Shown: positions 1 to 64,000 of the stretch, piece after piece
Position numbering within the stretch: position 1 is the first letter of the stretch
Layout of the letters: each line of letters begins with the position of its first letter
Assembly (NCBI RefSeq): GCF_031822435.1
Contig: NZ_JAVQLW010000001.1
Location: 2,179,501-2,243,500 of the forward strand
Origin: Paracoccus sp. MBLB3053
GTDB lineage: Bacteria; Pseudomonadota; Alphaproteobacteria; Rhodobacterales; Rhodobacteraceae
Length of the DNA stretch: 64,000 nucleotides
Reading direction: 5' to 3'
The notes under the pieces: generated by a model
Told to the model about the DNA's origin: nothing
The model's input: only the letters and a program-made list of their open reading frames with translations
The model's database searches: none
Program-made: the position numbers and the translations under genes

Positions 1-469
1 GCTGCTTCTGATCCTCACCCACCGGAACGGCAGTCGCGTGATAAGCAAGGATGTCGGCCGCCATGAGCGAGGGATAGGCCAGGAGGCCAAGGCTGGAGTT
101 CTCGGAATTCTTGCCCGCCTTGTCCTTGAACTGGGTCATCCGGTACATCCAGCCGACGCGGGCGACGGTGTTGAACAGCCATGCCAGTTCGGCATGCTGT
201 CGCACCTGGCTTTGGTTGAAAAGGATCGACACCTCGGGATCGACGCCCGAAGCGAGAAAGGCGGCCGCAACTTCGCGGGTATTGTGTCGAAGCTTTTCGG
301 GGTCTTGCCAGACGGTGATCGCATGCAGGTCCACGACGCAATAGATCGTCTCGGCCCCTGTGCCCTGATACTCGGCAAAGCGTTTGAGCGCGCCAAGGTA
401 ATTGCCCAGCGTCAGCCCGCCAGAGGGCTGGATGCCGGAGAAGATGCGCGGAGCGAAGCTCGTGGTCAT
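1..469 (-). CDS. trpS: Tryptophanyl-tRNA synthetase, N-terminal part (cut by window edge)
   Basis: Class I aminoacyl-tRNA synthetase that charges tRNA-Trp in the cytoplasm. About 156 codons are visible from an ATG at 469; the rest lies outside the window. The N-terminus reads [18 protein letters not shown], followed by [10 protein letters not shown]. The PSGGLTLGN stretch is the family's HIGH-like ATP-binding signature, here with T where the usual H stands. Downstream the conserved blocks [18 protein letters not shown] and [11 protein letters not shown] (the last giving the family's FKDK region) are intact. The KMSKS loop is not in view. The rhomboid-like gene diverges from it. Identification is firm; only its completeness is unknown. 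Confidence 0.93.
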
Positions 470-553
470 GGCACTACCTGCTTGGAAATTTCCGTAGGCT
501 GGCTTACCCCTTGGCCCGTCCGGGCGCAACCGCCCTGCAGGAGAAGGAAGACG

Positions 554-1267
554 ATGCGTCCCGGTTATGACGAATCCCCGCTAAACCCCGTTCCGGCCGT
601 GGTCTGGGCCCTGGTCTTGCCGATGATCGCCTGCGAGGTGGTCTTCGGTCTCGCGCAGCTAGGTCTGGCCGGTGGCGGCACGCCGGGCGCGGGCCTCGCG
701 ATGCGCCAGCTAGCGGCCGAACGGACCGCTTATATCCCCGAAATGGTGCTGCAGCTTTGGCAGATGCGCGCGCTTGTCCTTGACCAAAGCTGGCGCATCC
801 TGACCTATTCCTTCATCCACATGTCGCTGACCCATGCCATTTTCGTCATCGTCTTCTGCCTCGCGCTCGGCAACCTGATCGCGAACCAGTTCAGGGCCTG
901 GGCCGTGATCGCGCTCTTCTTCGGATCGGCCATCGGAGGCGCGCTGATCTATACGCTTTTCGCGGGTCTTTTCCCCCAATTCCGCTTTCAGCCGCTGATC
1001 GGGGGCTATCCGGCAGTCTACGGTTTCGTGGGTGCTTTCACCTTCCTGCTCTGGACCCGGCTGGGTCAGCAGAACGCGAACCGGATGCGGGCGTTTTCGC
1101 TGATCGGGATGCTTCTGGCCTTTCAGCTGATCTTCGGCATCATCTTCCAAAGCGGGAACACCACCTGGATCGCCGAGGTCGCAGGCTTCATCACCGGCTT
1201 CCTGCTGTCCTTCGTGCTGATCCCGGGCGGAGTGGCGCGCGTGCTGCGCCAGATCCGTCAGCGCTGA
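554..1267 (+). CDS. Rhomboid-fold membrane protein without catalytic residues (predicted pseudoprotease)
   Basis: A 237-aa protein with about six hydrophobic segments. The ATG at 554 follows a good ribosome site (AGGAGAAGGA). The rhomboid fold is visible from [11 protein letters not shown] (second membrane helix), [13 protein letters not shown] (where active enzymes carry GxSG) and [10 protein letters not shown] (where they carry AHxAG). At these places the nucleophile Ser is Tyr, the catalytic His is Glu, and the oxyanion Asn of HxxxxHxxFN is Val. The fold is kept but proteolysis looks impossible. A role in binding or guiding membrane proteins, as in iRhoms and derlins, is inference. Its last 10 bases overlap the end of murJ on the other strand. 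Confidence 0.8.
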
Positions 1268-2802
1268 CGCCTGAAACCCGCACGCAGGTCCGAAGGTCGG
1301 AAAGCGCCCAGCAAGATTGCGGCGATGCCGTAGGTGACGATGCCGACAGCGACGAGAGCGATCAGGGCGAGGTAACGGCTGCCCGGCTGATAGAGCAGAT
1401 CGCCAAGTCCGGCCTGAGCGCCCCAGACCGCCACGCCCATTACGCCCGAGGCAATGATGATGCGCGGCAGGCGGTGGCGCAGACGGTCGTCCAGTTCGGT
1501 CGCCTCGCCATAGGCGGCCGTGCCGCGCCACAGCTGCGCCGCCATCGTCCAGCCCGCGATCGTCGTTCCCCAGGCCGCGGCCGAAAATCCGATGATCGGC
1601 GCCAGTCCAAGCGCCACGACGGCATTCACCACCATCGACCAGACGGCAAAGCGGAACGGGCTGCGGGTATCCTCGCGCGCGAAATACAACGGCTGCAGGA
1701 CCTTCTGCAGCACGAATGCAGGCAGGCCGAGGCCGTAGATTGCTAGTGCGAGAGCGGTCGGGCCGACATCGGATTCGAGAAAGGCACCGCGTTTGAACAG
1801 GACCGAGATCAAAGGGTAGCTCGCGATGACCAGAGCAACGGCGGCGGGAACAGTCAGAAAAAGCGCGAACTCGGCCGCGCGATTATAGGCATGGCGCCCA
1901 CCGCCGGTATCCCCGGCCTTGAGGCGGCGAGAGATATCGGGCAGCAACACGATCCCGATCGCGATGCCGACCACGCCCAGGGGAAGCTGGTAAAGCCGGT
2001 CGGCATTGGTGAGCCATGCGATCGCGCCGTCGTAGAACGAGCCGACCTGACGTCCGACCAGCAGGTTGATCTGGACGACGCCACCCGCGAGGACCGCCGG
2101 AGCCGCGACCGCCAGCAGGCGCTTCATGTCGGGGGACAAACGCGGCCGACGCAGGCGCAGCGGAAATCCCATGCGCTTGGCGGCCCACCAGACGGTGGCC
2201 AGTTGCGCAATCCCCGAGATCGGGGTGGACCATGCCATGGCCTTGCCCATGTCCCAGCCGTTCCAATCGGCAAGCAGCATGGCCGCGATCAGGATGAAGT
2301 TCATCAGTACCGGGGCTGCGGCCGCGGCGATGAAGCGCCCGCCCGCATTCAGAAGCCCCGACAGCAGCGCCGTCAGCGAGATGAAAAGGATATAGGGAAA
2401 ACAGATCCGCCCGTAGATGACCGCCAGTTCGAAGCGCTCGTCGCCCTTGAAGCCGGCGGCCATCGCCAAGACCAGCCAGGGCATGATCAGATGGGCGATC
2501 AGAGAAACGACCAGGACGACCGAGAAAAGGCCGGAAAAGGCTTCCTCGGCGAAACCACGAGGATCGTCATCCGCTTCGAGCCGCTTCGCGAACATCGGCA
2601 CGAAGGCCGTGTTGAACGCGCCCTCGGCAAAGAAGCGACGGAACATGTTGGGCAAAGTGAAGGCCACCAGATAGGCCTGCGCGACCGGCCCCGTGCCAAG
2701 ATAGGCGGCAATCATCACGTCGCGGATAAAGCCCACGACACGGCTCGCCAAGGTCCAGGCGCCGACCGAAAGGAAGCCCCGGATTAGTCTGATCGGTTGC
2801 AT
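1258..2802 (-). CDS. murJ: Lipid II flippase MurJ (MviN)
   Basis: A 514-aa inner-membrane protein of the MOP/MVF superfamily, predicted to flip the peptidoglycan precursor lipid II to the periplasmic face. The start MQPIRLIRGFLSVGAWTLAS and the block RFFAEGAFNTAFVPMF, which carries the family's conserved FGAFxxAF-like loop, are typical. About 14 hydrophobic helices alternate with short loops, and the length matches the family. It starts 18 bases after glnD on the same strand, so the two are probably co-transcribed. The 3' end overlaps the rhomboid-like gene by 10 bases in convergent orientation. Confidence 0.95.
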   Translation of the reverse strand: MQPIRLIRGFLSVGAWTLASRVVGFIRDVMIAAYLGTGPVAQAYLVAFTLPNMFRRFFAEGAFNTAFVPMFAKRLEADDDPRGFAEEAFSGLFSVVLVVSLIAHLIMPWLVLAMAAGFKGDERFELAVIYGRICFPYILFISLTALLSGLLNAGGRFIAAAAAPVLMNFILIAAMLLADWNGWDMGKAMAWSTPISGIAQLATVWWAAKRMGFPLRLRRPRLSPDMKRLLAVAAPAVLAGGVVQINLLVGRQVGSFYDGAIAWLTNADRLYQLPLGVVGIAIGIVLLPDISRRLKAGDTGGGRHAYNRAAEFALFLTVPAAVALVIASYPLISVLFKRGAFLESDVGPTALALAIYGLGLPAFVLQKVLQPLYFAREDTRSPFRFAVWSMVVNAVVALGLAPIIGFSAAAWGTTIAGWTMAAQLWRGTAAYGEATELDDRLRHRLPRIIIASGVMGVAVWGAQAGLGDLLYQPGSRYLALIALVAVGIVTYGIAAILLGAFRPSDLRAGFRRQR

Positions 2803-2820
2803 CTATGAATTTCCGTGATC

Positions 2821-5631
2821 TCAGAACGACCCGCCAAGCTTGCGCTCGGCCCTTTCGGCACGTTCGGCCCCGTCCTTGATCGCCTGTTGGAGTTTCTTGC
2901 TGAGTGAATCGCGCCGGTGCTGCTGGTGCAGTTTCAGCCCGAACATGTCCTTGACGTAAAACGTGTCGACAACCTGAGCGCCGAAGGTCGCGATTACCGC
3001 ACTTGATATCTGGATGTGGTTCTCGGCCAGCGTCCGCGTCAGGTCGTAAAGCAGTCCGGGACGGTCCCGTGTGTCGACCTCGACCACCGTGTAGACATCA
3101 GATGCTTCGTTGTCGAAGGTTATATGGGTCGGGAAGCGGAAGGCGCTGTCGCGCTTCTTGGGCTTGTCGCGTCCCGCGAAGGCCTCACGCGGGACGACCT
3201 CGCCCTTCAGCGTGCGTTCGATCATCTTGCGCAGGCGGTGCAGGCGGTCGGCGGCATAGGGATGACCATCACCATCCTGCAGCCAGAACACGGCCGTCGC
3301 GAAGCCATCCTTGGTCGTATAGGTGCGGGCATCGACGATGTTGGCCCCGACGAGCGCGATCGCTCCCGATAGGCGCGAGAAGATGCCGGGATGGTCGGCC
3401 AGAACGAAGGCCGCCCGCGTCGCGTCGCGGTCGAGATCGGGATGCAGGTCGATGCGGATCTCGTGATCGCCAAGGTCGCGCAGCAGATCTGCGAATATGT
3501 ACTGCGTCTCGGTCGGAAGGCTTGGCCAGTAATTCTCGTAATGCCGGCCCAGTTCACCCTTGATGTCCTTGGGGTCCCAGCCCTTGGCGGTCAGCAGATG
3601 GCGAAGCGAGCGCTTTGCCTCGCCAATCCGGCGGTCGCGGTTCAGTTCTTCAAGGCCGTTCTTCAGGGCGCGCTCGGTTTCGGCGTGAAGGCGACGCAAG
3701 AGCACGGCCTTCCAATTGTTCCACGTTCCGGGGCCGACGCCGCGGATGTCGCAGACGGTCAGCACGGTCAGCAGGTCGAGCCGCTTGGCAGTCTTTACCA
3801 GCTTGGCGAAGTCCCGCAGGGTGCGCGGGTCCGAAATATCCCGCTTTTGCGCCACGTCCGACATCAGCAGGTGATTGCGGATCAGCCATTCGATCGTTTC
3901 GGTTTCATCGGGTTCAAGGCCGAAGCGGGTGCAGATCCGACGGGCAAGGCGCGCGCCAAGAATCGAATGATCCTCGGTCCGGCCCTTGCCGATATCGTGC
4001 AGGAGCACCGCGAGATAGATGACCCTGCGGTTGATCTTGCCCTTCATGATCCGGGACACCGTCGGGAGGTCGGTGATTTCCTCTCCGCGCTCGATGGAGG
4101 ACAAGGCGGCGACGCATTGGATGAGGTGCTCGTCGACCGTGTAATGGTGGTAGACGTTGAACTGCATCATCGCGACGACCGGGGCGAATTCAGGGATGAA
4201 GGCCCCGAGCACACCCAATTCGTTCATCCGTCGAAGCGAACGTTCGGGATTGCCGTGGCGCAGCAGCAGGTCGAGGAAGATCCGAACGGCCTCGGGGTCC
4301 TGCCTGACCCGATCGTCGATCAGATGCAGGTTGGCCGCAACCGAACGCATCGCATCGGGATGCAGCAGCACACCGGTCCGCAATGCTTCCTCGAACAGTC
4401 GCAGGATGTTCAGGGGATCGGCAAGGAACTGTCTTTCGCTGACATAGTTCAGCCGGCCGCGATCCATCCTGAACCCCGGCTTGAAGCGCCTGCGCCGGCT
4501 GAAGATCGCGTTGAGCAGAGGGGCCTTGTAAAGATGGCGAGCTTCGAGCGCGACGAGGAAAACCCGTGTCAACTCGCCAACCCGAGTCGCATGGGTGAAA
4601 TATTCCTGCATGAATATCTCGACCGCGCGGCGGCCTCCGAGGTCGCGATACCCCATCGCATTCGCGATCTCGACCTGCATGTCGAAGGTCAACTGGTCGC
4701 TGGGCCGCCCGGTCAACAGGTGCAGATGGCAGCGCACGGCCCAAAGAAAATCTTCGGCCTGCCAGAAGGTCAGGTGCTCTTCCTTCGTGAAGAAGCCAAG
4801 ATTGACCAGTTCGACTGCACGATCGACCCGGTGAATATACTTGGCGATCCAGTAAAGGGTCTGGAGATCGCGCAGCCCGCCCTTGCCCTCCTTGACGTTG
4901 GGCTCGAGCACATAGCGCTGGCCGCCCTGGCGGCGGTGGCGCGTCGCGCGCTCGGCCAACTTGGCCTCGATGAACTCCGGAACGGAATTGTCGAAAAGCT
5001 CGCTCCAGAGCCGGTCGCGAAGCGCCTCGGCAGTGGTCGCATGACCACAGACAAGGCGGTGTTCCAGCAGGCTTGTGCGAATCGTGATGTCGCCCGCCCC
5101 AAGCCGCAGGCAATCGTCGACCGAGCGTGTCGATTGCCCGATCTTCAACTTCAGATCCCAAAGCATGTAGAGCATCGATTCCACGACGCTTTCGGCCCAG
5201 CCGCTGACTTTCCAGGGCGTCAGGAACAGCAGGTCCACATCGGATTGCGGTGCCATCTCGGCGCGGCCATATCCCCCGATGGCCAGCACGGCGAGCCTTT
5301 CGGCATCGGTCGGGTTGGTCTGAGGATGCAGGATCGTGGTCGCGACGTGGTGGATCGCGCTAACGGTGACATCGGTCAAGCTTGCGATCGCACGGACGGT
5401 TTCGCGCGCGGCCCGTGGATGCGAACGGAAACCCGCGACAATATCCTCCATCGCCTCGGCGCGGGCGGCCGACAGGATCGCGACGGTCTGTCGGCGGATC
5501 TCGCGGGGTTCGGATATCTCTGACAGCGCTTCGGTCAGGTGCGGCAGGAATATTTCCGGCGAGAACAATGAATGGGCCCCGGGCAGAGCCGGGGCACTTT
5601 GAGCAAGTTTGTTGGGTTTTGCGTCGTTCAA
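2821..5631 (-). CDS. glnD: PII uridylyltransferase / uridylyl-removing enzyme GlnD
   Basis: A 936-aa nitrogen-status sensor that adds UMP to PII proteins when glutamine is low and removes it when glutamine is high. Domains in order: nucleotidyltransferase with GGYGRAE at about 118-124 and the SDVDLL metal site at about 130-135; helical linker; HD phosphohydrolase with LLHDIGKG at about 543-550; two ACT domains (about 740-825 and 850-925) for glutamine sensing. All catalytic motifs are intact. The only start that fits the full N-terminus is a TTG at 5631, two bases after the stop of the upstream lipoprotein gene, so translation is probably coupled to it. Length is normal for alphaproteobacteria. 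Confidence 0.96.
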   Translation of the reverse strand: MNDAKPNKLAQSAPALPGAHSLFSPEIFLPHLTEALSEISEPREIRRQTVAILSAARAEAMEDIVAGFRSHPRAARETVRAIASLTDVTVSAIHHVATTILHPQTNPTDAERLAVLAIGGYGRAEMAPQSDVDLLFLTPWKVSGWAESVVESMLYMLWDLKLKIGQSTRSVDDCLRLGAGDITIRTSLLEHRLVCGHATTAEALRDRLWSELFDNSVPEFIEAKLAERATRHRRQGGQRYVLEPNVKEGKGGLRDLQTLYWIAKYIHRVDRAVELVNLGFFTKEEHLTFWQAEDFLWAVRCHLHLLTGRPSDQLTFDMQVEIANAMGYRDLGGRRAVEIFMQEYFTHATRVGELTRVFLVALEARHLYKAPLLNAIFSRRRRFKPGFRMDRGRLNYVSERQFLADPLNILRLFEEALRTGVLLHPDAMRSVAANLHLIDDRVRQDPEAVRIFLDLLLRHGNPERSLRRMNELGVLGAFIPEFAPVVAMMQFNVYHHYTVDEHLIQCVAALSSIERGEEITDLPTVSRIMKGKINRRVIYLAVLLHDIGKGRTEDHSILGARLARRICTRFGLEPDETETIEWLIRNHLLMSDVAQKRDISDPRTLRDFAKLVKTAKRLDLLTVLTVCDIRGVGPGTWNNWKAVLLRRLHAETERALKNGLEELNRDRRIGEAKRSLRHLLTAKGWDPKDIKGELGRHYENYWPSLPTETQYIFADLLRDLGDHEIRIDLHPDLDRDATRAAFVLADHPGIFSRLSGAIALVGANIVDARTYTTKDGFATAVFWLQDGDGHPYAADRLHRLRKMIERTLKGEVVPREAFAGRDKPKKRDSAFRFPTHITFDNEASDVYTVVEVDTRDRPGLLYDLTRTLAENHIQISSAVIATFGAQVVDTFYVKDMFGLKLHQQHRRDSLSKKLQQAIKDGAERAERAERKLGGSF

Positions 5632-5633
5632 GA

Positions 5634-6836
5634 TCAGAATCCGACTCCACCGAAGCTGCGAGGCGCCGGATCAAGGATCTCGACCCGGCCATTGCGGATG
5701 GTTGCGACCGAAAGGGCGCGTTCATTGGTGCCGTCCCGGCGAAGGCGGAAGGCGCCGTTGATGCCGGCAAAGCCCGCGTTCTGGGTCAGCCCCGCGGTAG
5801 TCAGCGCGTTTCTTTTTCCGGCCCGGACCAGCGATGCGATGGCCGCGATCCCGTCATATGCGAGCGAGCCCAGTTCATGCGGTGTCTCGCCATAGGCGGC
5901 GCGATAGCGCTGTTCGAACTGGCCTTTCATCCGGGTGTCCGGCAGTGCGAACCAGCCGCCCTGAACCCCTTTCAGCCCCAGGCGTGAATCCGGCTGATCC
6001 CAACGGGTCAACCCCATCAGCTGCACGGTGGACGAAGTGATGCCCGAACCGGCCAGGGTATCGGTCAGGTAGGGCAGCACCGCGCCCTGGTTGGCGGTCA
6101 TGAAAATGGCATCGACATTGCCCGAGGCGGTCGCCTGCGTCACGCTGGGGATGATGGCGTCGATCCCTTCCTTTGACAGGGGATGGTTGATCACGCCCGC
6201 GACGGCGCCCCGGTTGTTCTGGATCGCCTGCTGGATCGCGCGCGATCCGACCTGTCCGGCCGCGTCGTCTTCGGCCACGACCAGGATCCGGCGTTTGCCA
6301 TTCCTGACTGAGAACTTGGTCAGCCGATCGGCGACGTTGCCGAAGGTGTTGCCCAGGACGAACACGTTGCCGCCGGCGATGTCGGCATTGTTCGAAAAGG
6401 AAAGCACGTTCACCCCGCGCGGGGCCATCGCAAGGCCCACGGCATTGGCGGAATCGGCGAAAAGCGGGCCAAGGATGATCTTTGCGCCCTCATCGACCGC
6501 TCGGTTCGCCTCGGCGACCGAGGCGCCGGTATCAGCCCCGGCATTGTAGATGCGCAGGTCGATCGTCGCCCCCTGGGCATCTGCCGCGGCCATCTTGGCA
6601 GAATTGGTCAGCGAGCGCGCCAGCCACTCCATGTCGGCGCTTCCGGTGCCGCCTGGAACGAGAAGGGCGACCGGCACAGGTTGCGAAGGGTCGATTGTCT
6701 GGCCGGTTGAAGGGCCGGTCGATCCGAGCTGCATGGGCTGACAGGCAGCAAGCAGCATGGCCGAGGCAAAGGCTGTCATGCGGGCAGACAGGCGGCGCAG
6801 AGCAACGCGGCCGCGGCTCGGTGTCGTGACGGTCAT
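5634..6836 (-). CDS. LpoA-like penicillin-binding protein activator lipoprotein
   Basis: A 400-aa protein with a lipoprotein signal (hydrophobic run ending LLAAC, a lipobox) followed by a periplasmic-binding-protein type 1 fold, seen in VALLVPGGTG, IILGPLFADS, RRILVVAEDD and GSLAYDGIAAIASL. This matches the C-terminal domain of LpoA (YraM), the outer-membrane activator of PBP1A; the N-terminal TPR domain of enterobacterial LpoA is absent, as is usual in alphaproteobacteria. The ATG at 6836 is chosen because it begins the signal peptide; an upstream ATG at 6908 would bury it. It diverges from rsmI-yraN, mirroring the yraL-yraM-yraN synteny of other proteobacteria, and leads into glnD. Confidence 0.85.
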   Translation of the reverse strand: MTVTTPSRGRVALRRLSARMTAFASAMLLAACQPMQLGSTGPSTGQTIDPSQPVPVALLVPGGTGSADMEWLARSLTNSAKMAAADAQGATIDLRIYNAGADTGASVAEANRAVDEGAKIILGPLFADSANAVGLAMAPRGVNVLSFSNNADIAGGNVFVLGNTFGNVADRLTKFSVRNGKRRILVVAEDDAAGQVGSRAIQQAIQNNRGAVAGVINHPLSKEGIDAIIPSVTQATASGNVDAIFMTANQGAVLPYLTDTLAGSGITSSTVQLMGLTRWDQPDSRLGLKGVQGGWFALPDTRMKGQFEQRYRAAYGETPHELGSLAYDGIAAIASLVRAGKRNALTTAGLTQNAGFAGINGAFRLRRDGTNERALSVATIRNGRVEILDPAPRSFGGVGF

Positions 6837-6950
6837 GGCGTGATTCCCTGTTCCTGCGGGCTGGGGGCTTAACGCTGACAGGTTATTGGCATATCCGGGG
6901 GTTGGCAACGGACCCGGCCCGGGTCGTCAGGCAGCGGCAGAGGTTTGCAG

Positions 6951-7859
6951 ATGAGCGAGAACGGACAGTCAGGCGGCATCGAGGCGCGCGCGATCGCGCT
7001 GAACATTTCCGACCGCAAGCCAGAGCCGGCCTTGTATCTGGTCGCGACCCCGATCGGGAGTGCCCGCGACATCACGCTGCGCGCGCTTGACGTGCTGAAC
7101 ACGGCCGATGTTCTGGCTGCCGAGGACACGCGCAACCTCAGGCATCTTCTGGATATACATGGGATCCCCCTGCGGGGCAGGCGGATGGTGTCCTATCACG
7201 ACCACAACTCCGAGCGCGCCAAACCCGCGATACTTCAAGCTCTCGGGGAAGGGTTGTCGGTTGCCTATGCCTCGGATGCGGGGACGCCCCTTGTCGCAGA
7301 TCCCGGCTACCGATTGGCCCGCGATGTTGCCGAGGCCGGGCTGACGGTGCGCGCCTTGCCGGGGCCATCCGCCGCGCTTGCCGGTCTCAGCGTTTCCGGG
7401 TTGCCCAGCGACCGCTTTCTCTTCGTGGGTTTCTCGCCTTCGGCCGCGGGTCAGCGGCGCAAATGGGTGCAAAGCTGGTCCGACGTCGAGGCGACCGTCA
7501 TCGCCTTCGAAAGCCCGAAGCGCGTTAAGCAACTGTTACAGATTGTCTGCGAGGGTGAGCCGAATCGAACGGCTGTCATTTGCAGGGAGCTGACGAAGAA
7601 ATTCGAGGAAGTCCTGCGCGGGACCGTATCGGAACTGGTCGAACTGGTTCCGGATGAAGGGCTGAGAGGGGAGATCGTCGTCCTGTTCGGCCATCCCGAG
7701 AAGAAGGAGGTCGGCGAAGGCGATCTGCGCGCCGCCCTGGCCGATCTTCTGGGCCGCATGCCGGTCAAGGAAGCGGCAAGCCAGGTGGCAAACCGTTTCG
7801 ACCTGCCGCGACGCGAGGTCTATGCCGTGGCGCTCGAAATGAAGAAGGAGGGGTCTTGA
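6951..7859 (+). CDS. rsmI: 16S rRNA (cytidine1402-2'-O)-methyltransferase RsmI
   Basis: A 302-aa SAM-dependent methyltransferase of the tetrapyrrole-methylase fold that modifies C1402 in the decoding centre of 16S rRNA. LYLVATPIGSARDIT (about 27-41), AEDTRN, SDAGTPLVADPG and ALPGPSAALAGLS are the family's signature blocks. The ATG at 6951 is preferred over an in-frame TTG six bases earlier because GCAGAGG lies at the right distance. The final codons overlap the TTG start of yraN, so the two are translationally coupled. Confidence 0.95.
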   Translation: MSENGQSGGIEARAIALNISDRKPEPALYLVATPIGSARDITLRALDVLNTADVLAAEDTRNLRHLLDIHGIPLRGRRMVSYHDHNSERAKPAILQALGEGLSVAYASDAGTPLVADPGYRLARDVAEAGLTVRALPGPSAALAGLSVSGLPSDRFLFVGFSPSAAGQRRKWVQSWSDVEATVIAFESPKRVKQLLQIVCEGEPNRTAVICRELTKKFEEVLRGTVSELVELVPDEGLRGEIVVLFGHPEKKEVGEGDLRAALADLLGRMPVKEAASQVANRFDLPRREVYAVALEMKKEGS

Positions 7860-8251
7860 CCGAGAATTGCGCGCCCAGTCCAAACCCGCGACGGGAGCGG
7901 GGCATCATATCCAATGCGGCCGGTCGGATGGGCGAAGATGCTGTCATCCGCGCCTATCAGGCAATGGGCTACAGCCTGCTCGCGTCGCGCTGGAGGGGAA
8001 CCGCGGGCGAAATCGACCTTATTGTCGGACAGGACAGCGAGGTCGTCTTCGTCGAGGTCAAGCAATCCTCGACCCATGACATGGCCGCCGCCCGGATCGG
8101 ACGGTTTCAGATGGACCGGATCTGCCGGGCGGCGCTTGAATATTGCGGCGGGCTCGAAGGCGGGTCGCTGTCCCAGATGCGTTTCGATGCCGCGCTGGTC
8201 GACGGTTACGGCCGTGTCGAGATCATCGAGAACGCCTTCGGCGCCGACTGA
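7856..8251 (+). CDS. yraN: YraN/UPF0102 family predicted endonuclease-like protein
   Basis: A 131-aa small protein of the UPF0102 family, which has a restriction-endonuclease-like fold. GRMGEDAVIRAYQAMGY and GEIDLIVGQDSEVVFVEVK are the diagnostic blocks; E, D and the ExK pair (FVEVK) form the predicted metal site. The start is a TTG at 7856 overlapping the rsmI stop, with GGAG five bases upstream; no ATG lies before the conserved domain except codon 25. The cellular role is not established. Its placement behind rsmI is conserved in many proteobacteria. Confidence 0.86.
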   Translation: MTENCAPSPNPRRERGIISNAAGRMGEDAVIRAYQAMGYSLLASRWRGTAGEIDLIVGQDSEVVFVEVKQSSTHDMAAARIGRFQMDRICRAALEYCGGLEGGSLSQMRFDAALVDGYGRVEIIENAFGAD

Positions 8252-8320
8252 GGGGCGGGTGCTTGCAAAGCGCGGGCCGGCAAGCGACAACTCCGGTCGA
8301 ACTTGGCTGGAGCTGAAAGC

Positions 8321-9271
8321 ATGAATCTCTACGTCGCCCTCCAGATGGACCCGATCGAACATGTCTCGATCGCGGCAGACAGCACATTTCGCCTCGGGCT
8401 CGAGGCAGAAGCCCGCGGCCATCGCCTTTTCCAGTATACCGCGGACAAGCTGAGCTATGTCGAAGGCCGGTTGGTGGCCCGAGGCCGCCCCGTCACCCTG
8501 CGACGCGAAGAGGGAAATCACGTCACTTTCGGTGACTGGGCCGAGGTCGATCTGGCCGATTTCGACGTCGTCTGGCTGCGCCAGGATCCGCCCTTCGATA
8601 TGGGGTATATCACCAATACCCATCTTCTGGACCGGGCCCATCCGCATACTTTCGTGGTCAATGACCCGTTCTGGGTGCGGAACTGCCCGGAAAAGCTTCT
8701 GGTTCTGGATTTTCCCGAACTGACGCCCCCGACGGTCATTACCCGCGATCTGTCGCTGATCCGGGCGTTCCGCGAGCGCCATGGCGACATCATCGTCAAA
8801 CCGCTTTACGGCAATGGTGGGGCAGGGATCTTTCACCTGAGGCCGAACGATCCGAACCTGTCATCGCTGGTCGAGACCTTCTCGGGGATCAACCGCGAGC
8901 CCGTCATCGCGCAGAAATACCTGCCTGCCGTGGTCAAGGGTGACAAGCGCATCATTCTTGTCGACGGTGAGCCCGTCGGGGCCATCAACCGGGTGCCCGC
9001 CGCGGGCGAGGCGCGCTCGAACATGCATGTCGGCGGCCGTCCGGAAAAGATCGGCCTGACCGAGCGTGAGTTTGAGATCTGCTCGATCATCGGCCCGGTG
9101 CTGCGGGAAAAGGGGCTGATCTTCACCGGCATCGACGTGATCGACGGCTGGCTGACCGAAATCAACGTGACATCGCCCACCGGCATCCAGGAACTCGAGC
9201 GTTTCGACGGGATCAACGCGGCCGCGCTGATCTGGGAAGCGGTCGAAAAACGCATCGCGGCACGCGGCTGA
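8321..9271 (+). CDS. gshB: Glutathione synthetase
   Basis: A 316-aa ATP-grasp ligase that joins gamma-glutamylcysteine and glycine to give glutathione. The ATP-grasp elements are clear: [18 protein letters not shown] (small/large loop), [20 protein letters not shown], and [13 protein letters not shown] (metal and glycine-binding region). The N-terminal substrate domain contains [12 protein letters not shown], which is diagnostic for prokaryotic GshB. The ATG at 8321 has GGAG eight bases upstream; the in-frame TTG at 8303 is less likely. Its stop codon directly abuts the end of comM on the other strand. It follows yraN by 69 bases and probably shares its transcript. Confidence 0.96.
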
Positions 9272-10786
9272 TCAATCCGGGTTTCCGAAGGCGATCCTGT
9301 AGGACAGAGCCTCGGCGAGGTGTGGCTTTCGGATATCCGGCGCGGAATCGAGATCGGCGATGGTCCTCGCCGTTCTCAGGACGCGGTGATACCCGCGCGG
9401 CGACAGGCCCAGCCGTTCCGATGCCAGCGCAAGCAACGTGCGACATTCAGCGTCAAGCGGCGCAATCTCATCCAGCAGCCGGCCCGTCGCATCCGCGTTC
9501 ACCCGCACCTCGGGATGATCGCGAAAGCGGGCCGCCTGGACATGCCGCGCGACTGCGACGCGGGCCGCAACGGTGGCAGAGTCCTCGCCCGTCGGCGGAA
9601 GGTTCATTTCCTCGATGGTGATCTGGGGCACTTCAAGGCGCAGGTCGAAGCGGTCCATCATCGGCCCCGAAACGCGGGCCATGTAATCGGCCCCACAGAC
9701 CGGCACGCGGGAACAGGCCCGAGCCTGGTCTGCCAGATAGCCGCAGCGACAGGGATTGGCGGCCGCGACCAGCAGGAAGCGTGCCGGGTAGCGGACATGC
9801 GCATTGGCGCGCGAGACGTGAATTTCCCCGGTTTCGATCGGCTCACGCAGTGCATCGATGACCCGGCGGTCGAATTCCGGCAATTCATCCATGAAGAGGA
9901 CGCCGTTATGGGACAGGCTGATCTGCCCGGGGCCGGCATGACGTCCTCCGCCGACGATCGCCGCGGTCGATGCGGTGTGGTGGGGCTGGCAGAATGGGGC
10001 TGCCCTCGAAATGCCTCCTTCCTTCATCAGGCCGGCAACCGATTGGATGACAGAGGTCTCAAGCGCCTCTTGTGCGGTCAAAGGCGGCAGGATGCCTGGA
10101 ATTCGGCGCGCGAGCATCGTCTTGGTGGCGCCGGGCGGGCCGACCATCAGCAGGTGGTGTCGTCCCGCGGCGGCGATCTCGATCGCACGACGAGCACGTT
10201 CCTGCCCCTTGACCTCGATGAGATCCGGCAGGTTGCCGCTGGCAAGAGCCTCTCCGGCCGAGGCCGGGGTCAGGGGCGCGCGATCGGTCAGGTGGTCGAT
10301 GGCTTCGCGCAGCGTCCGGGGCGCAAAGACCGCAACCGATCCGACCCAGGCCGCTTCGGAGCCGCAGGGGCGGGGAACGATCAGCGCGCGGTCATCCTCG
10401 GCCGCCGCCATGGCTGCGGGAAGGGCTCCGTTGACGGCGGAAAGCCGTCCATCCAGGGCGAGCTCACCAAGCGCGACGACCCGCTCCAGGGCCTCGTGCG
10501 GCACGAGTTCCAATGCTGCCAGCACGGCCAGCGCAATCGGCAGGTCGAAATGCGACCCTTCCTTGGGCAGATCGGCGGGCGACATGTTGATGGTGATGCG
10601 ACGCGCAGGCAGGGCGATGGAAAGTGCCGCAAAAGCTGCGCGGACGCGTTCCCGCGCTTCGCTGACCGACTTGTCAGGAAGGCCCACGATCCCGAATGCC
10701 GGCAGTCCGGGCGAGACCGAACACTGCACTTCGACCAGCCGCGCCTCGACCCCTTCGAAGGCGACCGTATAGGCGATTGCAACCAT
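9272..10786 (-). CDS. comM: ComM/YifB family AAA+ ATPase
   Basis: A 504-aa Mg-chelatase-like AAA+ protein with an N-terminal Lon-protease-like domain. ComM is a hexameric helicase that drives branch migration during natural transformation. Seen: NMSPADLPKEGSHFDLPIAL in the N-terminal domain, Walker B in GVLFMDELPEF, VAAANPCRCGY, and the C-terminal LSPRGYHRVLRTARTIADL. The Walker A loop reads GPPGATKTM, where the family has GPPGxGKS/T: the glycine before the catalytic lysine is Thr. Nearby PFCQPHHTAS also departs from the usual PFRxPHHTAS. The gene is full length, so it may work with altered ATP binding or be under relaxed selection. Confidence 0.9.
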   Translation of the reverse strand: MVAIAYTVAFEGVEARLVEVQCSVSPGLPAFGIVGLPDKSVSEARERVRAAFAALSIALPARRITINMSPADLPKEGSHFDLPIALAVLAALELVPHEALERVVALGELALDGRLSAVNGALPAAMAAAEDDRALIVPRPCGSEAAWVGSVAVFAPRTLREAIDHLTDRAPLTPASAGEALASGNLPDLIEVKGQERARRAIEIAAAGRHHLLMVGPPGATKTMLARRIPGILPPLTAQEALETSVIQSVAGLMKEGGISRAAPFCQPHHTASTAAIVGGGRHAGPGQISLSHNGVLFMDELPEFDRRVIDALREPIETGEIHVSRANAHVRYPARFLLVAAANPCRCGYLADQARACSRVPVCGADYMARVSGPMMDRFDLRLEVPQITIEEMNLPPTGEDSATVAARVAVARHVQAARFRDHPEVRVNADATGRLLDEIAPLDAECRTLLALASERLGLSPRGYHRVLRTARTIADLDSAPDIRKPHLAEALSYRIAFGNPD

Positions 10787-10924
10787 TCCCGCACTCCCGA
10801 ACCCCGCACCTGCCCGAAGGGTTAACGGGGGCAGGCTTAAGGAAGAGTTAACGCCCTGATTCCTTGCCCGCGGGAGCTAATCACCCTATGTGCTGTGCCG
10901 AGACTTATGTCGAAGGGAGCCAGC

Positions 10925-12202
10925 ATGCTGGGTAGCCGCGTTCTGCTGATCGTCGGAGGGGGAATAGCCGCCTTCAAGATGCCCGAGCTGATCCGGATGA
11001 TGCGCCGCGAGGGGATCGCTGTCGTCCCGGTCCTGACTTCGGCCGGGGCCGAATTCGTGACGCCCCTGACGCTGTCGGCCTTGGCCGAAAGCGCGTGTCA
11101 TACCGAGCTTTTCGACCTGACCCGTGAATCCGAGATGGGGCATATCCAGCTTTCGCGCAGCGCCGATCTTGTGGTGGTTGCCCCGGCCACCGCCGACCTC
11201 ATGGCGAAGATGGCATCCGGGCTTGCGAACGATCTGGCCTCGACCCTGCTGCTGGCAACCGACAAGCCCGTCCTGATCGCGCCTGCCATGAACGTTCGAA
11301 TGTGGGAACATCCCGCCACGGCGCGCAATCGGGCCGTGCTGGAGCGGGACGGGATTTCCTTCATCGGCCCGGATGAAGGCGAGATGGCTTGCGGCGAATA
11401 TGGAGCCGGTCGGATGGCCGAACCCGAAGCGATACTTGATGCGATCCGCATCATGCTGGGCGCTTCGCGTCCCCTGCAGCTTGCCTCGGAATGGATAAAG
11501 AACGCGCCGGTCGATCATCGGCTTTCCGGCAAGCATGTGATCGTCACGTCCGGACCGACCCACGAACCTATCGACCCGGTGCGCTATATCGCCAACCGGT
11601 CGAGCGGCGCGCAGGGAACGGCAATTGCGGCCGCCTTGCGAGATCTGGGGGCAAGGGTGAGTTTCGTGACCGGTCCAGCCGAGGTTCCGCCACCCCATGG
11701 CGTCGATGTCATAAGGGTTCAGACCGCCGAGGAAATGCGACGGGCGGTAGAGGCCGCACTGCCCGCCGATGCGGCCGTGATGGCGGCGGCGGTCGCCGAC
11801 TGGCGCGTGTCGAATGCGAATGGCAGCAAGATCAAGAAGGACGGTTCGGGCCGTCCTCCGGTACTGGAATTCACCGAAAATCCCGACATTCTTGCCTGGA
11901 TCGGTGCGTTGGAGGCCGGGCGACCCGAACTGGTCGTTGGTTTCGCGGCCGAGACTGATGATGTTATCCTCCATGCCAGCTCGAAGCGCATGCGCAAGCG
12001 GGCGGACTGGATCGTCGCCAATGATGTGCGCCCCGAAACGGGGATCATGGGCGGCGCCGAGAATGCCGTGACACTGATTACGCATGAAGGGGCCGAGGAA
12101 TGGCCCCGAATGGCCAAATCGGATGTGGCCATAAGGCTGGCAGAACGCATTGCCGACAGCCTTACCGGATCGGTCCTGTTCGGAGCAGAGGTGGATGCAT
12201 GA
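10925..12202 (+). CDS. coaBC: Bifunctional phosphopantothenoylcysteine decarboxylase / phosphopantothenate-cysteine ligase
   Basis: A 425-aa two-domain enzyme making 4'-phosphopantetheine for coenzyme A. The N-terminal flavin-dependent CoaC half carries MGHIQLSRSADL (active-site His), PAMNVRMWEHPA and the flexible-loop Cys in MACGEYGAGRM. The C-terminal CoaB half carries SGPTHEPIDPVRYIANRSSG and ANGSKIKKDG (active-site Lys). The ATG at 10925 follows AAGGGAG; in-frame ATG 10907 and GTG 10895 are alternatives. The stop overlaps the next gene's ATG (ATGA), tying CoA synthesis to the Fe-S cluster operon. Confidence 0.95.
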   Translation: MLGSRVLLIVGGGIAAFKMPELIRMMRREGIAVVPVLTSAGAEFVTPLTLSALAESACHTELFDLTRESEMGHIQLSRSADLVVVAPATADLMAKMASGLANDLASTLLLATDKPVLIAPAMNVRMWEHPATARNRAVLERDGISFIGPDEGEMACGEYGAGRMAEPEAILDAIRIMLGASRPLQLASEWIKNAPVDHRLSGKHVIVTSGPTHEPIDPVRYIANRSSGAQGTAIAAALRDLGARVSFVTGPAEVPPPHGVDVIRVQTAEEMRRAVEAALPADAAVMAAAVADWRVSNANGSKIKKDGSGRPPVLEFTENPDILAWIGALEAGRPELVVGFAAETDDVILHASSKRMRKRADWIVANDVRPETGIMGGAENAVTLITHEGAEEWPRMAKSDVAIRLAERIADSLTGSVLFGAEVDA

Positions 12203-13269
12203 CCCAAAGGGTATATCTGGATTGGAACGCGACCGCGCCCCTACGGCCTGAGGCCCGTGCCGCGATGATCGAAGCGGCCGAGATCACCGGCAATCCCTCG
12301 TCTGTCCATGCCGAGGGACGGGCCGCGAAATCTGCGCTTGAGCGCGCCCGCGAGGATGTCGCCTCGGCATTGGGCGCTGAAGGCGCGGACGTGATCTTCA
12401 CCTCGGGCACGACCGAGGCTGCCGCGCTGATCCTTGAAGGTCGCAATCTGCTTTCGGCACCGGTGGAACATGCTGCTGTTCTGTCATGGTGCAGGCCGGA
12501 ACTGAGGGTGGAGCGCTCGGGGAAGGTGATCGTTGACGATCCAGCGGCATCGACCCTGCAGCTTGCCAATCCCGAGACGGGCGTGATCCAGAGCCTGCCC
12601 GAAGGGCTGGCGGTCAGCGATCTGACGCAGGCATTCGGCAAGATCCCGTTCGCCTTCAACTGGCTCGGAATCGAAGCCGGCCTCGTCAGTGCACATAAGC
12701 TGGGCGGGCCGCGGGGCATCGGTGCCTTGATCGTCAAGCGGGGAACGGAAATCGAGGCGCGATTGAAGGGTGGCGGGCAGGAACAGGGCAGACGCGCCGG
12801 AACGGAAAACCTGATTGGTATTTTGGGTTTTGCCGCGGCGGCAAAGGCGGCGCAGAATGATCTGGATCAAGGTGTCGGAGAAAAAGTCTCGGAAATACGC
12901 GATTCGCTCCTGAGGACTCTGGAATCCGGGGCAGAAATGGTTACATTCCCGGGACGCGAATCCCACCGCCTGCCGAATACCTTGTCGATCCTGACGCCAG
13001 GTTGGCGCGGAGAGACACAGGTGATGCAGATGGACCTGGCGGGTTTTGCCGTATCGGCTGGCTCGGCCTGCTCCTCGGGGAAGGTGCGGCCCAGCAATGT
13101 GCTGACGGCCATGGGAATCGCGACGGAATGGGCGGGCGATGCAATCCGCGTCTCGATCGGTCCGACGACGGACCATCGGGACATTATGCGTTTTGCGGAT
13201 GCCTGGCTGGCGGCATATGAGCGCTGGCGACAAAGGAATGAATCGCGGGCAACCGCAGGAAGGGTTTGA
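12199..13269 (+). CDS. Cysteine desulfurase, NifS/IscS type (group I)
   Basis: A 356-aa PLP enzyme (class V aminotransferase fold) that takes sulfur from cysteine as a persulfide for Fe-S assembly. [13 protein letters not shown], the PLP lysine in [26 protein letters not shown] and the catalytic cysteine in [15 protein letters not shown] identify the family. It begins inside the coaBC stop (ATGA) and ends one base before sufB. In related Rhodobacteraceae the equivalent gene follows the regulator iscR; no iscR lies here. The operon also encodes SufS, so two different desulfurases flank SufBCD. Confidence 0.92.
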
Positions 13270-13270
13270 G

Positions 13271-14797
13271 ATGGCTGAACAGATCAGCGACGAAATCGGG
13301 GTGCGCGAAGGCGTAGACCGCGAAACCGTCGAGACCGTCCAGAACATGGGGTCCTACAAATACGGCTGGGACACCGAGATCGAGATGGAATATGCGCCGA
13401 AGGGCGTGAACGAGGATATCGTCCGTCTTATCTCGAAAAAGAACGATGAACCGGAATGGATGACCGAGTGGCGCCTCCAGGCGTTCCGCCGCTGGCAGAC
13501 CATGACGGAACCCAAATGGGCGATGCTGAACTATCCTGAGATCGATTATCAGGAGCAATATTACTACGCGCGCCCGAAAAGCATGGAAGTGAAGCCGAAA
13601 TCGCTGGACGAGGTCGATCCCAAGCTGCTTGCGACCTATGAAAAGCTGGGCATTCCGCTGAAGGAACAGATGATCCTTGCCGGCGTCGAGGGTGCGGGCG
13701 AAACTCCGGCCGAGGCCCGCAAGGTCGCGGTCGACGCGGTTTTCGACTCGGTTTCCGTGGGCACCACCTTCAAGGATGAGCTGGCCAAGGCCGGCGTCAT
13801 CTTCTGCTCGATCTCGGAAGCCATCCGCGAGCATCCCGAGCTGGTGAAGAAATATCTCGGTTCGGTCGTGCCGCAATCGGACAACTTCTTCGCGACGTTG
13901 AACTCGGCGGTCTTCTCGGACGGGTCCTTTGTCTACATCCCGCCGGGCACCCGCTGCCCGATGGAGCTGTCGACCTATTTCCGCATCAATGCGGAGAACA
14001 CCGGCCAGTTCGAGCGCACGCTGATCATCGCCGACAAGGGTAGCTATGTCAGCTACCTCGAAGGCTGCACCGCGCCCAAGCGCGACACCGCACAGCTGCA
14101 CGCCGCCGTGGTCGAGATCGTCATCCTTGAAGATGCCGAAGTGAAATACTCGACCGTCCAGAACTGGTTTCCCGGCGACGAGGAAGGCAAGGGCGGCATC
14201 TACAACTTCGTCACCAAGCGCGCGGATTGCCGCGAGGCGCGGGCGAAGGTCATGTGGACGCAGGTCGAAACCGGCTCGGCAATCACCTGGAAATACCCGT
14301 CCTGCATCCTGCGCGGCGAGGAAAGCCAAGGCGAGTTCTACTCGATCGCAATTGCCAACAACATGCAGCAGGCGGATACCGGCACCAAGATGATCCATCT
14401 TGGCAAGAACACCCGCTCGCGCATTGTTTCCAAAGGGATTTCCGCTGGCAAGGCGCAGAATACCTATCGCGGCCTCGTGACGATGCACCCCAAGGCCACG
14501 AACAGCCGCAACTACACGCAATGCGACAGCCTGCTGATCGGCGATCAGTGCGGCGCCCATACCGTGCCCTATATCGAGGTGAAGAACACCTCGTCCCGCG
14601 TCGAGCACGAGGCCACCACCTCGAAGGTCGATGACGACCAGCTCTTCTATTGCCGCGCCCGCGGCATGGACGAGGAAGAGGCCGTCGCCCTCGTCGTCAA
14701 CGGCTTCTGCCGCGAGGTCCTTCAGGCGCTTCCGATGGAATTCGCCATGGAAGCGCAATCGCTGGTCGCGATCTCGTTGGAAGGCTCGGTGGGATAA
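13271..14797 (+). CDS. sufB: Fe-S cluster scaffold protein SufB
   Basis: A 508-aa core of the SufBC2D complex on which Fe-S clusters are built. Conserved blocks include [37 protein letters not shown] and [20 protein letters not shown], the last with the conserved Cys and His/Glu residues. The ATG at 13271 is preceded by AGGAAGGG and starts one base after the desulfurase stop; an ATG farther upstream lies inside the desulfurase gene. Related genomes often have a small hypothetical gene after sufB; here only a 119-base gap with no convincing reading frame is seen. Confidence 0.97.
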
Positions 14798-14916
14798 TCC
14801 CTGTCGCGTCCCCAGCGGGCGCGGCACAAGCTTCGCAGGACGGCAGAGCCGCCCTGAAATCCATTCAGATGGTGTCGGGGCCCGGCACCGCCACACCATC
14901 GACTGAGGTAAGAATA

Positions 14917-15672
14917 ATGCTGAACATCAAGAACCTGCACGTCAAACTCGAAGACGAGGACAAGCAGATCCTCAAGGGCGTCGACCTGACCGTTCCGGCG
15001 GGCGAGGTCCATGCCATCATGGGTCCGAACGGCTCGGGCAAATCGACGCTCTCCTATGTCCTCTCGGGCCGCGACGGCTATGAAGTGACCGAGGGCGAGG
15101 CCTCGCTGGACGAGCATGACCTGCTGGACATGGAGCCGGAAGAGCGCGCCGCGGTCGGCCTGTTCCTGGCCTTCCAGTATCCGGTCGAGATCCCCGGCGT
15201 CGGTAACCTGACCTTCCTGCGCACCGCCGTGAACGCGCAGCGCAAGGCGCGTGGCGAGGAAGAGCTGTCCTCGGGCGAGTTCCTGAAAGTCGTGCGCGAA
15301 AAGGCCAAGACGCTGCAGATCGACGCCGAGATGCTGAAGCGTCCGGTCAATGTTGGCTTCTCGGGCGGCGAAAAGAAGCGCAACGAGATCCTGCAGATGG
15401 CGATGCTGGAGCCCAAGATGTGCATCCTCGACGAAACCGACTCGGGTCTCGACGTCGACGCAATGCGTCTGGTGGCCGAGGGCGTGAACGCGCTCCGTTC
15501 GCCCGAACGCAGCTTCCTTGTCATCACCCACTACCAGCGCCTGCTGGACCACATCAAACCGGATGTCGTGCACATCATGTCGAACGGCCGCATCATCAAG
15601 ACCGGTGGCCCGGAACTGGCGCTTGAAGTCGAGAAGAACGGCTATGGCGACCTTCTGGCGGAGGTTGGCTGA
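14917..15672 (+). CDS. sufC: Fe-S assembly ATPase SufC
   Basis: A 251-aa soluble ABC-type ATPase that drives conformational change in SufBC2D. Walker A is MGPNGSGKST, the signature motif is NVGFSGGEKKRNEI (SGGEKKR is typical of SufC), Walker B and the following loop are CILDETDSGLDVD, and the switch His is in LVITHYQR. The ATG at 14917 has GAGGTAAG upstream. Its stop overlaps the sufD start by one base (TGATG). Confidence 0.97.
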   Translation: MLNIKNLHVKLEDEDKQILKGVDLTVPAGEVHAIMGPNGSGKSTLSYVLSGRDGYEVTEGEASLDEHDLLDMEPEERAAVGLFLAFQYPVEIPGVGNLTFLRTAVNAQRKARGEEELSSGEFLKVVREKAKTLQIDAEMLKRPVNVGFSGGEKKRNEILQMAMLEPKMCILDETDSGLDVDAMRLVAEGVNALRSPERSFLVITHYQRLLDHIKPDVVHIMSNGRIIKTGGPELALEVEKNGYGDLLAEVG

Positions 15673-17003
15673 TGGCGGATACGGCTGTTCTTGCCAGCAA
15701 GGCGCCGATGGCCGAGGGCAAGGCCCGGGCCGGCGACGTTCTGGCCGCGCGCCTCGCCGCGCTTGACCTTCCCAAGGGCGGCTTCAGTGCCGGAGCCCGC
15801 GCCGATGCCTCGGCCCGTCTCGATGCGATGGGTCTGCCGGGCAAGCGCGACGAATACTGGCGCTATACCGATCCGACGGCCTTCAACGCCGCCGTGGCAG
15901 AGCCACTGGCCTTCACTTCGCGCGCATCGACGCTGTTCGACGATATCGAGCAGTTGAAGCTGGTCTTTGTCGATGGCCGTTTCGACGCGGCTGCTTCGGA
16001 CGCGCTGGAAGGCGAGGGGCTTGAAATCTCGACTTTGGCCGCTGCCGATGCTGCGGGCGATCATTGGGCCGCCGAGCTTTACGGCAAGCTGGAAACGGCG
16101 GGTCAGATCCCGGTCAAGCGTCCCTTCGCCGTGTTGAACACGCTGGCCGCGACCGATGGCGTGCTGATCCGCGTCACCGGCAAGGTCTCGCGTCCGGTCC
16201 ACATCCTTTACCGCCGCGAGGCGCAGGATGCCGATGTCACGCTCCATCACGTCGTGAAGATGGAAGAGGGCGCCGAGCTGACGCTGCTGGAGACCGGTGG
16301 CATCGGCGCGCGCTCGAACGTGGTGATCGAGGTCGACGTGGCCAAGGAAGCGCGCTTCCACCATATCGCCAGCAAGCGTGCGGATGATGCCAAGGTCGGC
16401 ATCGGGCATGTTTTCGCTCGCGTGGGCGAAGCTGCTCTGTTCAAATCCTTCACGCTTTCGGTGAACGGCAGCATGATGCGCAATGAAGGCGTGATCGACA
16501 TCGTCGGTGACGACGCCGTTGCCCATATCGCCGCCGCCGTTCTGGGCGACGGCACCGAAGGCCGCTTCCACCATGACGACACCGTCTTCATCACCCATGC
16601 CGCCGAGCGTTGCGAAAGCCGCCAGGTGTTCAAGAAGGTGCTCAAGAACGGCGCGGATGGCATCTTCCAGGGCAAGATCCTGGTCAAGCCCGGCGCGCAG
16701 AAGACCGACGGTTACCAGATCAGCCAAGGGCTTCTGCTGGACGAGGGCAGCCAGTTCCTCGCCAAGCCGGAACTCGAAATCTATGCCGATGACGTGAAGT
16801 GCTCGCATGGTTCGACCACCGGCGCGCTTGACGAAACCGCGATGTTCTACCTGCGCTCGCGTGGCGTGCCGAAGGAACAGGCGGTGGTCCTGCTGGTCCT
16901 GTCCTTCCTCGCCGATGCGTTGGAAGAGATCGAGGATGACCGTCTGCGCGACGACATCCTGACCCGCCTCGACGAGTGGCTGACCAGCCGCGCCGCGTCC
17001 TGA
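15672..17003 (+). CDS. sufD: Fe-S assembly protein SufD
   Basis: A 443-aa partner of SufB in SufBC2D, with a right-handed beta-helix. The C-terminal half is the conserved UPF0051 region: CESRQVFKKVLKNGADGIFQ, GKILVKPGAQKTDGYQ, and the conserved His in KCSHGSTTGALDETAMFYL. The N-terminus has the family's KRDEYWRYTDP. It is fully coupled to sufC and followed eight bases later by a small membrane-protein gene in the same operon. Confidence 0.96.
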   Translation: MADTAVLASKAPMAEGKARAGDVLAARLAALDLPKGGFSAGARADASARLDAMGLPGKRDEYWRYTDPTAFNAAVAEPLAFTSRASTLFDDIEQLKLVFVDGRFDAAASDALEGEGLEISTLAAADAAGDHWAAELYGKLETAGQIPVKRPFAVLNTLAATDGVLIRVTGKVSRPVHILYRREAQDADVTLHHVVKMEEGAELTLLETGGIGARSNVVIEVDVAKEARFHHIASKRADDAKVGIGHVFARVGEAALFKSFTLSVNGSMMRNEGVIDIVGDDAVAHIAAAVLGDGTEGRFHHDDTVFITHAAERCESRQVFKKVLKNGADGIFQGKILVKPGAQKTDGYQISQGLLLDEGSQFLAKPELEIYADDVKCSHGSTTGALDETAMFYLRSRGVPKEQAVVLLVLSFLADALEEIEDDRLRDDILTRLDEWLTSRAAS

Positions 17004-17011
17004 GACCGAAG

Positions 17012-17500
17012 ATGACCCGCGTCGGAATTGTCCCGCGGATCATCGAAAGCTGGTGGGCACCGCGCAGGGTCGTGAATTCCCTGCGCGGTCTGCCCGACCG
17101 GGCGCTGATCGCGATCCTGATGTCGGCAATGCTGGTGTTTCTGATCGCGCAGGCGCCCCAACATGCCCGCGACGCCTACCTTGACCCCTCGGTGCCACTT
17201 CAGGCGAGGATGGGCGGGGCGATGCTCGCGGTGATGTTCATGATGCCGCTGCTGGCCTATGGGTTGGCGGCGTTGGTATCTTTGATCTCGCATATTGGTC
17301 CACGCCCTGTTGACGGGCATGCGTCGCGGCTCGCCCTGTTCTGGGCCTTGCTTGCCGTGTCGCCCGCGATGCTTCTCGCAGGGCTGGTTGCGGGGTTGAT
17401 CGGGCCTGGTCCTGCGCTGAGTCTTACAAGGGCGGTGGCAGGGGTCGGTTTTCTCGTGATATGGGGCGCCGGACTGAGCGCAATGACGAGGACGGAATGA
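17012..17500 (+). CDS. Small multi-pass membrane protein in suf operon (YIP1-like)
   Basis: A 162-aa protein with about four hydrophobic helices, including AILMSAMLVFLIAQA, AMLAVMFMMPLLAYGLAALV and the run starting LFWALLAVSPAMLLAGLVAG. The N-terminal SWWAPRRVV resembles the beginning of YIP1-domain proteins, and the next gene is a clearer YIP1-like protein. The ATG at 17012 is eight bases after sufD; the end overlaps the next start (ATGA). Function unknown. Its fixed place between sufD and sufS suggests a membrane role linked to the Suf system, but nothing in the sequence proves that. Confidence 0.7.
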   Translation: MTRVGIVPRIIESWWAPRRVVNSLRGLPDRALIAILMSAMLVFLIAQAPQHARDAYLDPSVPLQARMGGAMLAVMFMMPLLAYGLAALVSLISHIGPRPVDGHASRLALFWALLAVSPAMLLAGLVAGLIGPGPALSLTRAVAGVGFLVIWGAGLSAMTRTE

Positions 17501-18084
17501 AAATCGGTGATCTTGGCGAACTGGTGGTCCTGACGCTCAGGAACCCGGATCGCGCGGTGCGCCTTCTGCGCGAGTTCGGTCTGAGCACGTCGGAACGGTG
17601 GATGACCGTGGTTCTTGCGGCGAGCCTTTCAAGCCTGCTGGCGGGCATTGCGCGGCAGATGTTCCCACCGGCCACGAATGACGCCCTTTCGGCGATCCTG
17701 GCCGATCCGATGACCCTTGCGGCGCTGCAATTCGGCGCCATGGTGCTGTCGGCGGCAGCTGTCACGGTGATCGGCCGGGCCTTTGGCGGGCAGGGCAATT
17801 TTGCGGATGCGCTGGTCCTGGTCGCCTGGGTGGAACTGATCCTGGTCGGATTGCAGGCCGTTCAGCTTGTGCTGATGGTGCTTGTTCCGCCGTCGGCAAT
17901 GATTATGTCACTGGTAGCCTTCGCGCTTTCGATCTACCTGACCATCTCGCTGACCAAGGCGCTGCACGGCTTCACGAGCACGCCCAAGGTCGCCCTGGGC
18001 TTCATCGGTGGCGTCTTTCTGGTGGCGACTGTTCTCTCGATCCTTGCCGCCGCATTGGGAATTCTACCGGAGGTCTCGCCATGA
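17497..18084 (+). CDS. YIP1 family membrane protein
   Basis: A 195-aa membrane protein with about five hydrophobic segments. The N-terminus MKIGDLGELVVLTLRNPDRA and the spacing of helices fit the bacterial YIP1-like domain. ATGA overlaps at both ends (with the preceding membrane gene and with sufS) show it belongs to the operon. No catalytic motif is visible and no role can be assigned. Membrane genes at this place are also known from related Rhodobacteraceae suf operons. Confidence 0.72.
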   Translation: MKIGDLGELVVLTLRNPDRAVRLLREFGLSTSERWMTVVLAASLSSLLAGIARQMFPPATNDALSAILADPMTLAALQFGAMVLSAAAVTVIGRAFGGQGNFADALVLVAWVELILVGLQAVQLVLMVLVPPSAMIMSLVAFALSIYLTISLTKALHGFTSTPKVALGFIGGVFLVATVLSILAAALGILPEVSP

Positions 18085-19292
18085 GCTTCGATATCGACAA
18101 GATCCGCTCCGATTTCCCGATCCTCGGGCGAGAGGTGAACGGTCGACCACTGGTCTATCTGGACAATGGCGCCTCGGCGCAGAAACCCAAGATGGTGATA
18201 GAAGCGATCACCCGTGCCTATGAGGCAGAGTATGCGAATGTCCATCGCGGGCTGCATTACCTGTCGAACCTCGCCACCGAGAATTACGAGCGCGTCCGGG
18301 CGATCATCGCGTGCTTTCTGCACGCCCCGCACGAGGATGAGGTGATCTTCACCTCGGGCTCGACCGAGGGCATCAATCTCGTTTCCTATGGCTGGGCCGC
18401 GCCGCGCCTTCAGGCAGGCGACGAGATCGTCCTGTCGGTGCTTGAACATCACGCCAATATCGTGCCCTGGCATTTCCTGCGCGAACGTCAGGGCGTGGTG
18501 CTGAAATGGGTCGAGCCCGAGCCTGACGGATCGCTGCCGCCCGAGAAGGTGCTGGCCGCCGTCGGACCCAGGACAAGGCTGATCGCCGTCACGCATATGT
18601 CGAACGTGACAGGGACCGTGGTCGATGTGGGGGCGATCGCGCGTGGTACCGAAGTGCCCGTGCTGGTCGATGGGAGCCAGGCCTCGGTCCATTTGCCGGT
18701 CGATGTCGGCGCGCTCGGGGTCGATTTCTACTGCATCACTGGCCACAAGCTCTACGGTCCTTCGGGCTCTGGCGCGATCTGGATCAAGCGCGAGCGCCAG
18801 GCCGAGATGCGCCCCTTCATGGGCGGAGGCGACATGATCCGGACCGTGACGCGCGAAGGCGTCGACTATGCCGACCCGCCCCTCAGGTTCGAAGCGGGGA
18901 CACCGGGCATCGTGAACCAGATCGGCCTTGGCGCCGCGTTGGAATACCTGATGGACATCGGGATGGATCAGGTCGCCGCGCATGAACACGACCTGCGCGA
19001 CTATGCCCGCGACCGGTTGCGCAGCTTGAACTGGCTGAGCGTGCAGGGCGACGCGGCGGACAAGGGCGCGATCTTCTCGATGACGATGCAGGGGGCGCAT
19101 GCCCATGACATCTCGACGATTCTGGACAAGCGCGGCATCGCGGTGCGCGCGGGTTCACATTGCGCCATGCCGCTGATGGATTTCTATGGTGTCAGCGCCA
19201 CGGCGCGCGCAAGCTTCGCGCTTTACAACACCCGATCCGAGGTTGACGCGCTGGTCGACGGGCTTTCCTTCTGCCGTGAGCTTTTCGCCTGA
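18081..19292 (+). CDS. sufS: Cysteine desulfurase SufS (group II)
   Basis: A 403-aa PLP enzyme that delivers sulfur to SufBCD. It has YLDNGASAQKPKMVI, the PLP lysine in CITGHKLYGPSGSGAIW and the active cysteine in RAGSHCAMPLMDFYG; the last sits in the tight loop typical of SufS, unlike the longer SACSSG loop of the NifS-type enzyme at the operon's other end. It starts within the stop of the YIP1-like gene (ATGA). No sufE, sufU or sufT gene follows; the next gene is a tRNA. Confidence 0.95.
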   Translation: MSFDIDKIRSDFPILGREVNGRPLVYLDNGASAQKPKMVIEAITRAYEAEYANVHRGLHYLSNLATENYERVRAIIACFLHAPHEDEVIFTSGSTEGINLVSYGWAAPRLQAGDEIVLSVLEHHANIVPWHFLRERQGVVLKWVEPEPDGSLPPEKVLAAVGPRTRLIAVTHMSNVTGTVVDVGAIARGTEVPVLVDGSQASVHLPVDVGALGVDFYCITGHKLYGPSGSGAIWIKRERQAEMRPFMGGGDMIRTVTREGVDYADPPLRFEAGTPGIVNQIGLGAALEYLMDIGMDQVAAHEHDLRDYARDRLRSLNWLSVQGDAADKGAIFSMTMQGAHAHDISTILDKRGIAVRAGSHCAMPLMDFYGVSATARASFALYNTRSEVDALVDGLSFCRELFA

Positions 19293-19298
19293 ACCCCA

Positions 19299-19327
19299 TT
19301 GCACGGCCGCAAAATAGCGGCTATGCA
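19299..19327 (+). promoter_or_regulatory. Possible sigma-70 promoter for tRNA-Arg
   Basis: TTGCAC (19299-19304), a 17-base spacer and TATGCA (19322-19327) lie just before the tRNA gene, with the expected start about 5 bases before it. Inferred from spacing only; read-through from sufS could also supply the tRNA. Confidence 0.4.
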
Positions 19328-19338
19328 GCCCAAGCGTT

Positions 19339-19415
<77 letters not shown>

Positions 19416-19504
19416 TTTCATATCCAGCTCATGATCTCTCCCATAACTTCCTGAAGGGGAAGGGTAAATCTGGGGTCCGAACGCCCCGTTTCCGGCAGGC
19501 GGTA

Positions 19505-19950
19505 CGCATCGGGTCATCGGTCCGCGCGCCGTCACCGCTGGCGTAGTGTTTGTCGAGGAAGGCCGCGATCTGTGACTGGTGGCTGTCCGTGGTCCTCGAT
19601 GGTCAGTTTGGCGTTTCCCATCTTGTGCCCGGCCTGCGCTTCCATGCGCGGCATGCCATTCTGCTGGGGTGGAGGGCCGCAACGGGCGCATGTTGCGCGC
19701 CATCGGCAACCACAGGCCCGAGCGGCGGCGATATCCCGTGCGCGCGGTGCCTGACCCTGCTGCTCGCCATAGCCGGTCTGCACCATCGTGGCTGCGATCA
19801 GGCTGCGCGGGCCTTTCTTCCGGGTGCAGATCGCGTGATGCGGAGCCTTGATCGAGCGGTGGCCACCGCCCTGCTGGGCATAGGTCCCCGTCGCGGCGTG
19901 CGATCAGGGGTCAGCGTTTTCGGCTTGATCTCGTGGAAAGCCCCGCGACC
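19505..19950 (-). pseudogene. Remnant of a phage-type DNA (cytosine-5)-methyltransferase
   Basis: No intact gene lies here, but the minus strand translates into consecutive pieces of one protein in two alternating frames: FHEIKPKTLT, then TYAQQGGGHRSIKAPHHAIC and SLIAATMVQTGYGEQQGQAP, then LGPVVADGAQHAPVAA, then QQNGMPRMEAQAGHKMG, then QIAAFLDKHYASGDGARTDD. The order and the repeated (P)LGxVVAxGxxHA / IAAFL pattern match the long variable region of phage-encoded C5 cytosine methyltransferases. At least four frameshifts separate the pieces, and both ends are missing. It is a decayed relic, probably of an element once integrated at the adjacent tRNA-Arg. The match rests on remembered family pattern, not a search. 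Confidence 0.7.
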
Positions 19951-20014
19951 CGCTCAAACCGGCCAGAAGCATCGCAAGACGGCCGTCAGATACGACATGC
20001 GATGATTTGTGCAT

Positions 20015-20042
20015 ATGCCCCGAAATGCGAATTCCGGGGCAT
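20015..20042 (-). terminator. Hairpin downstream of M20 peptidase gene
   Basis: ATGCCCCG (20015-20022) pairs perfectly with CGGGGCAT (20035-20042) around a 12-base loop, 10 bases past the M20 peptidase stop. No clear T run follows, so it may be a weak or Rho-aided terminator. Confidence 0.45.
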
Positions 20043-20051
20043 GGCGGTTCG

Positions 20052-21437
20052 TCAGCTCAAAGCGGCGAGGATGCGCGCCCAACTGCGTGCGCCCTTGGCA
20101 AAACTTTGCAGATCGTATTTCTCGTTCGGCGAATGGATGCGGTCGTCATCGCGGCCAAATCCGACGAGCATCGAATCCATCCCGAGGATCTCCTTGAAAT
20201 CGCCCGCGATGGGAATCGAGCCCCCCGCGCCGATATAGGCGGCGTCGCGTTCCCATTCGTCGCTCAGCGCCGCCTTGGCGGCCGCGAAGGCGGCGTCGCT
20301 GATGTCCATGCGGCTTGCCGGGCTGGCACCATGAGCGTGGAATTCGACCGAGCAATCGGCGGGGATCGCGGCGCGGATATGGGCGCGGAACGTCTCGCGG
20401 ATCTTTTCGGGGTCCTGGCTGCCGGTCAGGCGAAAGCTTACCTTGGCGCGGGCTTCAGCCGGCAGGACCGTCTTGAAACCTTCGCCCGTATAGCCGCCGG
20501 AAAGCCCGTTGATTTCGAAGGTCGGGCGGTTCCAGACCATTTCAAGTCCGGTTCGGCCCTTTTCGCCAATGGGTTGGCTCAGCCCAACCCGCGACAGGAA
20601 CTCGGCGGCGTCAAAGCCCAGGTCGTCCCAATCCGCGCGCAGCTCGTTGGTCAGTTCCTCGACGCCCGCATAGAAACCGGGCAGGGTGATGCGGCCGCTT
20701 TCGTCCTTGATGGTTGCGAGCGCGTCGACAAGGATCTGGATCGGGTTTGCAGCCAATCCGCCGAAGCTTCCCGAATGCAGATCGCGGTCTGCGGCGCGGA
20801 TGACGATTTCTTCGCCATAGAGGCCGCGAAGCTGGGTCGTGATCGCCGGGCGGCCGTCCGAATACATTCCGGTGTCGCAGATCATGGCGATGCCGGCCCG
20901 CAGCTCCTCGGCATTTTCGCGAAGGAAGGGGCGCAGGCTGGGTGAGCCTGATTCCTCTTCACCCTCGAACAACAGCACCAGGTCGGTGGGCAGGCTGCCA
21001 TGCACCTCCTTCCATGCCCGGAACGCCTCGATGAAAGTCATAAGCTGGCCCTTGTCATCAGCCGCACCGCGGCCGCGAATGACCTTTCCGTCGGGCGTGT
21101 CCTCGATTTCGGGTTCGAACGGGGGGCGGTCCCACAGGTTCAGCGGGTCGACCGGCTGAACATCGTAATGGCCGTAGAAAAGAAGCGCGCGTCGCTGGCC
21201 CTTGGGCGAGTGGGCGACGACCATGGGATGGCCGGGCGTGTCGCGGACCGAGGCTTCGAATCCCAGCCCGGCAAGCTCGGCGCACAGCCATTCCGCCGCG
21301 TCGCGCACGTCGCCCATATGCGCGGGATCGGTCGAGATCGACGGAATGCGCAGGAATGCGAGCAGACGATCGAGCGCCTGCGGCAAGCCCCTGTCCAGCG
21401 TTGAAAGAACCTCTTCGATTCTGGCATTGTTCAGCAT
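20052..21437 (-). CDS. M20 family metallopeptidase (dipeptidase)
   Basis: A 461-aa di-zinc exopeptidase of the M20 (ArgE/DapE/CNDP-like) family. Metal and catalytic motifs: LLFYGHYDVQP (first His, Asp), RGAADDKGQL (bridging Asp), LLFEGEEESGSPS (Glu-Glu pair), CDTGMYSDGRPA (Asp), and a C-terminal His in DDRIHSPNEKYD. The dimerisation domain lies between. The ATG at 21437 has AGAAAGG upstream; an earlier ATG at 21476 would run into operator sequences. No signal peptide, so cytoplasmic. Substrate not predictable; the length and motif set fit the carnosinase-like dipeptidase group. It diverges from hemA. Confidence 0.9.
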   Translation of the reverse strand: MLNNARIEEVLSTLDRGLPQALDRLLAFLRIPSISTDPAHMGDVRDAAEWLCAELAGLGFEASVRDTPGHPMVVAHSPKGQRRALLFYGHYDVQPVDPLNLWDRPPFEPEIEDTPDGKVIRGRGAADDKGQLMTFIEAFRAWKEVHGSLPTDLVLLFEGEEESGSPSLRPFLRENAEELRAGIAMICDTGMYSDGRPAITTQLRGLYGEEIVIRAADRDLHSGSFGGLAANPIQILVDALATIKDESGRITLPGFYAGVEELTNELRADWDDLGFDAAEFLSRVGLSQPIGEKGRTGLEMVWNRPTFEINGLSGGYTGEGFKTVLPAEARAKVSFRLTGSQDPEKIRETFRAHIRAAIPADCSVEFHAHGASPASRMDISDAAFAAAKAALSDEWERDAAYIGAGGSIPIAGDFKEILGMDSMLVGFGRDDDRIHSPNEKYDLQSFAKGARSWARILAALS

Positions 21438-21454
21438 GATCAGCCTTTCTAGAT

Positions 21455-21475
21455 TGATTTTCTCAGGGAAAATCA
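21455..21475. promoter_or_regulatory. Inverted repeat in hemA/M20 intergenic region
   Basis: TGATTTTC (21455-21462) and GAAAATCA (21468-21475) form a perfect 8-base inverted repeat with a 5-base spacer, 18 bases upstream of the M20 peptidase start. It could be an operator for that gene. No specific regulator is recognised. Confidence 0.35.
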
Positions 21476-21485
21476 CTGGTCCGAT

Positions 21486-21500
21486 TGTCGTAATGCGACA
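21486..21500. promoter_or_regulatory. TGTCG-N5-CGACA palindrome in hemA/M20 intergenic region
   Basis: Perfect 5-base arms around TAATG, midway between the divergent genes. The size fits a dimeric regulator site; the regulator is unknown to me. Confidence 0.35.
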
Positions 21501-21524
21501 TTTTGACCCTATATTTCCTGTAAC

Positions 21525-21538
21525 TTGACACGTATCAA
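21525..21538. promoter_or_regulatory. FNR/FnrL-like box upstream of hemA
   Basis: TTGAC-ACGT-ATCAA matches the FNR consensus TTGAT-N4-ATCAA at nine of ten fixed positions and sits in a longer near-perfect palindrome (AACTTGA at 21522-21528, TCAAGTT at 21535-21541). In Rhodobacter sphaeroides hemA is controlled by FnrL, so low-oxygen activation here is a well-supported inference. A start site about 41 bases downstream would place a -10 near CATGAT (21561-21566). Confidence 0.72.
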
Positions 21539-21605
21539 GTTAACACCCGCGGGATCGCCCCATGATCCCCCAAGCGAGCACGTTCAAGCAAGGCAAGGGA
21601 CGCAG

Positions 21606-22835
21606 ATGGACTATTCGGCCGCCCTCGATCAGGCAATCGGGAAGCTGCATGAGGAAGGCCGTTACCGGACTTTCATTGACATCGAGCGCCGGAAGGGCGC
21701 CTTTCCCCATGCTGTCTGGACACGCCCCGATGGCACCGAGACCCAGATCACCGTGTGGTGCGGCAACGACTATCTCGGGATGGGCCAGCACCCTGCGGTT
21801 CTTGCCGCCATGCACGAGGCGCTTGACGCGACCGGGGCAGGTTCGGGCGGCACGCGCAATATCTCGGGCACGACCGTTTATCACAAGCGGCTGGAAGCCG
21901 AGATCGCGGACCTGCACGGCAAGGAAGCCGCGCTGGTCTTCTCAAGCGCCTATATCGCGAACGACGCGACGCTTTCGACGCTGCGCAAGCTGTTTCCCGG
22001 GCTGATCATCTATTCCGATGCGCTGAACCATGCCTCGATGATCGAGGGCATCAAGCGCTTCGACGGGGCCAAGCGCATCTTCCGCCACAACGATGTCGCA
22101 CATCTGCGCGAACTGCTCGAGGCTGACGACCCCGCTGCTCCGAAGCTGATCGCCTTTGAATCCATCTATTCGATGGATGGCGATTTCGGACCGATCGAGG
22201 CCATCTGCGACCTGGCAGATGAATTCAACGCCCTGACCTATCTCGACGAAGTCCACGCCGTGGGCCTTTACGGACCCCGCGGCGGCGGCGTGGCCGAGCG
22301 TGACGGCCTGCTCGGGCGGATCGACATCTTCAACGGCACGCTGGGCAAGGCGTTCGGCGTGTTCGGCGGCTATATCGCGGCCTCTGCAAAGATGGTTGAC
22401 GCGATCCGGTCCTATGCGCCGGGTTTCATTTTCACGACCTCGCTTCCGCCCGCCGTGGCGGCCGGCGCGGCCGCTTCCATTTCCTTCCTCAAGACCGAGG
22501 ATGGGCAGGCGCTGCGCGACCAGCACCAGCTTCACGCCCGCATCCTGAAGATGCGTCTTCGTGGCCTGGGCATGCCGATCGTGGATCACGGCAGCCATAT
22601 CGTGCCGGTTCATGTCGGAAATCCCGTTCACTGCAAGGCCTTGTCGGACATGCTGTTGGCCGATTTCGGGATCTATGTGCAACCGATCAACTTCCCCACC
22701 GTCCCGCGCGGAACCGAGCGGTTGCGCTTTACGCCGTCGCCGGTTCACCTGCCCAAGGACATAGATCAGTTGGTGCGCGCGATGGATGTTCTCTGGTCGC
22801 AGTGCAAGTTGAATCGCTCGTCTCACGTCGCCTGA
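21606..22835 (+). CDS. hemA: 5-aminolevulinate synthase
   Basis: A 409-aa PLP enzyme condensing glycine and succinyl-CoA to 5-aminolevulinate, the first step of heme synthesis by the C4 (alphaproteobacterial) route. [48 protein letters not shown] and the PLP lysine in [14 protein letters not shown] are all present. The ATG at 21606 begins the typical [10 protein letters not shown]-terminus; the ATG-like frame upstream from 21525 crosses the FNR-like box and is unlikely. Length equals that of other alphaproteobacterial enzymes. Confidence 0.97.
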
Positions 22836-22943
22836 TGGTTGGGGGCTGATATGCTCTCGCACCCGTGATAACCTTCCGTTAATGAACCTGTGACACCCTT
22901 CCGATTCGGGATGGGGCACACTAAATAATACGGGGCAGGCGGG

Positions 22944-24176
22944 ATGATCGGGCTGAGGGGGAACGCCCCAATGCATCATGATGAGCAGGCGGCACAGCCG
23001 CCAAGAATTGAGGAGCCGGACGTTCGGCTTGGCGACCTGATGCGGGGCGAACGCGCTACGCTGGGCAAGTCGCTGCTGGATGTTCAGCGCGAATTGCGCA
23101 TCCGTGCCTCTTATGTTGCCGCGATCGAAAATTGCGACATCTCGGCCTTTGATACGCCCAGTTTCATTGCCGGATATGTGCGTTCCTATGCCCGCTACCT
23201 TGGCATGGATTCCGACTGGACCTTTCGTAGGTTCTGTCAGGAATCCGGGTTCCGCCCGACCCACGGCATGGCTCCGGCCGCATCCGGCCCGAAACCTCAG
23301 CGCCGCCCGTCGGACCCTGCCGAGGCATTGGCCAATCCCCATCCCATCTTCCTGCCCAAGCCGGAAAGCATGTGGTCTTCGATCGAGCCGCGCGCGATTG
23401 GTTCGGTTCTGGTGATGGCGCTGCTTGCTTGCGGGCTCGGCTATGGGGGCTGGTCCGTCCTGCAGGAGGTGCAGAAGGTCAACCTGACGCCGGGCGAACA
23501 ACCCCCGGGTGTGATTGCCACGCTTGATCCGGTGCAGGACGCCGCCGAACCCGAAACGATCGATTCCGCGCAGGTCAACCTGCCGCGTCCGGAAGGGATC
23601 GACCGGACCTATCGCCCGCAGGCTCTTGAAGTGCCTGTACTGATCGCGCGGGACGGGCCGATCTCGGCCATTGATCCGGGCCTGAATGCTCCGGCGATGC
23701 AGCCGGCACCGGTCGTCGCGCAGTCGGTTGGTGCTGGTCAGGCGGGGGCAGGGGCAAGTCAGCCCTTTGGGCCGGAAATGCCCATGCAGGTGGCTGCGGT
23801 TCGCACGGTGGCCCCCGATGCCCCGGCAGTCGAGCTGCTGGCCGCGCGCCCGGCCTGGGTTCGCGTGACCTCGGCGGACGGCACGGTCCTTCTTGAAAAG
23901 ACCATGGATGCGGGCGAACGATTTGCCCTGCCGAAGCTGGAATCGCCGCCGACCCTGCGCACCGGAAACTCGGGTGCTGTCTATTTCGCGGTCAATGGTC
24001 AGACCTACGGCCCGGCTGCTCCGGGGGCGAAGGTGGTCAAGAATGTCGAGCTTTCGCCCGAGGCGCTAACCGCGAAGTTCGCCTTTGCCGATCCGAGCAA
24101 GGACCCCGAACTGGCTTCGATGATCGCGGTTGCTTCGGCTTCTCCGGTCAATCCGGGCAACGCCGAGACCGACTGA
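22944..24176 (+). CDS. RodZ-like helix-turn-helix membrane protein
   Basis: A 410-aa protein with a cytoplasmic HTH_25 domain at about 30-105 (KSLLDVQRELRIRASYVAAI and FIAGYVRSYARYLGMD), a proline-rich linker, one membrane helix (SVLVMALLACGLGYGGW, about 152-170), a long Ala/Pro-rich periplasmic stretch and a C-terminal DUF4115 beta domain (ARPAWVRVTSADGTVLLEKT). This is the architecture of RodZ, the MreB-linked shape factor; that function is inferred from the layout. ATG 22944 is taken; ATG 22971 has a better-spaced GAGGGGG and would give 401 aa. It precedes ispG, a common alphaproteobacterial order. Confidence 0.85.
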   Translation: MIGLRGNAPMHHDEQAAQPPRIEEPDVRLGDLMRGERATLGKSLLDVQRELRIRASYVAAIENCDISAFDTPSFIAGYVRSYARYLGMDSDWTFRRFCQESGFRPTHGMAPAASGPKPQRRPSDPAEALANPHPIFLPKPESMWSSIEPRAIGSVLVMALLACGLGYGGWSVLQEVQKVNLTPGEQPPGVIATLDPVQDAAEPETIDSAQVNLPRPEGIDRTYRPQALEVPVLIARDGPISAIDPGLNAPAMQPAPVVAQSVGAGQAGAGASQPFGPEMPMQVAAVRTVAPDAPAVELLAARPAWVRVTSADGTVLLEKTMDAGERFALPKLESPPTLRTGNSGAVYFAVNGQTYGPAAPGAKVVKNVELSPEALTAKFAFADPSKDPELASMIAVASASPVNPGNAETD

Positions 24177-24296
24177 TCGCGGTCACGGCTGCGGCATTCG
24201 CCCCACCTGCGCGCCGGCCATGGGTTGCCCGCTGGCGCGCATCGGCCTATTGCTGACGCAGACACTTCCCAATCGCGCTGCACAGGTTTTTCCTTC

Positions 24297-25424
24297 ATGA
24301 CGCACAACCCGATCCGGCCCTGGCGCAATGTCGAAAGGCGCAAATCCCGCCAGATCATGGTGGGCAATGTTCCGGTCGGAGGCGATGCCCCGATCAGCGT
24401 CCAGACCATGACCAATACCGACACCAGCGATGTGCGGGCCACGCTCGATCAGGTCATCCGGGCCGCCGATGTGGGTGCGGATATCGTGCGGGTTTCCACC
24501 CCGGACGAGGCATCGACCCGAGCGCTGCGCGAGATCTGTCGCGAAAGCCCGGTGCCGATCGTCGCGGATATCCATTTCCACTACAAGCGCGCGATAGAAG
24601 CCGCCGAGGCGGGGGCCGCCTGCTTGCGCATCAACCCCGGCAATATCGGGGACGAACGTCGCGTGCGCGAAGTGATCAGGGCCGCGAAGGATCATGGTTG
24701 CTCGATCCGTATCGGAGTGAATGCAGGCAGTCTTGAAAAGCACTTGCTTGAGAAATACGGCGAGCCTTGTCCCGATGCGATGGTCGAATCCGGGCTCGAT
24801 CATATCAAGATCCTGCAGGACAACGACTTTCACGAATTCAAGATCAGCGTAAAGGCGTCGGATGTCTTCCTGTCCGCGGCTGCCTATCAGCAGCTCGCCG
24901 AGGCGACCGATGCGCCAATTCACCTTGGTATCACCGAGGCTGGCGGGCTGGTGTCGGGCACGGTCAAATCTGCGATCGGCCTCGGTAACCTGCTCTGGAT
25001 GGGAATTGGCGACACGATCCGCGTCAGCCTTTCGGCCGATCCGGTCGAAGAGGTGAAGGTCGGGTTCGAGATCCTGAAATCCCTGGGTCTGCGCACGCGC
25101 GGTGTCCAGATCATTTCCTGCCCGAGCTGTGCGCGTCAGGGTTTCGACGTGATCAAGACGGTCGAAGCCCTGGAAAAGCGTCTGGAGCACATCAAGACAC
25201 CGATGAGCCTGTCGATCATCGGTTGTGTCGTCAATGGCCCGGGCGAGGCATTGATGACCGATATCGGTTTCACCGGCGGCGGTGCCGGCGCTGGCATGGT
25301 CTATCTTGCCGGAAAGCAGGATCACAAAATGTCGAATGACCAGATGATTGACCATATCGTCCAACTGGTCGAAAAGCGCGCGTCCGAGCTTGACGCCGCG
25401 GCCTCGGCCCAGGCAGCGGAATAA
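24297..25424 (+). CDS. ispG: 4-hydroxy-3-methylbut-2-enyl-diphosphate synthase
   Basis: A 375-aa [4Fe-4S] enzyme of the MEP isoprenoid pathway. The N-terminal TIM barrel shows [19 protein letters not shown] and RINPGNIG; the cluster cysteines lie in SCPSCARQG (two) and [10 protein letters not shown] (one). This is the short bacterial form. The ATG at 24297 starts [15 protein letters not shown], right where homology begins. Downstream pathway genes uppS, cdsA-linked dxr and others are at 57-61 kb. Fe-S demand links it to the suf operon at 12-19 kb. Confidence 0.97.
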
Positions 25425-25452
25425 GGAAAAAGGCGGCGTATCGGCGCCGCCT
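25425..25452 (-). terminator. Rho-independent terminator of dsbA-like gene
   Basis: AGGCGGCG (25431-25438) and CGCCGCCT (25445-25452) make a perfect 8-bp stem; on the minus strand it is followed by a T run (TTTTTCC) reaching the ispG stop. It lies 24 bases past the dsbA-like stop and may also slow plus-strand transcription out of ispG. Confidence 0.8.
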
Positions 25453-25476
25453 CGTCAATTCTGGATCGGCCGGGTT

Positions 25477-26229
25477 TCAGCCCTGCTGTTTTTCTGCCCG
25501 CGCCCGCTCGATCACGCCTTCCAGACCTTCGGCCGGAACGCCACGCAGCATTTCGCCCTCGATGATGAAGGTGGGGGTGCCCATGATCCGCATCTGCTCG
25601 GCCAGTTGGTGGTTCTTGCGCAGGACGGCCGAAACCTCTTCGGTATTCATCCGGTTCAACACGGTCGATTTCTCGACGCCAACCTTGTCGGCGAGCGCAC
25701 CCAGGGTTTCCAGATTGACGGGGCCGCGCGTTTCCATCAACGCGTCATGGACCTTCTTATAGGCCGCATCGCCCCCTTCTTGCAGCACCGCGACGGCAAA
25801 CCGGGCAGCCAGATCGCTTTCTTGCGTCAGGATCGGGAATTCCTTTACGATCCAGCGGATGTTCCCATCGGCCGAGATCAGTTTCTCGAGCTCTGGATGC
25901 ACCCGCTTGCAAACGCCGCAACGGTAGTCGACGAACTCGACCAGCGTGATATCGCCGTCGAGGTTGCCCCCGATCCAGCTATGCCCGTCCTCAAGGATCT
26001 CGGCCTTGTTGTTCTCGACCAGAAGCTTGTCGTTCTTGGCCTCGTCCGCGACGCGACGCTCTTCCAGGACGTTGATCGACTCGACCAGTACATTGGGATT
26101 GGCCATGAGATAGTCGCGAACGGCCTCGCCGAAGGCCGCCTTTTCGTCCTCGGTCATGTTGGCCGGGTCGAAGGCGAGGGCGGGCAGGGCGGCCGTCGCC
26201 AGTGCCGCGGCGGTCAGAATGGCTTTCAT
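25477..26229 (-). CDS. DsbA family thiol:disulfide oxidoreductase
   Basis: A 250-aa periplasmic thioredoxin-fold protein. The signal peptide is MKAILTAAALATAALPALAF with a cleavage after ALA. The active site is CGVC in VDYRCGVCKRVHPEL (about residue 111 on), and the cis-proline loop is IMGTPTFII. The CxxC sequence and long N-terminal helical region resemble the Com1/ScsC-like branch (DsbA/DsbG-type, thioredoxin_4) more than E. coli DsbA (CPHC), so it may act as an isomerase-like or substrate-specific oxidase. The start follows AAAGGA; the ATG at 26283 upstream would hide the signal peptide. Confidence 0.88.
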   Translation of the reverse strand: MKAILTAAALATAALPALAFDPANMTEDEKAAFGEAVRDYLMANPNVLVESINVLEERRVADEAKNDKLLVENNKAEILEDGHSWIGGNLDGDITLVEFVDYRCGVCKRVHPELEKLISADGNIRWIVKEFPILTQESDLAARFAVAVLQEGGDAAYKKVHDALMETRGPVNLETLGALADKVGVEKSTVLNRMNTEEVSAVLRKNHQLAEQMRIMGTPTFIIEGEMLRGVPAEGLEGVIERARAEKQQG

Positions 26230-26385
26230 CTCGTGTCCTTTCAGCTTGGCGGGAAGATTGCCGCGCGTGTGGCGGGCATGCAAGCGCGGATGGACTGAAT
26301 GATGTCGGTTTCACGCGGGCTTGACCGGGGTGCTTGACCCGGCACGCACAAGTTGTGATACCCGGCGAAAACCATCGAGGCAGGA

Positions 26386-27522
26386 ATGAGACAGTCGCGC
26401 CGGGGGCAAGTCGATCCCTTCATCGTCATGGATGTCATGGAGGCTGCACGCCGGGCCGAAGCCGGGGGGCGGCACGTCATCCATATGGAGGTCGGGCAGC
26501 CGTCGACTCCGGCGCCCGAAGGCGCAAGAAAGGCCTTGGCCGCTGCGTTGGAAAGGCCCTTGGGCTATACGGTGGCTCTTGGTCTGCCCGAACTGCGCAA
26601 AGGAATCGCGGGCCTTTATCGCCGCTGGTATGGGCTTGAACTGGACCCGGCGCGCATCATCGTCACTCCAGGCTCCAGCGGTGCATTCATCCTGGCGTTC
26701 TCCGCGCTTTTCGATGCCGGGGACCGCGTCGCACTGGGCGAGCCGGGCTATCCCAGCTATCGACAGATCCTGAGGTCGATGTCGCTTGAACCGGTCGGCA
26801 TCGAGACCTGGATCGAGAACCGATACCAGCCTCGGCCCGAGGATTTGCCTGCGGATGCGCAGGGTCTTATCCTCGCCTCGCCCGGCAACCCCTCCGGGAC
26901 CGTGTTGCGCCGCGAGGAACTGTCCGCGCTGACCCGGCGCGCCGCCGAGCTGGGCATGGCCGTCATTTCTGATGAGATCTATCATGGCCTCGACTACGGC
27001 GCAGGATTCCATTCTGCGCTGGAAGTGACCGATGATGTGTTCGTCATCAACAGCTTCTCGAAATATTTCAGCATGACCGGCTGGCGCGTGGGCTGGATGG
27101 TGGTGCCCGATAGCCAGGTTCGAACGATCGAGCGCCTCGCGCAGAACATGTTCATCTGCCCGCCCCATGCCAGCCAGGTGGCTGCGATGGCTGCGCTCGA
27201 CTGTTTCGAAGAAGCCGATGCAAATCTCTCTGTTTACGCAGAAAACAGAAAGATGATGCTCAAGCGCCTGCCGCAGATCGGCTTTTCCCGCATCGCGCCG
27301 CCCGAAGGCGCGTTCTACATCTATGCCGATGTGTCGGACCTGACCGCGAACAGCCTGGAATTCGCCGCCGAGATTCTTGACAAGGCTGGGGTTGCCGTGA
27401 CGCCGGGCCTGGATTTCGATCCCAAGCGGGGGGCGCGAACATTGCGCTTTAGCTATGCGGGCTCGACCGCAGATATCGCCGAAGGACTGGACAGGCTCGC
27501 TGCGTTCATGGCTGCCAGATGA
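26386..27522 (+). CDS. Class I/II pyridoxal-phosphate aminotransferase
   Basis: A 378-aa fold-type I PLP enzyme of the AspC/AlaT kind. Motifs: VTPGSSGAFILAF (phosphate-binding turn), EPGYPSYRQI, ASPGNPSGTV, SDEIYHGLDY, the PLP lysine in NSFSKYFSMTGWRVGW, and the substrate-carboxylate Arg in RTLRFSYAG. Substrate not assignable from sequence. It overlaps the amidase gene by ATGA, so the two share an mRNA, though no functional link is obvious. Confidence 0.9.
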   Translation: MRQSRRGQVDPFIVMDVMEAARRAEAGGRHVIHMEVGQPSTPAPEGARKALAAALERPLGYTVALGLPELRKGIAGLYRRWYGLELDPARIIVTPGSSGAFILAFSALFDAGDRVALGEPGYPSYRQILRSMSLEPVGIETWIENRYQPRPEDLPADAQGLILASPGNPSGTVLRREELSALTRRAAELGMAVISDEIYHGLDYGAGFHSALEVTDDVFVINSFSKYFSMTGWRVGWMVVPDSQVRTIERLAQNMFICPPHASQVAAMAALDCFEEADANLSVYAENRKMMLKRLPQIGFSRIAPPEGAFYIYADVSDLTANSLEFAAEILDKAGVAVTPGLDFDPKRGARTLRFSYAGSTADIAEGLDRLAAFMAAR

Positions 27523-28745
27523 GATGGGCTTGGGCTTTGCTTCTGGTGATGCTGGCCCTGCCGAGCCTTGCGCAGGAAAGATCGGCGATGGCGCGGGTCG
27601 ATCTGGCTGGATCCTCGCTGACTGCCGAGGGCAGGGACAAGGGCAAGCCGCGACCGCTTGAACTGCGGCTTGGGCTCAGCGGCCCGGTTCCCTACCGGGT
27701 CTATTTCCTGGACGGTCCGCCGCGACTGGTGATCGATTTCCGCGAGGTGGATTTCTCCGCCGCCGATGCAGATGCGCTTGCCGGGCGTAGCCTGGTGCCG
27801 GCCCTTCGCTGGGGCCGGTTCCGGCCCGGCTGGTCTCGCCTGGTGATGGAGCTTCCCGGCCCCTATGCGTTGCGGCTGGCGGTCCAGAATGGCCTGCAGG
27901 GCGGTGCGGCCGGCGCCCAGGTCATGCTTCGCCTCGAACCGGTGCCTCAGGCCGAGTTTCGATCCCGCGGCAATGCGCTATCGGCGCTGTGGGATCTGCC
28001 CGAGCCTTCGCTTCCAGCGATGTCCGCGACACCACGGCAAAATCAGGTTCTGCGCGTCGCGCTGGACCCTGGCCATGGCGGTCATGATCCCGGCGCCGAG
28101 GTCGGGGCGATCCGGGAATCGGCGGTGCTCCTGAGCTTTGCGCGCGAGCTCTCCGAGGTTCTGACCCGCGCAGGCTATGACGTGGTGCAAACCCGAAACG
28201 ACGACAGTTTCGTTGGGCTGGAGCAGCGCATGACGATTGCCCGCGCGGCCCAGGCCGATCTTTTCATCTCGCTTCACGCAGATGCCTTGCCCGAGGGGCA
28301 GGCGGCTGGGCTTTCCATCCACGTCTGGAACCCGGATTCGGATGACCGCGCCGCCCGCCAGCTCGCGGCGCGGCACGATCGCTCGGATCTGGTCACCGGG
28401 CTTGATCTGCAGGGAACCGACGACCAGGTCGCGGCCGTCCTGATGGATCTGGCGCGGCAGCAGACGCAGCCCCGATCCGAAGCCTTCGCGAAATTCCTGC
28501 TTGCGGAACTGACCCGTGCGAAAGTGCCCATGCATGCCCGCCCTGTCCAGGGTGCGGCGTTTTCGGTGCTCAAATCGCCGGACATACCTTCCGTCCTGAT
28601 CGAATTGGGTTTTCTGACCGATCCGAGGGACCGGGCAAACCTTTTCAACCCTGAATGGCGGCAAAGCACCTCGAACGCCATTGCGGCTGCGATCGCGGCC
28701 TGGTCGCAGGATGATGCCGTAAGGGCAGGGCTTTCGCGGCGTTAA
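27519..28745 (+). CDS. N-acetylmuramoyl-L-alanine amidase (AmiC type)
   Basis: A 408-aa zinc amidase that splits peptide stems from peptidoglycan during daughter-cell separation. Signal peptide MRWAWALLLVMLALPSLAQ; an AMIN domain at about 25-145 for septal targeting; then an Amidase_3 domain with zinc ligands in LDPGHGGHDPGA (His), IRESAVLLSF (Glu) and FISLHADAL (His), and the catalytic Glu in VLIELGFLTDPRD. The insertion around QLAARHDRSDLVTGLD resembles the autoinhibitory helix region relieved by EnvC-like activators. PBP1A lies next. Confidence 0.93.
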   Translation: MRWAWALLLVMLALPSLAQERSAMARVDLAGSSLTAEGRDKGKPRPLELRLGLSGPVPYRVYFLDGPPRLVIDFREVDFSAADADALAGRSLVPALRWGRFRPGWSRLVMELPGPYALRLAVQNGLQGGAAGAQVMLRLEPVPQAEFRSRGNALSALWDLPEPSLPAMSATPRQNQVLRVALDPGHGGHDPGAEVGAIRESAVLLSFARELSEVLTRAGYDVVQTRNDDSFVGLEQRMTIARAAQADLFISLHADALPEGQAAGLSIHVWNPDSDDRAARQLAARHDRSDLVTGLDLQGTDDQVAAVLMDLARQQTQPRSEAFAKFLLAELTRAKVPMHARPVQGAAFSVLKSPDIPSVLIELGFLTDPRDRANLFNPEWRQSTSNAIAAAIAAWSQDDAVRAGLSRR

Positions 28746-28759
28746 GCGTCAAGGTTGTT

Positions 28760-28788
28760 TTGACCTTGTTGCAGCCAGCGTCTATAAA
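28760..28788 (+). promoter_or_regulatory. Sigma-70-type promoter of the PBP1A gene
   Basis: TTGACC (28760-28765), a 17-base spacer and TATAAA (28783-28788) give a near-consensus promoter 20 bases before the ATG at 28808. A short inverted repeat (CAAGGT/ACCTTG, 28750-28768) overlaps the -35 box and could be a weak operator or the end of the amidase transcript. Confidence 0.6.
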
Positions 28789-28807
28789 TTCCGGAAACCC
28801 CTGAGGC

Positions 28808-31360
28808 ATGGTCACCTTGTTGCGCTTTGTCCTTTCATTCTTCGGCGCGATTTTTGCCTGGATCGTCACCGCGATCGTGTTCGTGGCGCTGACCCTTGGG
28901 GCCGTGTTGTGGATGTATTCCCGCGATCTGCCCAGCCACGAGCAATTGGCGCAGTACTCGCCCAAGACAATCAGCCGCGTCTATTCCAGTGAAGGCAAGC
29001 TGATCGACGAATTCGCCGAGGAAAGGCGGATCTTCGTTCCGATCGACGAAATCCCGGATCTTGTGAAACAGGCGTTCGTCAGCGCCGAAGACAAGAATTT
29101 CTATCACCATCATGGGTTTGATCCCCGCGGCATGGCGGGCGCGATGGTCGAGGCGATCGCCTCGCGCGGGCAGAGCGTGCGCGGCGCGTCTACGATCACC
29201 CAGCAGGTGATGAAAAACTTCCTGCTTTCCTCTGATCGCAGCATCGAGCGCAAGATCAAGGAATTGATACTGGCGACCCGGCTGGAACAGACGCTGTCCA
29301 AGGACCAGATCCTGGAACTTTACCTGAACGAGATCTTCCTGGGGCAGAACAGTTTCGGTGTGGCCGCCGCCGCGCAGACCTATTTCAACAAATCGCTCAC
29401 ACATCTTGCCCCGCACGAGGCGGCCACCCTGGCCGCGATGCCCCAGGCGCCCGGGCGCTATCACCCTGTGCGCGCCAAGGCGCGCGTCACCGAGCGGCGC
29501 AACTATGTCCTGCGCGAGATGTGGCAAAACGGCTACATCACCGAGGCAGGCTACCGGTCCGAAGCAGAGCTGCCTCTGAAATCCGTCCAGAATGGCGATT
29601 TTCCATCCTTTCAGCGACAATTGCCCCCGCGGGACTATTTCAGCGACGAGATCCGGCGGCAGCTTTCGCGGGAATTCGGTGAAGATGAATTCTTCGGTGG
29701 CGGTCTTGCGATCCGGGCCACGGTCGAGCCCGATCTGCAAAAGATCGCAGCGCGCGCGCTGCAGCGCGCGCTTGAGAAATTCGATCGTTCCCGCAGCATC
29801 TGGCGCGGCACGCGCGTCAGCATTTCGCCCGAGAAGTTGACGACCGAAGACGATTGGCGTGCGGCCCTTGGGGAAACGAGAGTCCCGCGTGACATTCCCG
29901 ACTGGTATCCGGCGGTCGTGCTGTCACTCGGCGACAGCGACGCGACCATCGGCATCGAGGATATCGAGGAAACCGCGACGATACCTGCCAAGGACGTCCA
30001 ATGGGCACGAAAGCGTCTGTCGAATGGCCGGCTTGCGGACAAGGCCCGGGTGGCCTCGGACCTGCTTGAAATCGGCGATGTCGTGCTGGTCCGGCGCATG
30101 ACCGACGATTCCAGCGGGGCCTTCATCCGATGGACCCTGCGCCAGGTTCCCGAGGTCGAAGGGGCCTTCATGGCCATGGACGTGAACAACGGCCGGGTCA
30201 TGGCGATGCAGGGCGGCTTTTCGTATCAAAGCTCGGTCTTCAACCGGGCGACGCAGGCGCAGCGTCAGCCGGGGTCCAGCTTCAAGCCCTTTGTCTATGC
30301 AGCGGCGCTGGATAGCGGTTTCTCTCCGGCCACGATCGTCGTCGACGAGCCGATCACGGTGAACACGCCAGAAGGCCTGTGGACGCCCCAGAACGCCTCG
30401 GGGCGGTATTACGGTCCGGCGCCGATGCGCACCGGGATCGAACAGTCGCGCAACCTCATGACGATCCGCATCGCGCGGGATATCGGGATGGATACGGTTG
30501 CGAAATATGCCGAAAAATTCGGGGTTTATGACCGGCTTTCGCATTTCCTCGCCAATAGCCTCGGGTCTCAGGAGACGACGCTTTTCAAGATGGTCGCGGC
30601 CTATGCGATGTTCGCCAATGGCGGCGAGCGGGTCGAGCCCACGCTGGTTGACCGTGTGCAGGACCGGCGTGGACGCACCGTCTATCGCCATGATCGGCGC
30701 GATTGCGTGACCTGCGGCCAGGCGACGCTTCCTCCCGGCGCCGCCCCGACAATCGTGAGCAACCGCGAACGCGTGATGGATGCCATTACCGCCTACCAGT
30801 TGACCTCGATGATGGAGGGCGTGGTCAAGCGCGGTTCGGGGCGAGGGGTAAACCTGCCCGTGCCCGTGGCCGGAAAGACCGGCACGACCAACGATGCCAA
30901 GGACGTCTGGTTCATCGGCTTCACCTCGAACATCGTCGCAGGATGCTATCTGGGCTATGACCAGCCGCGCACGTTGGGCGAAGGGGCTTATGGCGGAACG
31001 CTTTGCGTGCCCGTCTTCAACGAGTTCATGAAGGAAGTCGTCAAGGAATATGGCGGTACCGAATTCAAGGTTCCGCCGGGCGGCCATTTCGTCAATATCG
31101 ATCGATTCACTGGGGCGCTGCTGGGACCGAACGCCAAGGGTGACAATGTGATCGCCGAGTATTTCCGGGATGGCCAGGACATGAGCGTCGGCATGGCGCT
31201 GGTGGACGGCGGCTTCGAACGGGCCGACCCCACCACCTTGCCGCTTTATACCCAGGGAGGTCGCGACGCCGGTCGGGCTGTCACGACTTCGACGGGACGA
31301 AAGAAGGTCATTCCGAAAAAGGCCGATTTCGGCACGCTTTCATCGGGCGGGCTCTACTGA
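28808..31360 (+). CDS. mrcA: Class A penicillin-binding protein 1A
   Basis: An 850-aa bifunctional peptidoglycan synthase. One N-terminal membrane helix (about 10-37) is followed by the glycosyltransferase domain with SAEDKNFYHHHGFDPRG (catalytic Glu), RGASTITQQVMKN and LNEIFLGQNSFG, an OB-like insertion (about 320-440), and the transpeptidase domain with the SxxK nucleophile in GSSFKPFVYA, SxN in EQSRNLMTI and KTGTT. The C-terminal tail is Lys/Arg-rich. It is the expected partner of the LpoA-like lipoprotein at 5.6-6.8 kb. A near-consensus promoter lies directly upstream. Confidence 0.95.
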   Translation: MVTLLRFVLSFFGAIFAWIVTAIVFVALTLGAVLWMYSRDLPSHEQLAQYSPKTISRVYSSEGKLIDEFAEERRIFVPIDEIPDLVKQAFVSAEDKNFYHHHGFDPRGMAGAMVEAIASRGQSVRGASTITQQVMKNFLLSSDRSIERKIKELILATRLEQTLSKDQILELYLNEIFLGQNSFGVAAAAQTYFNKSLTHLAPHEAATLAAMPQAPGRYHPVRAKARVTERRNYVLREMWQNGYITEAGYRSEAELPLKSVQNGDFPSFQRQLPPRDYFSDEIRRQLSREFGEDEFFGGGLAIRATVEPDLQKIAARALQRALEKFDRSRSIWRGTRVSISPEKLTTEDDWRAALGETRVPRDIPDWYPAVVLSLGDSDATIGIEDIEETATIPAKDVQWARKRLSNGRLADKARVASDLLEIGDVVLVRRMTDDSSGAFIRWTLRQVPEVEGAFMAMDVNNGRVMAMQGGFSYQSSVFNRATQAQRQPGSSFKPFVYAAALDSGFSPATIVVDEPITVNTPEGLWTPQNASGRYYGPAPMRTGIEQSRNLMTIRIARDIGMDTVAKYAEKFGVYDRLSHFLANSLGSQETTLFKMVAAYAMFANGGERVEPTLVDRVQDRRGRTVYRHDRRDCVTCGQATLPPGAAPTIVSNRERVMDAITAYQLTSMMEGVVKRGSGRGVNLPVPVAGKTGTTNDAKDVWFIGFTSNIVAGCYLGYDQPRTLGEGAYGGTLCVPVFNEFMKEVVKEYGGTEFKVPPGGHFVNIDRFTGALLGPNAKGDNVIAEYFRDGQDMSVGMALVDGGFERADPTTLPLYTQGGRDAGRAVTTSTGRKKVIPKKADFGTLSSGGLY

Positions 31361-31454
31361 ACGCAGGATTTCGGGCCGGGCGCTTGCGACCGGCTCGCCC
31401 TCGCGCTATCTGTCTTGCCCTGATCCGTAGTTCGTGACCCGAAAGAGAGTGCCC

Positions 31455-32582
31455 ATGCGCGCCGAAACCCAAGCCACCATCGATGCGATCCGCAAATCGC
31501 TGAAGCTGCTCGGTCAGCGCATGGACTGGGAAACCGCGCCGCATCGGCTGGAAGAACTGAACGCCATGATCGAGGCGGGCGATATCTGGTCCGACCCCGC
31601 GCGCGCGCAAAAGCTCATGCGCGACCGCCAGATGCTGAGCGACGCGGTCGAAACCTATCGCAGGATCGAATCCGGCGTGAAGGACAATGTCGACCTGATC
31701 GAACTGGGCGAACTTGAAGGTGACGACGAGATCGTCGCAGATGCCGAAGGCTCGCTGAAGGAGCTTGCCGAGCTTTCGGCCCAGAAGGAGCTGGAGGCGC
31801 TGCTGAATGGCGAGGCCGACGGCAATGACACTTTCCTTGAAATCAATGCCGGCGCGGGCGGCACCGAAAGCGCGGATTGGGCCTCGATGCTCGCGCGGAT
31901 GTATGTCCGCTGGGCCGAGAAGAAAGGCTACACCGTCGAGCTGCTCTCCGAAACCCCAGGCGAGGAAGCGGGTATACGCTCTGCCGCCTACAAGATTTCG
32001 GGTTCCAACGCCTATGGTTGGCTGAAATCGGAATCGGGCGTTCACCGCCTTGTCCGGATCTCTCCCTACGATTCGGCGGCGCGGCGGCATACGTCCTTCA
32101 GCTCGGTCTGGGTCTATCCGGTCGTCGACGACAATATCGAGATCACCGTTCCGGATAATGAAATCCGGATCGACACCTACCGGTCGTCGGGCGCGGGCGG
32201 TCAGCACGTGAACACCACCGACTCGGCGGTGCGGATCACCCACCTTCCGACCGGGATCGTCGTGACCTCCTCGGAAAAATCGCAGCACCAGAACCGTGCC
32301 AACGCCATGGCTGCCCTCAAGGCGCGCCTTTACCAGATGGAACTCGACAAGCGGAACGCCGAGATCAATGCCCAGCATGCCGCGAAGGGTGAGGCAGGTT
32401 GGGGCAACCAGATCCGCTCCTATGTCCTGCATCCCTACCAGATGGTGAAGGACCTGCGGACATCGCACGAAACGTCGGACACGCAAGGCGTTCTCGACGG
32501 CGATCTGGACGCGTTCATGGCGGCGACCCTGGCCCTTGACGTGGCGGGTAAATCGCGGGCCGAGGCTCAGTCCGAGGACTGA
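31455..32582 (+). CDS. prfB: Peptide chain release factor 2
   Basis: A 375-aa class I release factor recognising UGA and UAA. The GGQ loop is in SSGAGGQHVNTTDSA. The stop-recognition tripeptide, SPF in E. coli, reads SPY here (VRISPYDSAARRHTSF). The reading frame is continuous from ATG 31455: the programmed +1 frameshift with an early UGA that autoregulates prfB in E. coli is absent, so this control is lost, as expected in many alphaproteobacteria. The start has only a modest GAGAG ribosome site. Confidence 0.96.
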   Translation: MRAETQATIDAIRKSLKLLGQRMDWETAPHRLEELNAMIEAGDIWSDPARAQKLMRDRQMLSDAVETYRRIESGVKDNVDLIELGELEGDDEIVADAEGSLKELAELSAQKELEALLNGEADGNDTFLEINAGAGGTESADWASMLARMYVRWAEKKGYTVELLSETPGEEAGIRSAAYKISGSNAYGWLKSESGVHRLVRISPYDSAARRHTSFSSVWVYPVVDDNIEITVPDNEIRIDTYRSSGAGGQHVNTTDSAVRITHLPTGIVVTSSEKSQHQNRANAMAALKARLYQMELDKRNAEINAQHAAKGEAGWGNQIRSYVLHPYQMVKDLRTSHETSDTQGVLDGDLDAFMAATLALDVAGKSRAEAQSED

Positions 32583-32585
32583 GCC

Positions 32586-33218
32586 TTAGCGACGGGTCTC
32601 GGTCATCAGTCGCACGGCAAGTCCGGCCAGAACCGTTCCCATGAAAAGGCGTTGTGCTCGTGCCCAGCCGGGACGGCGCGCAAGGAACAGCGCCACCTGT
32701 CCGGCGCAGAGAATGATCACAGCATTCACGGCCAGGCTAATGACGATCTGGGTGAAGCCCAGCGTCATCGCTTGGCCCAGAACAGCCCCGTGAGCGGGGT
32801 CGATGAATTGTGGCAGAAGTGAAAGATAAAGCACGGCCGCCTTGGGGTTCAGCAGGTTCGTCAGAAGGCCCATGAAGAACAGCTTGCGCGGGCTGTCGGC
32901 TGGCAGGTCGCGGACCTGGAAGGCCGAGCGTCCGTTCGGGCGAAGTGCCTGCCAGGCGAGCCAGGCCAGATATAGCGCCCCGGCCATCCGCAAGGCGTCG
33001 TAGGCATAGGGCACGGCCATCACGATTGCCGTGATTCCCAGAGCCGCGCAGAGCATGTAAAAGAGAAAGCCGACCCCGACGCCGAGCAGCGATACCAGCC
33101 CGGCCCGGCTGCCCTGGCAGATCGATCGCGAAATCAGATAGATCATGTTCGGCCCTGGTGTCAGCACCATGGCAAGCGCCAGGGCAGAAAAACCAATAAG
33201 CGCGGGCCATTCCGGCAT
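32586..33218 (-). CDS. LysE/RhtB family amino-acid exporter
   Basis: A 210-aa inner-membrane protein with about six hydrophobic segments. LTPGPNMIYLISRSICQG is the family's hallmark TPGPN loop, and NLLNPKAAVLYLSLLPQFI is the second conserved block. ATG 33218 is chosen because GGAG lies seven bases upstream; the ATG six bases earlier (33224) is too close to it. Substrate (an amino acid or homoserine-lactone-like compound) cannot be told. It converges with prfB with three bases between the stops. Confidence 0.9.
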   Translation of the reverse strand: MPEWPALIGFSALALAMVLTPGPNMIYLISRSICQGSRAGLVSLLGVGVGFLFYMLCAALGITAIVMAVPYAYDALRMAGALYLAWLAWQALRPNGRSAFQVRDLPADSPRKLFFMGLLTNLLNPKAAVLYLSLLPQFIDPAHGAVLGQAMTLGFTQIVISLAVNAVIILCAGQVALFLARRPGWARAQRLFMGTVLAGLAVRLMTETRR

Positions 33219-33331
33219 CGACATTCTCCGTTTCTCGCAGAGCCATCTTCCGGGTGCCACGCAGGGAACGCAAGCCTTACATGCTGCGTTGCAGCGTGAT
33301 ATGCTGCGAGTGCGAACGGGGTGAAACTGTC

Positions 33332-34381
33332 ATGGCCGTCAGACGCATAAATCTGGCACTGCAAGGGGGTGGCGCGCATGGCGCATTCGCTTGGGGGGTG
33401 CTTGAGAGGCTGTTGCAGGAAGACAGCATTGAAATTTCCGGTATCAGCGGAACCTCTGCTGGCGCCTTGAACGGCGCTGCTCTGGCCGCAGGGTTGTCAT
33501 GCGGCCCCGGCCGTCGGGGACGGCAGGCCGCCCTGGAAAATCTGGCCCATGTTTGGTCGCATGTCAGCCAGATCAGCGACAATCGCATGGTGCGCTGGGT
33601 TCATTCGCTTTTCCCGGCTCCGCGCGCATTGCAGCGCCTGACCGAGCTCGTCTCGCCCATCGCCTGGATGGAGGGGGTGACACGGATCTTCAGCCCTTAT
33701 GATTGCGGGCCATTCTACAGCAATCCGCTTGCAGCAATATTGCGTGAAATGCCCCATCCGAAACTCGGGCTGGAGCGCGGGCCGCGCTTTTTCGTCTCGG
33801 CCACGAATGTCCGGACCGGACGCATCCGGGTGTTCAGTGGCCCCGAGGTGACGGTCGAGGCCATTCTTGCTTCGGCCTGCCTGCCAAGCCTGTTTCGGGC
33901 AATCGAGATCCACGACCCTGCTACCGGGCGCAACGAAGCCTATTGGGATGGCGGATATTCCGGCAATCCGGCGCTTTTTCCACTGTTCGCGCCGGACCTT
34001 CCGCGCGACGTGGTCATCGTCAACATCAACCCGATGCTGCGCGATTCCGTCCCGAAATCGCCGGTGGAGATCCAGGACCGTATCAACGAAATCAGCTTCA
34101 ACGCCTCGTTGATCAGGGAGCTGCGCGCGATCAACTTCGTCAAGCGCCTGCATGAGGAAGATCGCCTGACCGGACGACCTATGAAGAACGTGCTGATCCA
34201 CATGATCATGGACGATTTCGTGATGACCTCGCTTAGCGCCGGAACGAAGCTGGTGCCGGAGCCGGGGCTTCTTGGAACGCTGCGCGAGGCAGGGCGCGGC
34301 GCGGCCGAAAGGTTCATGGAATATCACGCGGGTAATCTGGGCGCGCGGGATTCGGTAAACCTTCCGGCACTGTTCGCCTAA
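33332..34381 (+). CDS. Patatin-like phospholipase
   Basis: A 349-aa lipid acyl hydrolase with a Ser-Asp dyad: oxyanion loop LQGGGAHGAFAWG, nucleophile elbow GISGTSAGAL and the catalytic aspartate in WDGGYSGNP. No signal peptide, so presumably cytosolic or membrane-associated, acting on phospholipids or storage lipids. The ATG at 33332 directly precedes the patatin domain. It overlaps the end of psuG by four bases in convergent orientation. Confidence 0.9.
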   Translation: MAVRRINLALQGGGAHGAFAWGVLERLLQEDSIEISGISGTSAGALNGAALAAGLSCGPGRRGRQAALENLAHVWSHVSQISDNRMVRWVHSLFPAPRALQRLTELVSPIAWMEGVTRIFSPYDCGPFYSNPLAAILREMPHPKLGLERGPRFFVSATNVRTGRIRVFSGPEVTVEAILASACLPSLFRAIEIHDPATGRNEAYWDGGYSGNPALFPLFAPDLPRDVVIVNINPMLRDSVPKSPVEIQDRINEISFNASLIRELRAINFVKRLHEEDRLTGRPMKNVLIHMIMDDFVMTSLSAGTKLVPEPGLLGTLREAGRGAAERFMEYHAGNLGARDSVNLPALFA

Positions 34382-35289
34382 ACCATTGCCGCCGCGATCC
34401 TTGCCGCCAGGCGGGCATTGTTGAGGACCAGCGCGATATTGGCCTCGAGCGAACGCCCTTCGGTCAGTTCGAAGATGCGCTGCAGCAGGAATGGCGTGAC
34501 CGACTTTGCGGCAATGCCTTGTTCCGCGGCCTCTGCCAGCGCCTTTTCGACGACGGGGATCATAACCGATCGTGGGATTTCATCGCGTTCCGGGATGGGG
34601 TTCACCACAAGCTGACCGCCTTCTAGGCCAAGCTTGGCACGGATGCCGGCTGCCGCAGCGATCTGGGCCGGATCGTCGATCCGCAGCGGCGCGGCCAAGC
34701 CAGAATCCCGTGACCAGAAGGCGGGAAGCTGATCCTGTCCGACCGCGATCACCGGAACCCCCAGCGTTTCAAGCACTTCAAGCGTCTTCGGCAGGTCGAG
34801 GATCGCCTTTGCACCGGCGGCAACGACGGTGACGGGCGTGCGCGACAGCTCCTGAAGGTCGGCCGAAATGTCGAAGCTGAGCTCGGCACCCCGATGAACG
34901 CCGCCAATGCCGCCGGTCGCAAAGACATGGATGCCGGCCATATGTGCGCAGATCATCGTTGCTGCGACGGTCGTCGCCCCGGTTTTGCCAAGGGCCAGGC
35001 AGACGGCCAGATCGGCCCGCGACAGCTTCATGACCTCGGCACCTGGCGTCGAAGCCAATCCTTCCAGGCTCGTATCATCAAGACCGATATGAATGCGCCC
35101 GCCCATGACCGCGATCGTCGCGGGAACAGCTCCGCCATCGCGGACCGTCGCCTCGACCTTGCGGGCGACCTCGAGGTTCTGGGGATAGGGCATGCCATGC
35201 GTGATGATCGTCGATTCCAGCGCGACGACAGGCTTGCCTGCGGCCAGTGCGGCCTCGACTTCGGGTGCAAAGACCATGAGGTCCTTCAT
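34378..35289 (-). CDS. psuG: Pseudouridine-5'-phosphate glycosidase
   Basis: A 303-aa enzyme (indigoidine synthase A-like family) that splits pseudouridine 5'-phosphate into uracil and ribose 5-phosphate. VVALESTIITHGMPYP, TVAATMICAHMAGI and FATGGIGGVHRGAE, and NPIPERDEIP are the family's conserved blocks. The ATG at 35289 has AAAGGA upstream and overlaps the psuK stop (ATGA). With psuK it forms a complete pathway for salvaging pseudouridine from RNA turnover. Confidence 0.94.
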   Translation of the reverse strand: MKDLMVFAPEVEAALAAGKPVVALESTIITHGMPYPQNLEVARKVEATVRDGGAVPATIAVMGGRIHIGLDDTSLEGLASTPGAEVMKLSRADLAVCLALGKTGATTVAATMICAHMAGIHVFATGGIGGVHRGAELSFDISADLQELSRTPVTVVAAGAKAILDLPKTLEVLETLGVPVIAVGQDQLPAFWSRDSGLAAPLRIDDPAQIAAAAGIRAKLGLEGGQLVVNPIPERDEIPRSVMIPVVEKALAEAAEQGIAAKSVTPFLLQRIFELTEGRSLEANIALVLNNARLAARIAAAMV

Positions 35290-36197
35290 GCAATGTCCTT
35301 TCGGGTAACGGGATGCGCGGTAATATGTTTGGTGGCGGCCTGGATCGCCTGATCCAGCGCCTGTTCGCGCGACGCGCCAGCGAGTTCGGCGGCGAGATGG
35401 GTGGCAAGGAACGCGTCTCCCGCGCCGGTCACATGGCGCGCCTCGACACATGGCGGGGTCTGGATGATGGTCGGCAGACCGCGCGCGGCTTCGGCGGCAG
35501 AGCGCGGGCCATCGGTCACGAGAACGCGTGCGGCCCCCAGTGCGGCAATCGCTTCGGCAGCTTCAATGGCCCCATCAAGGGGGCGGCCGGCCAGGGCTTC
35601 GGCCTCAGCCAGATTGATGTGGAAGATGGCATTGGGGTGGTTCAGCAACGGCACCAGACGCTCGGCCTTGTCCGGGCTGGCCGGAACGATGCGCAAAAAT
35701 GCGCGGGACAGGAAGGGCGCCTCGGCCATGATCGCAAGCGTGTCCTGCGTAAGGTTCCCATCGACGACAAGCGTTCCTTCCCAGGGCACGACCGAACTGC
35801 CAAGCGTTCCGTTTTCCAGCGGCGACAGGATTGCCGTGCCGGCGGCTTCCAGCCCATGGGCATCTGCGATGGCGGCGAAAAGCCCGTCCGGGGTTTCGAT
35901 CGCCATGTAAAGGTCGGTCGGCTTCGGCCCGTCACGCCAAAGCCAGTCGGTCGCGACGCCCAGCCTGTGGGTTTCCGTGATCAGGCCTTCTCCCGGTCCG
36001 TCCCTTGCGACGGCCGACAGGATCGCCGGCGCCAGACCATGACGAGCAAGTGCCACCGCAACATTCAGCGCAACGCCCCCCGGGCGCTGGTGGATAAGCC
36101 CCGCGACGTCTTCGCCTGGCTTCAAACGGACAGGACTGTGCCCGATGACGTCCCAAAGCATGGCGCCGACGCAGATGATACCGGGTTTCTCGGTCAT
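35286..36197 (-). CDS. psuK: Pseudouridine kinase, PfkB family
   Basis: A 303-aa sugar/nucleoside kinase. RPGGVALNVAVALARHG is the PfkB N-terminal signature and VTGAGDAFLATHLA the C-terminal signature with the catalytic Asp. Coupling to psuG by ATGA argues for pseudouridine as the substrate, since many PfkB kinases look alike. No transporter is adjacent, so the substrate probably comes from inside the cell. Confidence 0.88.
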   Translation of the reverse strand: MTEKPGIICVGAMLWDVIGHSPVRLKPGEDVAGLIHQRPGGVALNVAVALARHGLAPAILSAVARDGPGEGLITETHRLGVATDWLWRDGPKPTDLYMAIETPDGLFAAIADAHGLEAAGTAILSPLENGTLGSSVVPWEGTLVVDGNLTQDTLAIMAEAPFLSRAFLRIVPASPDKAERLVPLLNHPNAIFHINLAEAEALAGRPLDGAIEAAEAIAALGAARVLVTDGPRSAAEAARGLPTIIQTPPCVEARHVTGAGDAFLATHLAAELAGASREQALDQAIQAATKHITAHPVTRKDIA

Positions 36198-36403
36198 GAC
36201 ACGCTTTCATGGCAGCAAGGGGGGCAGCGGTGGAGCATGGAAAGACCACGTGAAATATCGATCATCTCGGCGCATTTACCACGCTACCTTCGCAACTGGC
36301 AGTATTCATTCGCCGCAAATGCTCTGCAAGTCGGATCTGGCAACCGGACCATAGGCAAAACTTGGCCATGGGGTCGCAAGACGCAGATGTGCAGCCGGCA
36401 GCA

Positions 36404-36428
36404 GGAACGATCGGCGATCAACTGCGTT
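36404..36428 (+). promoter_or_regulatory. EcfG-like (general stress response) promoter
   Basis: GGAAC (36404-36408), 16 bases, CGTT (36425-36428), 42 bases before the YqjD-like start. This equals the published alphaproteobacterial EcfG consensus GGAAC-N16/17-CGTT. EcfG is not universal in Rhodobacteraceae, so its use here is unproven. The remaining part of the 36198-36469 gap shows no gene. Confidence 0.55.
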
Positions 36429-36469
36429 GGTAATGCGAAACAGGCACTTCATTCCGAAAGGACAGAATC

Positions 36470-36895
36470 ATGGCTCATCATGATCCGAAAGACGAACTGA
36501 AAGCCGAAGCCCGACGCACGGCTAACGAAGTTGGGCGCGAAGCACGCCGCGCGGCTGACGATGCCGAGGAAGCTCTTGAAGACGCGAAGAACCGTGGCGG
36601 AGAAATCCTTGAATCCCTTCGCGAGAAGGGCTCGGAATTCGTCGATGCCGCGACGAAGCAGGGGTCGGACTACTATGAATCGGCCCGCAGCAAGGGCCGG
36701 GAATATGCCGGGCAGGCCCGCGATGAGGCCCGGCGTCTTTATCGCGAAGGTGAGCGCCGCGCGGGAGAAGTGGGCGCCTATGCCGAGGACTATTACGATG
36801 ACGTGGCGGCCATGGTCCGTCGCAACCCCGGCCAGGCGCTTGGTATCGCTGCGGGCGTCGGTTTCCTGCTTGGCCTGATCCTTTCACGCCGCTGA
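36470..36895 (+). CDS. DUF883 (YqjD/ElaB-like) membrane-anchored protein
   Basis: A 141-aa protein: a long charged, Ala-rich helical stretch (about 1-118, EARRTANEVGREARRAADDA) and a single C-terminal membrane anchor (ALGIAAGVGFLLGLILSRR). This is the layout of YqjD/ElaB, C-tail-anchored inner-membrane proteins that bind ribosomes in stationary phase in E. coli. Ribosome binding here is inference. It heads a two-gene unit with a YqjE-like gene six bases downstream and is preceded by an EcfG-like promoter. Confidence 0.85.
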   Translation: MAHHDPKDELKAEARRTANEVGREARRAADDAEEALEDAKNRGGEILESLREKGSEFVDAATKQGSDYYESARSKGREYAGQARDEARRLYREGERRAGEVGAYAEDYYDDVAAMVRRNPGQALGIAAGVGFLLGLILSRR

Positions 36896-36901
36896 TCGAG
36901 C

Positions 36902-37588
36902 ATGTTCGCCTATGCAAAAAACATGCAGCTTGCCGTATCCGACAAGCTGCGCAGGGCGGGGTTCGCCGCCGGGGCAGGGGTAGTCCTTGTCCTCGGCGCG
37001 GGCTTTCTTCTTGCCGCACTGTGGACTTTCCTTGCCTATCATCTGGGTTGGGGTTCGATGGTCGCCTCGCTGGTGATCGGAGGTTTCATGGTCGCGATCG
37101 GGTTGATACTTGTGGTCATCGCAGGTCGTGAGCGGCATCCGGTGCCCAGCACGGAAGATTTGCGGATCGAAGTCGAACAGCAGATCAACCTGATGGCCAA
37201 TACGGCAATCACCAAGGCCAGCGATGCTGCCGATGCCGCGATGGACAGGGCTGCAAGCAAAGCGGGCAACCTTCTGGATCTTGCCGAAAACAAGGTGCAT
37301 TCGGTCGCCGACAATCTGACCTACCGCGCGAACCGGTTCGCGGACCAGACCGAAGCGAGGGTCTACGGCTCAGCCCGGCGGATGGGCGAAAACGCGGCTC
37401 GGAGATTCGGTTTCGCTTCGCCCGAGCAAGGCGAAGACCTGACCGAGGAAGACCGTGGCGGCATCAGAGCCACGAATATCGCCCCGGTCCTTGGACTGGT
37501 CGCCGTCGGTCTGACCCTTGCATCACGCTATCGCCGGAGAGAAGAGACCGATCATTCTTGGCCGGATGAACACGACAGCCGTCTCTGA
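36902..37588 (+). CDS. Phage holin-family / YqjE-like membrane protein
   Basis: A 228-aa protein. Two hydrophobic helices near the N-terminus (VVLVLGAGFLLAALWTFLAY and VASLVIGGFMVAIGLILVVI) match the Holin_3_6/YqjE type; a long Ala-rich amphipathic region (about 90-160, SDAADAAMDRAASKAGNLLD) and a third hydrophobic segment near the C-terminus follow. Despite the family name there is no sign of lytic function. Partnership with a YqjD-like gene repeats the E. coli yqjD-yqjE order. Confidence 0.8.
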   Translation: MFAYAKNMQLAVSDKLRRAGFAAGAGVVLVLGAGFLLAALWTFLAYHLGWGSMVASLVIGGFMVAIGLILVVIAGRERHPVPSTEDLRIEVEQQINLMANTAITKASDAADAAMDRAASKAGNLLDLAENKVHSVADNLTYRANRFADQTEARVYGSARRMGENAARRFGFASPEQGEDLTEEDRGGIRATNIAPVLGLVAVGLTLASRYRRREETDHSWPDEHDSRL

Positions 37589-37621
37589 CAGCCGGCACCG
37601 TGATGACGCGTATGCAAACGA

Positions 37622-37648
37622 CAAAGCCCCGCCGATGGCGGGGCTTTG
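37622..37648. terminator. Bidirectional terminator between YqjE-like gene and glutaredoxin gene
   Basis: CAAAGCCCCGCC (37622-37633) pairs perfectly with GGCGGGGCTTTG (37637-37648) around GAT; the A/T ends of the stem give short T runs on both strands. It lies between two convergent genes. Confidence 0.8.
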
Positions 37649-37670
37649 ATCTTGCCTAGGATCGGAACTC

Positions 37671-38033
37671 TCAGGCGTTTGCTTCGCGGATCTTCTCTGC
37701 GGCGTCCTTGTCATAGGCGACACCGGCCTTGTCCAGCAGCTGATCGAGCTCGCCCGAAAGGGTCATCTCGGTGATGATGTCGCAGCCGCCCACGAACTCA
37801 CCCTTGACGTAGAGCTGGGGGATCGTCGGCCAGTCCGAAAAGTCCTTGATGCCCTGGCGGACATCGGCATCTTTCAGAACGTCGATGTCACGGTAATCGA
37901 CATTCATGTAGTTCAGCACGCCGGCAACGCGGCTCGAGAAACCGCATTGCGGCATTTCCTTGCTGCCCTTCATGAACAACACGACATCGCTGCCGTCGAT
38001 GGTTTCCTGGATCTTCTGACGCACGTCGGTCAT
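37671..38033 (-). CDS. grxD: Monothiol glutaredoxin, Grx4 type
   Basis: A 120-aa glutaredoxin with the CGFS site in [16 protein letters not shown] and the glutathione-binding [23 protein letters not shown] glutaredoxins bind a bridging [2Fe-2S] cluster and pass it on, often in a heterodimer with BolA, whose gene lies 79 bases upstream on the same strand. ATG 38033 gives the family length; an ATG at 38090 has no homology behind it. Functionally it complements the suf operon of this window. Confidence 0.95.
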
Positions 38034-38112
38034 GTCTGGATACTTTCTTCTTTTGCTCGCGTCGGTTCTTTCGGGTTCATGTTCCCCCAAAGCCGACGCC
38101 GAAGACTGGGGG

Positions 38113-38355
38113 TTATTCAGGGACCTTGGTGGTCAGGGCCAGGGCGTGAAGTTCGCCTTGCGGGCCATCCATTTTCCCTTTCAGCGCGGCATAGACCGCG
38201 CGCTGCTGCTGCACGCGATTGAGACCCCGGAAGCTTTCGTCGATTACCTCTGCGGCATAGTGATTCCCATCTCCGGCCAGATCCGTGATCGTGATCTTGG
38301 CCTGGGGGAATGCTGAACGGATCAGCGTCTCGATGTCCTGGGCTTCCATCGCCAT
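38113..38355 (-). CDS. bolA: BolA family protein
   Basis: An 80-aa protein with the BolA fold: ALRSAFP-like start ([19 protein letters not shown]), [20 protein letters not shown] and the conserved invariant His in [11 protein letters not shown], a cluster ligand in BolA-Grx complexes. The size and missing Cys place it in the short, IbaG/BolA2-like group. ATG 38355 follows AAAGGA at a good distance; ATG 38349 is possible. It is the likely partner of the monothiol glutaredoxin just downstream. Confidence 0.92.
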
Positions 38356-38462
38356 GGGGGGTCCTTTCAAATCTTATCCCAGATGTAGGGGAAGGCTCGG
38401 CGGCTCGCAAGGCCACGACCGGTGCCGTCTTCGGAGATGGAGTGAGCCGACGCGAAAATTCG

Positions 38463-38491
38463 ATCCGCACCCCCGATCTGGGGGTGCGGAT
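38463..38491 (-). terminator. Rho-independent terminator of the fibre-like cassette
   Basis: ATCCGCACCCCC (38463-38474) pairs perfectly with GGGGGTGCGGAT (38480-38491); on the minus strand the stem is followed by CGAATTTTCG. It lies 24 bases past the esterase stop and separates the cassette from bolA. Confidence 0.82.
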
Positions 38492-38515
38492 GCGAGGCAG
38501 AAGGGCGGGAAGATA

Positions 38516-39748
38516 TCATTCGGGGATGAACAGGTCGCCCGAAAATTTTCCACGAAAGCCGGGGAGTGGACGCCACAGTCGCTCACCGGGAACGAAACGG
38601 CTTTCGCGGGTGTGACTGCCGAAAAGTGTCGAGCGATGCGCGGACATCGTGCGACCTTGTGCATCGGCCATTGCGTAGCAATCCTGCAATTGGTGCGCAA
38701 AGCGCAACCAGCCGGCCGAAGCCGATCTCAGGACCAGCGTGACGCTGTCTCCTTCCCAATCGGGCAAGGCGCTTTGGATGCCGCCCTCTGCCTCGAATCC
38801 GAAATCCAGACAGGTCGCGCTGCCTCCGAATGCGTCGTAGAGATCAGGACGGCTCATCAGCGTCTCGCCTGGTCGTAGCGAGAACCGCACCGTGACATGT
38901 GCGCCCGATTTGGCAACCGAGTAGGTGATGTTCCAGACATTGCCCGCCTCTACTTCGGAAACCGCCCAATCGCAGGTCTCGCCGATCAGGACCTGAGTGC
39001 GGCCGGTGGGATGAATGTTCAGATCGTTGATGAGGAAAACCCGCTGCCACGTGGCGACGATTCCGTCATGTTCCATCGCCAGTCGATATTGAGCGCCGGG
39101 CGTTTCGTAGAGGTCTCCGATCGAGTTCACATCGGCACCGTTGACGACAACGACCAATCTGGGACTGGCCCCGAAAAGGCTTTGCGCCTCGTTCAGGGTT
39201 TCCGTATGGGCCGTTTCGAAATCTGCCCGATAGGAGGAGCCGACCTGATCCTTGGCACTGGTTCCCTGGAAAAGGAACACATAGGGGCAGGAAAGGGCTA
39301 TCCCGAACTCATTCGCCAGACGCGCGCTTTCGCGCATCCAATAGGTCTGGTTTCGTCCCAGCGGACTCGGGTCCGAAGCGATCCATTCGTTGATCTGCCG
39401 ACCGCCAAAGCCGTTATCCCCGATGATGGTTCCTTGCGCAGTCCTTCCTTCGTCGCGCCACCGTGCCGCACGGGCAAACTGAAAGGTGAATGCCGGAGAG
39501 ACGCGTCCCTGGCCCGTGGCGGACATGAAGCCGGTAGCCGTAACCGATTGATCTATCTCTCCAAGTCCTGCGCCGAGCGGGCCGAGGAGGCTGCCCTGAC
39601 GGTCCCGCAAACCGTAGGTGTAGTAAACCTGTTCGCGCGCGGCTGTCTCGATATCTGCGGCCGACGTCTCCTGAAGCGGCCGATTCTCGCTTTGGCCGTA
39701 GACCGGCATGATCTCCAGCGAGGTGACGGAAGGAACGGGGGCCGTCAC
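38516..39748 (-). CDS. SGNH/sialate-O-acetylesterase-like hydrolase
   Basis: A 410-aa protein I only partly recognise. An N-terminal MPVYGQSENRPL has the GQS block of sialate-O-acetylesterase-type (DUF303-like, CE6) enzymes, with Ser20 as predicted nucleophile; GDNGFGGRQINEWIA fits a second block and NDLNIHPTGRTQVLIGE a C-terminal His block, though the Asp usually three residues before the His is shifted by one. The last about 100 residues look like an added beta domain. No signal peptide. GTG 39748 is preferred because it overlaps the upstream stop (GTGA); ATG 39796 is the alternative. A role in deacetylating surface sugars is inference. Confidence 0.55.
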   Translation of the reverse strand: MTAPVPSVTSLEIMPVYGQSENRPLQETSAADIETAAREQVYYTYGLRDRQGSLLGPLGAGLGEIDQSVTATGFMSATGQGRVSPAFTFQFARAARWRDEGRTAQGTIIGDNGFGGRQINEWIASDPSPLGRNQTYWMRESARLANEFGIALSCPYVFLFQGTSAKDQVGSSYRADFETAHTETLNEAQSLFGASPRLVVVVNGADVNSIGDLYETPGAQYRLAMEHDGIVATWQRVFLINDLNIHPTGRTQVLIGETCDWAVSEVEAGNVWNITYSVAKSGAHVTVRFSLRPGETLMSRPDLYDAFGGSATCLDFGFEAEGGIQSALPDWEGDSVTLVLRSASAGWLRFAHQLQDCYAMADAQGRTMSAHRSTLFGSHTRESRFVPGERLWRPLPGFRGKFSGDLFIPE

Positions 39749-40794
39749 GCCCCCCGCCGAAAATCCTCGACAACCTCGCGCATCGTGATCGGCCATGCCT
39801 TTCCTTCAGCGCGACCGACAATCGCAAACCGGTGGATCGTGCCTTTGAGATAGCGTCCCAGTGAAAAGCGGTTGGGTGAAGGGTCCGTCAGCCCGGGATG
39901 GCTTGCTGCGACGAGGTTGCCCGAAGCGTCGAAGCCACTGACGGTGTCGGCCACGTCGTCGATCTCGACCGCGATGATGACGCGCGAGCTGTAGACGGCA
40001 GGGCCGAGGGTCAGGTTGACAGATGTATCATCTGTCCCGGTTCCCTGAAGCGTCCCGCCATTGTTGCGCAGCTTCACATGACCACCGGTGCCGTCCAGGA
40101 TCTGACCGATATTCGAGCCATAGCCGTCCAGGGTGACATCCGCGACGGCAAACAGGCCGTCGGTCGCGGGCTGGTTCGACAGGGTTTGAGATTGCAGATA
40201 GATCCCGTCGGCAAAGACAATCCCCTTGTCGGTCATTCGGGCGGTCGTGCCGGAGCCGGTCTTGGCGAAAGCATAGCCCCCCGTGCCGCGAGTCGTGAGG
40301 CTGGCAAGATCGTCGCTCAGGGCGGCCAGGGAATCGGCTGCATTGAAATAGGCCAGCGTGACAGCATCATAATCGATGACCTTCACCTCGGGCAGAACCA
40401 CCTTCAGGGCGTCGGCTGTGCTCGTGGCCATACCCGCGCTGTTGGTCCAGGTCACGGCAAGCTCGTATTCACCGGGGTCGCTCAGTTCCATCGTCATCGC
40501 GCCCTCGTCCAGCCGGTCGCGGATCGACATGCCGTCCAGGGTGAAATCCCAATGCGCTTGCGGGACAGGGCTGCCATCCGCCTGGCCGATGTTCAGCGAG
40601 ATGCTTTGCCCGATGCTTGCGTCGGTCGGAAGGATGCTGGGCGCCTGGGTGATCACCGGGGCGATGGTTGGCGGTGCGCCCGCAATCAGGCTGCCTGCCG
40701 CATCGTAAAGCTCGGCCGGATCGTCGCCCAGCCAGACCTCGCCCAAATTGTTGAAAAGCGCCAGGGACAGGCCATCATGGATCTGGATCGCCAT
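39745..40794 (-). CDS. Ig-like plus LamG/concanavalin-like domain protein
   Basis: A 349-aa protein of unknown function. After a short N-terminal region (MAIQIHDGLSLALFNNLGEV) comes an Ig-like beta domain at about 55-135, opening with PVITQAPSILP and ending in ELAVTWTNSAGMATS, then a LamG/jelly-roll-like domain at about 150-335 with DGIYLQSQTLSN, VKLRNNGGTLQGTG and FSLGRYLKGTIHRFAIVG. Such folds bind glycans. No signal peptide or anchor. It starts one base after the upstream gene's stop and overlaps the esterase by four bases, so the three genes form one unit. Assignment is by residue pattern only. Confidence 0.6.
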   Translation of the reverse strand: MAIQIHDGLSLALFNNLGEVWLGDDPAELYDAAGSLIAGAPPTIAPVITQAPSILPTDASIGQSISLNIGQADGSPVPQAHWDFTLDGMSIRDRLDEGAMTMELSDPGEYELAVTWTNSAGMATSTADALKVVLPEVKVIDYDAVTLAYFNAADSLAALSDDLASLTTRGTGGYAFAKTGSGTTARMTDKGIVFADGIYLQSQTLSNQPATDGLFAVADVTLDGYGSNIGQILDGTGGHVKLRNNGGTLQGTGTDDTSVNLTLGPAVYSSRVIIAVEIDDVADTVSGFDASGNLVAASHPGLTDPSPNRFSLGRYLKGTIHRFAIVGRAEGKAWPITMREVVEDFRRGA

Positions 40795-40795
40795 G

Positions 40796-41248
40796 TCAGT
40801 CCCCCTTCACCAGGATAATGTCATTATGCCGCTTCTGCGCGGCGGGCAGTTCTTCGTATTCGGCAAAGCGTGACACGACGAGCAACCTTGCCGCGCCGGC
40901 ATCCTTCGCGGCCTTCTGGTTTTGCCCGCTGGTCTTTTCCAGCTCGCCAAGCGAAACGGGCAAAGGCGAGGCGATGAACAGCGACTTCGATTCGAAAACC
41001 TTTACGACGAATTGATTGTAGCCTTCGATCGTCCAACTGGTCGTTGCGGCTTCGCCTTCGCCATTGACGATCAGGTCGACGGACCATTCACCGCTCTGGT
41101 TCGTCGTGGCCTCGACCTTCTGGGTCACAATCCGCAGCCCCCCCTCGAACATGTCTGATCCGTTCAGGGTCGCCACGATCTTGCCGGCTGCGATTGGGGA
41201 AAGCGTGGCGTCCACTAGGATGCCACTGACGGATGCTTTGTTCGGCAT
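40796..41248 (-). CDS. Beta-sandwich protein, tail-fibre or carboxypeptidase-regulatory-like
   Basis: A 150-aa protein. The segments ASVSGILVDATLSPIAAGKI and TTNQSGEWSVDLIVNGEG follow the pattern of carboxypeptidase-regulatory-like/Ig repeats that begin many phage fibre proteins (SGxIVDxxGxPxAxA ... TxxxGxWSxxL). A C-terminal helical part (LEKTSGQNQKAAKDAGAARL) ends in RHNDIILVKGD. No signal peptide. GGAG lies seven bases before the ATG. It is the first gene of the three-gene cassette. I do not recognise a named family. Confidence 0.55.
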   Translation of the reverse strand: MPNKASVSGILVDATLSPIAAGKIVATLNGSDMFEGGLRIVTQKVEATTNQSGEWSVDLIVNGEGEAATTSWTIEGYNQFVVKVFESKSLFIASPLPVSLGELEKTSGQNQKAAKDAGAARLLVVSRFAEYEELPAAQKRHNDIILVKGD

Positions 41249-41374
41249 TTCTTGCTCCTCGGCTCAACTCGGATGTCGCGGCCAGTATGCGAGCGATTTC
41301 ACGCTGTTGCGCAGGGGGGAGGTGCAACGTTCGGGGGCCGGTTCCGCCAGAGCGATGGCCCTGAAACGACAAAA

Positions 41375-41395
41375 CTGCCCGGCTTTGCCGGGCAG
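41375..41395 (-). terminator. Second terminator downstream of guaA
   Basis: CTGCCCGGC (41375-41383), loop TTT, GCCGGGCAG (41387-41395): perfect 9-bp stem followed on the minus strand by TTTT. It is 195 bases past guaA and 126 bases before the cassette, so it insulates the two. Confidence 0.75.
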
Positions 41396-41520
41396 CTTCG
41401 TGTGAACAAGGTAACAAGCTACTGTTGACTGACCAATCAATTAACACGCCGTATCGCGGACCGATAGCTGAACTTTTCGTCAGGTTTCCGGCCTTTGCGG
41501 AGGATCGTGACTTCAGACGA

Positions 41521-41553
41521 AAGGGCCGCAGGAGGTCGGTTCCCGCGGCCCTT
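41521..41553 (-). terminator. Hairpin directly downstream of guaA
   Basis: AAGGGCCGC (41521-41529) pairs with GCGGCCCTT (41545-41553) around a 15-base loop, 36 bases past the guaA stop. The T run is short, so a partial terminator or mRNA 3' protector. Confidence 0.5.
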
Positions 41554-41589
41554 GAAGTCAAGATTTCTGCCGTAACGGGCAGAAAAAGG

Positions 41590-43149
41590 TTATTCCCACT
41601 CGATCGTGCCCGGCGGCTTCGAGGTGATGTCATAGGTGCAGCGGTTGATGCCCTTGACCTCGTTGATGATCCGCGTCGCCGTCTCGCCCAGGAACTCATG
41701 GGTGAAGGGATAGTAATCCGCCGTCATCCCATCGACCGAAGTGACCGCGCGCAGGGCGCAGGCATAGTCATAGGTCCGCCCATCGCCCATCACGCCCACA
41801 GTGCGCACCGGCAGGATCGCGACGAAGGCCTGCCAGATCTCGTCGTAAAGCCCGTGCTTGCGGATCTGGTCGATATAGACCGCATCTGCCTTGCGCAGGA
41901 TCTCGAGCTTCTCGCGGGTGATCTCGCCGGGGCAGCGGATCGCCAGACCCGGACCGGGGAAGGGGTGGCGGCCGATGAACTTCTCGGGCAGGCCCAGTTC
42001 GCGACCCAGCGCGCGGACCTCGTCCTTGAACAGCTCGCGCAAGGGCTCGACCAGTTTAAGGCCCATTTTCTCGGGCAGACCGCCCACGTTGTGGTGCGAC
42101 TTGATGGTGACCGAGGGCCCGCCGCTGAAGGAAACGCTTTCGATCACGTCAGGATAAAGCGTGCCTTGGGCCAGGAATTCCGCGCCCTCGATCTGATTCG
42201 CGTATTTCTGGAACACGTCGATGAAAAGCTTGCCGATGGTCTTGCGCTTGACCTCCGGGTCCGAGACGCCCTCCAGCTCGCCCAGGAACAGGTCGCTTTC
42301 GTCGGCATGGATCAGCGGGATGTTGTAGGTGTCACGGAACATCGTGACGACCTCGTCGGCCTCATTGAGGCGCAGCAGGCCGTGATCGACGAAGACGCAG
42401 GTCAGCTGGTCGCCGATCGCCTCGTGGATCAGAACCGCCGCGACCGAGCTGTCGACGCCGCCCGACAGGCCGCAGATCACCTGCTTGTCGCCGACCTGCT
42501 CGCGGATCTTGCGGACCGCCTCCTCGCGATAGCTGGCCATGGTCCAGTCGCCGGTGAAGCCCGCCATGCGGACAAAGTTCTCCAGCATGATGCGGCCATT
42601 CGGGGTGTGATGCACCTCGGGGTGGAACTGCACGGCGAAGAACTTGCGCGCCTCGTCGGCGATCATCGCATAGGGCGCGTTGGGCGAGGTGCCGATGACC
42701 TCGAAGCCCGGCGCCAGTTGCGTCACGCGGTCCCCGTGACTCATCCAGACTTCCTCGCGGCCGGTATCGAACAGACCTGCGAAGATGCCGTCGCCCTTGT
42801 GACCCTCGGCGGGCGCGATGAAGGCGCGGCCATATTCGGCGTGATGGCCGGATTCAACCCGTCCGCCAAGCTGCTCCATCATGACCTGCTGGCCATAGCA
42901 GATACCGAAGACCGGAACCTGAAGGTCGAACAGGCTTTGCGGCGCGCGCGGAGATTCTGGCTCGGTCACTGAAGCCGGTCCGCCCGACAGGATCACGGCC
43001 TGAGGGGCGAAGTCGTTGAGAAAGGCGTCATCCACCGTGTTGAAGGGGTGGATTTCGCAATAAACGTTCAACTCGCGCAGGCGCCGCGCAATCAGCTGCG
43101 TGACCTGGGAGCCGAAGTCGATGATGAGGAGGCGCTGATGCTGTGTCAT
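41590..43149 (-). CDS. guaA: GMP synthase (glutamine-hydrolysing)
   Basis: A 519-aa enzyme converting XMP to GMP. The glutamine amidotransferase half has the nucleophile in [16 protein letters not shown] and the His-Glu pair in [10 protein letters not shown]. The ATP-pyrophosphatase half has the P-loop [16 protein letters not shown], and the C-terminal dimerisation domain ends [26 protein letters not shown] (key residues KPPGTIEWE). The start [15 protein letters not shown] is typical. Full length; two hairpins follow. Confidence 0.97.
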
Positions 43150-43275
43150 GGACCGCCTTTAGGCCGCGTCCATGCCATTCGCAAGGGCCTGACTGCCCGA
43201 ACCGCGTGACGGTTGGCTTCATTGCGGCAAGATTGCCCTTCCTTGGCTTTGTCAGCCTGCCAACAGGTACCGCGA

Positions 43276-43887
43276 TCAGCGCCAGAGATTGCCGAGTGCC
43301 TCGGCTGGGTCGTCCTCGGACCAGATCTCAGCGCCAAGCGCGATGAAGTCGCTGACCGGGGCAAGCTGCGCGATGAGGCTCGGCGTCAGGGCACCCTCGG
43401 CCACCACCGGGATCTCGATCATCTCGGACCACCACTGGAAAAGCTCGAATTCCGCGATATCGCCATGACCAAGCGCGGTCGAGCCGCAGGGCCCAAAGCT
43501 GACGTAATCCGCACCGGCCTCGGCCGCGTTGATGCCGTCGTGACGCGAGGCCCCGCAATAGGCGCCCACAATGGCGTCGGCGCCCAGTTCCTTGCGGGCA
43601 TGGCGAATGCCGCGTGGACCGTCGGTCAGGTGAACGCCATCCAGCCCGTGGCGCAGCGCAAGCTGCACGTGATCGTCGATGACGACGGCGACATCGCGGG
43701 CATGCGCGATTTCGCGGGCAAGGTCCGCCAGTCGCCCAAGATCCTCCTCGGTTCCGGCGCCGGGGATGCGCAGGCAGGCGACCGGGAAGCGGTCCATGAC
43801 ATCGGCAAGCAATGGCCCCACCGTCGAGGCTGCCGCCCCGACCGGAGTGATCAGGTAGAGTTGAGGCGTGTTCGGCTGGTCTGTCAT
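43276..43887 (-). CDS. ThiE/TenI-like protein, divergent thiamine phosphate synthase
   Basis: A 203-aa TIM-barrel protein similar to thiamine phosphate synthase: VVIDDHVQLALRHGLDGVHL and GADYVSFGPCGSTALG follow the ThiE layout. Several residues needed for canonical catalysis differ: the QLRxK motif is CLRIPG (Lys lost), NDR is IDDH, and the TxTK phosphate-loop Lys is absent. It may be a TenI-like relative or a ThiE paralogue with another substrate. No other thi gene and no TPP riboswitch is seen nearby. It follows the same strand as guaA but is separated by 126 bases, and diverges from the TrmJ-like gene. Confidence 0.75.
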   Translation of the reverse strand: MTDQPNTPQLYLITPVGAAASTVGPLLADVMDRFPVACLRIPGAGTEEDLGRLADLAREIAHARDVAVVIDDHVQLALRHGLDGVHLTDGPRGIRHARKELGADAIVGAYCGASRHDGINAAEAGADYVSFGPCGSTALGHGDIAEFELFQWWSEMIEIPVVAEGALTPSLIAQLAPVSDFIALGAEIWSEDDPAEALGNLWR

Positions 43888-43961
43888 GGCGATGTCATCC
43901 TGTGTTCAGTCCTGCAGATAGCGCAGTGCCGCGCGGCTTGCCAGTAGGTCGCGGCGGCGAT

Positions 43962-44702
43962 ATGGCGGCAAACATGGAACCAGCGATCATTCTCGTGCGC
44001 CCGCAGATGGGCGAAAACATCGGCGCGGCGGCTCGCGCCATGCTGAATTTCGGACTGACCGATATGCGACTCGTTGCGCCACGCGACGGTTGGCCGAACC
44101 CCAAGGCCATCGCCATGGCTTCGGGCGCGGCGGGTAAGGTGCTTGATCAGGCCCGCGTTTACCCGACGCTTGCCGAGGCCATGGCCGATATCGACTACGC
44201 ATATGCCACCACGGCGCGCGGCCGCGAATTGACAAAGCCCGTGCTGACGCCTGCCAGCGCCATGGCCGACGCAAGGGAACGCGTCGGGCAGGGAGGGCGC
44301 GTCGCAGTTATCTTCGGCCCCGAACGCGCCGGGTTGGAAAACGACGATGTCGCACGGGCGAACGCGATCATCACGGTACCCGTGAACCCGGACTTCCCGT
44401 CGCTGAACCTCGCGCAGGCCGTCCTGCTCAACGGTTACGAATGGTCGCGCGAACAGTTGCCGGCACAGCCCGCGCCGCATGGCCGTCGTCCGGATGGTGA
44501 AATACCCGCAACCCGGATCGAGATCGAGAAGCTTGCCGATCACTGGGAAGAGCGCTTGCAGGACAATGGCTTCTTCTTTCCGCCCGAGAAGGCGCCCGCG
44601 ATGAAGCTGACGTTGCGCAACCTTTGGTCGCGCCTGCCGCTGACCCGCGCCGACACACGGATCTTCCACGGCATGCTGCGGCAATTGACCCGCCGCGATT
44701 GA
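43962..44702 (+). CDS. TrmJ-like RNA 2'-O-methyltransferase (SpoU/TrmH family)
   Basis: A 246-aa SPOUT methyltransferase. VRPQMGENIGAAARAMLNFGL, VAVIFGPERAGLENDDV and FPSLNLAQAVLLNGYEW are the three SpoU motifs forming the trefoil knot and SAM site. The NIGAAARAM form fits TrmJ, which methylates position 32 of tRNAs. ATG 43962 or ATG 43974 is the likely start; the frame reaches back to 43902 without homology. A C-terminal dimer helix region (about 185-246) is present. It is followed by ctaA 54 bases later. Confidence 0.88.
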   Translation: MAANMEPAIILVRPQMGENIGAAARAMLNFGLTDMRLVAPRDGWPNPKAIAMASGAAGKVLDQARVYPTLAEAMADIDYAYATTARGRELTKPVLTPASAMADARERVGQGGRVAVIFGPERAGLENDDVARANAIITVPVNPDFPSLNLAQAVLLNGYEWSREQLPAQPAPHGRRPDGEIPATRIEIEKLADHWEERLQDNGFFFPPEKAPAMKLTLRNLWSRLPLTRADTRIFHGMLRQLTRRD

Positions 44703-44756
44703 TTGATTTCCGGACCAAGGCCGGTCAAGGTCTGGTCCAGCGACAAGGAAGCTGAC

Positions 44757-45902
44757 ATGGCAAGACGCCCCGTCTTTCAGGAAGTCACCGAAACGACGCC
44801 ACGCCAGACGCAACCCTCTGGCGGCATGATCGATGCCGGAAACCGTGGCGCACGCGGTGCGATCCGAATCTGGCTGATGGTGATGTTCGTTCTGGTCGTG
44901 GCGATGATCGCCCTTGGCGGCGCGACGCGTCTGACCGGCTCGGGCCTGTCGATCACCGAATGGAAGCCGGTGACGGGCGCATTGCCACCAATGGATCAGA
45001 CTGCCTGGCAATCCGAATTCGACAAGTACAAGCTGATCCCGCAATTCTCCGAGGTCAATCCGGACATGGATCTGGCCGGTTTCAAGCAGATATATTGGTG
45101 GGAATGGTCGCACCGGCTGCTGGGCCGCCTGATCGGACTGGTCTGGGCCGTCGGATTCGTCTTCTTCCTTGCCACAAGGAAGATCCCCACCGGTTGGACG
45201 CCGCGCCTGCTGTTGCTGGGCGCCCTTGGCGGGGCGCAGGGCGCCATTGGCTGGTGGATGGTGCATTCCGGCCTTTCGGGCGAAATGGTGCGCGTTGCCT
45301 CCTATCGGCTGGCGATCCATCTGGGGATCGCTTTCGCCATTCTGGGGCTGATCGCCTGGTGGGCGCTGGCCTTGTCGAGGCCCGAGGCGCAGCTCATGCG
45401 GTCGCGTCGTGCGGGTGAAGACAAGCTCTTCTCGATGACCACGGGGCTTCTGCATCTGGCCTTCGTCCAGATCCTGCTGGGGGCTCTTGTCGCGGGCATT
45501 GATGCGGGACGGACCTATACCGGCTGGCCCACCATGGGGGGCGAATGGATACCCTCGGCCATATGGGATGCCGCGCTCGGCTGGCGGAACTTCTTCGAGA
45601 ATCCGGCGCTCGTCCAGTTCATCCACCGCATGACCGGCTATCTTCTGACGATCTTTGCCGTCGTGGTGTTCCTGCGCTCGCGCCGTTCGCCGCATCCCGT
45701 GACGCGCGGCGCCTATTTCGTCATGATCGCGGCCCTCGCCGTGCAGGTCCTTCTTGGGGTCATGAACGTGCTCCATGCCTCGCCTTTGCCGCTGGCGCTT
45801 GCGCACCAGATCGGTGCGGTCGCGCTGTTCGCGATGATCCTGCGCGCCCGTCATCACGCGCGCTATCCATATGAAACTTCGGTTCGGGGAACTGCCAGAT
45901 GA
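44757..45902 (+). CDS. ctaA: Heme A synthase (COX15/CtaA type)
   Basis: A 381-aa inner-membrane enzyme that oxidises heme O to heme A for aa3-type cytochrome oxidases. About eight hydrophobic helices in two four-helix halves. The four heme-ligand histidines are seen in WEWSHRLLGRL, YRLAIHLGIAF, VQFIHRMTGYL and LALAHQIGAVAL, and GGATRLTGSGLSITEWKP is the family signature. ATG 44757 follows AAGGA. ATGA overlap with the M32 peptidase gene links the two on one mRNA. Confidence 0.96.
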   Translation: MARRPVFQEVTETTPRQTQPSGGMIDAGNRGARGAIRIWLMVMFVLVVAMIALGGATRLTGSGLSITEWKPVTGALPPMDQTAWQSEFDKYKLIPQFSEVNPDMDLAGFKQIYWWEWSHRLLGRLIGLVWAVGFVFFLATRKIPTGWTPRLLLLGALGGAQGAIGWWMVHSGLSGEMVRVASYRLAIHLGIAFAILGLIAWWALALSRPEAQLMRSRRAGEDKLFSMTTGLLHLAFVQILLGALVAGIDAGRTYTGWPTMGGEWIPSAIWDAALGWRNFFENPALVQFIHRMTGYLLTIFAVVVFLRSRRSPHPVTRGAYFVMIAALAVQVLLGVMNVLHASPLPLALAHQIGAVALFAMILRARHHARYPYETSVRGTAR

Positions 45903-47371
45903 GCGCTTTCGACGATCTTCTCGCCTTTCAGCGCCAGACCGAGGCGCTGAGTTCCGTCGCCGAACGTCTGGGCTGGGATCAGGAGACCGTCATGCCGCGC
46001 GGTGCGACCGAGCAGCGCGCCGAGGAAATGGCGGCAATGGAAGCGGTATTGCATGAACGCCGGACCGATCCCCGGTTGGGCGAATGGCTGGAACAGGCCG
46101 AGCCGCAGGATGCCGAAGATCAGCGCATTCTTGAATTGATCTCGCGCGATTTCCGTCGCGCATCTCGGGTTCCGGCGCGCCTTGCGACCGAGATCGCACG
46201 CCAGACCTCACTTGCGCAGGGCGTCTGGGCCGATGCGCGGGCCAATGATGCGCCCGATGATTTTCTGCCTGTCCTCAGTGACATCCTGATGCTGAAGCGC
46301 GAGGAAGCCTCGGCCCTAGCCGATGGTGGCGATCTCTATGACGCATTGCTCGACGATTACGAGCCGGGCGCAAGCCAGGCGCAGATCGCGGCCCTGTTCG
46401 ATTCCATGCGACCGCGCCTTGTCACCTTGCGCGAGGATGTGCTGGGGGCCGAGTTCCAGCCCTCCGCCCTGAGCGGCCATTTCGCTCAGGAAACCCAGTT
46501 GCGTCTGGCGCGCAGCTGCGCGACGGCCTTCGGCTATGACTGGGCGCGCGGTCGAATGGACATTGCGGTTCATCCCTTCAGTTCGGGGCGCTGGCAGGAT
46601 AGCCGGATCACCACGCGCGTGGTTGAAACAGATCCGTTCAACTGCATTTATTCGACGATCCACGAGGTTGGACATTCCAGCTACGAACAGGGGATCGACG
46701 ACGATTACGCCTTCACGCCGCTCGGCCGGGGCGTCTCGATGGGCGCACATGAAAGCCAGAGCCGGATCTATGAAAACCAGATCGGTCGGGGAGCTGCCTT
46801 TACGGGCTGGCTCTACCAGCGCATGTCGGACGCCTTCGACGGTCTTTCGATCCCGGATGCCGAAGGGTTCTATGCGACCGTCAACCGCGTGACGCCGGGC
46901 TATATCCGCACCGAGGCAGACGAGGTGCAATACAACCTCCACATCATGCTGCGCTTTGATCTGGAGCGCGACCTGATTTCTGGTCGGTTGGATACGGTGG
47001 ACCTGGTCGAGGCGTGGAACGCCCGCTTCCTCAGGGACTTCGGAATTGCCGTCGATCGGCCCGCCAACGGCGTTCTGCAGGATGTTCACTGGGCGGTGGG
47101 GCTTTTCGGCTATTTCCCGACCTATGCGCTTGGCAACGTCTATGCAGGCTGCCTGAACAAGGCAATGGCAGAAGCCGTGCCCGATCTAGACCGATATCTT
47201 GCTCAGGGGGATGCGACCCCCGCCGTCGAATGGCTACGCGAGAACATGCAGCGTCATGGCGGGCTATATCCGCCGCGTGACCTGATCGAGGATGCGACAG
47301 GCAGCGATGTGAGCGAGGCGCCCTTGCTCGACTATCTCGAAGAAAAGTTTTCGGGCATCTACCGGCTCTGA
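45899..47371 (+). CDS. M32 family carboxypeptidase (Taq type)
   Basis: A 490-aa zinc carboxypeptidase, mostly helical, cytoplasmic. The HExxH zinc motif is in YSTIHEVGHSSYEQG and the third ligand Glu in MGAHESQSRIYENQIGR; YFPTYALGNVYAG near the C-terminus is another conserved M32 block. Length matches Thermus carboxypeptidase Taq (about 500 aa). It removes C-terminal residues with broad specificity. It starts inside the ctaA stop codon. Confidence 0.95.
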   Translation: MSAFDDLLAFQRQTEALSSVAERLGWDQETVMPRGATEQRAEEMAAMEAVLHERRTDPRLGEWLEQAEPQDAEDQRILELISRDFRRASRVPARLATEIARQTSLAQGVWADARANDAPDDFLPVLSDILMLKREEASALADGGDLYDALLDDYEPGASQAQIAALFDSMRPRLVTLREDVLGAEFQPSALSGHFAQETQLRLARSCATAFGYDWARGRMDIAVHPFSSGRWQDSRITTRVVETDPFNCIYSTIHEVGHSSYEQGIDDDYAFTPLGRGVSMGAHESQSRIYENQIGRGAAFTGWLYQRMSDAFDGLSIPDAEGFYATVNRVTPGYIRTEADEVQYNLHIMLRFDLERDLISGRLDTVDLVEAWNARFLRDFGIAVDRPANGVLQDVHWAVGLFGYFPTYALGNVYAGCLNKAMAEAVPDLDRYLAQGDATPAVEWLRENMQRHGGLYPPRDLIEDATGSDVSEAPLLDYLEEKFSGIYRL

Positions 47372-47378
47372 GACGACC

Positions 47379-47406
47379 TCAGGGGCGGTTTTCCCATCGC
47401 CCCTGA
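47379..47406. terminator. Hairpin between convergent M32 and P450 genes
   Basis: TCAGGGGCG (47379-47387) pairs with CGCCCCTGA (47398-47406) around 10 bases. Neither strand has a clear T run, so termination strength is uncertain. Confidence 0.5.
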
Positions 47407-47416
47407 AGTTGACGGT

Positions 47417-48763
47417 TCAGCGCTTGTGCAAGCGAAGATGAATTCCGTCCTTGCCCCGCAGCGTCAGGCGCATGACGGGAACGGGGGGCTTGTCCGGTTC
47501 TTCAAGGCGATAGTCCCTGACGATCGCCGCCAGCAGCAATGGACCCTCGATCATCGCGAAGCCTGCACCGGGGCAGGATCGCGGCCCCTGCGAGAAGGGC
47601 ATATAGGCATCTCGCATGCAGCTTTGACCGTTTGGCGTGTCCCAGCGCCCCGGATCGAATCCGTCGGGATTATCCCAGAGCTTCTGGTGGCGATGCAGAT
47701 GCCACGGTGACAGAACGATCTGCGCGCCTTTCGGCGCCCGGCGTTCGCGCAGGGTTTCCTGGTGGCGACACTGGCGCACGGTCATCGCAACAGGGGGGTA
47801 AAGCCGCATCGCCTCGCGGAAGACAGCGCGCGCGGTCTCAAGCCGCTTCACGCAGGAAAAGTCGCGTGAAAGGTGGGTCTTGGCTTCGCGTGCCAGTTTT
47901 TCCTGCCAATATGGGCTGCCTGAAAGAAGATAAAGCGACCAGGCCAGCGCCGAAGCGCCGGTCTCGTGCCCGGCCAGGAAAAAGGTCGCAACCTCGTCGA
48001 TCATCTCGCGCGGCGTGAAGACCTCGTTCGTGACGGGGTCGGGCGTGGTCATGATCTTGGTCGCGAGGTCCTGGGGCGCTGTACCCGCGTCGATGTCTGC
48101 GGCGCGTTCCGCAACAAGCGTCTTGATCAGCCGACGGATGCGGCGCGCGCTGTGGCGCACGCGACGATTGTGATACCGCGCCCAGCGGGGCAGGGCGATC
48201 AGTCCGCCCAGATTGACCATGGGCTGCGCGTCCTGATGTTCGCGGAAGGATTCAAAGACCTGCGACGCCGTTTCATGCTCGATCGGGATCGAGAAAAGGG
48301 TGCGAAAGATCACATCTGCAGCGACATGACTGGTATGGGGTTCGATATCGATCTCGCTTCCGTCGGCAAGCGGTGCCAGCCTTTCGACCACGGCTTCGGC
48401 GGCATCATGCATCGCGGGGAAGGCTTCGCGCACGCGCCCACGCTCAAAGGCGATGTCGATGATGCGGCGTTGATGCAGCCATGTCGCCCCATTCGAGATG
48501 AAACTGGAATTCCCCAGCAAGGGCTGCAACCCCGCCGCCATGCGTGGAGATTTGGGAAAGTCCATCGGCCTGCGCTTCAGCACCATATCCACGAGACTGG
48601 GGTCGTTGCAGGTGAAGCTGTGGATGAAGGGGCCGCGGAATTCGGCCATCCAGGCGCGGTAAAGCCGGTCCGATTGTGCTGAAAGGATGTCGCGCCGGAA
48701 CTCGCGAATAAAGCGCCAGACCGAGCCCTTGCCCTCGCGCGGCCGAGGTTTGGGCGGGATCAT
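47417..48763 (-). CDS. Cytochrome P450
   Basis: A 448-aa soluble heme-thiolate monooxygenase. I-helix oxygen-binding motif AGHETGASALAW, ExxR in FREAMRLYPPVA and the heme-cysteine loop FSQGPRSCPGAGFAMIEG are intact. The substrate is unknown. No ferredoxin or reductase gene is near, so it must use partners encoded elsewhere. Its start overlaps the upstream alpha/beta-hydrolase stop (ATGA), so the two are co-translated; the pair may act in sequence on one lipid-like or aromatic compound, which is inference. Confidence 0.93.
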   Translation of the reverse strand: MIPPKPRPREGKGSVWRFIREFRRDILSAQSDRLYRAWMAEFRGPFIHSFTCNDPSLVDMVLKRRPMDFPKSPRMAAGLQPLLGNSSFISNGATWLHQRRIIDIAFERGRVREAFPAMHDAAEAVVERLAPLADGSEIDIEPHTSHVAADVIFRTLFSIPIEHETASQVFESFREHQDAQPMVNLGGLIALPRWARYHNRRVRHSARRIRRLIKTLVAERAADIDAGTAPQDLATKIMTTPDPVTNEVFTPREMIDEVATFFLAGHETGASALAWSLYLLSGSPYWQEKLAREAKTHLSRDFSCVKRLETARAVFREAMRLYPPVAMTVRQCRHQETLRERRAPKGAQIVLSPWHLHRHQKLWDNPDGFDPGRWDTPNGQSCMRDAYMPFSQGPRSCPGAGFAMIEGPLLLAAIVRDYRLEEPDKPPVPVMRLTLRGKDGIHLRLHKR

Positions 48764-49959
48764 GTCGCGGTCCAGCCGTTCACGGCGCGGGCGATGCGGC
48801 CCGGTGAATGCTGCCTTCCGGCAAAGCGGTCTTGCAGTGTCAACGGCCCTGCGGTGATCGCGAAATAATCGTAGTCGCCGGGCTGATCAAAAGCGCAGAG
48901 GTACTGGAAATGCAGTCTGAACCAACGGCCGCGCAGCTCCTTCTGCTTTTCTGCCGAAAGCGTCTGCTTGAACGCGGCCGATAGGATCAGCGGATGTTTG
49001 CGATCAGCAGGTTCGACACCTGACACCGAGACCGGATCGCATAACCCGAAGGAACAGGCGTCGCCTGGTGCCGTGACATCGACCCACGCGAGTTCATCGC
49101 GCGCCGAGAGATAGCGCAGATCGGCCCGAAGCTGGTTTGCCCTGGGCAGGAACGAGGCCATCGGGACGACCTGACCGAGCGAAAGATAGGACAGCTTCGG
49201 CCCATTCGCCGGCACGCGGCCCGAACGGATCAGTTCCGCAAGGACCGAGACGCCAAGATAGGCGCCCGAACTATGCCCCACGACCAGCACCTCGTCCCAT
49301 TCATCGGCAAGGACCGCGGCGATGCGGTCGGCGAATTGCGACAGCCTTTCATTCAGCGCAGGCGGATAGCTGCCCAGGCTTGCGGCGGTAAAGGCATAGT
49401 CATGCATCAGGTAATAGGCGAAAACCTTGCCGTCATACTTGCGCCAAAGGTTCAGCCCGGCCCATGTGATCGCAAGCATGACGGGCAGGCCGATCCACCA
49501 ATCCAACCCGCTCAGCCGCCCGATCCCCCAGCCGACAAGCGCGCCGACAAGCATGCTCGAGAAAAGCTGCGCAAGCAGCACCAGGACAGGATAAAGCGCG
49601 GCCAGGACCGGGCCGCGCCTCAGCCGCATCAGCCGGAAAAGCGCGCCCGAGCCGATATAGGCCCAAGCCGTCCGCGCAAGCTGAAGGTAGGTCGCGGCAA
49701 TCGACTGGCCCATCGAGCCCTGAACGATATCGGCCCATAGCAAGACTTCGATTTCGGCTTCGGTTGCAGCCCCGTCGAAATTCCCCTTTACCCCCCAACC
49801 GAAACCATTGCGGTCACGTCGGGCGCCAAACTCAAGCGCATAACCCGAAATACGCGCCTGATCGCTGCCCTCGCGCTTGTAAAGCTCGCGGTAGCGGCGG
49901 GGTGGGATCGGATCGTAGCCTGGAATGTAAAGGACGCGGCGCCGAAAAGTGCTGGTCAT
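48760..49959 (-). CDS. Alpha/beta-hydrolase-like membrane protein
   Basis: A 399-aa protein with two closely spaced hydrophobic helices (about 120-165, LVLLAQLFSSMLVGALVGWG) inserted in a hydrolase fold. The nucleophile elbow is VLVVGHSSGAYLGVS (GHSxG), and RRVLYIPGYDPIPPRRY at the N-terminus may form the oxyanion strand. Acid and His partners are not certain. It is coupled to the P450 gene. No family name is recognised; lipase or esterase activity is the best guess. Confidence 0.68.
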   Translation of the reverse strand: MTSTFRRRVLYIPGYDPIPPRRYRELYKREGSDQARISGYALEFGARRDRNGFGWGVKGNFDGAATEAEIEVLLWADIVQGSMGQSIAATYLQLARTAWAYIGSGALFRLMRLRRGPVLAALYPVLVLLAQLFSSMLVGALVGWGIGRLSGLDWWIGLPVMLAITWAGLNLWRKYDGKVFAYYLMHDYAFTAASLGSYPPALNERLSQFADRIAAVLADEWDEVLVVGHSSGAYLGVSVLAELIRSGRVPANGPKLSYLSLGQVVPMASFLPRANQLRADLRYLSARDELAWVDVTAPGDACSFGLCDPVSVSGVEPADRKHPLILSAAFKQTLSAEKQKELRGRWFRLHFQYLCAFDQPGDYDYFAITAGPLTLQDRFAGRQHSPGRIARAVNGWTAT

Positions 49960-50013
49960 TGGATCTCATGAGCTATGCGTCCGCAGAATAGTCCAATCGC
50001 GGCCATGGGCAAG

Positions 50014-50697
50014 TCAGGCCATACCCCATCTTGTTTCAAGTTTTTCGATTGCCGCGATCCTGGCATCGATCTTGGGATGGGACATCAGCCATGCAGGGGT
50101 CGTCGTGCTGGCTCCGGCGAATTTCTCGAGCTTGCGAAAAAGGCTTTTCTGGGGCTCGGTCCCCAGTCCGGCCTTGACCATCAGCGCTGTCGCGAAGGCA
50201 TCGGCTTCGAACTCGTCGCCGCGTGACAGGCGAGCCGCGACGGCAGTTGCGACAATACCCGCGATCCAGGCGCCGATCCCGGGCAGGAATCGCCCCAGAA
50301 CGCCCGCGAGAACCATCCGTATGACATTTTGCCCTGCGAAATCCACCATTCGCCGCCGGGCGTGCCCGTGGGCCACATGCCCCAGCTCATGGGCCACGAC
50401 CGAGGCGAGTTCGGCCTCTGTCACCTGTCCCTGATCTAGTTTGTCCAGGAAACCGCGCGTGAGGAAGATCCTGCCATCCGGCGCGGCAAGGCCATTGATC
50501 GGCGCGATTTCGTAGACATGCGCCCTGACAGGTGGCAGATCCATCGCCTTTCCCAGCCGCTCGAGCATCGGCAGCAGGCGCGGATGGTCCAGGGGCGAAG
50601 ATTTCGCATTCAACTCGGCCTTCAGCCGCCAGAGCGAAAAATACCACATCGCTGCGGCATAAAGCAGGATCAGGATGATGGGTGTCAGCTTCAGCAT
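50014..50697 (-). CDS. M48 family metallopeptidase
   Basis: A 227-aa zinc protease with an N-terminal membrane anchor (LTPIILILLYAAAMWYFSLW). The zinc motif is HELGH in SVVAHELGHVAHGHARRR and the third ligand Glu in RGDEFEADAFATAL; ending MSHPKIDARIAAIE is typical of M48. It is smaller than HtpX and lacks its extra helices. It lies between the VWA gene and the hydrolase gene on one strand. Substrate unknown; membrane-protein quality control is likely. Confidence 0.9.
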   Translation of the reverse strand: MLKLTPIILILLYAAAMWYFSLWRLKAELNAKSSPLDHPRLLPMLERLGKAMDLPPVRAHVYEIAPINGLAAPDGRIFLTRGFLDKLDQGQVTEAELASVVAHELGHVAHGHARRRMVDFAGQNVIRMVLAGVLGRFLPGIGAWIAGIVATAVAARLSRGDEFEADAFATALMVKAGLGTEPQKSLFRKLEKFAGASTTTPAWLMSHPKIDARIAAIEKLETRWGMA

Positions 50698-50724
50698 GGA
50701 ATGGATATGGTGCCGAATTCCGTC

Positions 50725-51906
50725 TCAGCCAAGGAGCCGCATCGCCCGCGTCAGGCCCTCGAGCGTCAGCGGCTGCATGCGGCCATCGAAGATCTCGTCG
50801 ATCATCTCGATCGAGCGGGTATGACGCCAAAGCCGTTCCGGCACGGGGTTCAGCCAAACATGATCGGGCCAGGTCTCGCGAAACCGCCGCAGCCAGGTTT
50901 CACCCGATTCGGGGTTCCAATGCTCATTCGCGCCGCCGGCAATCGCGATCTCATAGGGGGACATCGAGGCATCGCCGATGAAAAGCACCTTGTAGTCTCG
51001 CCCGAAGCGGTTGAGCACTTCCCAGGTTGACGTGGTTTCGGTCCAGCGCCGGCGATTGTCCTTCCAGACGGCCTCATAGACACAATTGTGAAAGTAGAAA
51101 TGCTCAAGATGCTTGAATTCCGCCCTCGCGGCCGAAAACAGTTCGTCCACAAGGCGCGAATGTTCATCCATCGATCCGCCGACATCGAGGAAAAGTAGCA
51201 CTTTGACGGCATTGTGGCGTTCGGGCCGGGTCTGGACGTCGATATAGCCGTGTTCGGCGCTGGCGCGGATCGTCCCGGGCAGATCCAATTCCTCGGCCGC
51301 CCCCTGGCGCGCCCATTGCCGAAGCCTTTTGAGGGCAACCTTGATATTGCGTGTCCCTAGCTCGACGGAATCGTCGAAATCCCGGAACTCTCGCTTGTCC
51401 CAGACCTTGACCGCGCTTCGGTGACGGCTTTCCGTCTGACCGACCCTGACGCCTTCCGGATTGTAGCCATAGGCCCCGAATGGCGACGTTCCCGCCGTGC
51501 CGATCCACTTGTTGCCGCCCTGATGGCGACCTTTCTGTTCGGCGATCCGCTCGCGCAGCCGCCTCATCAACTCCTCGAAGCTTCCCGGCCCGCTGATCGC
51601 GGCGCGCTCTTCGGGTGTCAGCAGCTTTTCGGCAAGCTTCTCAAGCCATTCCGCGGGGATCGAGATCTCGTCCACCAGGGCTTCGACGGGAATTTCCTCA
51701 AGACCTGCGAAGGCTTCGGAAAACGCCCGGTCGAAGCGGTCGATATGTGCCTCATTCTTGACGAGTGTCGCGCGGGCGAGATGGTAGAAACCATCCGTTG
51801 TCCAGTCGGAAAGCCCCGCCTCAAGACCTGCCAGCAGATCCAGATATTCTCGAAGGCTGGCTGGCACTCCGTGTCGGCGCAGGCTTTCGAGAAAGGGGCG
51901 GAACAT
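50725..51906 (-). CDS. VWA domain-containing CoxE-like protein
   Basis: A 393-aa protein with an N-terminal helical region and a C-terminal von Willebrand A domain of the CoxE type. The metal site is LLFLDVGGSMDEHSR (about residue 238), followed by YFHNCVYEAVW and VLFIGDASMSPYEI. CoxE proteins usually work with a MoxR AAA+ ATPase; none is encoded next door, so its partner must be elsewhere. It is one of a five-gene minus-strand run. Role unproven. Confidence 0.87.
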   Translation of the reverse strand: MFRPFLESLRRHGVPASLREYLDLLAGLEAGLSDWTTDGFYHLARATLVKNEAHIDRFDRAFSEAFAGLEEIPVEALVDEISIPAEWLEKLAEKLLTPEERAAISGPGSFEELMRRLRERIAEQKGRHQGGNKWIGTAGTSPFGAYGYNPEGVRVGQTESRHRSAVKVWDKREFRDFDDSVELGTRNIKVALKRLRQWARQGAAEELDLPGTIRASAEHGYIDVQTRPERHNAVKVLLFLDVGGSMDEHSRLVDELFSAARAEFKHLEHFYFHNCVYEAVWKDNRRRWTETTSTWEVLNRFGRDYKVLFIGDASMSPYEIAIAGGANEHWNPESGETWLRRFRETWPDHVWLNPVPERLWRHTRSIEMIDEIFDGRMQPLTLEGLTRAMRLLG

Positions 51907-51910
51907 CGGC

Positions 51911-52075
51911 CTAGCCCAGCCTTCCCAACAGCACGATCAGAAAAACGCCAAGAACCGCAAGTCCCATGGCATGGACGGCGGCATATTGAATCCGGTCGGC
52001 CCGCGTACCGCCGAGCTTGCCGGCGCGCCACCAGCCGATCGCGGCGCCGATGATAAGAGCTGTGATCACGATCAT
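51911..52075 (-). CDS. Small two-helix membrane protein (54 aa)
   Basis: A short gene read directly from the minus strand: ATG at 52075, TAG at 51911. The product starts MIVITALIIGAAIGWWRAGK, continues through a basic loop (RADRIQYAAVHAMG) and ends in a second helix (LAVLGVFLIVLLGRLG). GGAGG lies about 12 bases upstream. The gap to the VWA gene is four bases, so it heads that operon. Similar small membrane proteins with the RxDxxQYAAVxG loop are, to my memory, widespread in Rhodobacteraceae. Function unknown. Confidence 0.78.
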   Translation of the reverse strand: MIVITALIIGAAIGWWRAGKLGGTRADRIQYAAVHAMGLAVLGVFLIVLLGRLG

Positions 52076-52190
52076 GTGGCTGGGATACCTCCGCTGGTTG
52101 TCCGTGTCGAGTGCCAGACTGACCGCAGCCCCTTGAACCGGAATGGGGCGCAGGTTAACCTATTTTCAACTAGTAATCGGAGGGCGTGAC

Positions 52191-53315
52191 ATGGCGCCCA
52201 GGCGTCCTGCGGGTGCGGACGCGTTCCCGAGAAACACGGTCGAGCCCTTCGTCACCCGCCCGGCCGAGGACGGGCCGCTATATGCGGCCTTGGATCTTGG
52301 CACCAACAGTTGCCGGATGCTGATTGCCCGACCCACGGGCAGTCAGTTCCAGGTGATCGACAGCTTTTCAAAACCTGTCCAATTGGGGCAGGGGCTGGAA
52401 GCATCAGGCAGGTTGTCGCGTTCTTCGATGGCGCGCACAGTGCATGCCTTGCAGGTGTGTCGTCGCAAGCTCGAGACACATAACGTCACCCGCATGCGCC
52501 TGGTTGCGACCGAGGCGTGTCGCCGCGCGCGGAACAGTCGCGACTTCCTGCGGATGATCCGGCGCGAAACCGGCCTGCCGGTCGAGATCATCAATGCCGA
52601 GGAAGAAGCCCGGCTGGCGGTGATTTCCTGTGCGCCCCTGGTAAGCCACCGCACCGATCAGTTGCTGGTCGTGGATATCGGTGGCGGCTCGACCGAGCTT
52701 GTCTGGATCGACCTGAAGGAGGTCGAGCCGACTGAACGCCCAAGGGCCATCATGCGGCTGGCCGACGGCTTTCGGAACCCCCAGCCGGGCGGGGCTCGCG
52801 TCGTCGACTGGATCAGCGTGCCGCTGGGCGTGGCGACGCTGCGCGACCAGTTCGATGATGTCGAGGAAGATGAGGGGCGTTTCGCCCTGATGTCCTGGCA
52901 TTTCGAAGAGATGCTGTCAGACTTCAGCCCCTATTCCCTGACCTACAAGGTCGAAGAGAACTTCCAGGTGATCGGCACCTCGGGAACCGTGACCACGGTC
53001 GCGGCCAGCCATCTCGGCCTGCGCCGTTACGACAGGACCAAGGTTGATGGCCTGACAATGACCTCTGTCCAGATCGACCGCGTGATTCGGGATTATCTCT
53101 CGCTCGGGCCCGAGGGCCGTCGTGCCGATCCACGAATCGGGCGTGAGCGACATGCGCTGATCATGTCCGGGGCGGCGATCCTGCAGACGCTGATGCGTGT
53201 CTGGCCGACGACACGGCTGTCAGTTGCGGATCGCGGTCTGCGCGAAGGGCTGCTATATGCGCAAATGGTGAAGGACGGGGTGCTCGCCCCCGACGGACTG
53301 AACGGGGTAGCATGA
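52191..53315 (+). CDS. ppx: Ppx/GppA family exopolyphosphatase
   Basis: A 374-aa ASKHA-fold phosphatase acting on polyphosphate or (p)ppGpp. [18 protein letters not shown] is the phosphate-1 motif and [15 protein letters not shown] the phosphate-2 motif; [16 protein letters not shown] forms the third block. It lacks the C-terminal HD domain of long Ppx enzymes. ATG 52191 follows GGAGGG at six bases. It is one base upstream of rlmE, a frequent alphaproteobacterial pair. Whether it favours polyphosphate or pppGpp is not decidable from sequence. Confidence 0.9.
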
Positions 53316-53316
53316 G

Positions 53317-54087
53317 ATGACCGAAGGCAAGAAACCAGGTGCCGGGCGCAAGAGCTCGGGCCGAGGACAGCGCGATCTGCGGGTCCGCGTGAAATCCGCC
53401 AAGGGGCGGAAACTGTCGAGCACGCTTTGGCTCGAACGGCAGTTGAACGATCCGTATGTGGCCCGTGCCAAGCGCGAAGGCTACCGTGGCCGCGCCGCCT
53501 TCAAGATCCTTGAGTTGGACGACAAGTATCGCTTTCTCGTTCCGGGTGCGCGGGTTGTCGATCTTGGCTGCGCCCCGGGCGGCTGGTGCCAGGTCGCCGT
53601 GGGGCGGGTGAATGCGCTGGGGGAAAAATCGGGCAAGAAGATCGGCCGTGTTCTGGGCGTCGATCTGCAGGAGGTCGAGCCGATCGCCGGGGCCGAGTTG
53701 CATCAGCTGGATTTCCTGTCCGACGGGGCCGACGACAAGGTCAAGGAATGGCTGGGCGGATATGCCGATGTGGTCATGTCCGACATGGCCGCTGCCTCGT
53801 CTGGCCACAAGGGCACCGATCACCTGCGCATCGTCGCATTGATCGAGGCAGCGCTTGAATTGGCCTTCGACGTGCTGGAACCGGGCGGGACTTTCGTGGC
53901 CAAGGTGCTGGCGGGCGGCGCCGAAAACGAAATGCAGGCGCTGCTCAAGCGCCGTTTCCGAAAGGTCGCGAACGTGAAGCCGCCGGCGAGCCGTTCGGAT
54001 TCGTCAGAGAAATTTGTCGTCGCGCAAGGTTTTCGTGGGCGGGATGAGGCCGAATTGGCAGTCGGCGACGAAGGAAGCGGGAATTAG
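53317..54087 (+). CDS. rlmE: 23S rRNA (uridine2552-2'-O)-methyltransferase RlmE (FtsJ)
   Basis: A 256-aa Rossmann-fold methyltransferase that modifies U2552 of 23S rRNA late in 50S assembly. The catalytic K-D-K-E set is seen in [38 protein letters not shown] and [27 protein letters not shown] binds SAM. The N-terminal basic tail (about 1-35) is common in alphaproteobacterial forms. It is one base after ppx and so co-transcribed. Confidence 0.96.
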
Positions 54088-54257
54088 CGACGTTCAGGGC
54101 GGAAACTGGCCCGGCGAAAGGCCCGATAGGTCATGATGGTCGCGCGGTCTCCGAGACGTAGCCGAGAATTGGGCGAACTCTTTGACCCATGACCGGGCCG
54201 GACAGCGCCGACTATCCTGAAAGGGGCGCCAGCGGGACGTTGAACCCTGGCTGCGGC

Positions 54258-55322
54258 TCAGTCGCCAAGGACCGCGCTGTGGCCGTCCGTTCGAAACGAT
54301 TCCGGTGTTCGGCCGGTCGACGCGGCGAATGTTCTGAGGAAATGTCCCAACCCGCTATATCCCAGCTCAAGCGCGATATGCTCGAAACTCATGTCGCTGC
54401 CGCGCAAAAGTGCCGCGGCCCTCTGCAGGCGCAGGTCGTAAAGCAGTTCCAACGCCGAACGTCCGCGGCTGTCGTGGCAGGATTGATCCAGATGCGCGAC
54501 GGTGCATTCGAGTTTCCCTGCAAGTTCGGCGATGGTCCAGCCCTGGGCCAGGTTTTCGGCTGCGACGGACAGGAACCGCTCGGTCAGCTGCCGGGCCTCG
54601 TCCAATCGGCGTGCATGACTGTCCTGTACCTCAGGCACGCCGACGATCCGTGACAGCGCAAGGGTCAAGAGCCCGATCTGAAAGGCCGTGGCCTTCGTTT
54701 CGATCGAACTGCGCGGACTTCCTTGCCCAAGCGAGACGATTGCCGGCTCAAGCAGTGGCCTGTCCGCAGGGTTGGGAAAGCCGCAACGAAAACCATGGGG
54801 AAGCGGGTCGGGCAGTCCTTGGGCCAGTTGCACCGGAACGAGCAGCGCCCAGCCACGTACCCCAGGGGGCGGCTTCGTGGAAAAGGCCGTTCCCGCTGGG
54901 ATGAAGGCGATGCGTCCAGCCGAGACCAGATGCCTTTTCTTGGGCAGGTCGATCGAGCAGCCGCCCTCGGTCACGAGGATGATGACATGATCTCCGCGGA
55001 CCCGAGGGGCAGCCGCGCAGGCCAGCCCTTCATGACGTCCCAGCAGGGGTCCTGACCAGAAAAACCCCTCAAGCGGCATGAGACGCAATCCATCGCCTGG
55101 CGCGGGGCGCGGCAGGGCCTCAGGCTTTCCGCTTGAAAAGACGCGAATCCGTGCCTTGGAATCCGTGTCTTCGCCAAGTTCGACAGGCTGGGGCAATCGC
55201 GGGTCCATCCGCGGGGGTTCCTGCACGCGCGGCGCGTTTATGGCCGCCGTGGCGAGCCTTTCCCTTGTGGCCGCTTCGTGCGGCACATCGGGGTTCTGCT
55301 GTGGGCGCAACGAATGGATCAT
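54258..55322 (-). CDS. AraC family transcriptional regulator
   Basis: A 354-aa regulator with an N-terminal cupin-like sensing region (around GDHVIILVTEGGCSIDLP and AGRIAFIPAGTAFS) and a C-terminal AraC DNA-binding domain with two helix-turn-helix units (WTIAELAGKLECTVAHLDQS; MSFEHIALELGYSGLGHFLR). The start ATG 55322 has AGAAAGG upstream; ATG 55391 would begin inside the inverted repeat described next. Inducer and targets unknown. A 170-base stretch past its stop (54088-54257) holds nothing recognisable. Confidence 0.88.
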   Translation of the reverse strand: MIHSLRPQQNPDVPHEAATRERLATAAINAPRVQEPPRMDPRLPQPVELGEDTDSKARIRVFSSGKPEALPRPAPGDGLRLMPLEGFFWSGPLLGRHEGLACAAAPRVRGDHVIILVTEGGCSIDLPKKRHLVSAGRIAFIPAGTAFSTKPPPGVRGWALLVPVQLAQGLPDPLPHGFRCGFPNPADRPLLEPAIVSLGQGSPRSSIETKATAFQIGLLTLALSRIVGVPEVQDSHARRLDEARQLTERFLSVAAENLAQGWTIAELAGKLECTVAHLDQSCHDSRGRSALELLYDLRLQRAAALLRGSDMSFEHIALELGYSGLGHFLRTFAASTGRTPESFRTDGHSAVLGD

Positions 55323-55383
55323 GGAACGCCTTTCTGGAGCCGTCGCAGAAAATGCTAGGCCGACCTCGGATTCGGTCCAGAGA

Positions 55384-55406
55384 TTTATCAATCACAGGTT
55401 GATAAA
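55384..55406. promoter_or_regulatory. Inverted repeat upstream of the AraC-type gene
   Basis: TTTATCAA (55384-55391) and TTGATAAA (55399-55406) form a perfect AT-rich inverted repeat with a 7-base spacer, about 62-84 bases before the regulator's ATG and just past the end of miaA. Position and symmetry fit an operator, perhaps for autoregulation. Confidence 0.5.
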
Positions 55407-55423
55407 CCGTGAAGCTGTTGCAG

Positions 55424-56323
55424 TCAGGCAGCAGGGCCGATCGGGATCTGTCTCCAGTCCTTCATTCTGCCCCGGAAGAATATCCTTTGCGATTTCGCAT
55501 ATTGCCTTGAAGCGATGATAGCGCGTTCCACCGCCTCGTCGAGACTCATGTCGCCGGACAGGTAGGCAACAAGTTCCGGCGCTCCGATGGCGCGCGCCCA
55601 AAGGGCAGTCGGTTCCCAATGAGGCAGCATTTCGCGAACTTCTTCAAGCGCCCCTTGCTGCATCATCAGGCGAAATCGGCGATCGATGCGTTCGGCGAGC
55701 CAGTCGCGGTCGCTGTTCAGGACGATCCGTTCGCTTGCGGCAGGGGGGATCAGCGCGGGTCCGGTTTCGGCCTGCCAGTCGGCGATCCCCCGTCCGGTCG
55801 CGCGCAAGACCTCCCAGGCCCGCTGAACGCGTGCAGGATTTCTCAGGTCGATCCGCTGATGGGTTCGTGGATCGAGGGCAGCGACCATGCGGGACATGCC
55901 GTCCGGAGAAGCGATGATCGCATTGCCTTCGGCCCTGATGTCATCAGGAACGGGCGGAATGACGGCCAGACCGTTGGAAAGGGCGTGAAGATAAAGACCC
56001 GTGCCGCCGACGACGATGAGCCTTTCCCCACCGCTCAGGATCTCGGCCACCTGATCCAGCCACTGGCCCACGGAATAGGGCGCACCGGGCTGCATATGCC
56101 CGTAAAGAAGATGCCGAGCCTCCGCCTCGTCCTGGATAGAGGGGCGGGCAGAGATGATCCGCCAGCAGGACCAGACCTGGAGTGCGTCGGCATTGACGAT
56201 GACGCCGCCCTGTCCTTGGGCAAGCGCGATCGCCAGCGCGGATTTTCCACTTGCTGTGGGTCCTGCGATCAGCACATGCTTGTCTGCGGAGATAGTCGAA
56301 AGAATTTCCCGGGGCTGCGTCAC
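55424..56323 (-). CDS. miaA: tRNA dimethylallyltransferase MiaA
   Basis: A 299-aa enzyme that adds a dimethylallyl group to A37 of tRNAs reading U-starting codons. P-loop VLIAGPTASGKSALAI, then NADALQVWSCWRI and ARPS (the family has NADSMQVY and TAKP), IVVGGTGLYLHAL, and the C-terminal SRQYAKSQRIFFRGR. No ATG precedes the P-loop in frame; a GTG at 56323 (MTQPREIL) is the most plausible start. The open frame runs on to 57604, but that part is antisense to pyrH and frr and is not coding. It uses an isoprenoid made via ispG and dxr. Confidence 0.92.
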   Translation of the reverse strand: MTQPREILSTISADKHVLIAGPTASGKSALAIALAQGQGGVIVNADALQVWSCWRIISARPSIQDEAEARHLLYGHMQPGAPYSVGQWLDQVAEILSGGERLIVVGGTGLYLHALSNGLAVIPPVPDDIRAEGNAIIASPDGMSRMVAALDPRTHQRIDLRNPARVQRAWEVLRATGRGIADWQAETGPALIPPAASERIVLNSDRDWLAERIDRRFRLMMQQGALEEVREMLPHWEPTALWARAIGAPELVAYLSGDMSLDEAVERAIIASRQYAKSQRIFFRGRMKDWRQIPIGPAA

Positions 56324-56413
56324 TTTGCCCGCACGCTCTGGCGGTTGAACATGCGCCCTGTTTGCGACATTTTGCGCGCCAATGAAACACCCCCGTGAAA
56401 GGTTCCCCTTCTG

Positions 56414-57145
56414 ATGTCCGAAAAAACCCCGCAAGCCGGAAAATATTCCCGTGTTCTGCTGAAGATCTCGGGCGAGGCGCTGATGGGTGACCAGGGCTAC
56501 GGCCTGCATCCGCCGACGGTCGCGCGCATCGCGCAAGAGGTCAAGTCGGTCCATGACATGGGGGTCGAGATCTGCATGGTGATCGGCGGGGGCAATATCT
56601 TCCGCGGTCTTCAGGGCAGCGCCCAGGGCATGGAGCGTGCGACCGCCGATTACATGGGCATGCTGGCAACCGTCATGAATGCGCTGGCGATGCAGGCGGC
56701 ACTTGAATCCTTCAAGATCCACACCCGGGTCATTTCGGCAATCCGCATGGATGAGGTGGCCGAGCCCTATATCCGCCGCCGTGCCGTCCGTCACCTTGAG
56801 AAGAAGCGCGTCTGCATCTTCGCGGCCGGAACCGGAAACCCGTATTTCACCACCGATACCGCTGCGACGCTGCGCGCGAACGAGATGAATTGCGAGGCAA
56901 TCTTCAAGGGCACCAAGGTCGACGGCGTCTATGATAAGGACCCCAAGAAGCATGCCGACGCCAAGCGCTACGATAACGTCTCCTACGACGAGGTCTTGCA
57001 GAAACATCTTGGCGTGATGGACGCTTCTGCCATCGCGCTCGCCCGGGACAACGACTTGCCGATCATCGTTTTTTCGCTGGACGAACCCGGCGGCTTCCGT
57101 GGCATCCTTGCGGGCGAGGGCACCTATACGCGTGTTCACGGCTAA
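56414..57145 (+). CDS. pyrH: UMP kinase
   Basis: A 243-aa amino-acid-kinase-fold enzyme converting UMP to [48 protein letters not shown] and [12 protein letters not shown] are diagnostic. First gene of the pyrH-frr-uppS-cdsA-dxr-rseP-bamA block; miaA diverges 90 bases upstream. Confidence 0.97.
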
Positions 57146-57226
57146 AATCCCCGCATAGGCTTTGCCTTGGCGGCGCTGCTCGGCTAAAAGCGCTGAAAAC
57201 CACAGCATAGAAGGCCATGATCGAGC

Positions 57227-57790
57227 ATGTCCGACGAAATTGAGATCGATATCGACGACCTGGAACGCCGGATGAAGGGCGCCATCGAGTCCCTGCGCCA
57301 CGAATTCGCTTCGTTGCGCACGGGCCGCGCCTCGGCCAGCATGGTCGAGCCCATCATGGTGGATGCCTATGGATCGCCGACCCCGATCAACCAGGTCGGG
57401 ACGGTGAACGTGCCCGAGCCGCGCCTCGTGACAATCAACATCTGGGACAAGGCGCTGGTCTCGAAGGCCGAAAAGGCAATCCGCGAATCGGGTCTTGGGA
57501 TCAACCCCCAGCTCAATGGCACGATCATCATGCTGCCGATCCCCGAGCTCAACGAAGAGCGTCGCCGCGACTTGACCCGGGTTGCCGCCCAATATGCCGA
57601 GCATGCGCGCGTCGCGGTTCGCAACGTTCGACGCGACGGCATGGACCAGATCAAGAAGGCCAAATCGTCGGGCATGTCCGAAGATGACCAGAAGTTCTGG
57701 GAAGGCGCGGTGCAGGAACTGACCGACAAGGTCATCGCCTCGGTCGATCAGGCGCTCGAGGCCAAGCAGGCCGAAATCATGCAGGTCTGA
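57227..57790 (+). CDS. frr: Ribosome recycling factor
   Basis: A 187-aa tRNA-mimicking factor that splits ribosomes after termination together with [23 protein letters not shown] and the final helical domain ([37 protein letters not shown]) are typical. The N-terminal extension of two residues is normal. It lies 81 bases after pyrH and five bases before uppS. Confidence 0.97.
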
Positions 57791-57795
57791 TCCAG

Positions 57796-58530
57796 ATGGC
57801 AGATCCCGCAGCCAGCCTGTCCCGTGCCCAAGGTGGGGATATCCGGCCTCGCCACGTGGCCATCATCATGGACGGTAACGGCCGTTGGGCCGTCAACAAG
57901 GGCTGGCCGCGGCTTGTCGGCCACCGCCGCGGCGCCGAGCGCGTCAAGCAGATCGTTCGGGCTTGCCCCGATCTTGGCGTGAACTGGCTGACACTTTATG
58001 CCTTTTCGACCGAGAACTGGAAGCGCACCACTGAAGAGGTGCTTGGACTGATGGGCATCTTTGCACGCTACATCGAACGCGAGGCCGATGGCCTGGCCGC
58101 AGAAGGTGTGCGGATGCGCTTCATCGGCGGGCGCGAAAGGCTCGACGAAAAGCTTCAAAGGCTGATGGAAGGGATCGAGGCCAGGACCTCGATGAATACC
58201 CGTCTCAACCTGACTGTCGCGATCAATTACGGCGGTCGGGACGAGGTGGTGCGTGCCGCCGCGCGTCTGGCCGAACGCATCGCGCGGGGCGAGGTCCAGA
58301 GGCCGACCGAGGCCGATTTCGCGTCATGCCTCGACACGGCCGGGCATCCCGACCCGGATCTGGTGATCCGCACATCGGGTGAGACACGCACGTCGAATTT
58401 CCTGCCCTTCCAGGCCGCTTATTCGGAATATGAATTCTCGCACACGCTTTGGCCGGATTTCACGCCCGAGCACCTTGGTGAGATCCTTGATCGCTACAGT
58501 CTGCGCGACAGGCGCTTCGGCGGCGCATGA
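57796..58530 (+). CDS. uppS: Isoprenyl transferase (undecaprenyl diphosphate synthase)
   Basis: A 244-aa cis-prenyltransferase making the C55 lipid carrier for peptidoglycan. HVAIIMDGNGRWAVNKGWPR carries the catalytic Asp, GHRRGAERV and YAFSTENWKR are conserved, and the C-terminal DPDLVIRTSGETRTSNFLPF with EYEFSHTLWPDF completes the active site. The usual RTSGExRLSNFLLWQ reads RTSGETRTSNFLPFQ, a common alphaproteobacterial variant. ATGA overlap with cdsA. Confidence 0.95.
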   Translation: MADPAASLSRAQGGDIRPRHVAIIMDGNGRWAVNKGWPRLVGHRRGAERVKQIVRACPDLGVNWLTLYAFSTENWKRTTEEVLGLMGIFARYIEREADGLAAEGVRMRFIGGRERLDEKLQRLMEGIEARTSMNTRLNLTVAINYGGRDEVVRAAARLAERIARGEVQRPTEADFASCLDTAGHPDPDLVIRTSGETRTSNFLPFQAAYSEYEFSHTLWPDFTPEHLGEILDRYSLRDRRFGGA

Positions 58531-59375
58531 CCGGCACGGAACCTTCGCGCGGGCGCCTGGTGGACAGGCTCAAATCGGGAAACTGGGCTGATCTGGGCAA
58601 GCGGTTGGGCGCAGGGGCACCTTTGCTTCTGGTCGGAATACTGCTTCTCGTTTCCTCGGGATTGTGGCTCCGGCTTGGAGTTTCGGTAATCGTCGGGCTG
58701 ATGAGCTGGGAACTGGCGCGGCTGACGGCCTGGCGCTTTCCCCAGTTCCACAGCCCGCGCCATCCCGTACTGATCGGCTCGCTCAGCGCCATCGTCCTTG
58801 TGACCATGCTGAACGTGCCGGGCAATCTACCGTTTCTGCTGGTTGCCGTTCCGGTGCTGGCGGGTCTTCCCGGAACGCATGCACATGAGCGCGTGCCCTA
58901 TGCCCTATTCACCATCGCGATCTTCGGCGCGGGTTACGGGCTTGTCGCCCTGCGCGAGGAAATGGGGCTTGCGACGCTGTTTTGGGTGGTCGCGACGGTC
59001 GTGCAATCCGACATCCTTGGCTATTTTGTCGGCCGCAGGATCGGGGGGCCGCGGTTCTGGCCTTCGCTGAGCCCCAAGAAGACCTGGAGCGGCACCGTCG
59101 CAGGATGGGTCGGAGCGCTTCTGCTGGCGGCAGGCCTTGTCCTCAGCCGAAATGCGAGCCTGGGGGTGTTGCTCGTCGGGCCGCTTCTGGCACTCGCGGG
59201 TCAGTTCGGCGACATTGCGGAAAGCTGGCTCAAGCGCCGTGTTGCGGTTAAGGACAGCTCGCAGCTTATCCCGGGGCATGGCGGCGTCATGGATCGTTTC
59301 GATGCGATGTGCGGCGCGCTTCTGCTTGCCTTCGTGCTGATGCTCCTCCATCTCTTGCCGATAATCGGAGGCTAA
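58527..59375 (+). CDS. cdsA: Phosphatidate cytidylyltransferase
   Basis: A 282-aa membrane enzyme making CDP-diacylglycerol from phosphatidate and CTP. Several hydrophobic helices cover the first 180 residues; the C-terminal CdsA signature is in ESWLKRRVAVKDSSQLIPGH followed by GGVMDRFDAMCGALL, and SPKKTWSGTVAGW is the conserved central loop. The start overlaps uppS (ATGA). Confidence 0.94.
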   Translation: MTGTEPSRGRLVDRLKSGNWADLGKRLGAGAPLLLVGILLLVSSGLWLRLGVSVIVGLMSWELARLTAWRFPQFHSPRHPVLIGSLSAIVLVTMLNVPGNLPFLLVAVPVLAGLPGTHAHERVPYALFTIAIFGAGYGLVALREEMGLATLFWVVATVVQSDILGYFVGRRIGGPRFWPSLSPKKTWSGTVAGWVGALLLAAGLVLSRNASLGVLLVGPLLALAGQFGDIAESWLKRRVAVKDSSQLIPGHGGVMDRFDAMCGALLLAFVLMLLHLLPIIGG

Positions 59376-59379
59376 GACC

Positions 59380-60552
59380 ATGCGCAGCGTGACCGTGCTG
59401 GGGGCCACCGGCTCCATCGGCGAAAGCGCATTTGACCTTCTCATGCGGTCGGGCGGGCCGGATGCGTATCGAACCGTTGCGCTTACCGGTGCGGCGAACG
59501 TGGCGCGGCTGGCCGAAATGGCGCGCGCCCTGCGTGCCGAGATCGCGGTAACCGCAATCCCCGGGAAGCTGGCCGAGCTGCGCGACGCGCTGGCCGGATC
59601 AGGCATCGAGGCCGCGGCCGGGAGAGATGCGATCGCCGCGGCTGCGGCGCGCCCGGCGGATTGGACCCTTTCGGCAATCATCGGTGCGGCGGGGCTTCCA
59701 CCGGGACTTGAGGTCCTGCGGCGCGGTGGGACGCTTGCGCTGGCGAACAAGGAAAGCCTGGTCGCGGCAGGACGTCTCGTGATGTCTGAGGCGCAGCGGA
59801 ACGGGGCCCGCATCCTGCCGGTCGATTCCGAACATTCGGCTATCTTTCAATCCCTTAACGGTGAAGATCTCGATTGTGTCGAGAGCGTAACCATCACTGC
59901 CTCGGGCGGCGCGTTTCGAGACTGGCCGATCGAGCGTCTGTCACGTGCGACGGTCGCGGAGGCATCCTGTCATCCGAATTGGTCGATGGGTCAGCGCATC
60001 ACGATCGACAGTGCCTCGATGTTCAATAAGGCGCTGGAAGTGATTGAGACGCATGAATTCTTTGGGCTGGATGACAGGCAGATCAAGGTCTTGGTGCATC
60101 CACAATCGATCGTCCATGCCTTCGTCAGCCATGCTGACGGTGGCAGCATTGCGCATATGGGGGCTCCGGACATGCGTCACGCCATCGGCTATGCGCTGAA
60201 CTGGCCCAAGCGCGCCGCCCTGCCAGTTCCGGCGCTGGACCTCGCACGGATCGGCAACCTGACTTTCGCAGCGCCCGACGAAAAGCGTTGGCCGGCGCTT
60301 CGACTGGCGCGCGAGGTGATCCGTGCGGGAGGTGCCGCCGGCGCCGTGCTGAACGCCGCCAAGGAACAGGCGCTTGACGATTTCATCGCCGGTCATATCG
60401 GTTTCACCGACATGGCGGCGGCAGTCGAGCGCGCGCTTGAGATGTGCGCCCGCGAAGAGGGCTTCGGAACCAGCCCGAAAGGGCTGGATGATGTTCTTGC
60501 ATGGGATGAAATGGGGCGGCGGAATGCGGCCTGTTCGGCAGGTGCGGCATGA
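59380..60552 (+). CDS. dxr: 1-deoxy-D-xylulose-5-phosphate reductoisomerase
   Basis: A 390-aa NADPH enzyme of the MEP pathway, acting upstream of IspG. VLGATGSIGESAFDLL binds NADPH; ALANKESLVAAG, VDSEHSAIFQSL (metal-binding Asp/Glu) and SCHPNWSMGQRITIDSASMFNK (key: HPNWSMG, KALEVIE) form the substrate site. GGAGG precedes the ATG. It starts four bases after cdsA and overlaps rseP by ATGA. Confidence 0.97.
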   Translation: MRSVTVLGATGSIGESAFDLLMRSGGPDAYRTVALTGAANVARLAEMARALRAEIAVTAIPGKLAELRDALAGSGIEAAAGRDAIAAAAARPADWTLSAIIGAAGLPPGLEVLRRGGTLALANKESLVAAGRLVMSEAQRNGARILPVDSEHSAIFQSLNGEDLDCVESVTITASGGAFRDWPIERLSRATVAEASCHPNWSMGQRITIDSASMFNKALEVIETHEFFGLDDRQIKVLVHPQSIVHAFVSHADGGSIAHMGAPDMRHAIGYALNWPKRAALPVPALDLARIGNLTFAAPDEKRWPALRLAREVIRAGGAAGAVLNAAKEQALDDFIAGHIGFTDMAAAVERALEMCAREEGFGTSPKGLDDVLAWDEMGRRNAACSAGAA

Positions 60553-61877
60553 TGGGATTGATCGCTGAACTCGGTGGTCTGATCTGGACAGTCTGCGCGT
60601 TCATCCTGGCGCTGTCGATCATCGTCACCGTCCATGAATACGGCCATTACATCGTCGGCCGTTGGTCCGGCATCAAGGCCGAGGTGTTTTCGCTTGGCTT
60701 TGGTCCGCAGCTTTTTTCCTGGCGCGACCGACGCGGGACGGTCTGGCAGGTCGCGGCGATTCCCCTGGGGGGCTATGTCCGCTTCCTGGGTGACAGCAAT
60801 GCTGCCAGCGCCGGCTCAGGCGAGGCGGTCGATACGAAACTCGCGCGGCAAAGCCTGCCCGGCGCACCGCTCTGGGCGCGTTTCGCGACGGTCGCAGCCG
60901 GGCCGATCTTCAACTTCATCTTGTCGATCCTCGTTTTCGGCGGGGTCGCGCTATGGCACGGGATGCCGGTGGATGAACCCGAGGTCGGGGTGTTGCGGGC
61001 GACACCTCCGGGGATCGAGATCGGGCTTCAGCCGGGTGACCGGATCATTGCGATCGACAATCATCAGGTAGGGTCCTGGGCCGATCTCGCAAAAACGGCC
61101 GAGGCGTTGGAGCCACGGCCATCGCACGAATGGACCGTTCGCCGTGCTGGGCAGGAGCTGATCGTTCCCGGCCCTGATCCGATGCCAGCGCTGCTGACCG
61201 GTATCGCACCTCGCAGCGCCGCCGCGGCGGCAGGCTTGCGGGCGGGCGATGTCATTCTGGCCATCGACGGCAAGCCCGTCTCGCGCTTTGACGAATTGCG
61301 CGAGCATGTCGAGGCGGCGCAGGGCCGTGCCCTGCTTTTGCAGGTCTGGCGCGAAGGTGCCGGAGAGGCGGATTACACCCTTATTCCGCGCGAACAGGAT
61401 CTTCCGACCGCCACCGGCTATGAGAAGCGCTGGATGATCGGTGTCACCGGCGGAGGCACGTATTTCGATCCGGCGACGCGCTCGACCGGGCTGGGCGAAG
61501 CGCTGGAACTTGGCGTCAATCGCACCTGGGACATCATCGCCTCCTCGGTTTCGGGCCTCTGGGCGATGATCTCAGGACAGATCGGCAGCTGCAATCTGGG
61601 CGGGGCGATTTCCATCGCGGAAAGCACTGGTCAGGCAGCCTCGGCAGGGGGGAGCGATTTCATCTGGTGGATCGCCGTGCTTTCGGCCGCGATCGGCTTT
61701 CTCAACCTTTTGCCTGTCCCGGTATTGGATGGCGGCCACCTGATGTTCTACCTGTATGAGGCGGTTGCCGGGCGTCGTCCCTCGGACCGCGTCCTGGATA
61801 TCTTGTCTGCATTGGGCATGGCTGCGGTGCTGGCACTGATGATCTTCGGACTCACCAACGATCTTTTCTGCCCCTGA
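60549..61877 (+). CDS. rseP: Site-2 protease RseP
   Basis: A 442-aa intramembrane zinc protease that cleaves anti-sigma factors and signal peptides. The zinc motif is HEYGH in IIVTVHEYGHYIVGRWSG; the distal Asp is in NLLPVPVLDGGHLMFYLYE. PDZ domains occupy about 140-300, recognisable from PGIEIGLQPGDRIIAIDN and AAAAAGLRAGDVILAIDGKP. Four membrane helices. It overlaps dxr and is followed 102 bases later by bamA. Confidence 0.95.
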   Translation: MMGLIAELGGLIWTVCAFILALSIIVTVHEYGHYIVGRWSGIKAEVFSLGFGPQLFSWRDRRGTVWQVAAIPLGGYVRFLGDSNAASAGSGEAVDTKLARQSLPGAPLWARFATVAAGPIFNFILSILVFGGVALWHGMPVDEPEVGVLRATPPGIEIGLQPGDRIIAIDNHQVGSWADLAKTAEALEPRPSHEWTVRRAGQELIVPGPDPMPALLTGIAPRSAAAAAGLRAGDVILAIDGKPVSRFDELREHVEAAQGRALLLQVWREGAGEADYTLIPREQDLPTATGYEKRWMIGVTGGGTYFDPATRSTGLGEALELGVNRTWDIIASSVSGLWAMISGQIGSCNLGGAISIAESTGQAASAGGSDFIWWIAVLSAAIGFLNLLPVPVLDGGHLMFYLYEAVAGRRPSDRVLDILSALGMAAVLALMIFGLTNDLFCP

Positions 61878-61979
61878 TCCGGCCTTGCCTTTTGACAGTC
61901 CGGCCTGCTTCGCTGTATCCACTTTGCCAAAGAGAGCGGTGCAAAACCGCTTGCAAGGCAAGACGCGCGAGGGGCAGAA

Positions 61980-64000
61980 ATGACGGACGGGAAACTCGGC
62001 AAGGGCGCACTGGCGCTGATTTCGGCGCTGGCTTTGGCCGGGCCGGTTGCGATGGTGCCTATGCCCGCCTCGGCCTATGTGTTCAACAATGTGCGCATAG
62101 AAGGCAATCAAAGGATCGAACCCCAGACGATCCTGTCCTTCCTGGACCTTCCGCGGGGGCAGGATGTCAGTGGCGGACAGCTGAATGCGGCGTTCCAGCG
62201 CCTGCAGAATTCGGGGCTTTTCGAAAAGGTCGAACTGACGCCTTCGGGAAGTACGCTCGTGGTCACGGTCGCGGAATACCCGACCATCAACACGATCGCG
62301 TTCGAGGGCAACAAGCGCCTCAAGGATGACAACCTGAACCAGGTTGTGCAGTCCAAGTCTCGCCGGGTCTATTCGCCCGCCCAGGCCGAGGCCGATGCCG
62401 CCGAGATCAGCAAGGTCTATGCCTCGCAAGGGCGTCTGGCCGCGCGGGTCGATCCCAAGATCATCCGTCGCAGTGGCAACCGTGTCGACCTGGTGTTCGA
62501 GATCCGCGAAGGCGACGTGACCGAGATCGAGCGGATCGGCTTCGTCGGCAACCGCGCATTCTCGGATCAGAAACTGCGCAATGTGCTGCAGACCAAACAG
62601 GCGGGCCTGCTTCGCACTTTCATCAAGCGCGACACGTTTTCCCCCGATCGGCTTCCGGTCGACGAAAAGCTGCTGACCGATTTCTACCGTTCGCGCGGCT
62701 ATGCCGACTTCAAGGTTCAGGCCATCGCGCCCGAGGTTGCGCGGGAACGCGATGCTTTCTACATCACTTTCCAGATCCAGGAAGGCCCGCGCTATACCTT
62801 CCGCAACATCAACACCGTCAGTGAAGTTCCCGGCGTGGATGCCGCGGATTTCCAGGCGCAGAACCGTGTTCGCCCGGGCGCCGTCTATAACCCGACCTCG
62901 ATCGACACCACCATCCGCCGGATGGAGGCGCTGGCGATCAACAAGGGACTGAACTTCGTTTCGATCGAGCCGCGCATCACCCGGAACATGCGCGACCAGA
63001 CGCTGGATCTGACCTTTGCCCTGACGCGCGGGCCGCGGGTCTTCGTCGAACGGATCGACATCGAAGGCAACACGACCACGCTGGACGAGGTGATCCGCCG
63101 GCAGTTTGCGACGGTCGAAGGCGATCCCTTCAACCCGCGTGAGATCCGCAACTCGGCAGAGCGTTTGCGGGCCCTGGGATATTTTGCGGATGTCCAGGCC
63201 GAAAGCCGCCCCGGCTCCAGCGCGGATCAGGTCATCGTCGACGTGAACGTCGAGGAACAGCCCACCGGCAGCCTGTCCTTTGGCGTGAGCTACGGCGTCT
63301 CGACGGGGGTGGGCTTCAACGCCTCTCTGGCCGAGAAGAACTTCCTTGGACGTGGCCAGGAACTGAATCTTTCCTTCGCTGCCGGGTCCGACAACCAGTC
63401 ATCGGGCATTACCTTCGTGGAGCCCTATTTCCTGGGCCGCAACCTGAAGGCGCGGGCGCAGGTCTGGTACAACACGACCAACCGCTACAATTCCGACTAT
63501 AATACACGCTCGGTCGGGTTGCAGACGGGATTCGAATTCCCGGTCTCCGAGAATGGCCGGCTGGAACTGCGCTACAAGCTCAGCAAGGATACCCTGTTCG
63601 ACGTCGACCCGATCGAGGTGGATTCGGAATCGGGTGAACTCGACGGCTCGTCGCCGATCCTGTTCCGCGAGCAGGGCGGCTTCTTCACCTCGGCGCTTGG
63701 CTATACCTACGGTTATGACAGCCGCATCACCGGAATCGACCCGCTGACCCGGTATCGCTTGCGTCTCTCGCAGGATTTCGCCGGTCTGGGCGGAGACGTG
63801 AAATCCGTGACCACCTCGGTCTATGGCGGCGTCGAAAGCAATGCCTGGCGTGAGAACGTAACATTCCTCGCCGAGCTTGAGGGTGGTGCGGTCCATATGC
63901 TCGACGATGAGTCCACGCGTTTCCTTGACCGCTACACCGGCAACGGAAAGATCCGCGGTTTCGAACCCAACGGCCTTGGCCCGCGCGACCTTTATGCGCC
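61980..64000 (+). CDS. bamA: Outer-membrane assembly factor BamA (3' end outside window)
   Basis: About 673 codons of the Omp85 family insertase. Signal peptide ALALISALALAGPVAMVPMP..ASA; five POTRA domains (starting at YVFNNVRIEGNQRIEPQTIL, TINTIAFEGNKRLKDDNL, TEIERIGFVGNRAFSDQKL, YTFRNINTVSEVPGVD, VFVERIDIEGNTTTLDEVI); then beta-barrel strands from about residue 435 on (GSLSFGVSYGVSTGVGFNAS). The RGF motif of barrel loop 6 is seen just before the cut (KIRGFEPNGLGPRD). The ATG at 61980 follows GAGGGG. Only the last barrel strands are missing. Confidence 0.96.
   Translation, partial: MTDGKLGKGALALISALALAGPVAMVPMPASAYVFNNVRIEGNQRIEPQTILSFLDLPRGQDVSGGQLNAAFQRLQNSGLFEKVELTPSGSTLVVTVAEYPTINTIAFEGNKRLKDDNLNQVVQSKSRRVYSPAQAEADAAEISKVYASQGRLAARVDPKIIRRSGNRVDLVFEIREGDVTEIERIGFVGNRAFSDQKLRNVLQTKQAGLLRTFIKRDTFSPDRLPVDEKLLTDFYRSRGYADFKVQAIAPEVARERDAFYITFQIQEGPRYTFRNINTVSEVPGVDAADFQAQNRVRPGAVYNPTSIDTTIRRMEALAINKGLNFVSIEPRITRNMRDQTLDLTFALTRGPRVFVERIDIEGNTTTLDEVIRRQFATVEGDPFNPREIRNSAERLRALGYFADVQAESRPGSSADQVIVDVNVEEQPTGSLSFGVSYGVSTGVGFNASLAEKNFLGRGQELNLSFAAGSDNQSSGITFVEPYFLGRNLKARAQVWYNTTNRYNSDYNTRSVGLQTGFEFPVSENGRLELRYKLSKDTLFDVDPIEVDSESGELDGSSPILFREQGGFFTSALGYTYGYDSRITGIDPLTRYRLRLSQDFAGLGGDVKSVTTSVYGGVESNAWRENVTFLAELEGGAVHMLDDESTRFLDRYTGNGKIRGFEPNGLGPRDLYA

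Follow-up and report, generated by a model that had tools for sequence, protein, structure and literature searches.

The window, the whole stretch of 64,000 nucleotides of Paracoccus sp. MBLB3053 DNA analysed here (genome G000, 4.6 Mb), carries a cassette of three genes between those for GMP synthase and a BolA-like protein.

Gene 1, 40796–41248, minus strand: 150 aa; the predicted fold is a beta-sandwich like that of CarboxypepD_reg (match below the Pfam cut-off), and the protein is probably the module's adaptor
Gene 2, 39745–40794, minus strand: 349 aa, an Ig/PKD-like domain and a LamG-like lectin domain
Gene 3, 38516–39748, minus strand: 410 aa, GTG start, SASA-fold esterase with a C-terminal beta domain; tailspike-like
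Promoter-like element CGTTGC-N13-GCAAC-N16-CATACT, 41284–41329, minus strand: half-sites at 41329–41324 and 41310–41306, -10-like hexamer at 41289–41284
Terminator-like hairpin between the GMP synthase gene and the cassette, 41370–41400, minus strand: -24.6 kcal/mol, z -7.4
Terminator-like hairpin 3' of gene 3, 38450–38496, minus strand: -29.8 kcal/mol, z -5.4
GMP synthase gene (guaA), upstream flank, 41590–43149, minus strand (profile scan)
BolA-like protein gene, downstream flank, 38113–38370, minus strand (profile scan)
Glutaredoxin gene, next after BolA, 37671–38090 (profile scan)

The ORF coordinates agree with the tight packing noted in a preliminary description of the locus: one base separates the gene 1 stop codon from the gene 2 ATG, and the TGA of gene 2 and the GTG of gene 3 overlap by four bases. 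An alternative start for gene 3, the ATG at 39796, would give a 426 aa product, and the GTG at 39748 is preferred. Strong terminators had been placed at both ends; the two hairpins do fold stably, but a consensus terminator scan called neither. The nucleotide composition of the cassette is unremarkable and similar to that of its surroundings. Neighbouring proteins in the window (Pfam profiles, 10 + 2 proteins; PHROGs, 10) belong to housekeeping or general families, namely GMP synthase, BolA, glutaredoxin, thiamine-phosphate synthase, SpoU methylase, M32 peptidase, PfkB, LysE, patatin, release factor and DUF883, so that the cassette does stand alone among housekeeping genes, as had been proposed, and lies outside any phage tail cluster. 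One neighbour (nt 36902–37585) matched Pfam Phage_holin_3_6 (1.6e-8) without any PHROG match; together with the DUF883 gene it resembles a common YqjD/YqjE-type pair.

Searches of Pfam and PHROGs gave no family above threshold for any of the three cassette proteins. The predicted model of the gene 1 product is of low to middling confidence, and no enzymatic fold was recognised in it. For the gene 2 product, the earlier Ig and LamG assignments were supported. The GQS-type hydrolase motif reported for gene 3 is confirmed by an alignment of 38 sequences, in which Q19 and S20 are invariant and H246 is present in 90% or more; the enzyme would remove acetyl groups from a glycan. The closest solved fold to gene 3 is the tailspike of cyanopodophage Pan3 (PDB 9vyh), at 15% identity; the LamG match is no better than those to many unrelated lectin domains. 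A literature search gave no publication on the Pan3 tailspike structure. The O-acetylesterases XAC1771 (7kmm) and SIAE (8f9o) share with gene 3 the SASA/SGNH hydrolase fold and the Ser and His blocks, but they gave lower fold scores than the tailspike and are single enzymes, not three-gene fibre modules. There were no sequence relatives of note in the PDB for genes 1 and 3, and no match to either by tblastn against phage records. The products of genes 1, 2 and 3 begin MPNKASVSG, MAIQIHDGL and VTAPVPSVT, and no signal peptide is visible at these N-termini, as judged by eye rather than with a prediction program; the operon holds no export genes. A lectin combined with an esterase could remove or cover the receptor that a phage uses, and the cassette might in this way act as a decoy or mask, altering or occupying the host's own glycan receptor. 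With neither a signal peptide seen by eye nor export genes in the operon, we regard such a role as very improbable.

In the five orthologous cassettes compared there are no stop codons within the frames, and differences at third codon positions exceed those at second positions 2.1–3.5-fold for genes 1 and 3 and 1.5–2.1-fold for gene 2. The genes are therefore not chance ORFs and, judged from this divergence, are under purifying selection. Gene 1 is the most conserved member (65–72% identity), followed by gene 3 (61–66%), and gene 2 is the fastest-changing (40–58%).

Protein searches returned 67 relatives of gene 3 and 94 of gene 1 (own proteins included), and all organisms named among them are Paracoccus. 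Gene 1 was found in 31 of 125 genus genomes (weakly in G244), three quarters being without it, and in one of 149 family genomes, the window's own. A scan of species-level genome contigs gave 29 loci, again all Paracoccus, including P. denitrificans, P. yeei, P. versutus, P. aminovorans and P. halophilus. Culturable carriers of gene 1 exist, P. denitrificans being an example.

The 24 chromosomal stretches checked place the copies at unrelated sites. The cassette lies directly behind guaA in the window and in G206 (L078). Behind a gene for a GlxA-like AraC/DJ-1 regulator, copies are found in ten genomes, with gene 1 at L061, L066, L067, L068, L070, L075, L076 and L080, and with genes 2 and 3 at L134 and L136. 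Six copies precede an MFS transporter gene (L062–L065, L069, L074), and those at L073, L077 and L079 follow an SBF transporter gene. All six copies at the MFS site have genes 1 and 2 fused into one ORF (elsewhere, in a prophage, gene 2 is fused with gene 3); the esterase at L062–L065 is of another type, 24–25% identical to the window's gene 3 in the two compared (L064, L065), and no esterase was found at L069 and L074. Incomplete or broken copies also occur, such as L073, whose gene 1 is in two pieces, and in two genomes the cassette is split, with gene 1 alone at one place and genes 2 and 3 at another (L134/L135, L136/L137). No clean empty site was seen for the bolA–guaA junction; across 30 loci, the genes upstream of bolA mostly vary.

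Promoter plus gene 1 were compared in six genomes that have a full copy as well as a solo gene 1. The solo and full copies are 99.0, 98.7 and 94.8% identical in three genomes and 75–79% identical in the other three, and copies at the same site differ by 15–29% between genomes. In the MFS-site copy of G221, the promoter is preceded by the final 128 codons of GlxA at 100% identity; sequence has therefore been copied from one site to another. Three draft genomes have gene 1 copies at contig ends, as expected of repeats.

The dyad element, in the form GTTGC-N13-GCAAC-N16-NATANT, is present in 24 of 32 distinct gene 1 upstream regions. The eight regions without an exact match include near matches (L008, L023), a broken copy (L027/L073), L028, L029 and L030; L022/L071 and L024/L072 are standalone cassettes that lack the element and have the other type of esterase. 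A scan of the genus allowing one mismatch found 33 exact sites in 22 of 125 genomes (hand count), 32 of them before gene 1 and the remaining one (G191:C26) before genes 2 and 3, and 14 one-mismatch sites, of which one (G167) is at gene 1; the reversed control pattern gave 29 sites in all (hand count). In the window's own genome the full element is unique, with five one-mismatch matches vs three for the reversed control, and none of the five was recognised by eye as a GTA (gene transfer agent) gene promoter. Among 31 distinct sequences, a set chosen by the pattern itself, a C invariably precedes the element, GTTGC is followed by A or T without exception, and a G follows the hexamer in 28. The dyad is centred about 28 bases before the -10-like hexamer, a position that would fit a class II activator site. 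Of 20 cassette promoters in named genomes, 2 have CtrA-type TTAA half-sites nearby; there is one at the window's. In each genome with a split cassette the dyad precedes both pieces, with a spacer to the -10-like hexamer that is one base longer at L136 and a near match only at gene 1 of L137 (the same as L008).

Gene 1 also occurs alone behind the element, and this bears on whether the proteins act freely. A domesticated lectin-esterase could be soluble and unmounted, released by lysis (for example, with a GTA), and could remodel an acetylated sugar of the surface or matrix. The fold of gene 3 is also close to those of carbohydrate and sialate esterases, and the GTA tailspike TspA is reported to be loosely attached and active when detached (PMC13420450). 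However, since the member without a recognised enzymatic fold is both the most conserved and the one found by itself, docking fits better than a free enzyme, and the soluble form seems unlikely.

Relatives of the module are found in phage genomes. L203 is a viral contig (IMGVR_UViG_3300020427_000005). Its genes for tape measure, distal tail, hub and DUF6950, in this order, are followed by that for a 1429-aa tail tip (phrog_5616, central fibre J); next come a gene for a 183-aa protein, a gene 1 with 62% identity to the window's copy and an ORF cut by the contig end. The first ~66 residues of this last ORF match a profile of the gene 2 start (24.5 bits, E 6e-9, five sequences), and the gene 1+2 profile did not recognise the remainder. 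L138, a prophage in G229, has tail-tip genes followed by a 144-aa protein and a 759-aa protein with gene-2-like and gene-3-like parts, the latter 44% identical. Within a set of 38 loci, the gene 1 profile matches the 144-aa copy of L205 (E 8e-5) and the 144-aa copy of L138 matches gene 1 of L203 (E 8e-5); at E 0.01 the profile detected one of the four 144-aa copies, missing those in L138, L206 and L227. By these matches, the 144-aa phage family and gene 1 are related. L139 has adjacent gene-2-like and gene-3-like proteins amid phage genes named by eye, and L140 has a gene-3-like fibre, which, like the relatives in L138 and L203, is encoded behind tail-tip genes. The gene 1 of L030, chromosomal and without the promoter element, is in a phage setting, since it is preceded by a relative of the 183-aa gene of L203 (36%, E 6e-24). 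The dyad element was not found in the L203–L207 stretches.

Siphophages of the phrog_5616/J type (L138, L203, L205, L206) thus carry homologous adaptor, lectin and, in L138, esterase parts behind the tail tip, but within a run of phage tail genes, whereas the window's module is alone in the chromosome. By these comparisons, genes 1, 2 and 3 have their relatives in the adaptor, the lectin fibre and the esterase spike encoded by siphophages behind the tail tip, and the module is found in Paracoccus chromosomes apart from phage genes, under selection and mostly with its own conserved dyad element. The earlier proposal of a detached phage receptor-binding module holds: relatives do occur near phage genes, directly behind those for the tail tip, and the closest solved fold to gene 3 is a tailspike. 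On homology and modelled folds, the cassette is a domesticated module of this kind. A prophage relic without present function, also raised in the preliminary description, would share the phage ancestry and would account for incomplete or broken copies (L073) and for the patchy distribution. It is disfavoured, and in our view improbable, given codon-position divergence without stops, a private element missing from the phage copy in L203 and shared insertion sites; the frames are intact and the neighbours general, rather than decaying frames adjoining other phage genes, and the cassette genes are conserved, often multi-copy and mostly behind the conserved element.

The preliminary description also suggested a link to the GTA. 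The window's own genome has a GTA cluster (G000:C1:48-63 kb), with a DUF2793 protein after the megatron gene, and carries both GTA_TIM and the GTA holin. All 22 genomes with the exact element carry both markers (hand count), but these are near-universal, occurring in 120 and 122 of 125 genus genomes, and so do not discriminate; GTA presence (120/125 genomes positive) gives no information on which genomes have the cassette. In 13 Paracoccus GTA structural promoters, GCAAC/GTTGC is the only pentamer of 512 that is position-conserved upstream of the -35 region in 13/13, with one box near -125 in all 13 and another near -102 in 12. It occurs within 130 nt in 30 of 31 GTA lysis promoters (endolysin and GTA holin), in 23 of the 31 within 3 nt of one position. 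In the lysis set, five further pentamers do as well or better, two in a CtrA-like site (TTAAC-N6-TTAAC, exact in 18/31 and with one mismatch in 27/31), two overlapping the box and one in a C-run; GCAAC is the only pentamer so conserved in both sets. Control promoters had the pentamer in 2/30 cases for bolA, 4/30 for glutaredoxin, 0/5 for mltG and 0–2 of 5–10 for nine further genes. The arrangement of the box differs among the structural, lysis and cassette promoters, and the genomes compared are related.

In Rhodobacter capsulatus, GafA is reported to bind the GTA and tspA promoters, a model has GafA on the endolysin promoter, and the late loci are accompanied by CtrA half-sites (PMC6363796, PMC9638019, PMC13420450). 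The non-CtrA box GCAAC/GTTGC is therefore a candidate GafA site in Paracoccus. Neither the structural nor the lysis promoters of the GTA yielded the full 45-nt element, and the standalone cassettes L071 and L072 are without it. Loci with GTA_TIM were considered as a source of the module and rejected, as none of 20 sampled regions (high-scoring matches picked from a longer list, presumed prophages) carries it; the module's phage relatives use a tail tip other than that of the GTA. The link therefore stays circumstantial, resting on the common half-site and the co-occurring markers. With this promoter-level argument, which is new, use of the cassette on GTA particles is plausible.

The fibres could, on the other hand, serve resident or incoming siphophages in trans, as a reserve of alternative fibres, and not the GTA. 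The module's relatives lie behind the tail tip of this very siphophage group, and a phage role is possible in the window's own genome because it has three loci with tail-tip proteins 50–56% identical to the L203-type tip, with other genes behind them. However, 17 of the 22 exact-element genomes have no strong tail-tip match (E < 1e-60; hand count, at most four candidates scored per genome), the vertical upkeep of genes that help only a phage is hard to explain, and the half-site of the cassette promoter matches GTA promoters; service to phages alone is, we think, an unlikely account. A related tail tip was also discarded as a predictor of the cassette, with a strong match in 5 of 22 element-bearing genomes vs ~3.5 expected from 20/125 (hand counts, at most four candidates scored per genome).

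We give about an even chance to the reading in which the cassette comes from a siphophage tail as a domesticated receptor-binding module, expressed as a dyad-activated fibre and, most speculatively, mounted on the GTA particle under GafA. An activator would bind at the dyad, centred near -40 and overlapping the -35 region, and switch the cassette on; the three proteins, lacking evident export signals, would assemble into a fibre, in which gene 1 would dock to the tail, gene 2 bind a surface glycan and gene 3 deacetylate that glycan. The most speculative step is that the particle would be the Paracoccus GTA and the activator the GTA activator GafA. A wider form of this reading is possible but doubtful: Paracoccus GTAs would have interchangeable cassettes from unrelated siphophages at several sites, with promoter and adaptor gene recombining between sites, co-switched with the GTA through the GTTGC/GCAAC operator and re-targeted by lectin or esterase swaps behind a constant adaptor.

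Small accessory loci outside the main cluster are known for the R. capsulatus GTA: the head spike rcc01079/01080, the tail fibre rcc00171 and the tailspike TspA, rcc02623 (PMC9638019, PMC7296036, PMC13420450). Like the cassette, these ectopic loci encode glycan-binding or -degrading proteins (PMC9638019, PMC7296036, PMC13420450); the promoter half-site common to cassette and GTA promoters was seen within Paracoccus. The cassette is not classed with any of them. The head fibre Rcc01080 is described as having an alternating Leu-Gly N-terminal anchor (PMC7296036), which is absent from the cassette proteins, and TspA is a beta-helix tailspike whereas gene 3 has an esterase fold. No paper on orphan or detached tail fibres was found in the literature, and the cassette is undescribed in the titles and abstract beginnings of those papers seen, a part of the matches, that combine the terms Paracoccus, prophage, tail fiber and acetylesterase. 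If the cassettes arm GTA particles, they would be a modular, swappable determinant of host range taken from other phages, with a bearing on how GTAs choose their recipients, and the promoter box would be a sequence handle for further GTA accessory genes in Paracoccus. If they are not linked to the GTA, they would still be a clear case of an isolated phage fibre module retained under selection by bacteria.

In one Paracoccus genome (G221), the cassette standing before the MFS transporter gene is itself preceded by the tail end of a gene that elsewhere adjoins other copies:

L065:10126-10509, minus strand, GlxA-like regulator gene, tail end of 128 codons

This fragment is 100% identical to an intact copy elsewhere in G221 and is a trace of copying between sites. 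Gene 1, the adaptor-like gene, lies at or beside contig ends in L189, L191-L198 and L200-L202, from P. thiocyanatus, P. denitrificans DSM 413 and Paracoccus sp. MKU1, and these breaks suggest near-identical repeated copies that split the assemblies. One copy is broken: at L073:9289-9731 gene 1 is split into two pieces and the promoter is degenerate, whereas full-length matches are seen there for genes 2 and 3.

In two genomes, RTX proteins of near-equal length adjoin the cassette or a gene 1 standing without genes 2 and 3, and in the window a holin-like gene follows a DUF883 gene:

L061:9426-10616, RTX (HemolysinCabind) protein
L137:1693-2886, RTX (HemolysinCabind) protein
window 36902-37585, plus strand, Phage_holin_3_6-matching gene (Pfam, 1.6e-8)

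A PHROG profile scan returned no match for the last protein, and it and the DUF883 gene probably form an ordinary membrane-protein pair. Three loci of the MBLB3053 genome (L218, L219 and L220) carry phage tail genes; their tail-tip proteins share 50-56% identity with that of viral contig L203, but the genes behind the tail tip differ.

Upstream of the GTA endolysin-holin genes (L142, L248-L277), a CtrA-like TTAAC-N6-TTAAC motif is joined with the GCAAC box (GTTGC/GCAAC); the motif is exact in 18 of 31 promoters and present in 27 when one mismatch is allowed. All 30 bolA upstream regions (L143-L172) have CTTGC at a conserved position near -52, although the neighbouring upstream gene varies.

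By eye, a conserved leader separates the GTA structural promoter from the first GTA gene in all 13 aligned Paracoccus genomes (L084, L122-L133). Its 3' end in this alignment is a GC-rich inverted repeat with a T-run, possibly a terminator:

L084:14740-14775, minus strand, leader inverted repeat and T-run

Such a terminator, if real, would require anti-termination; anti-termination is reported for the Caulobacter GTA (PMC11150451).
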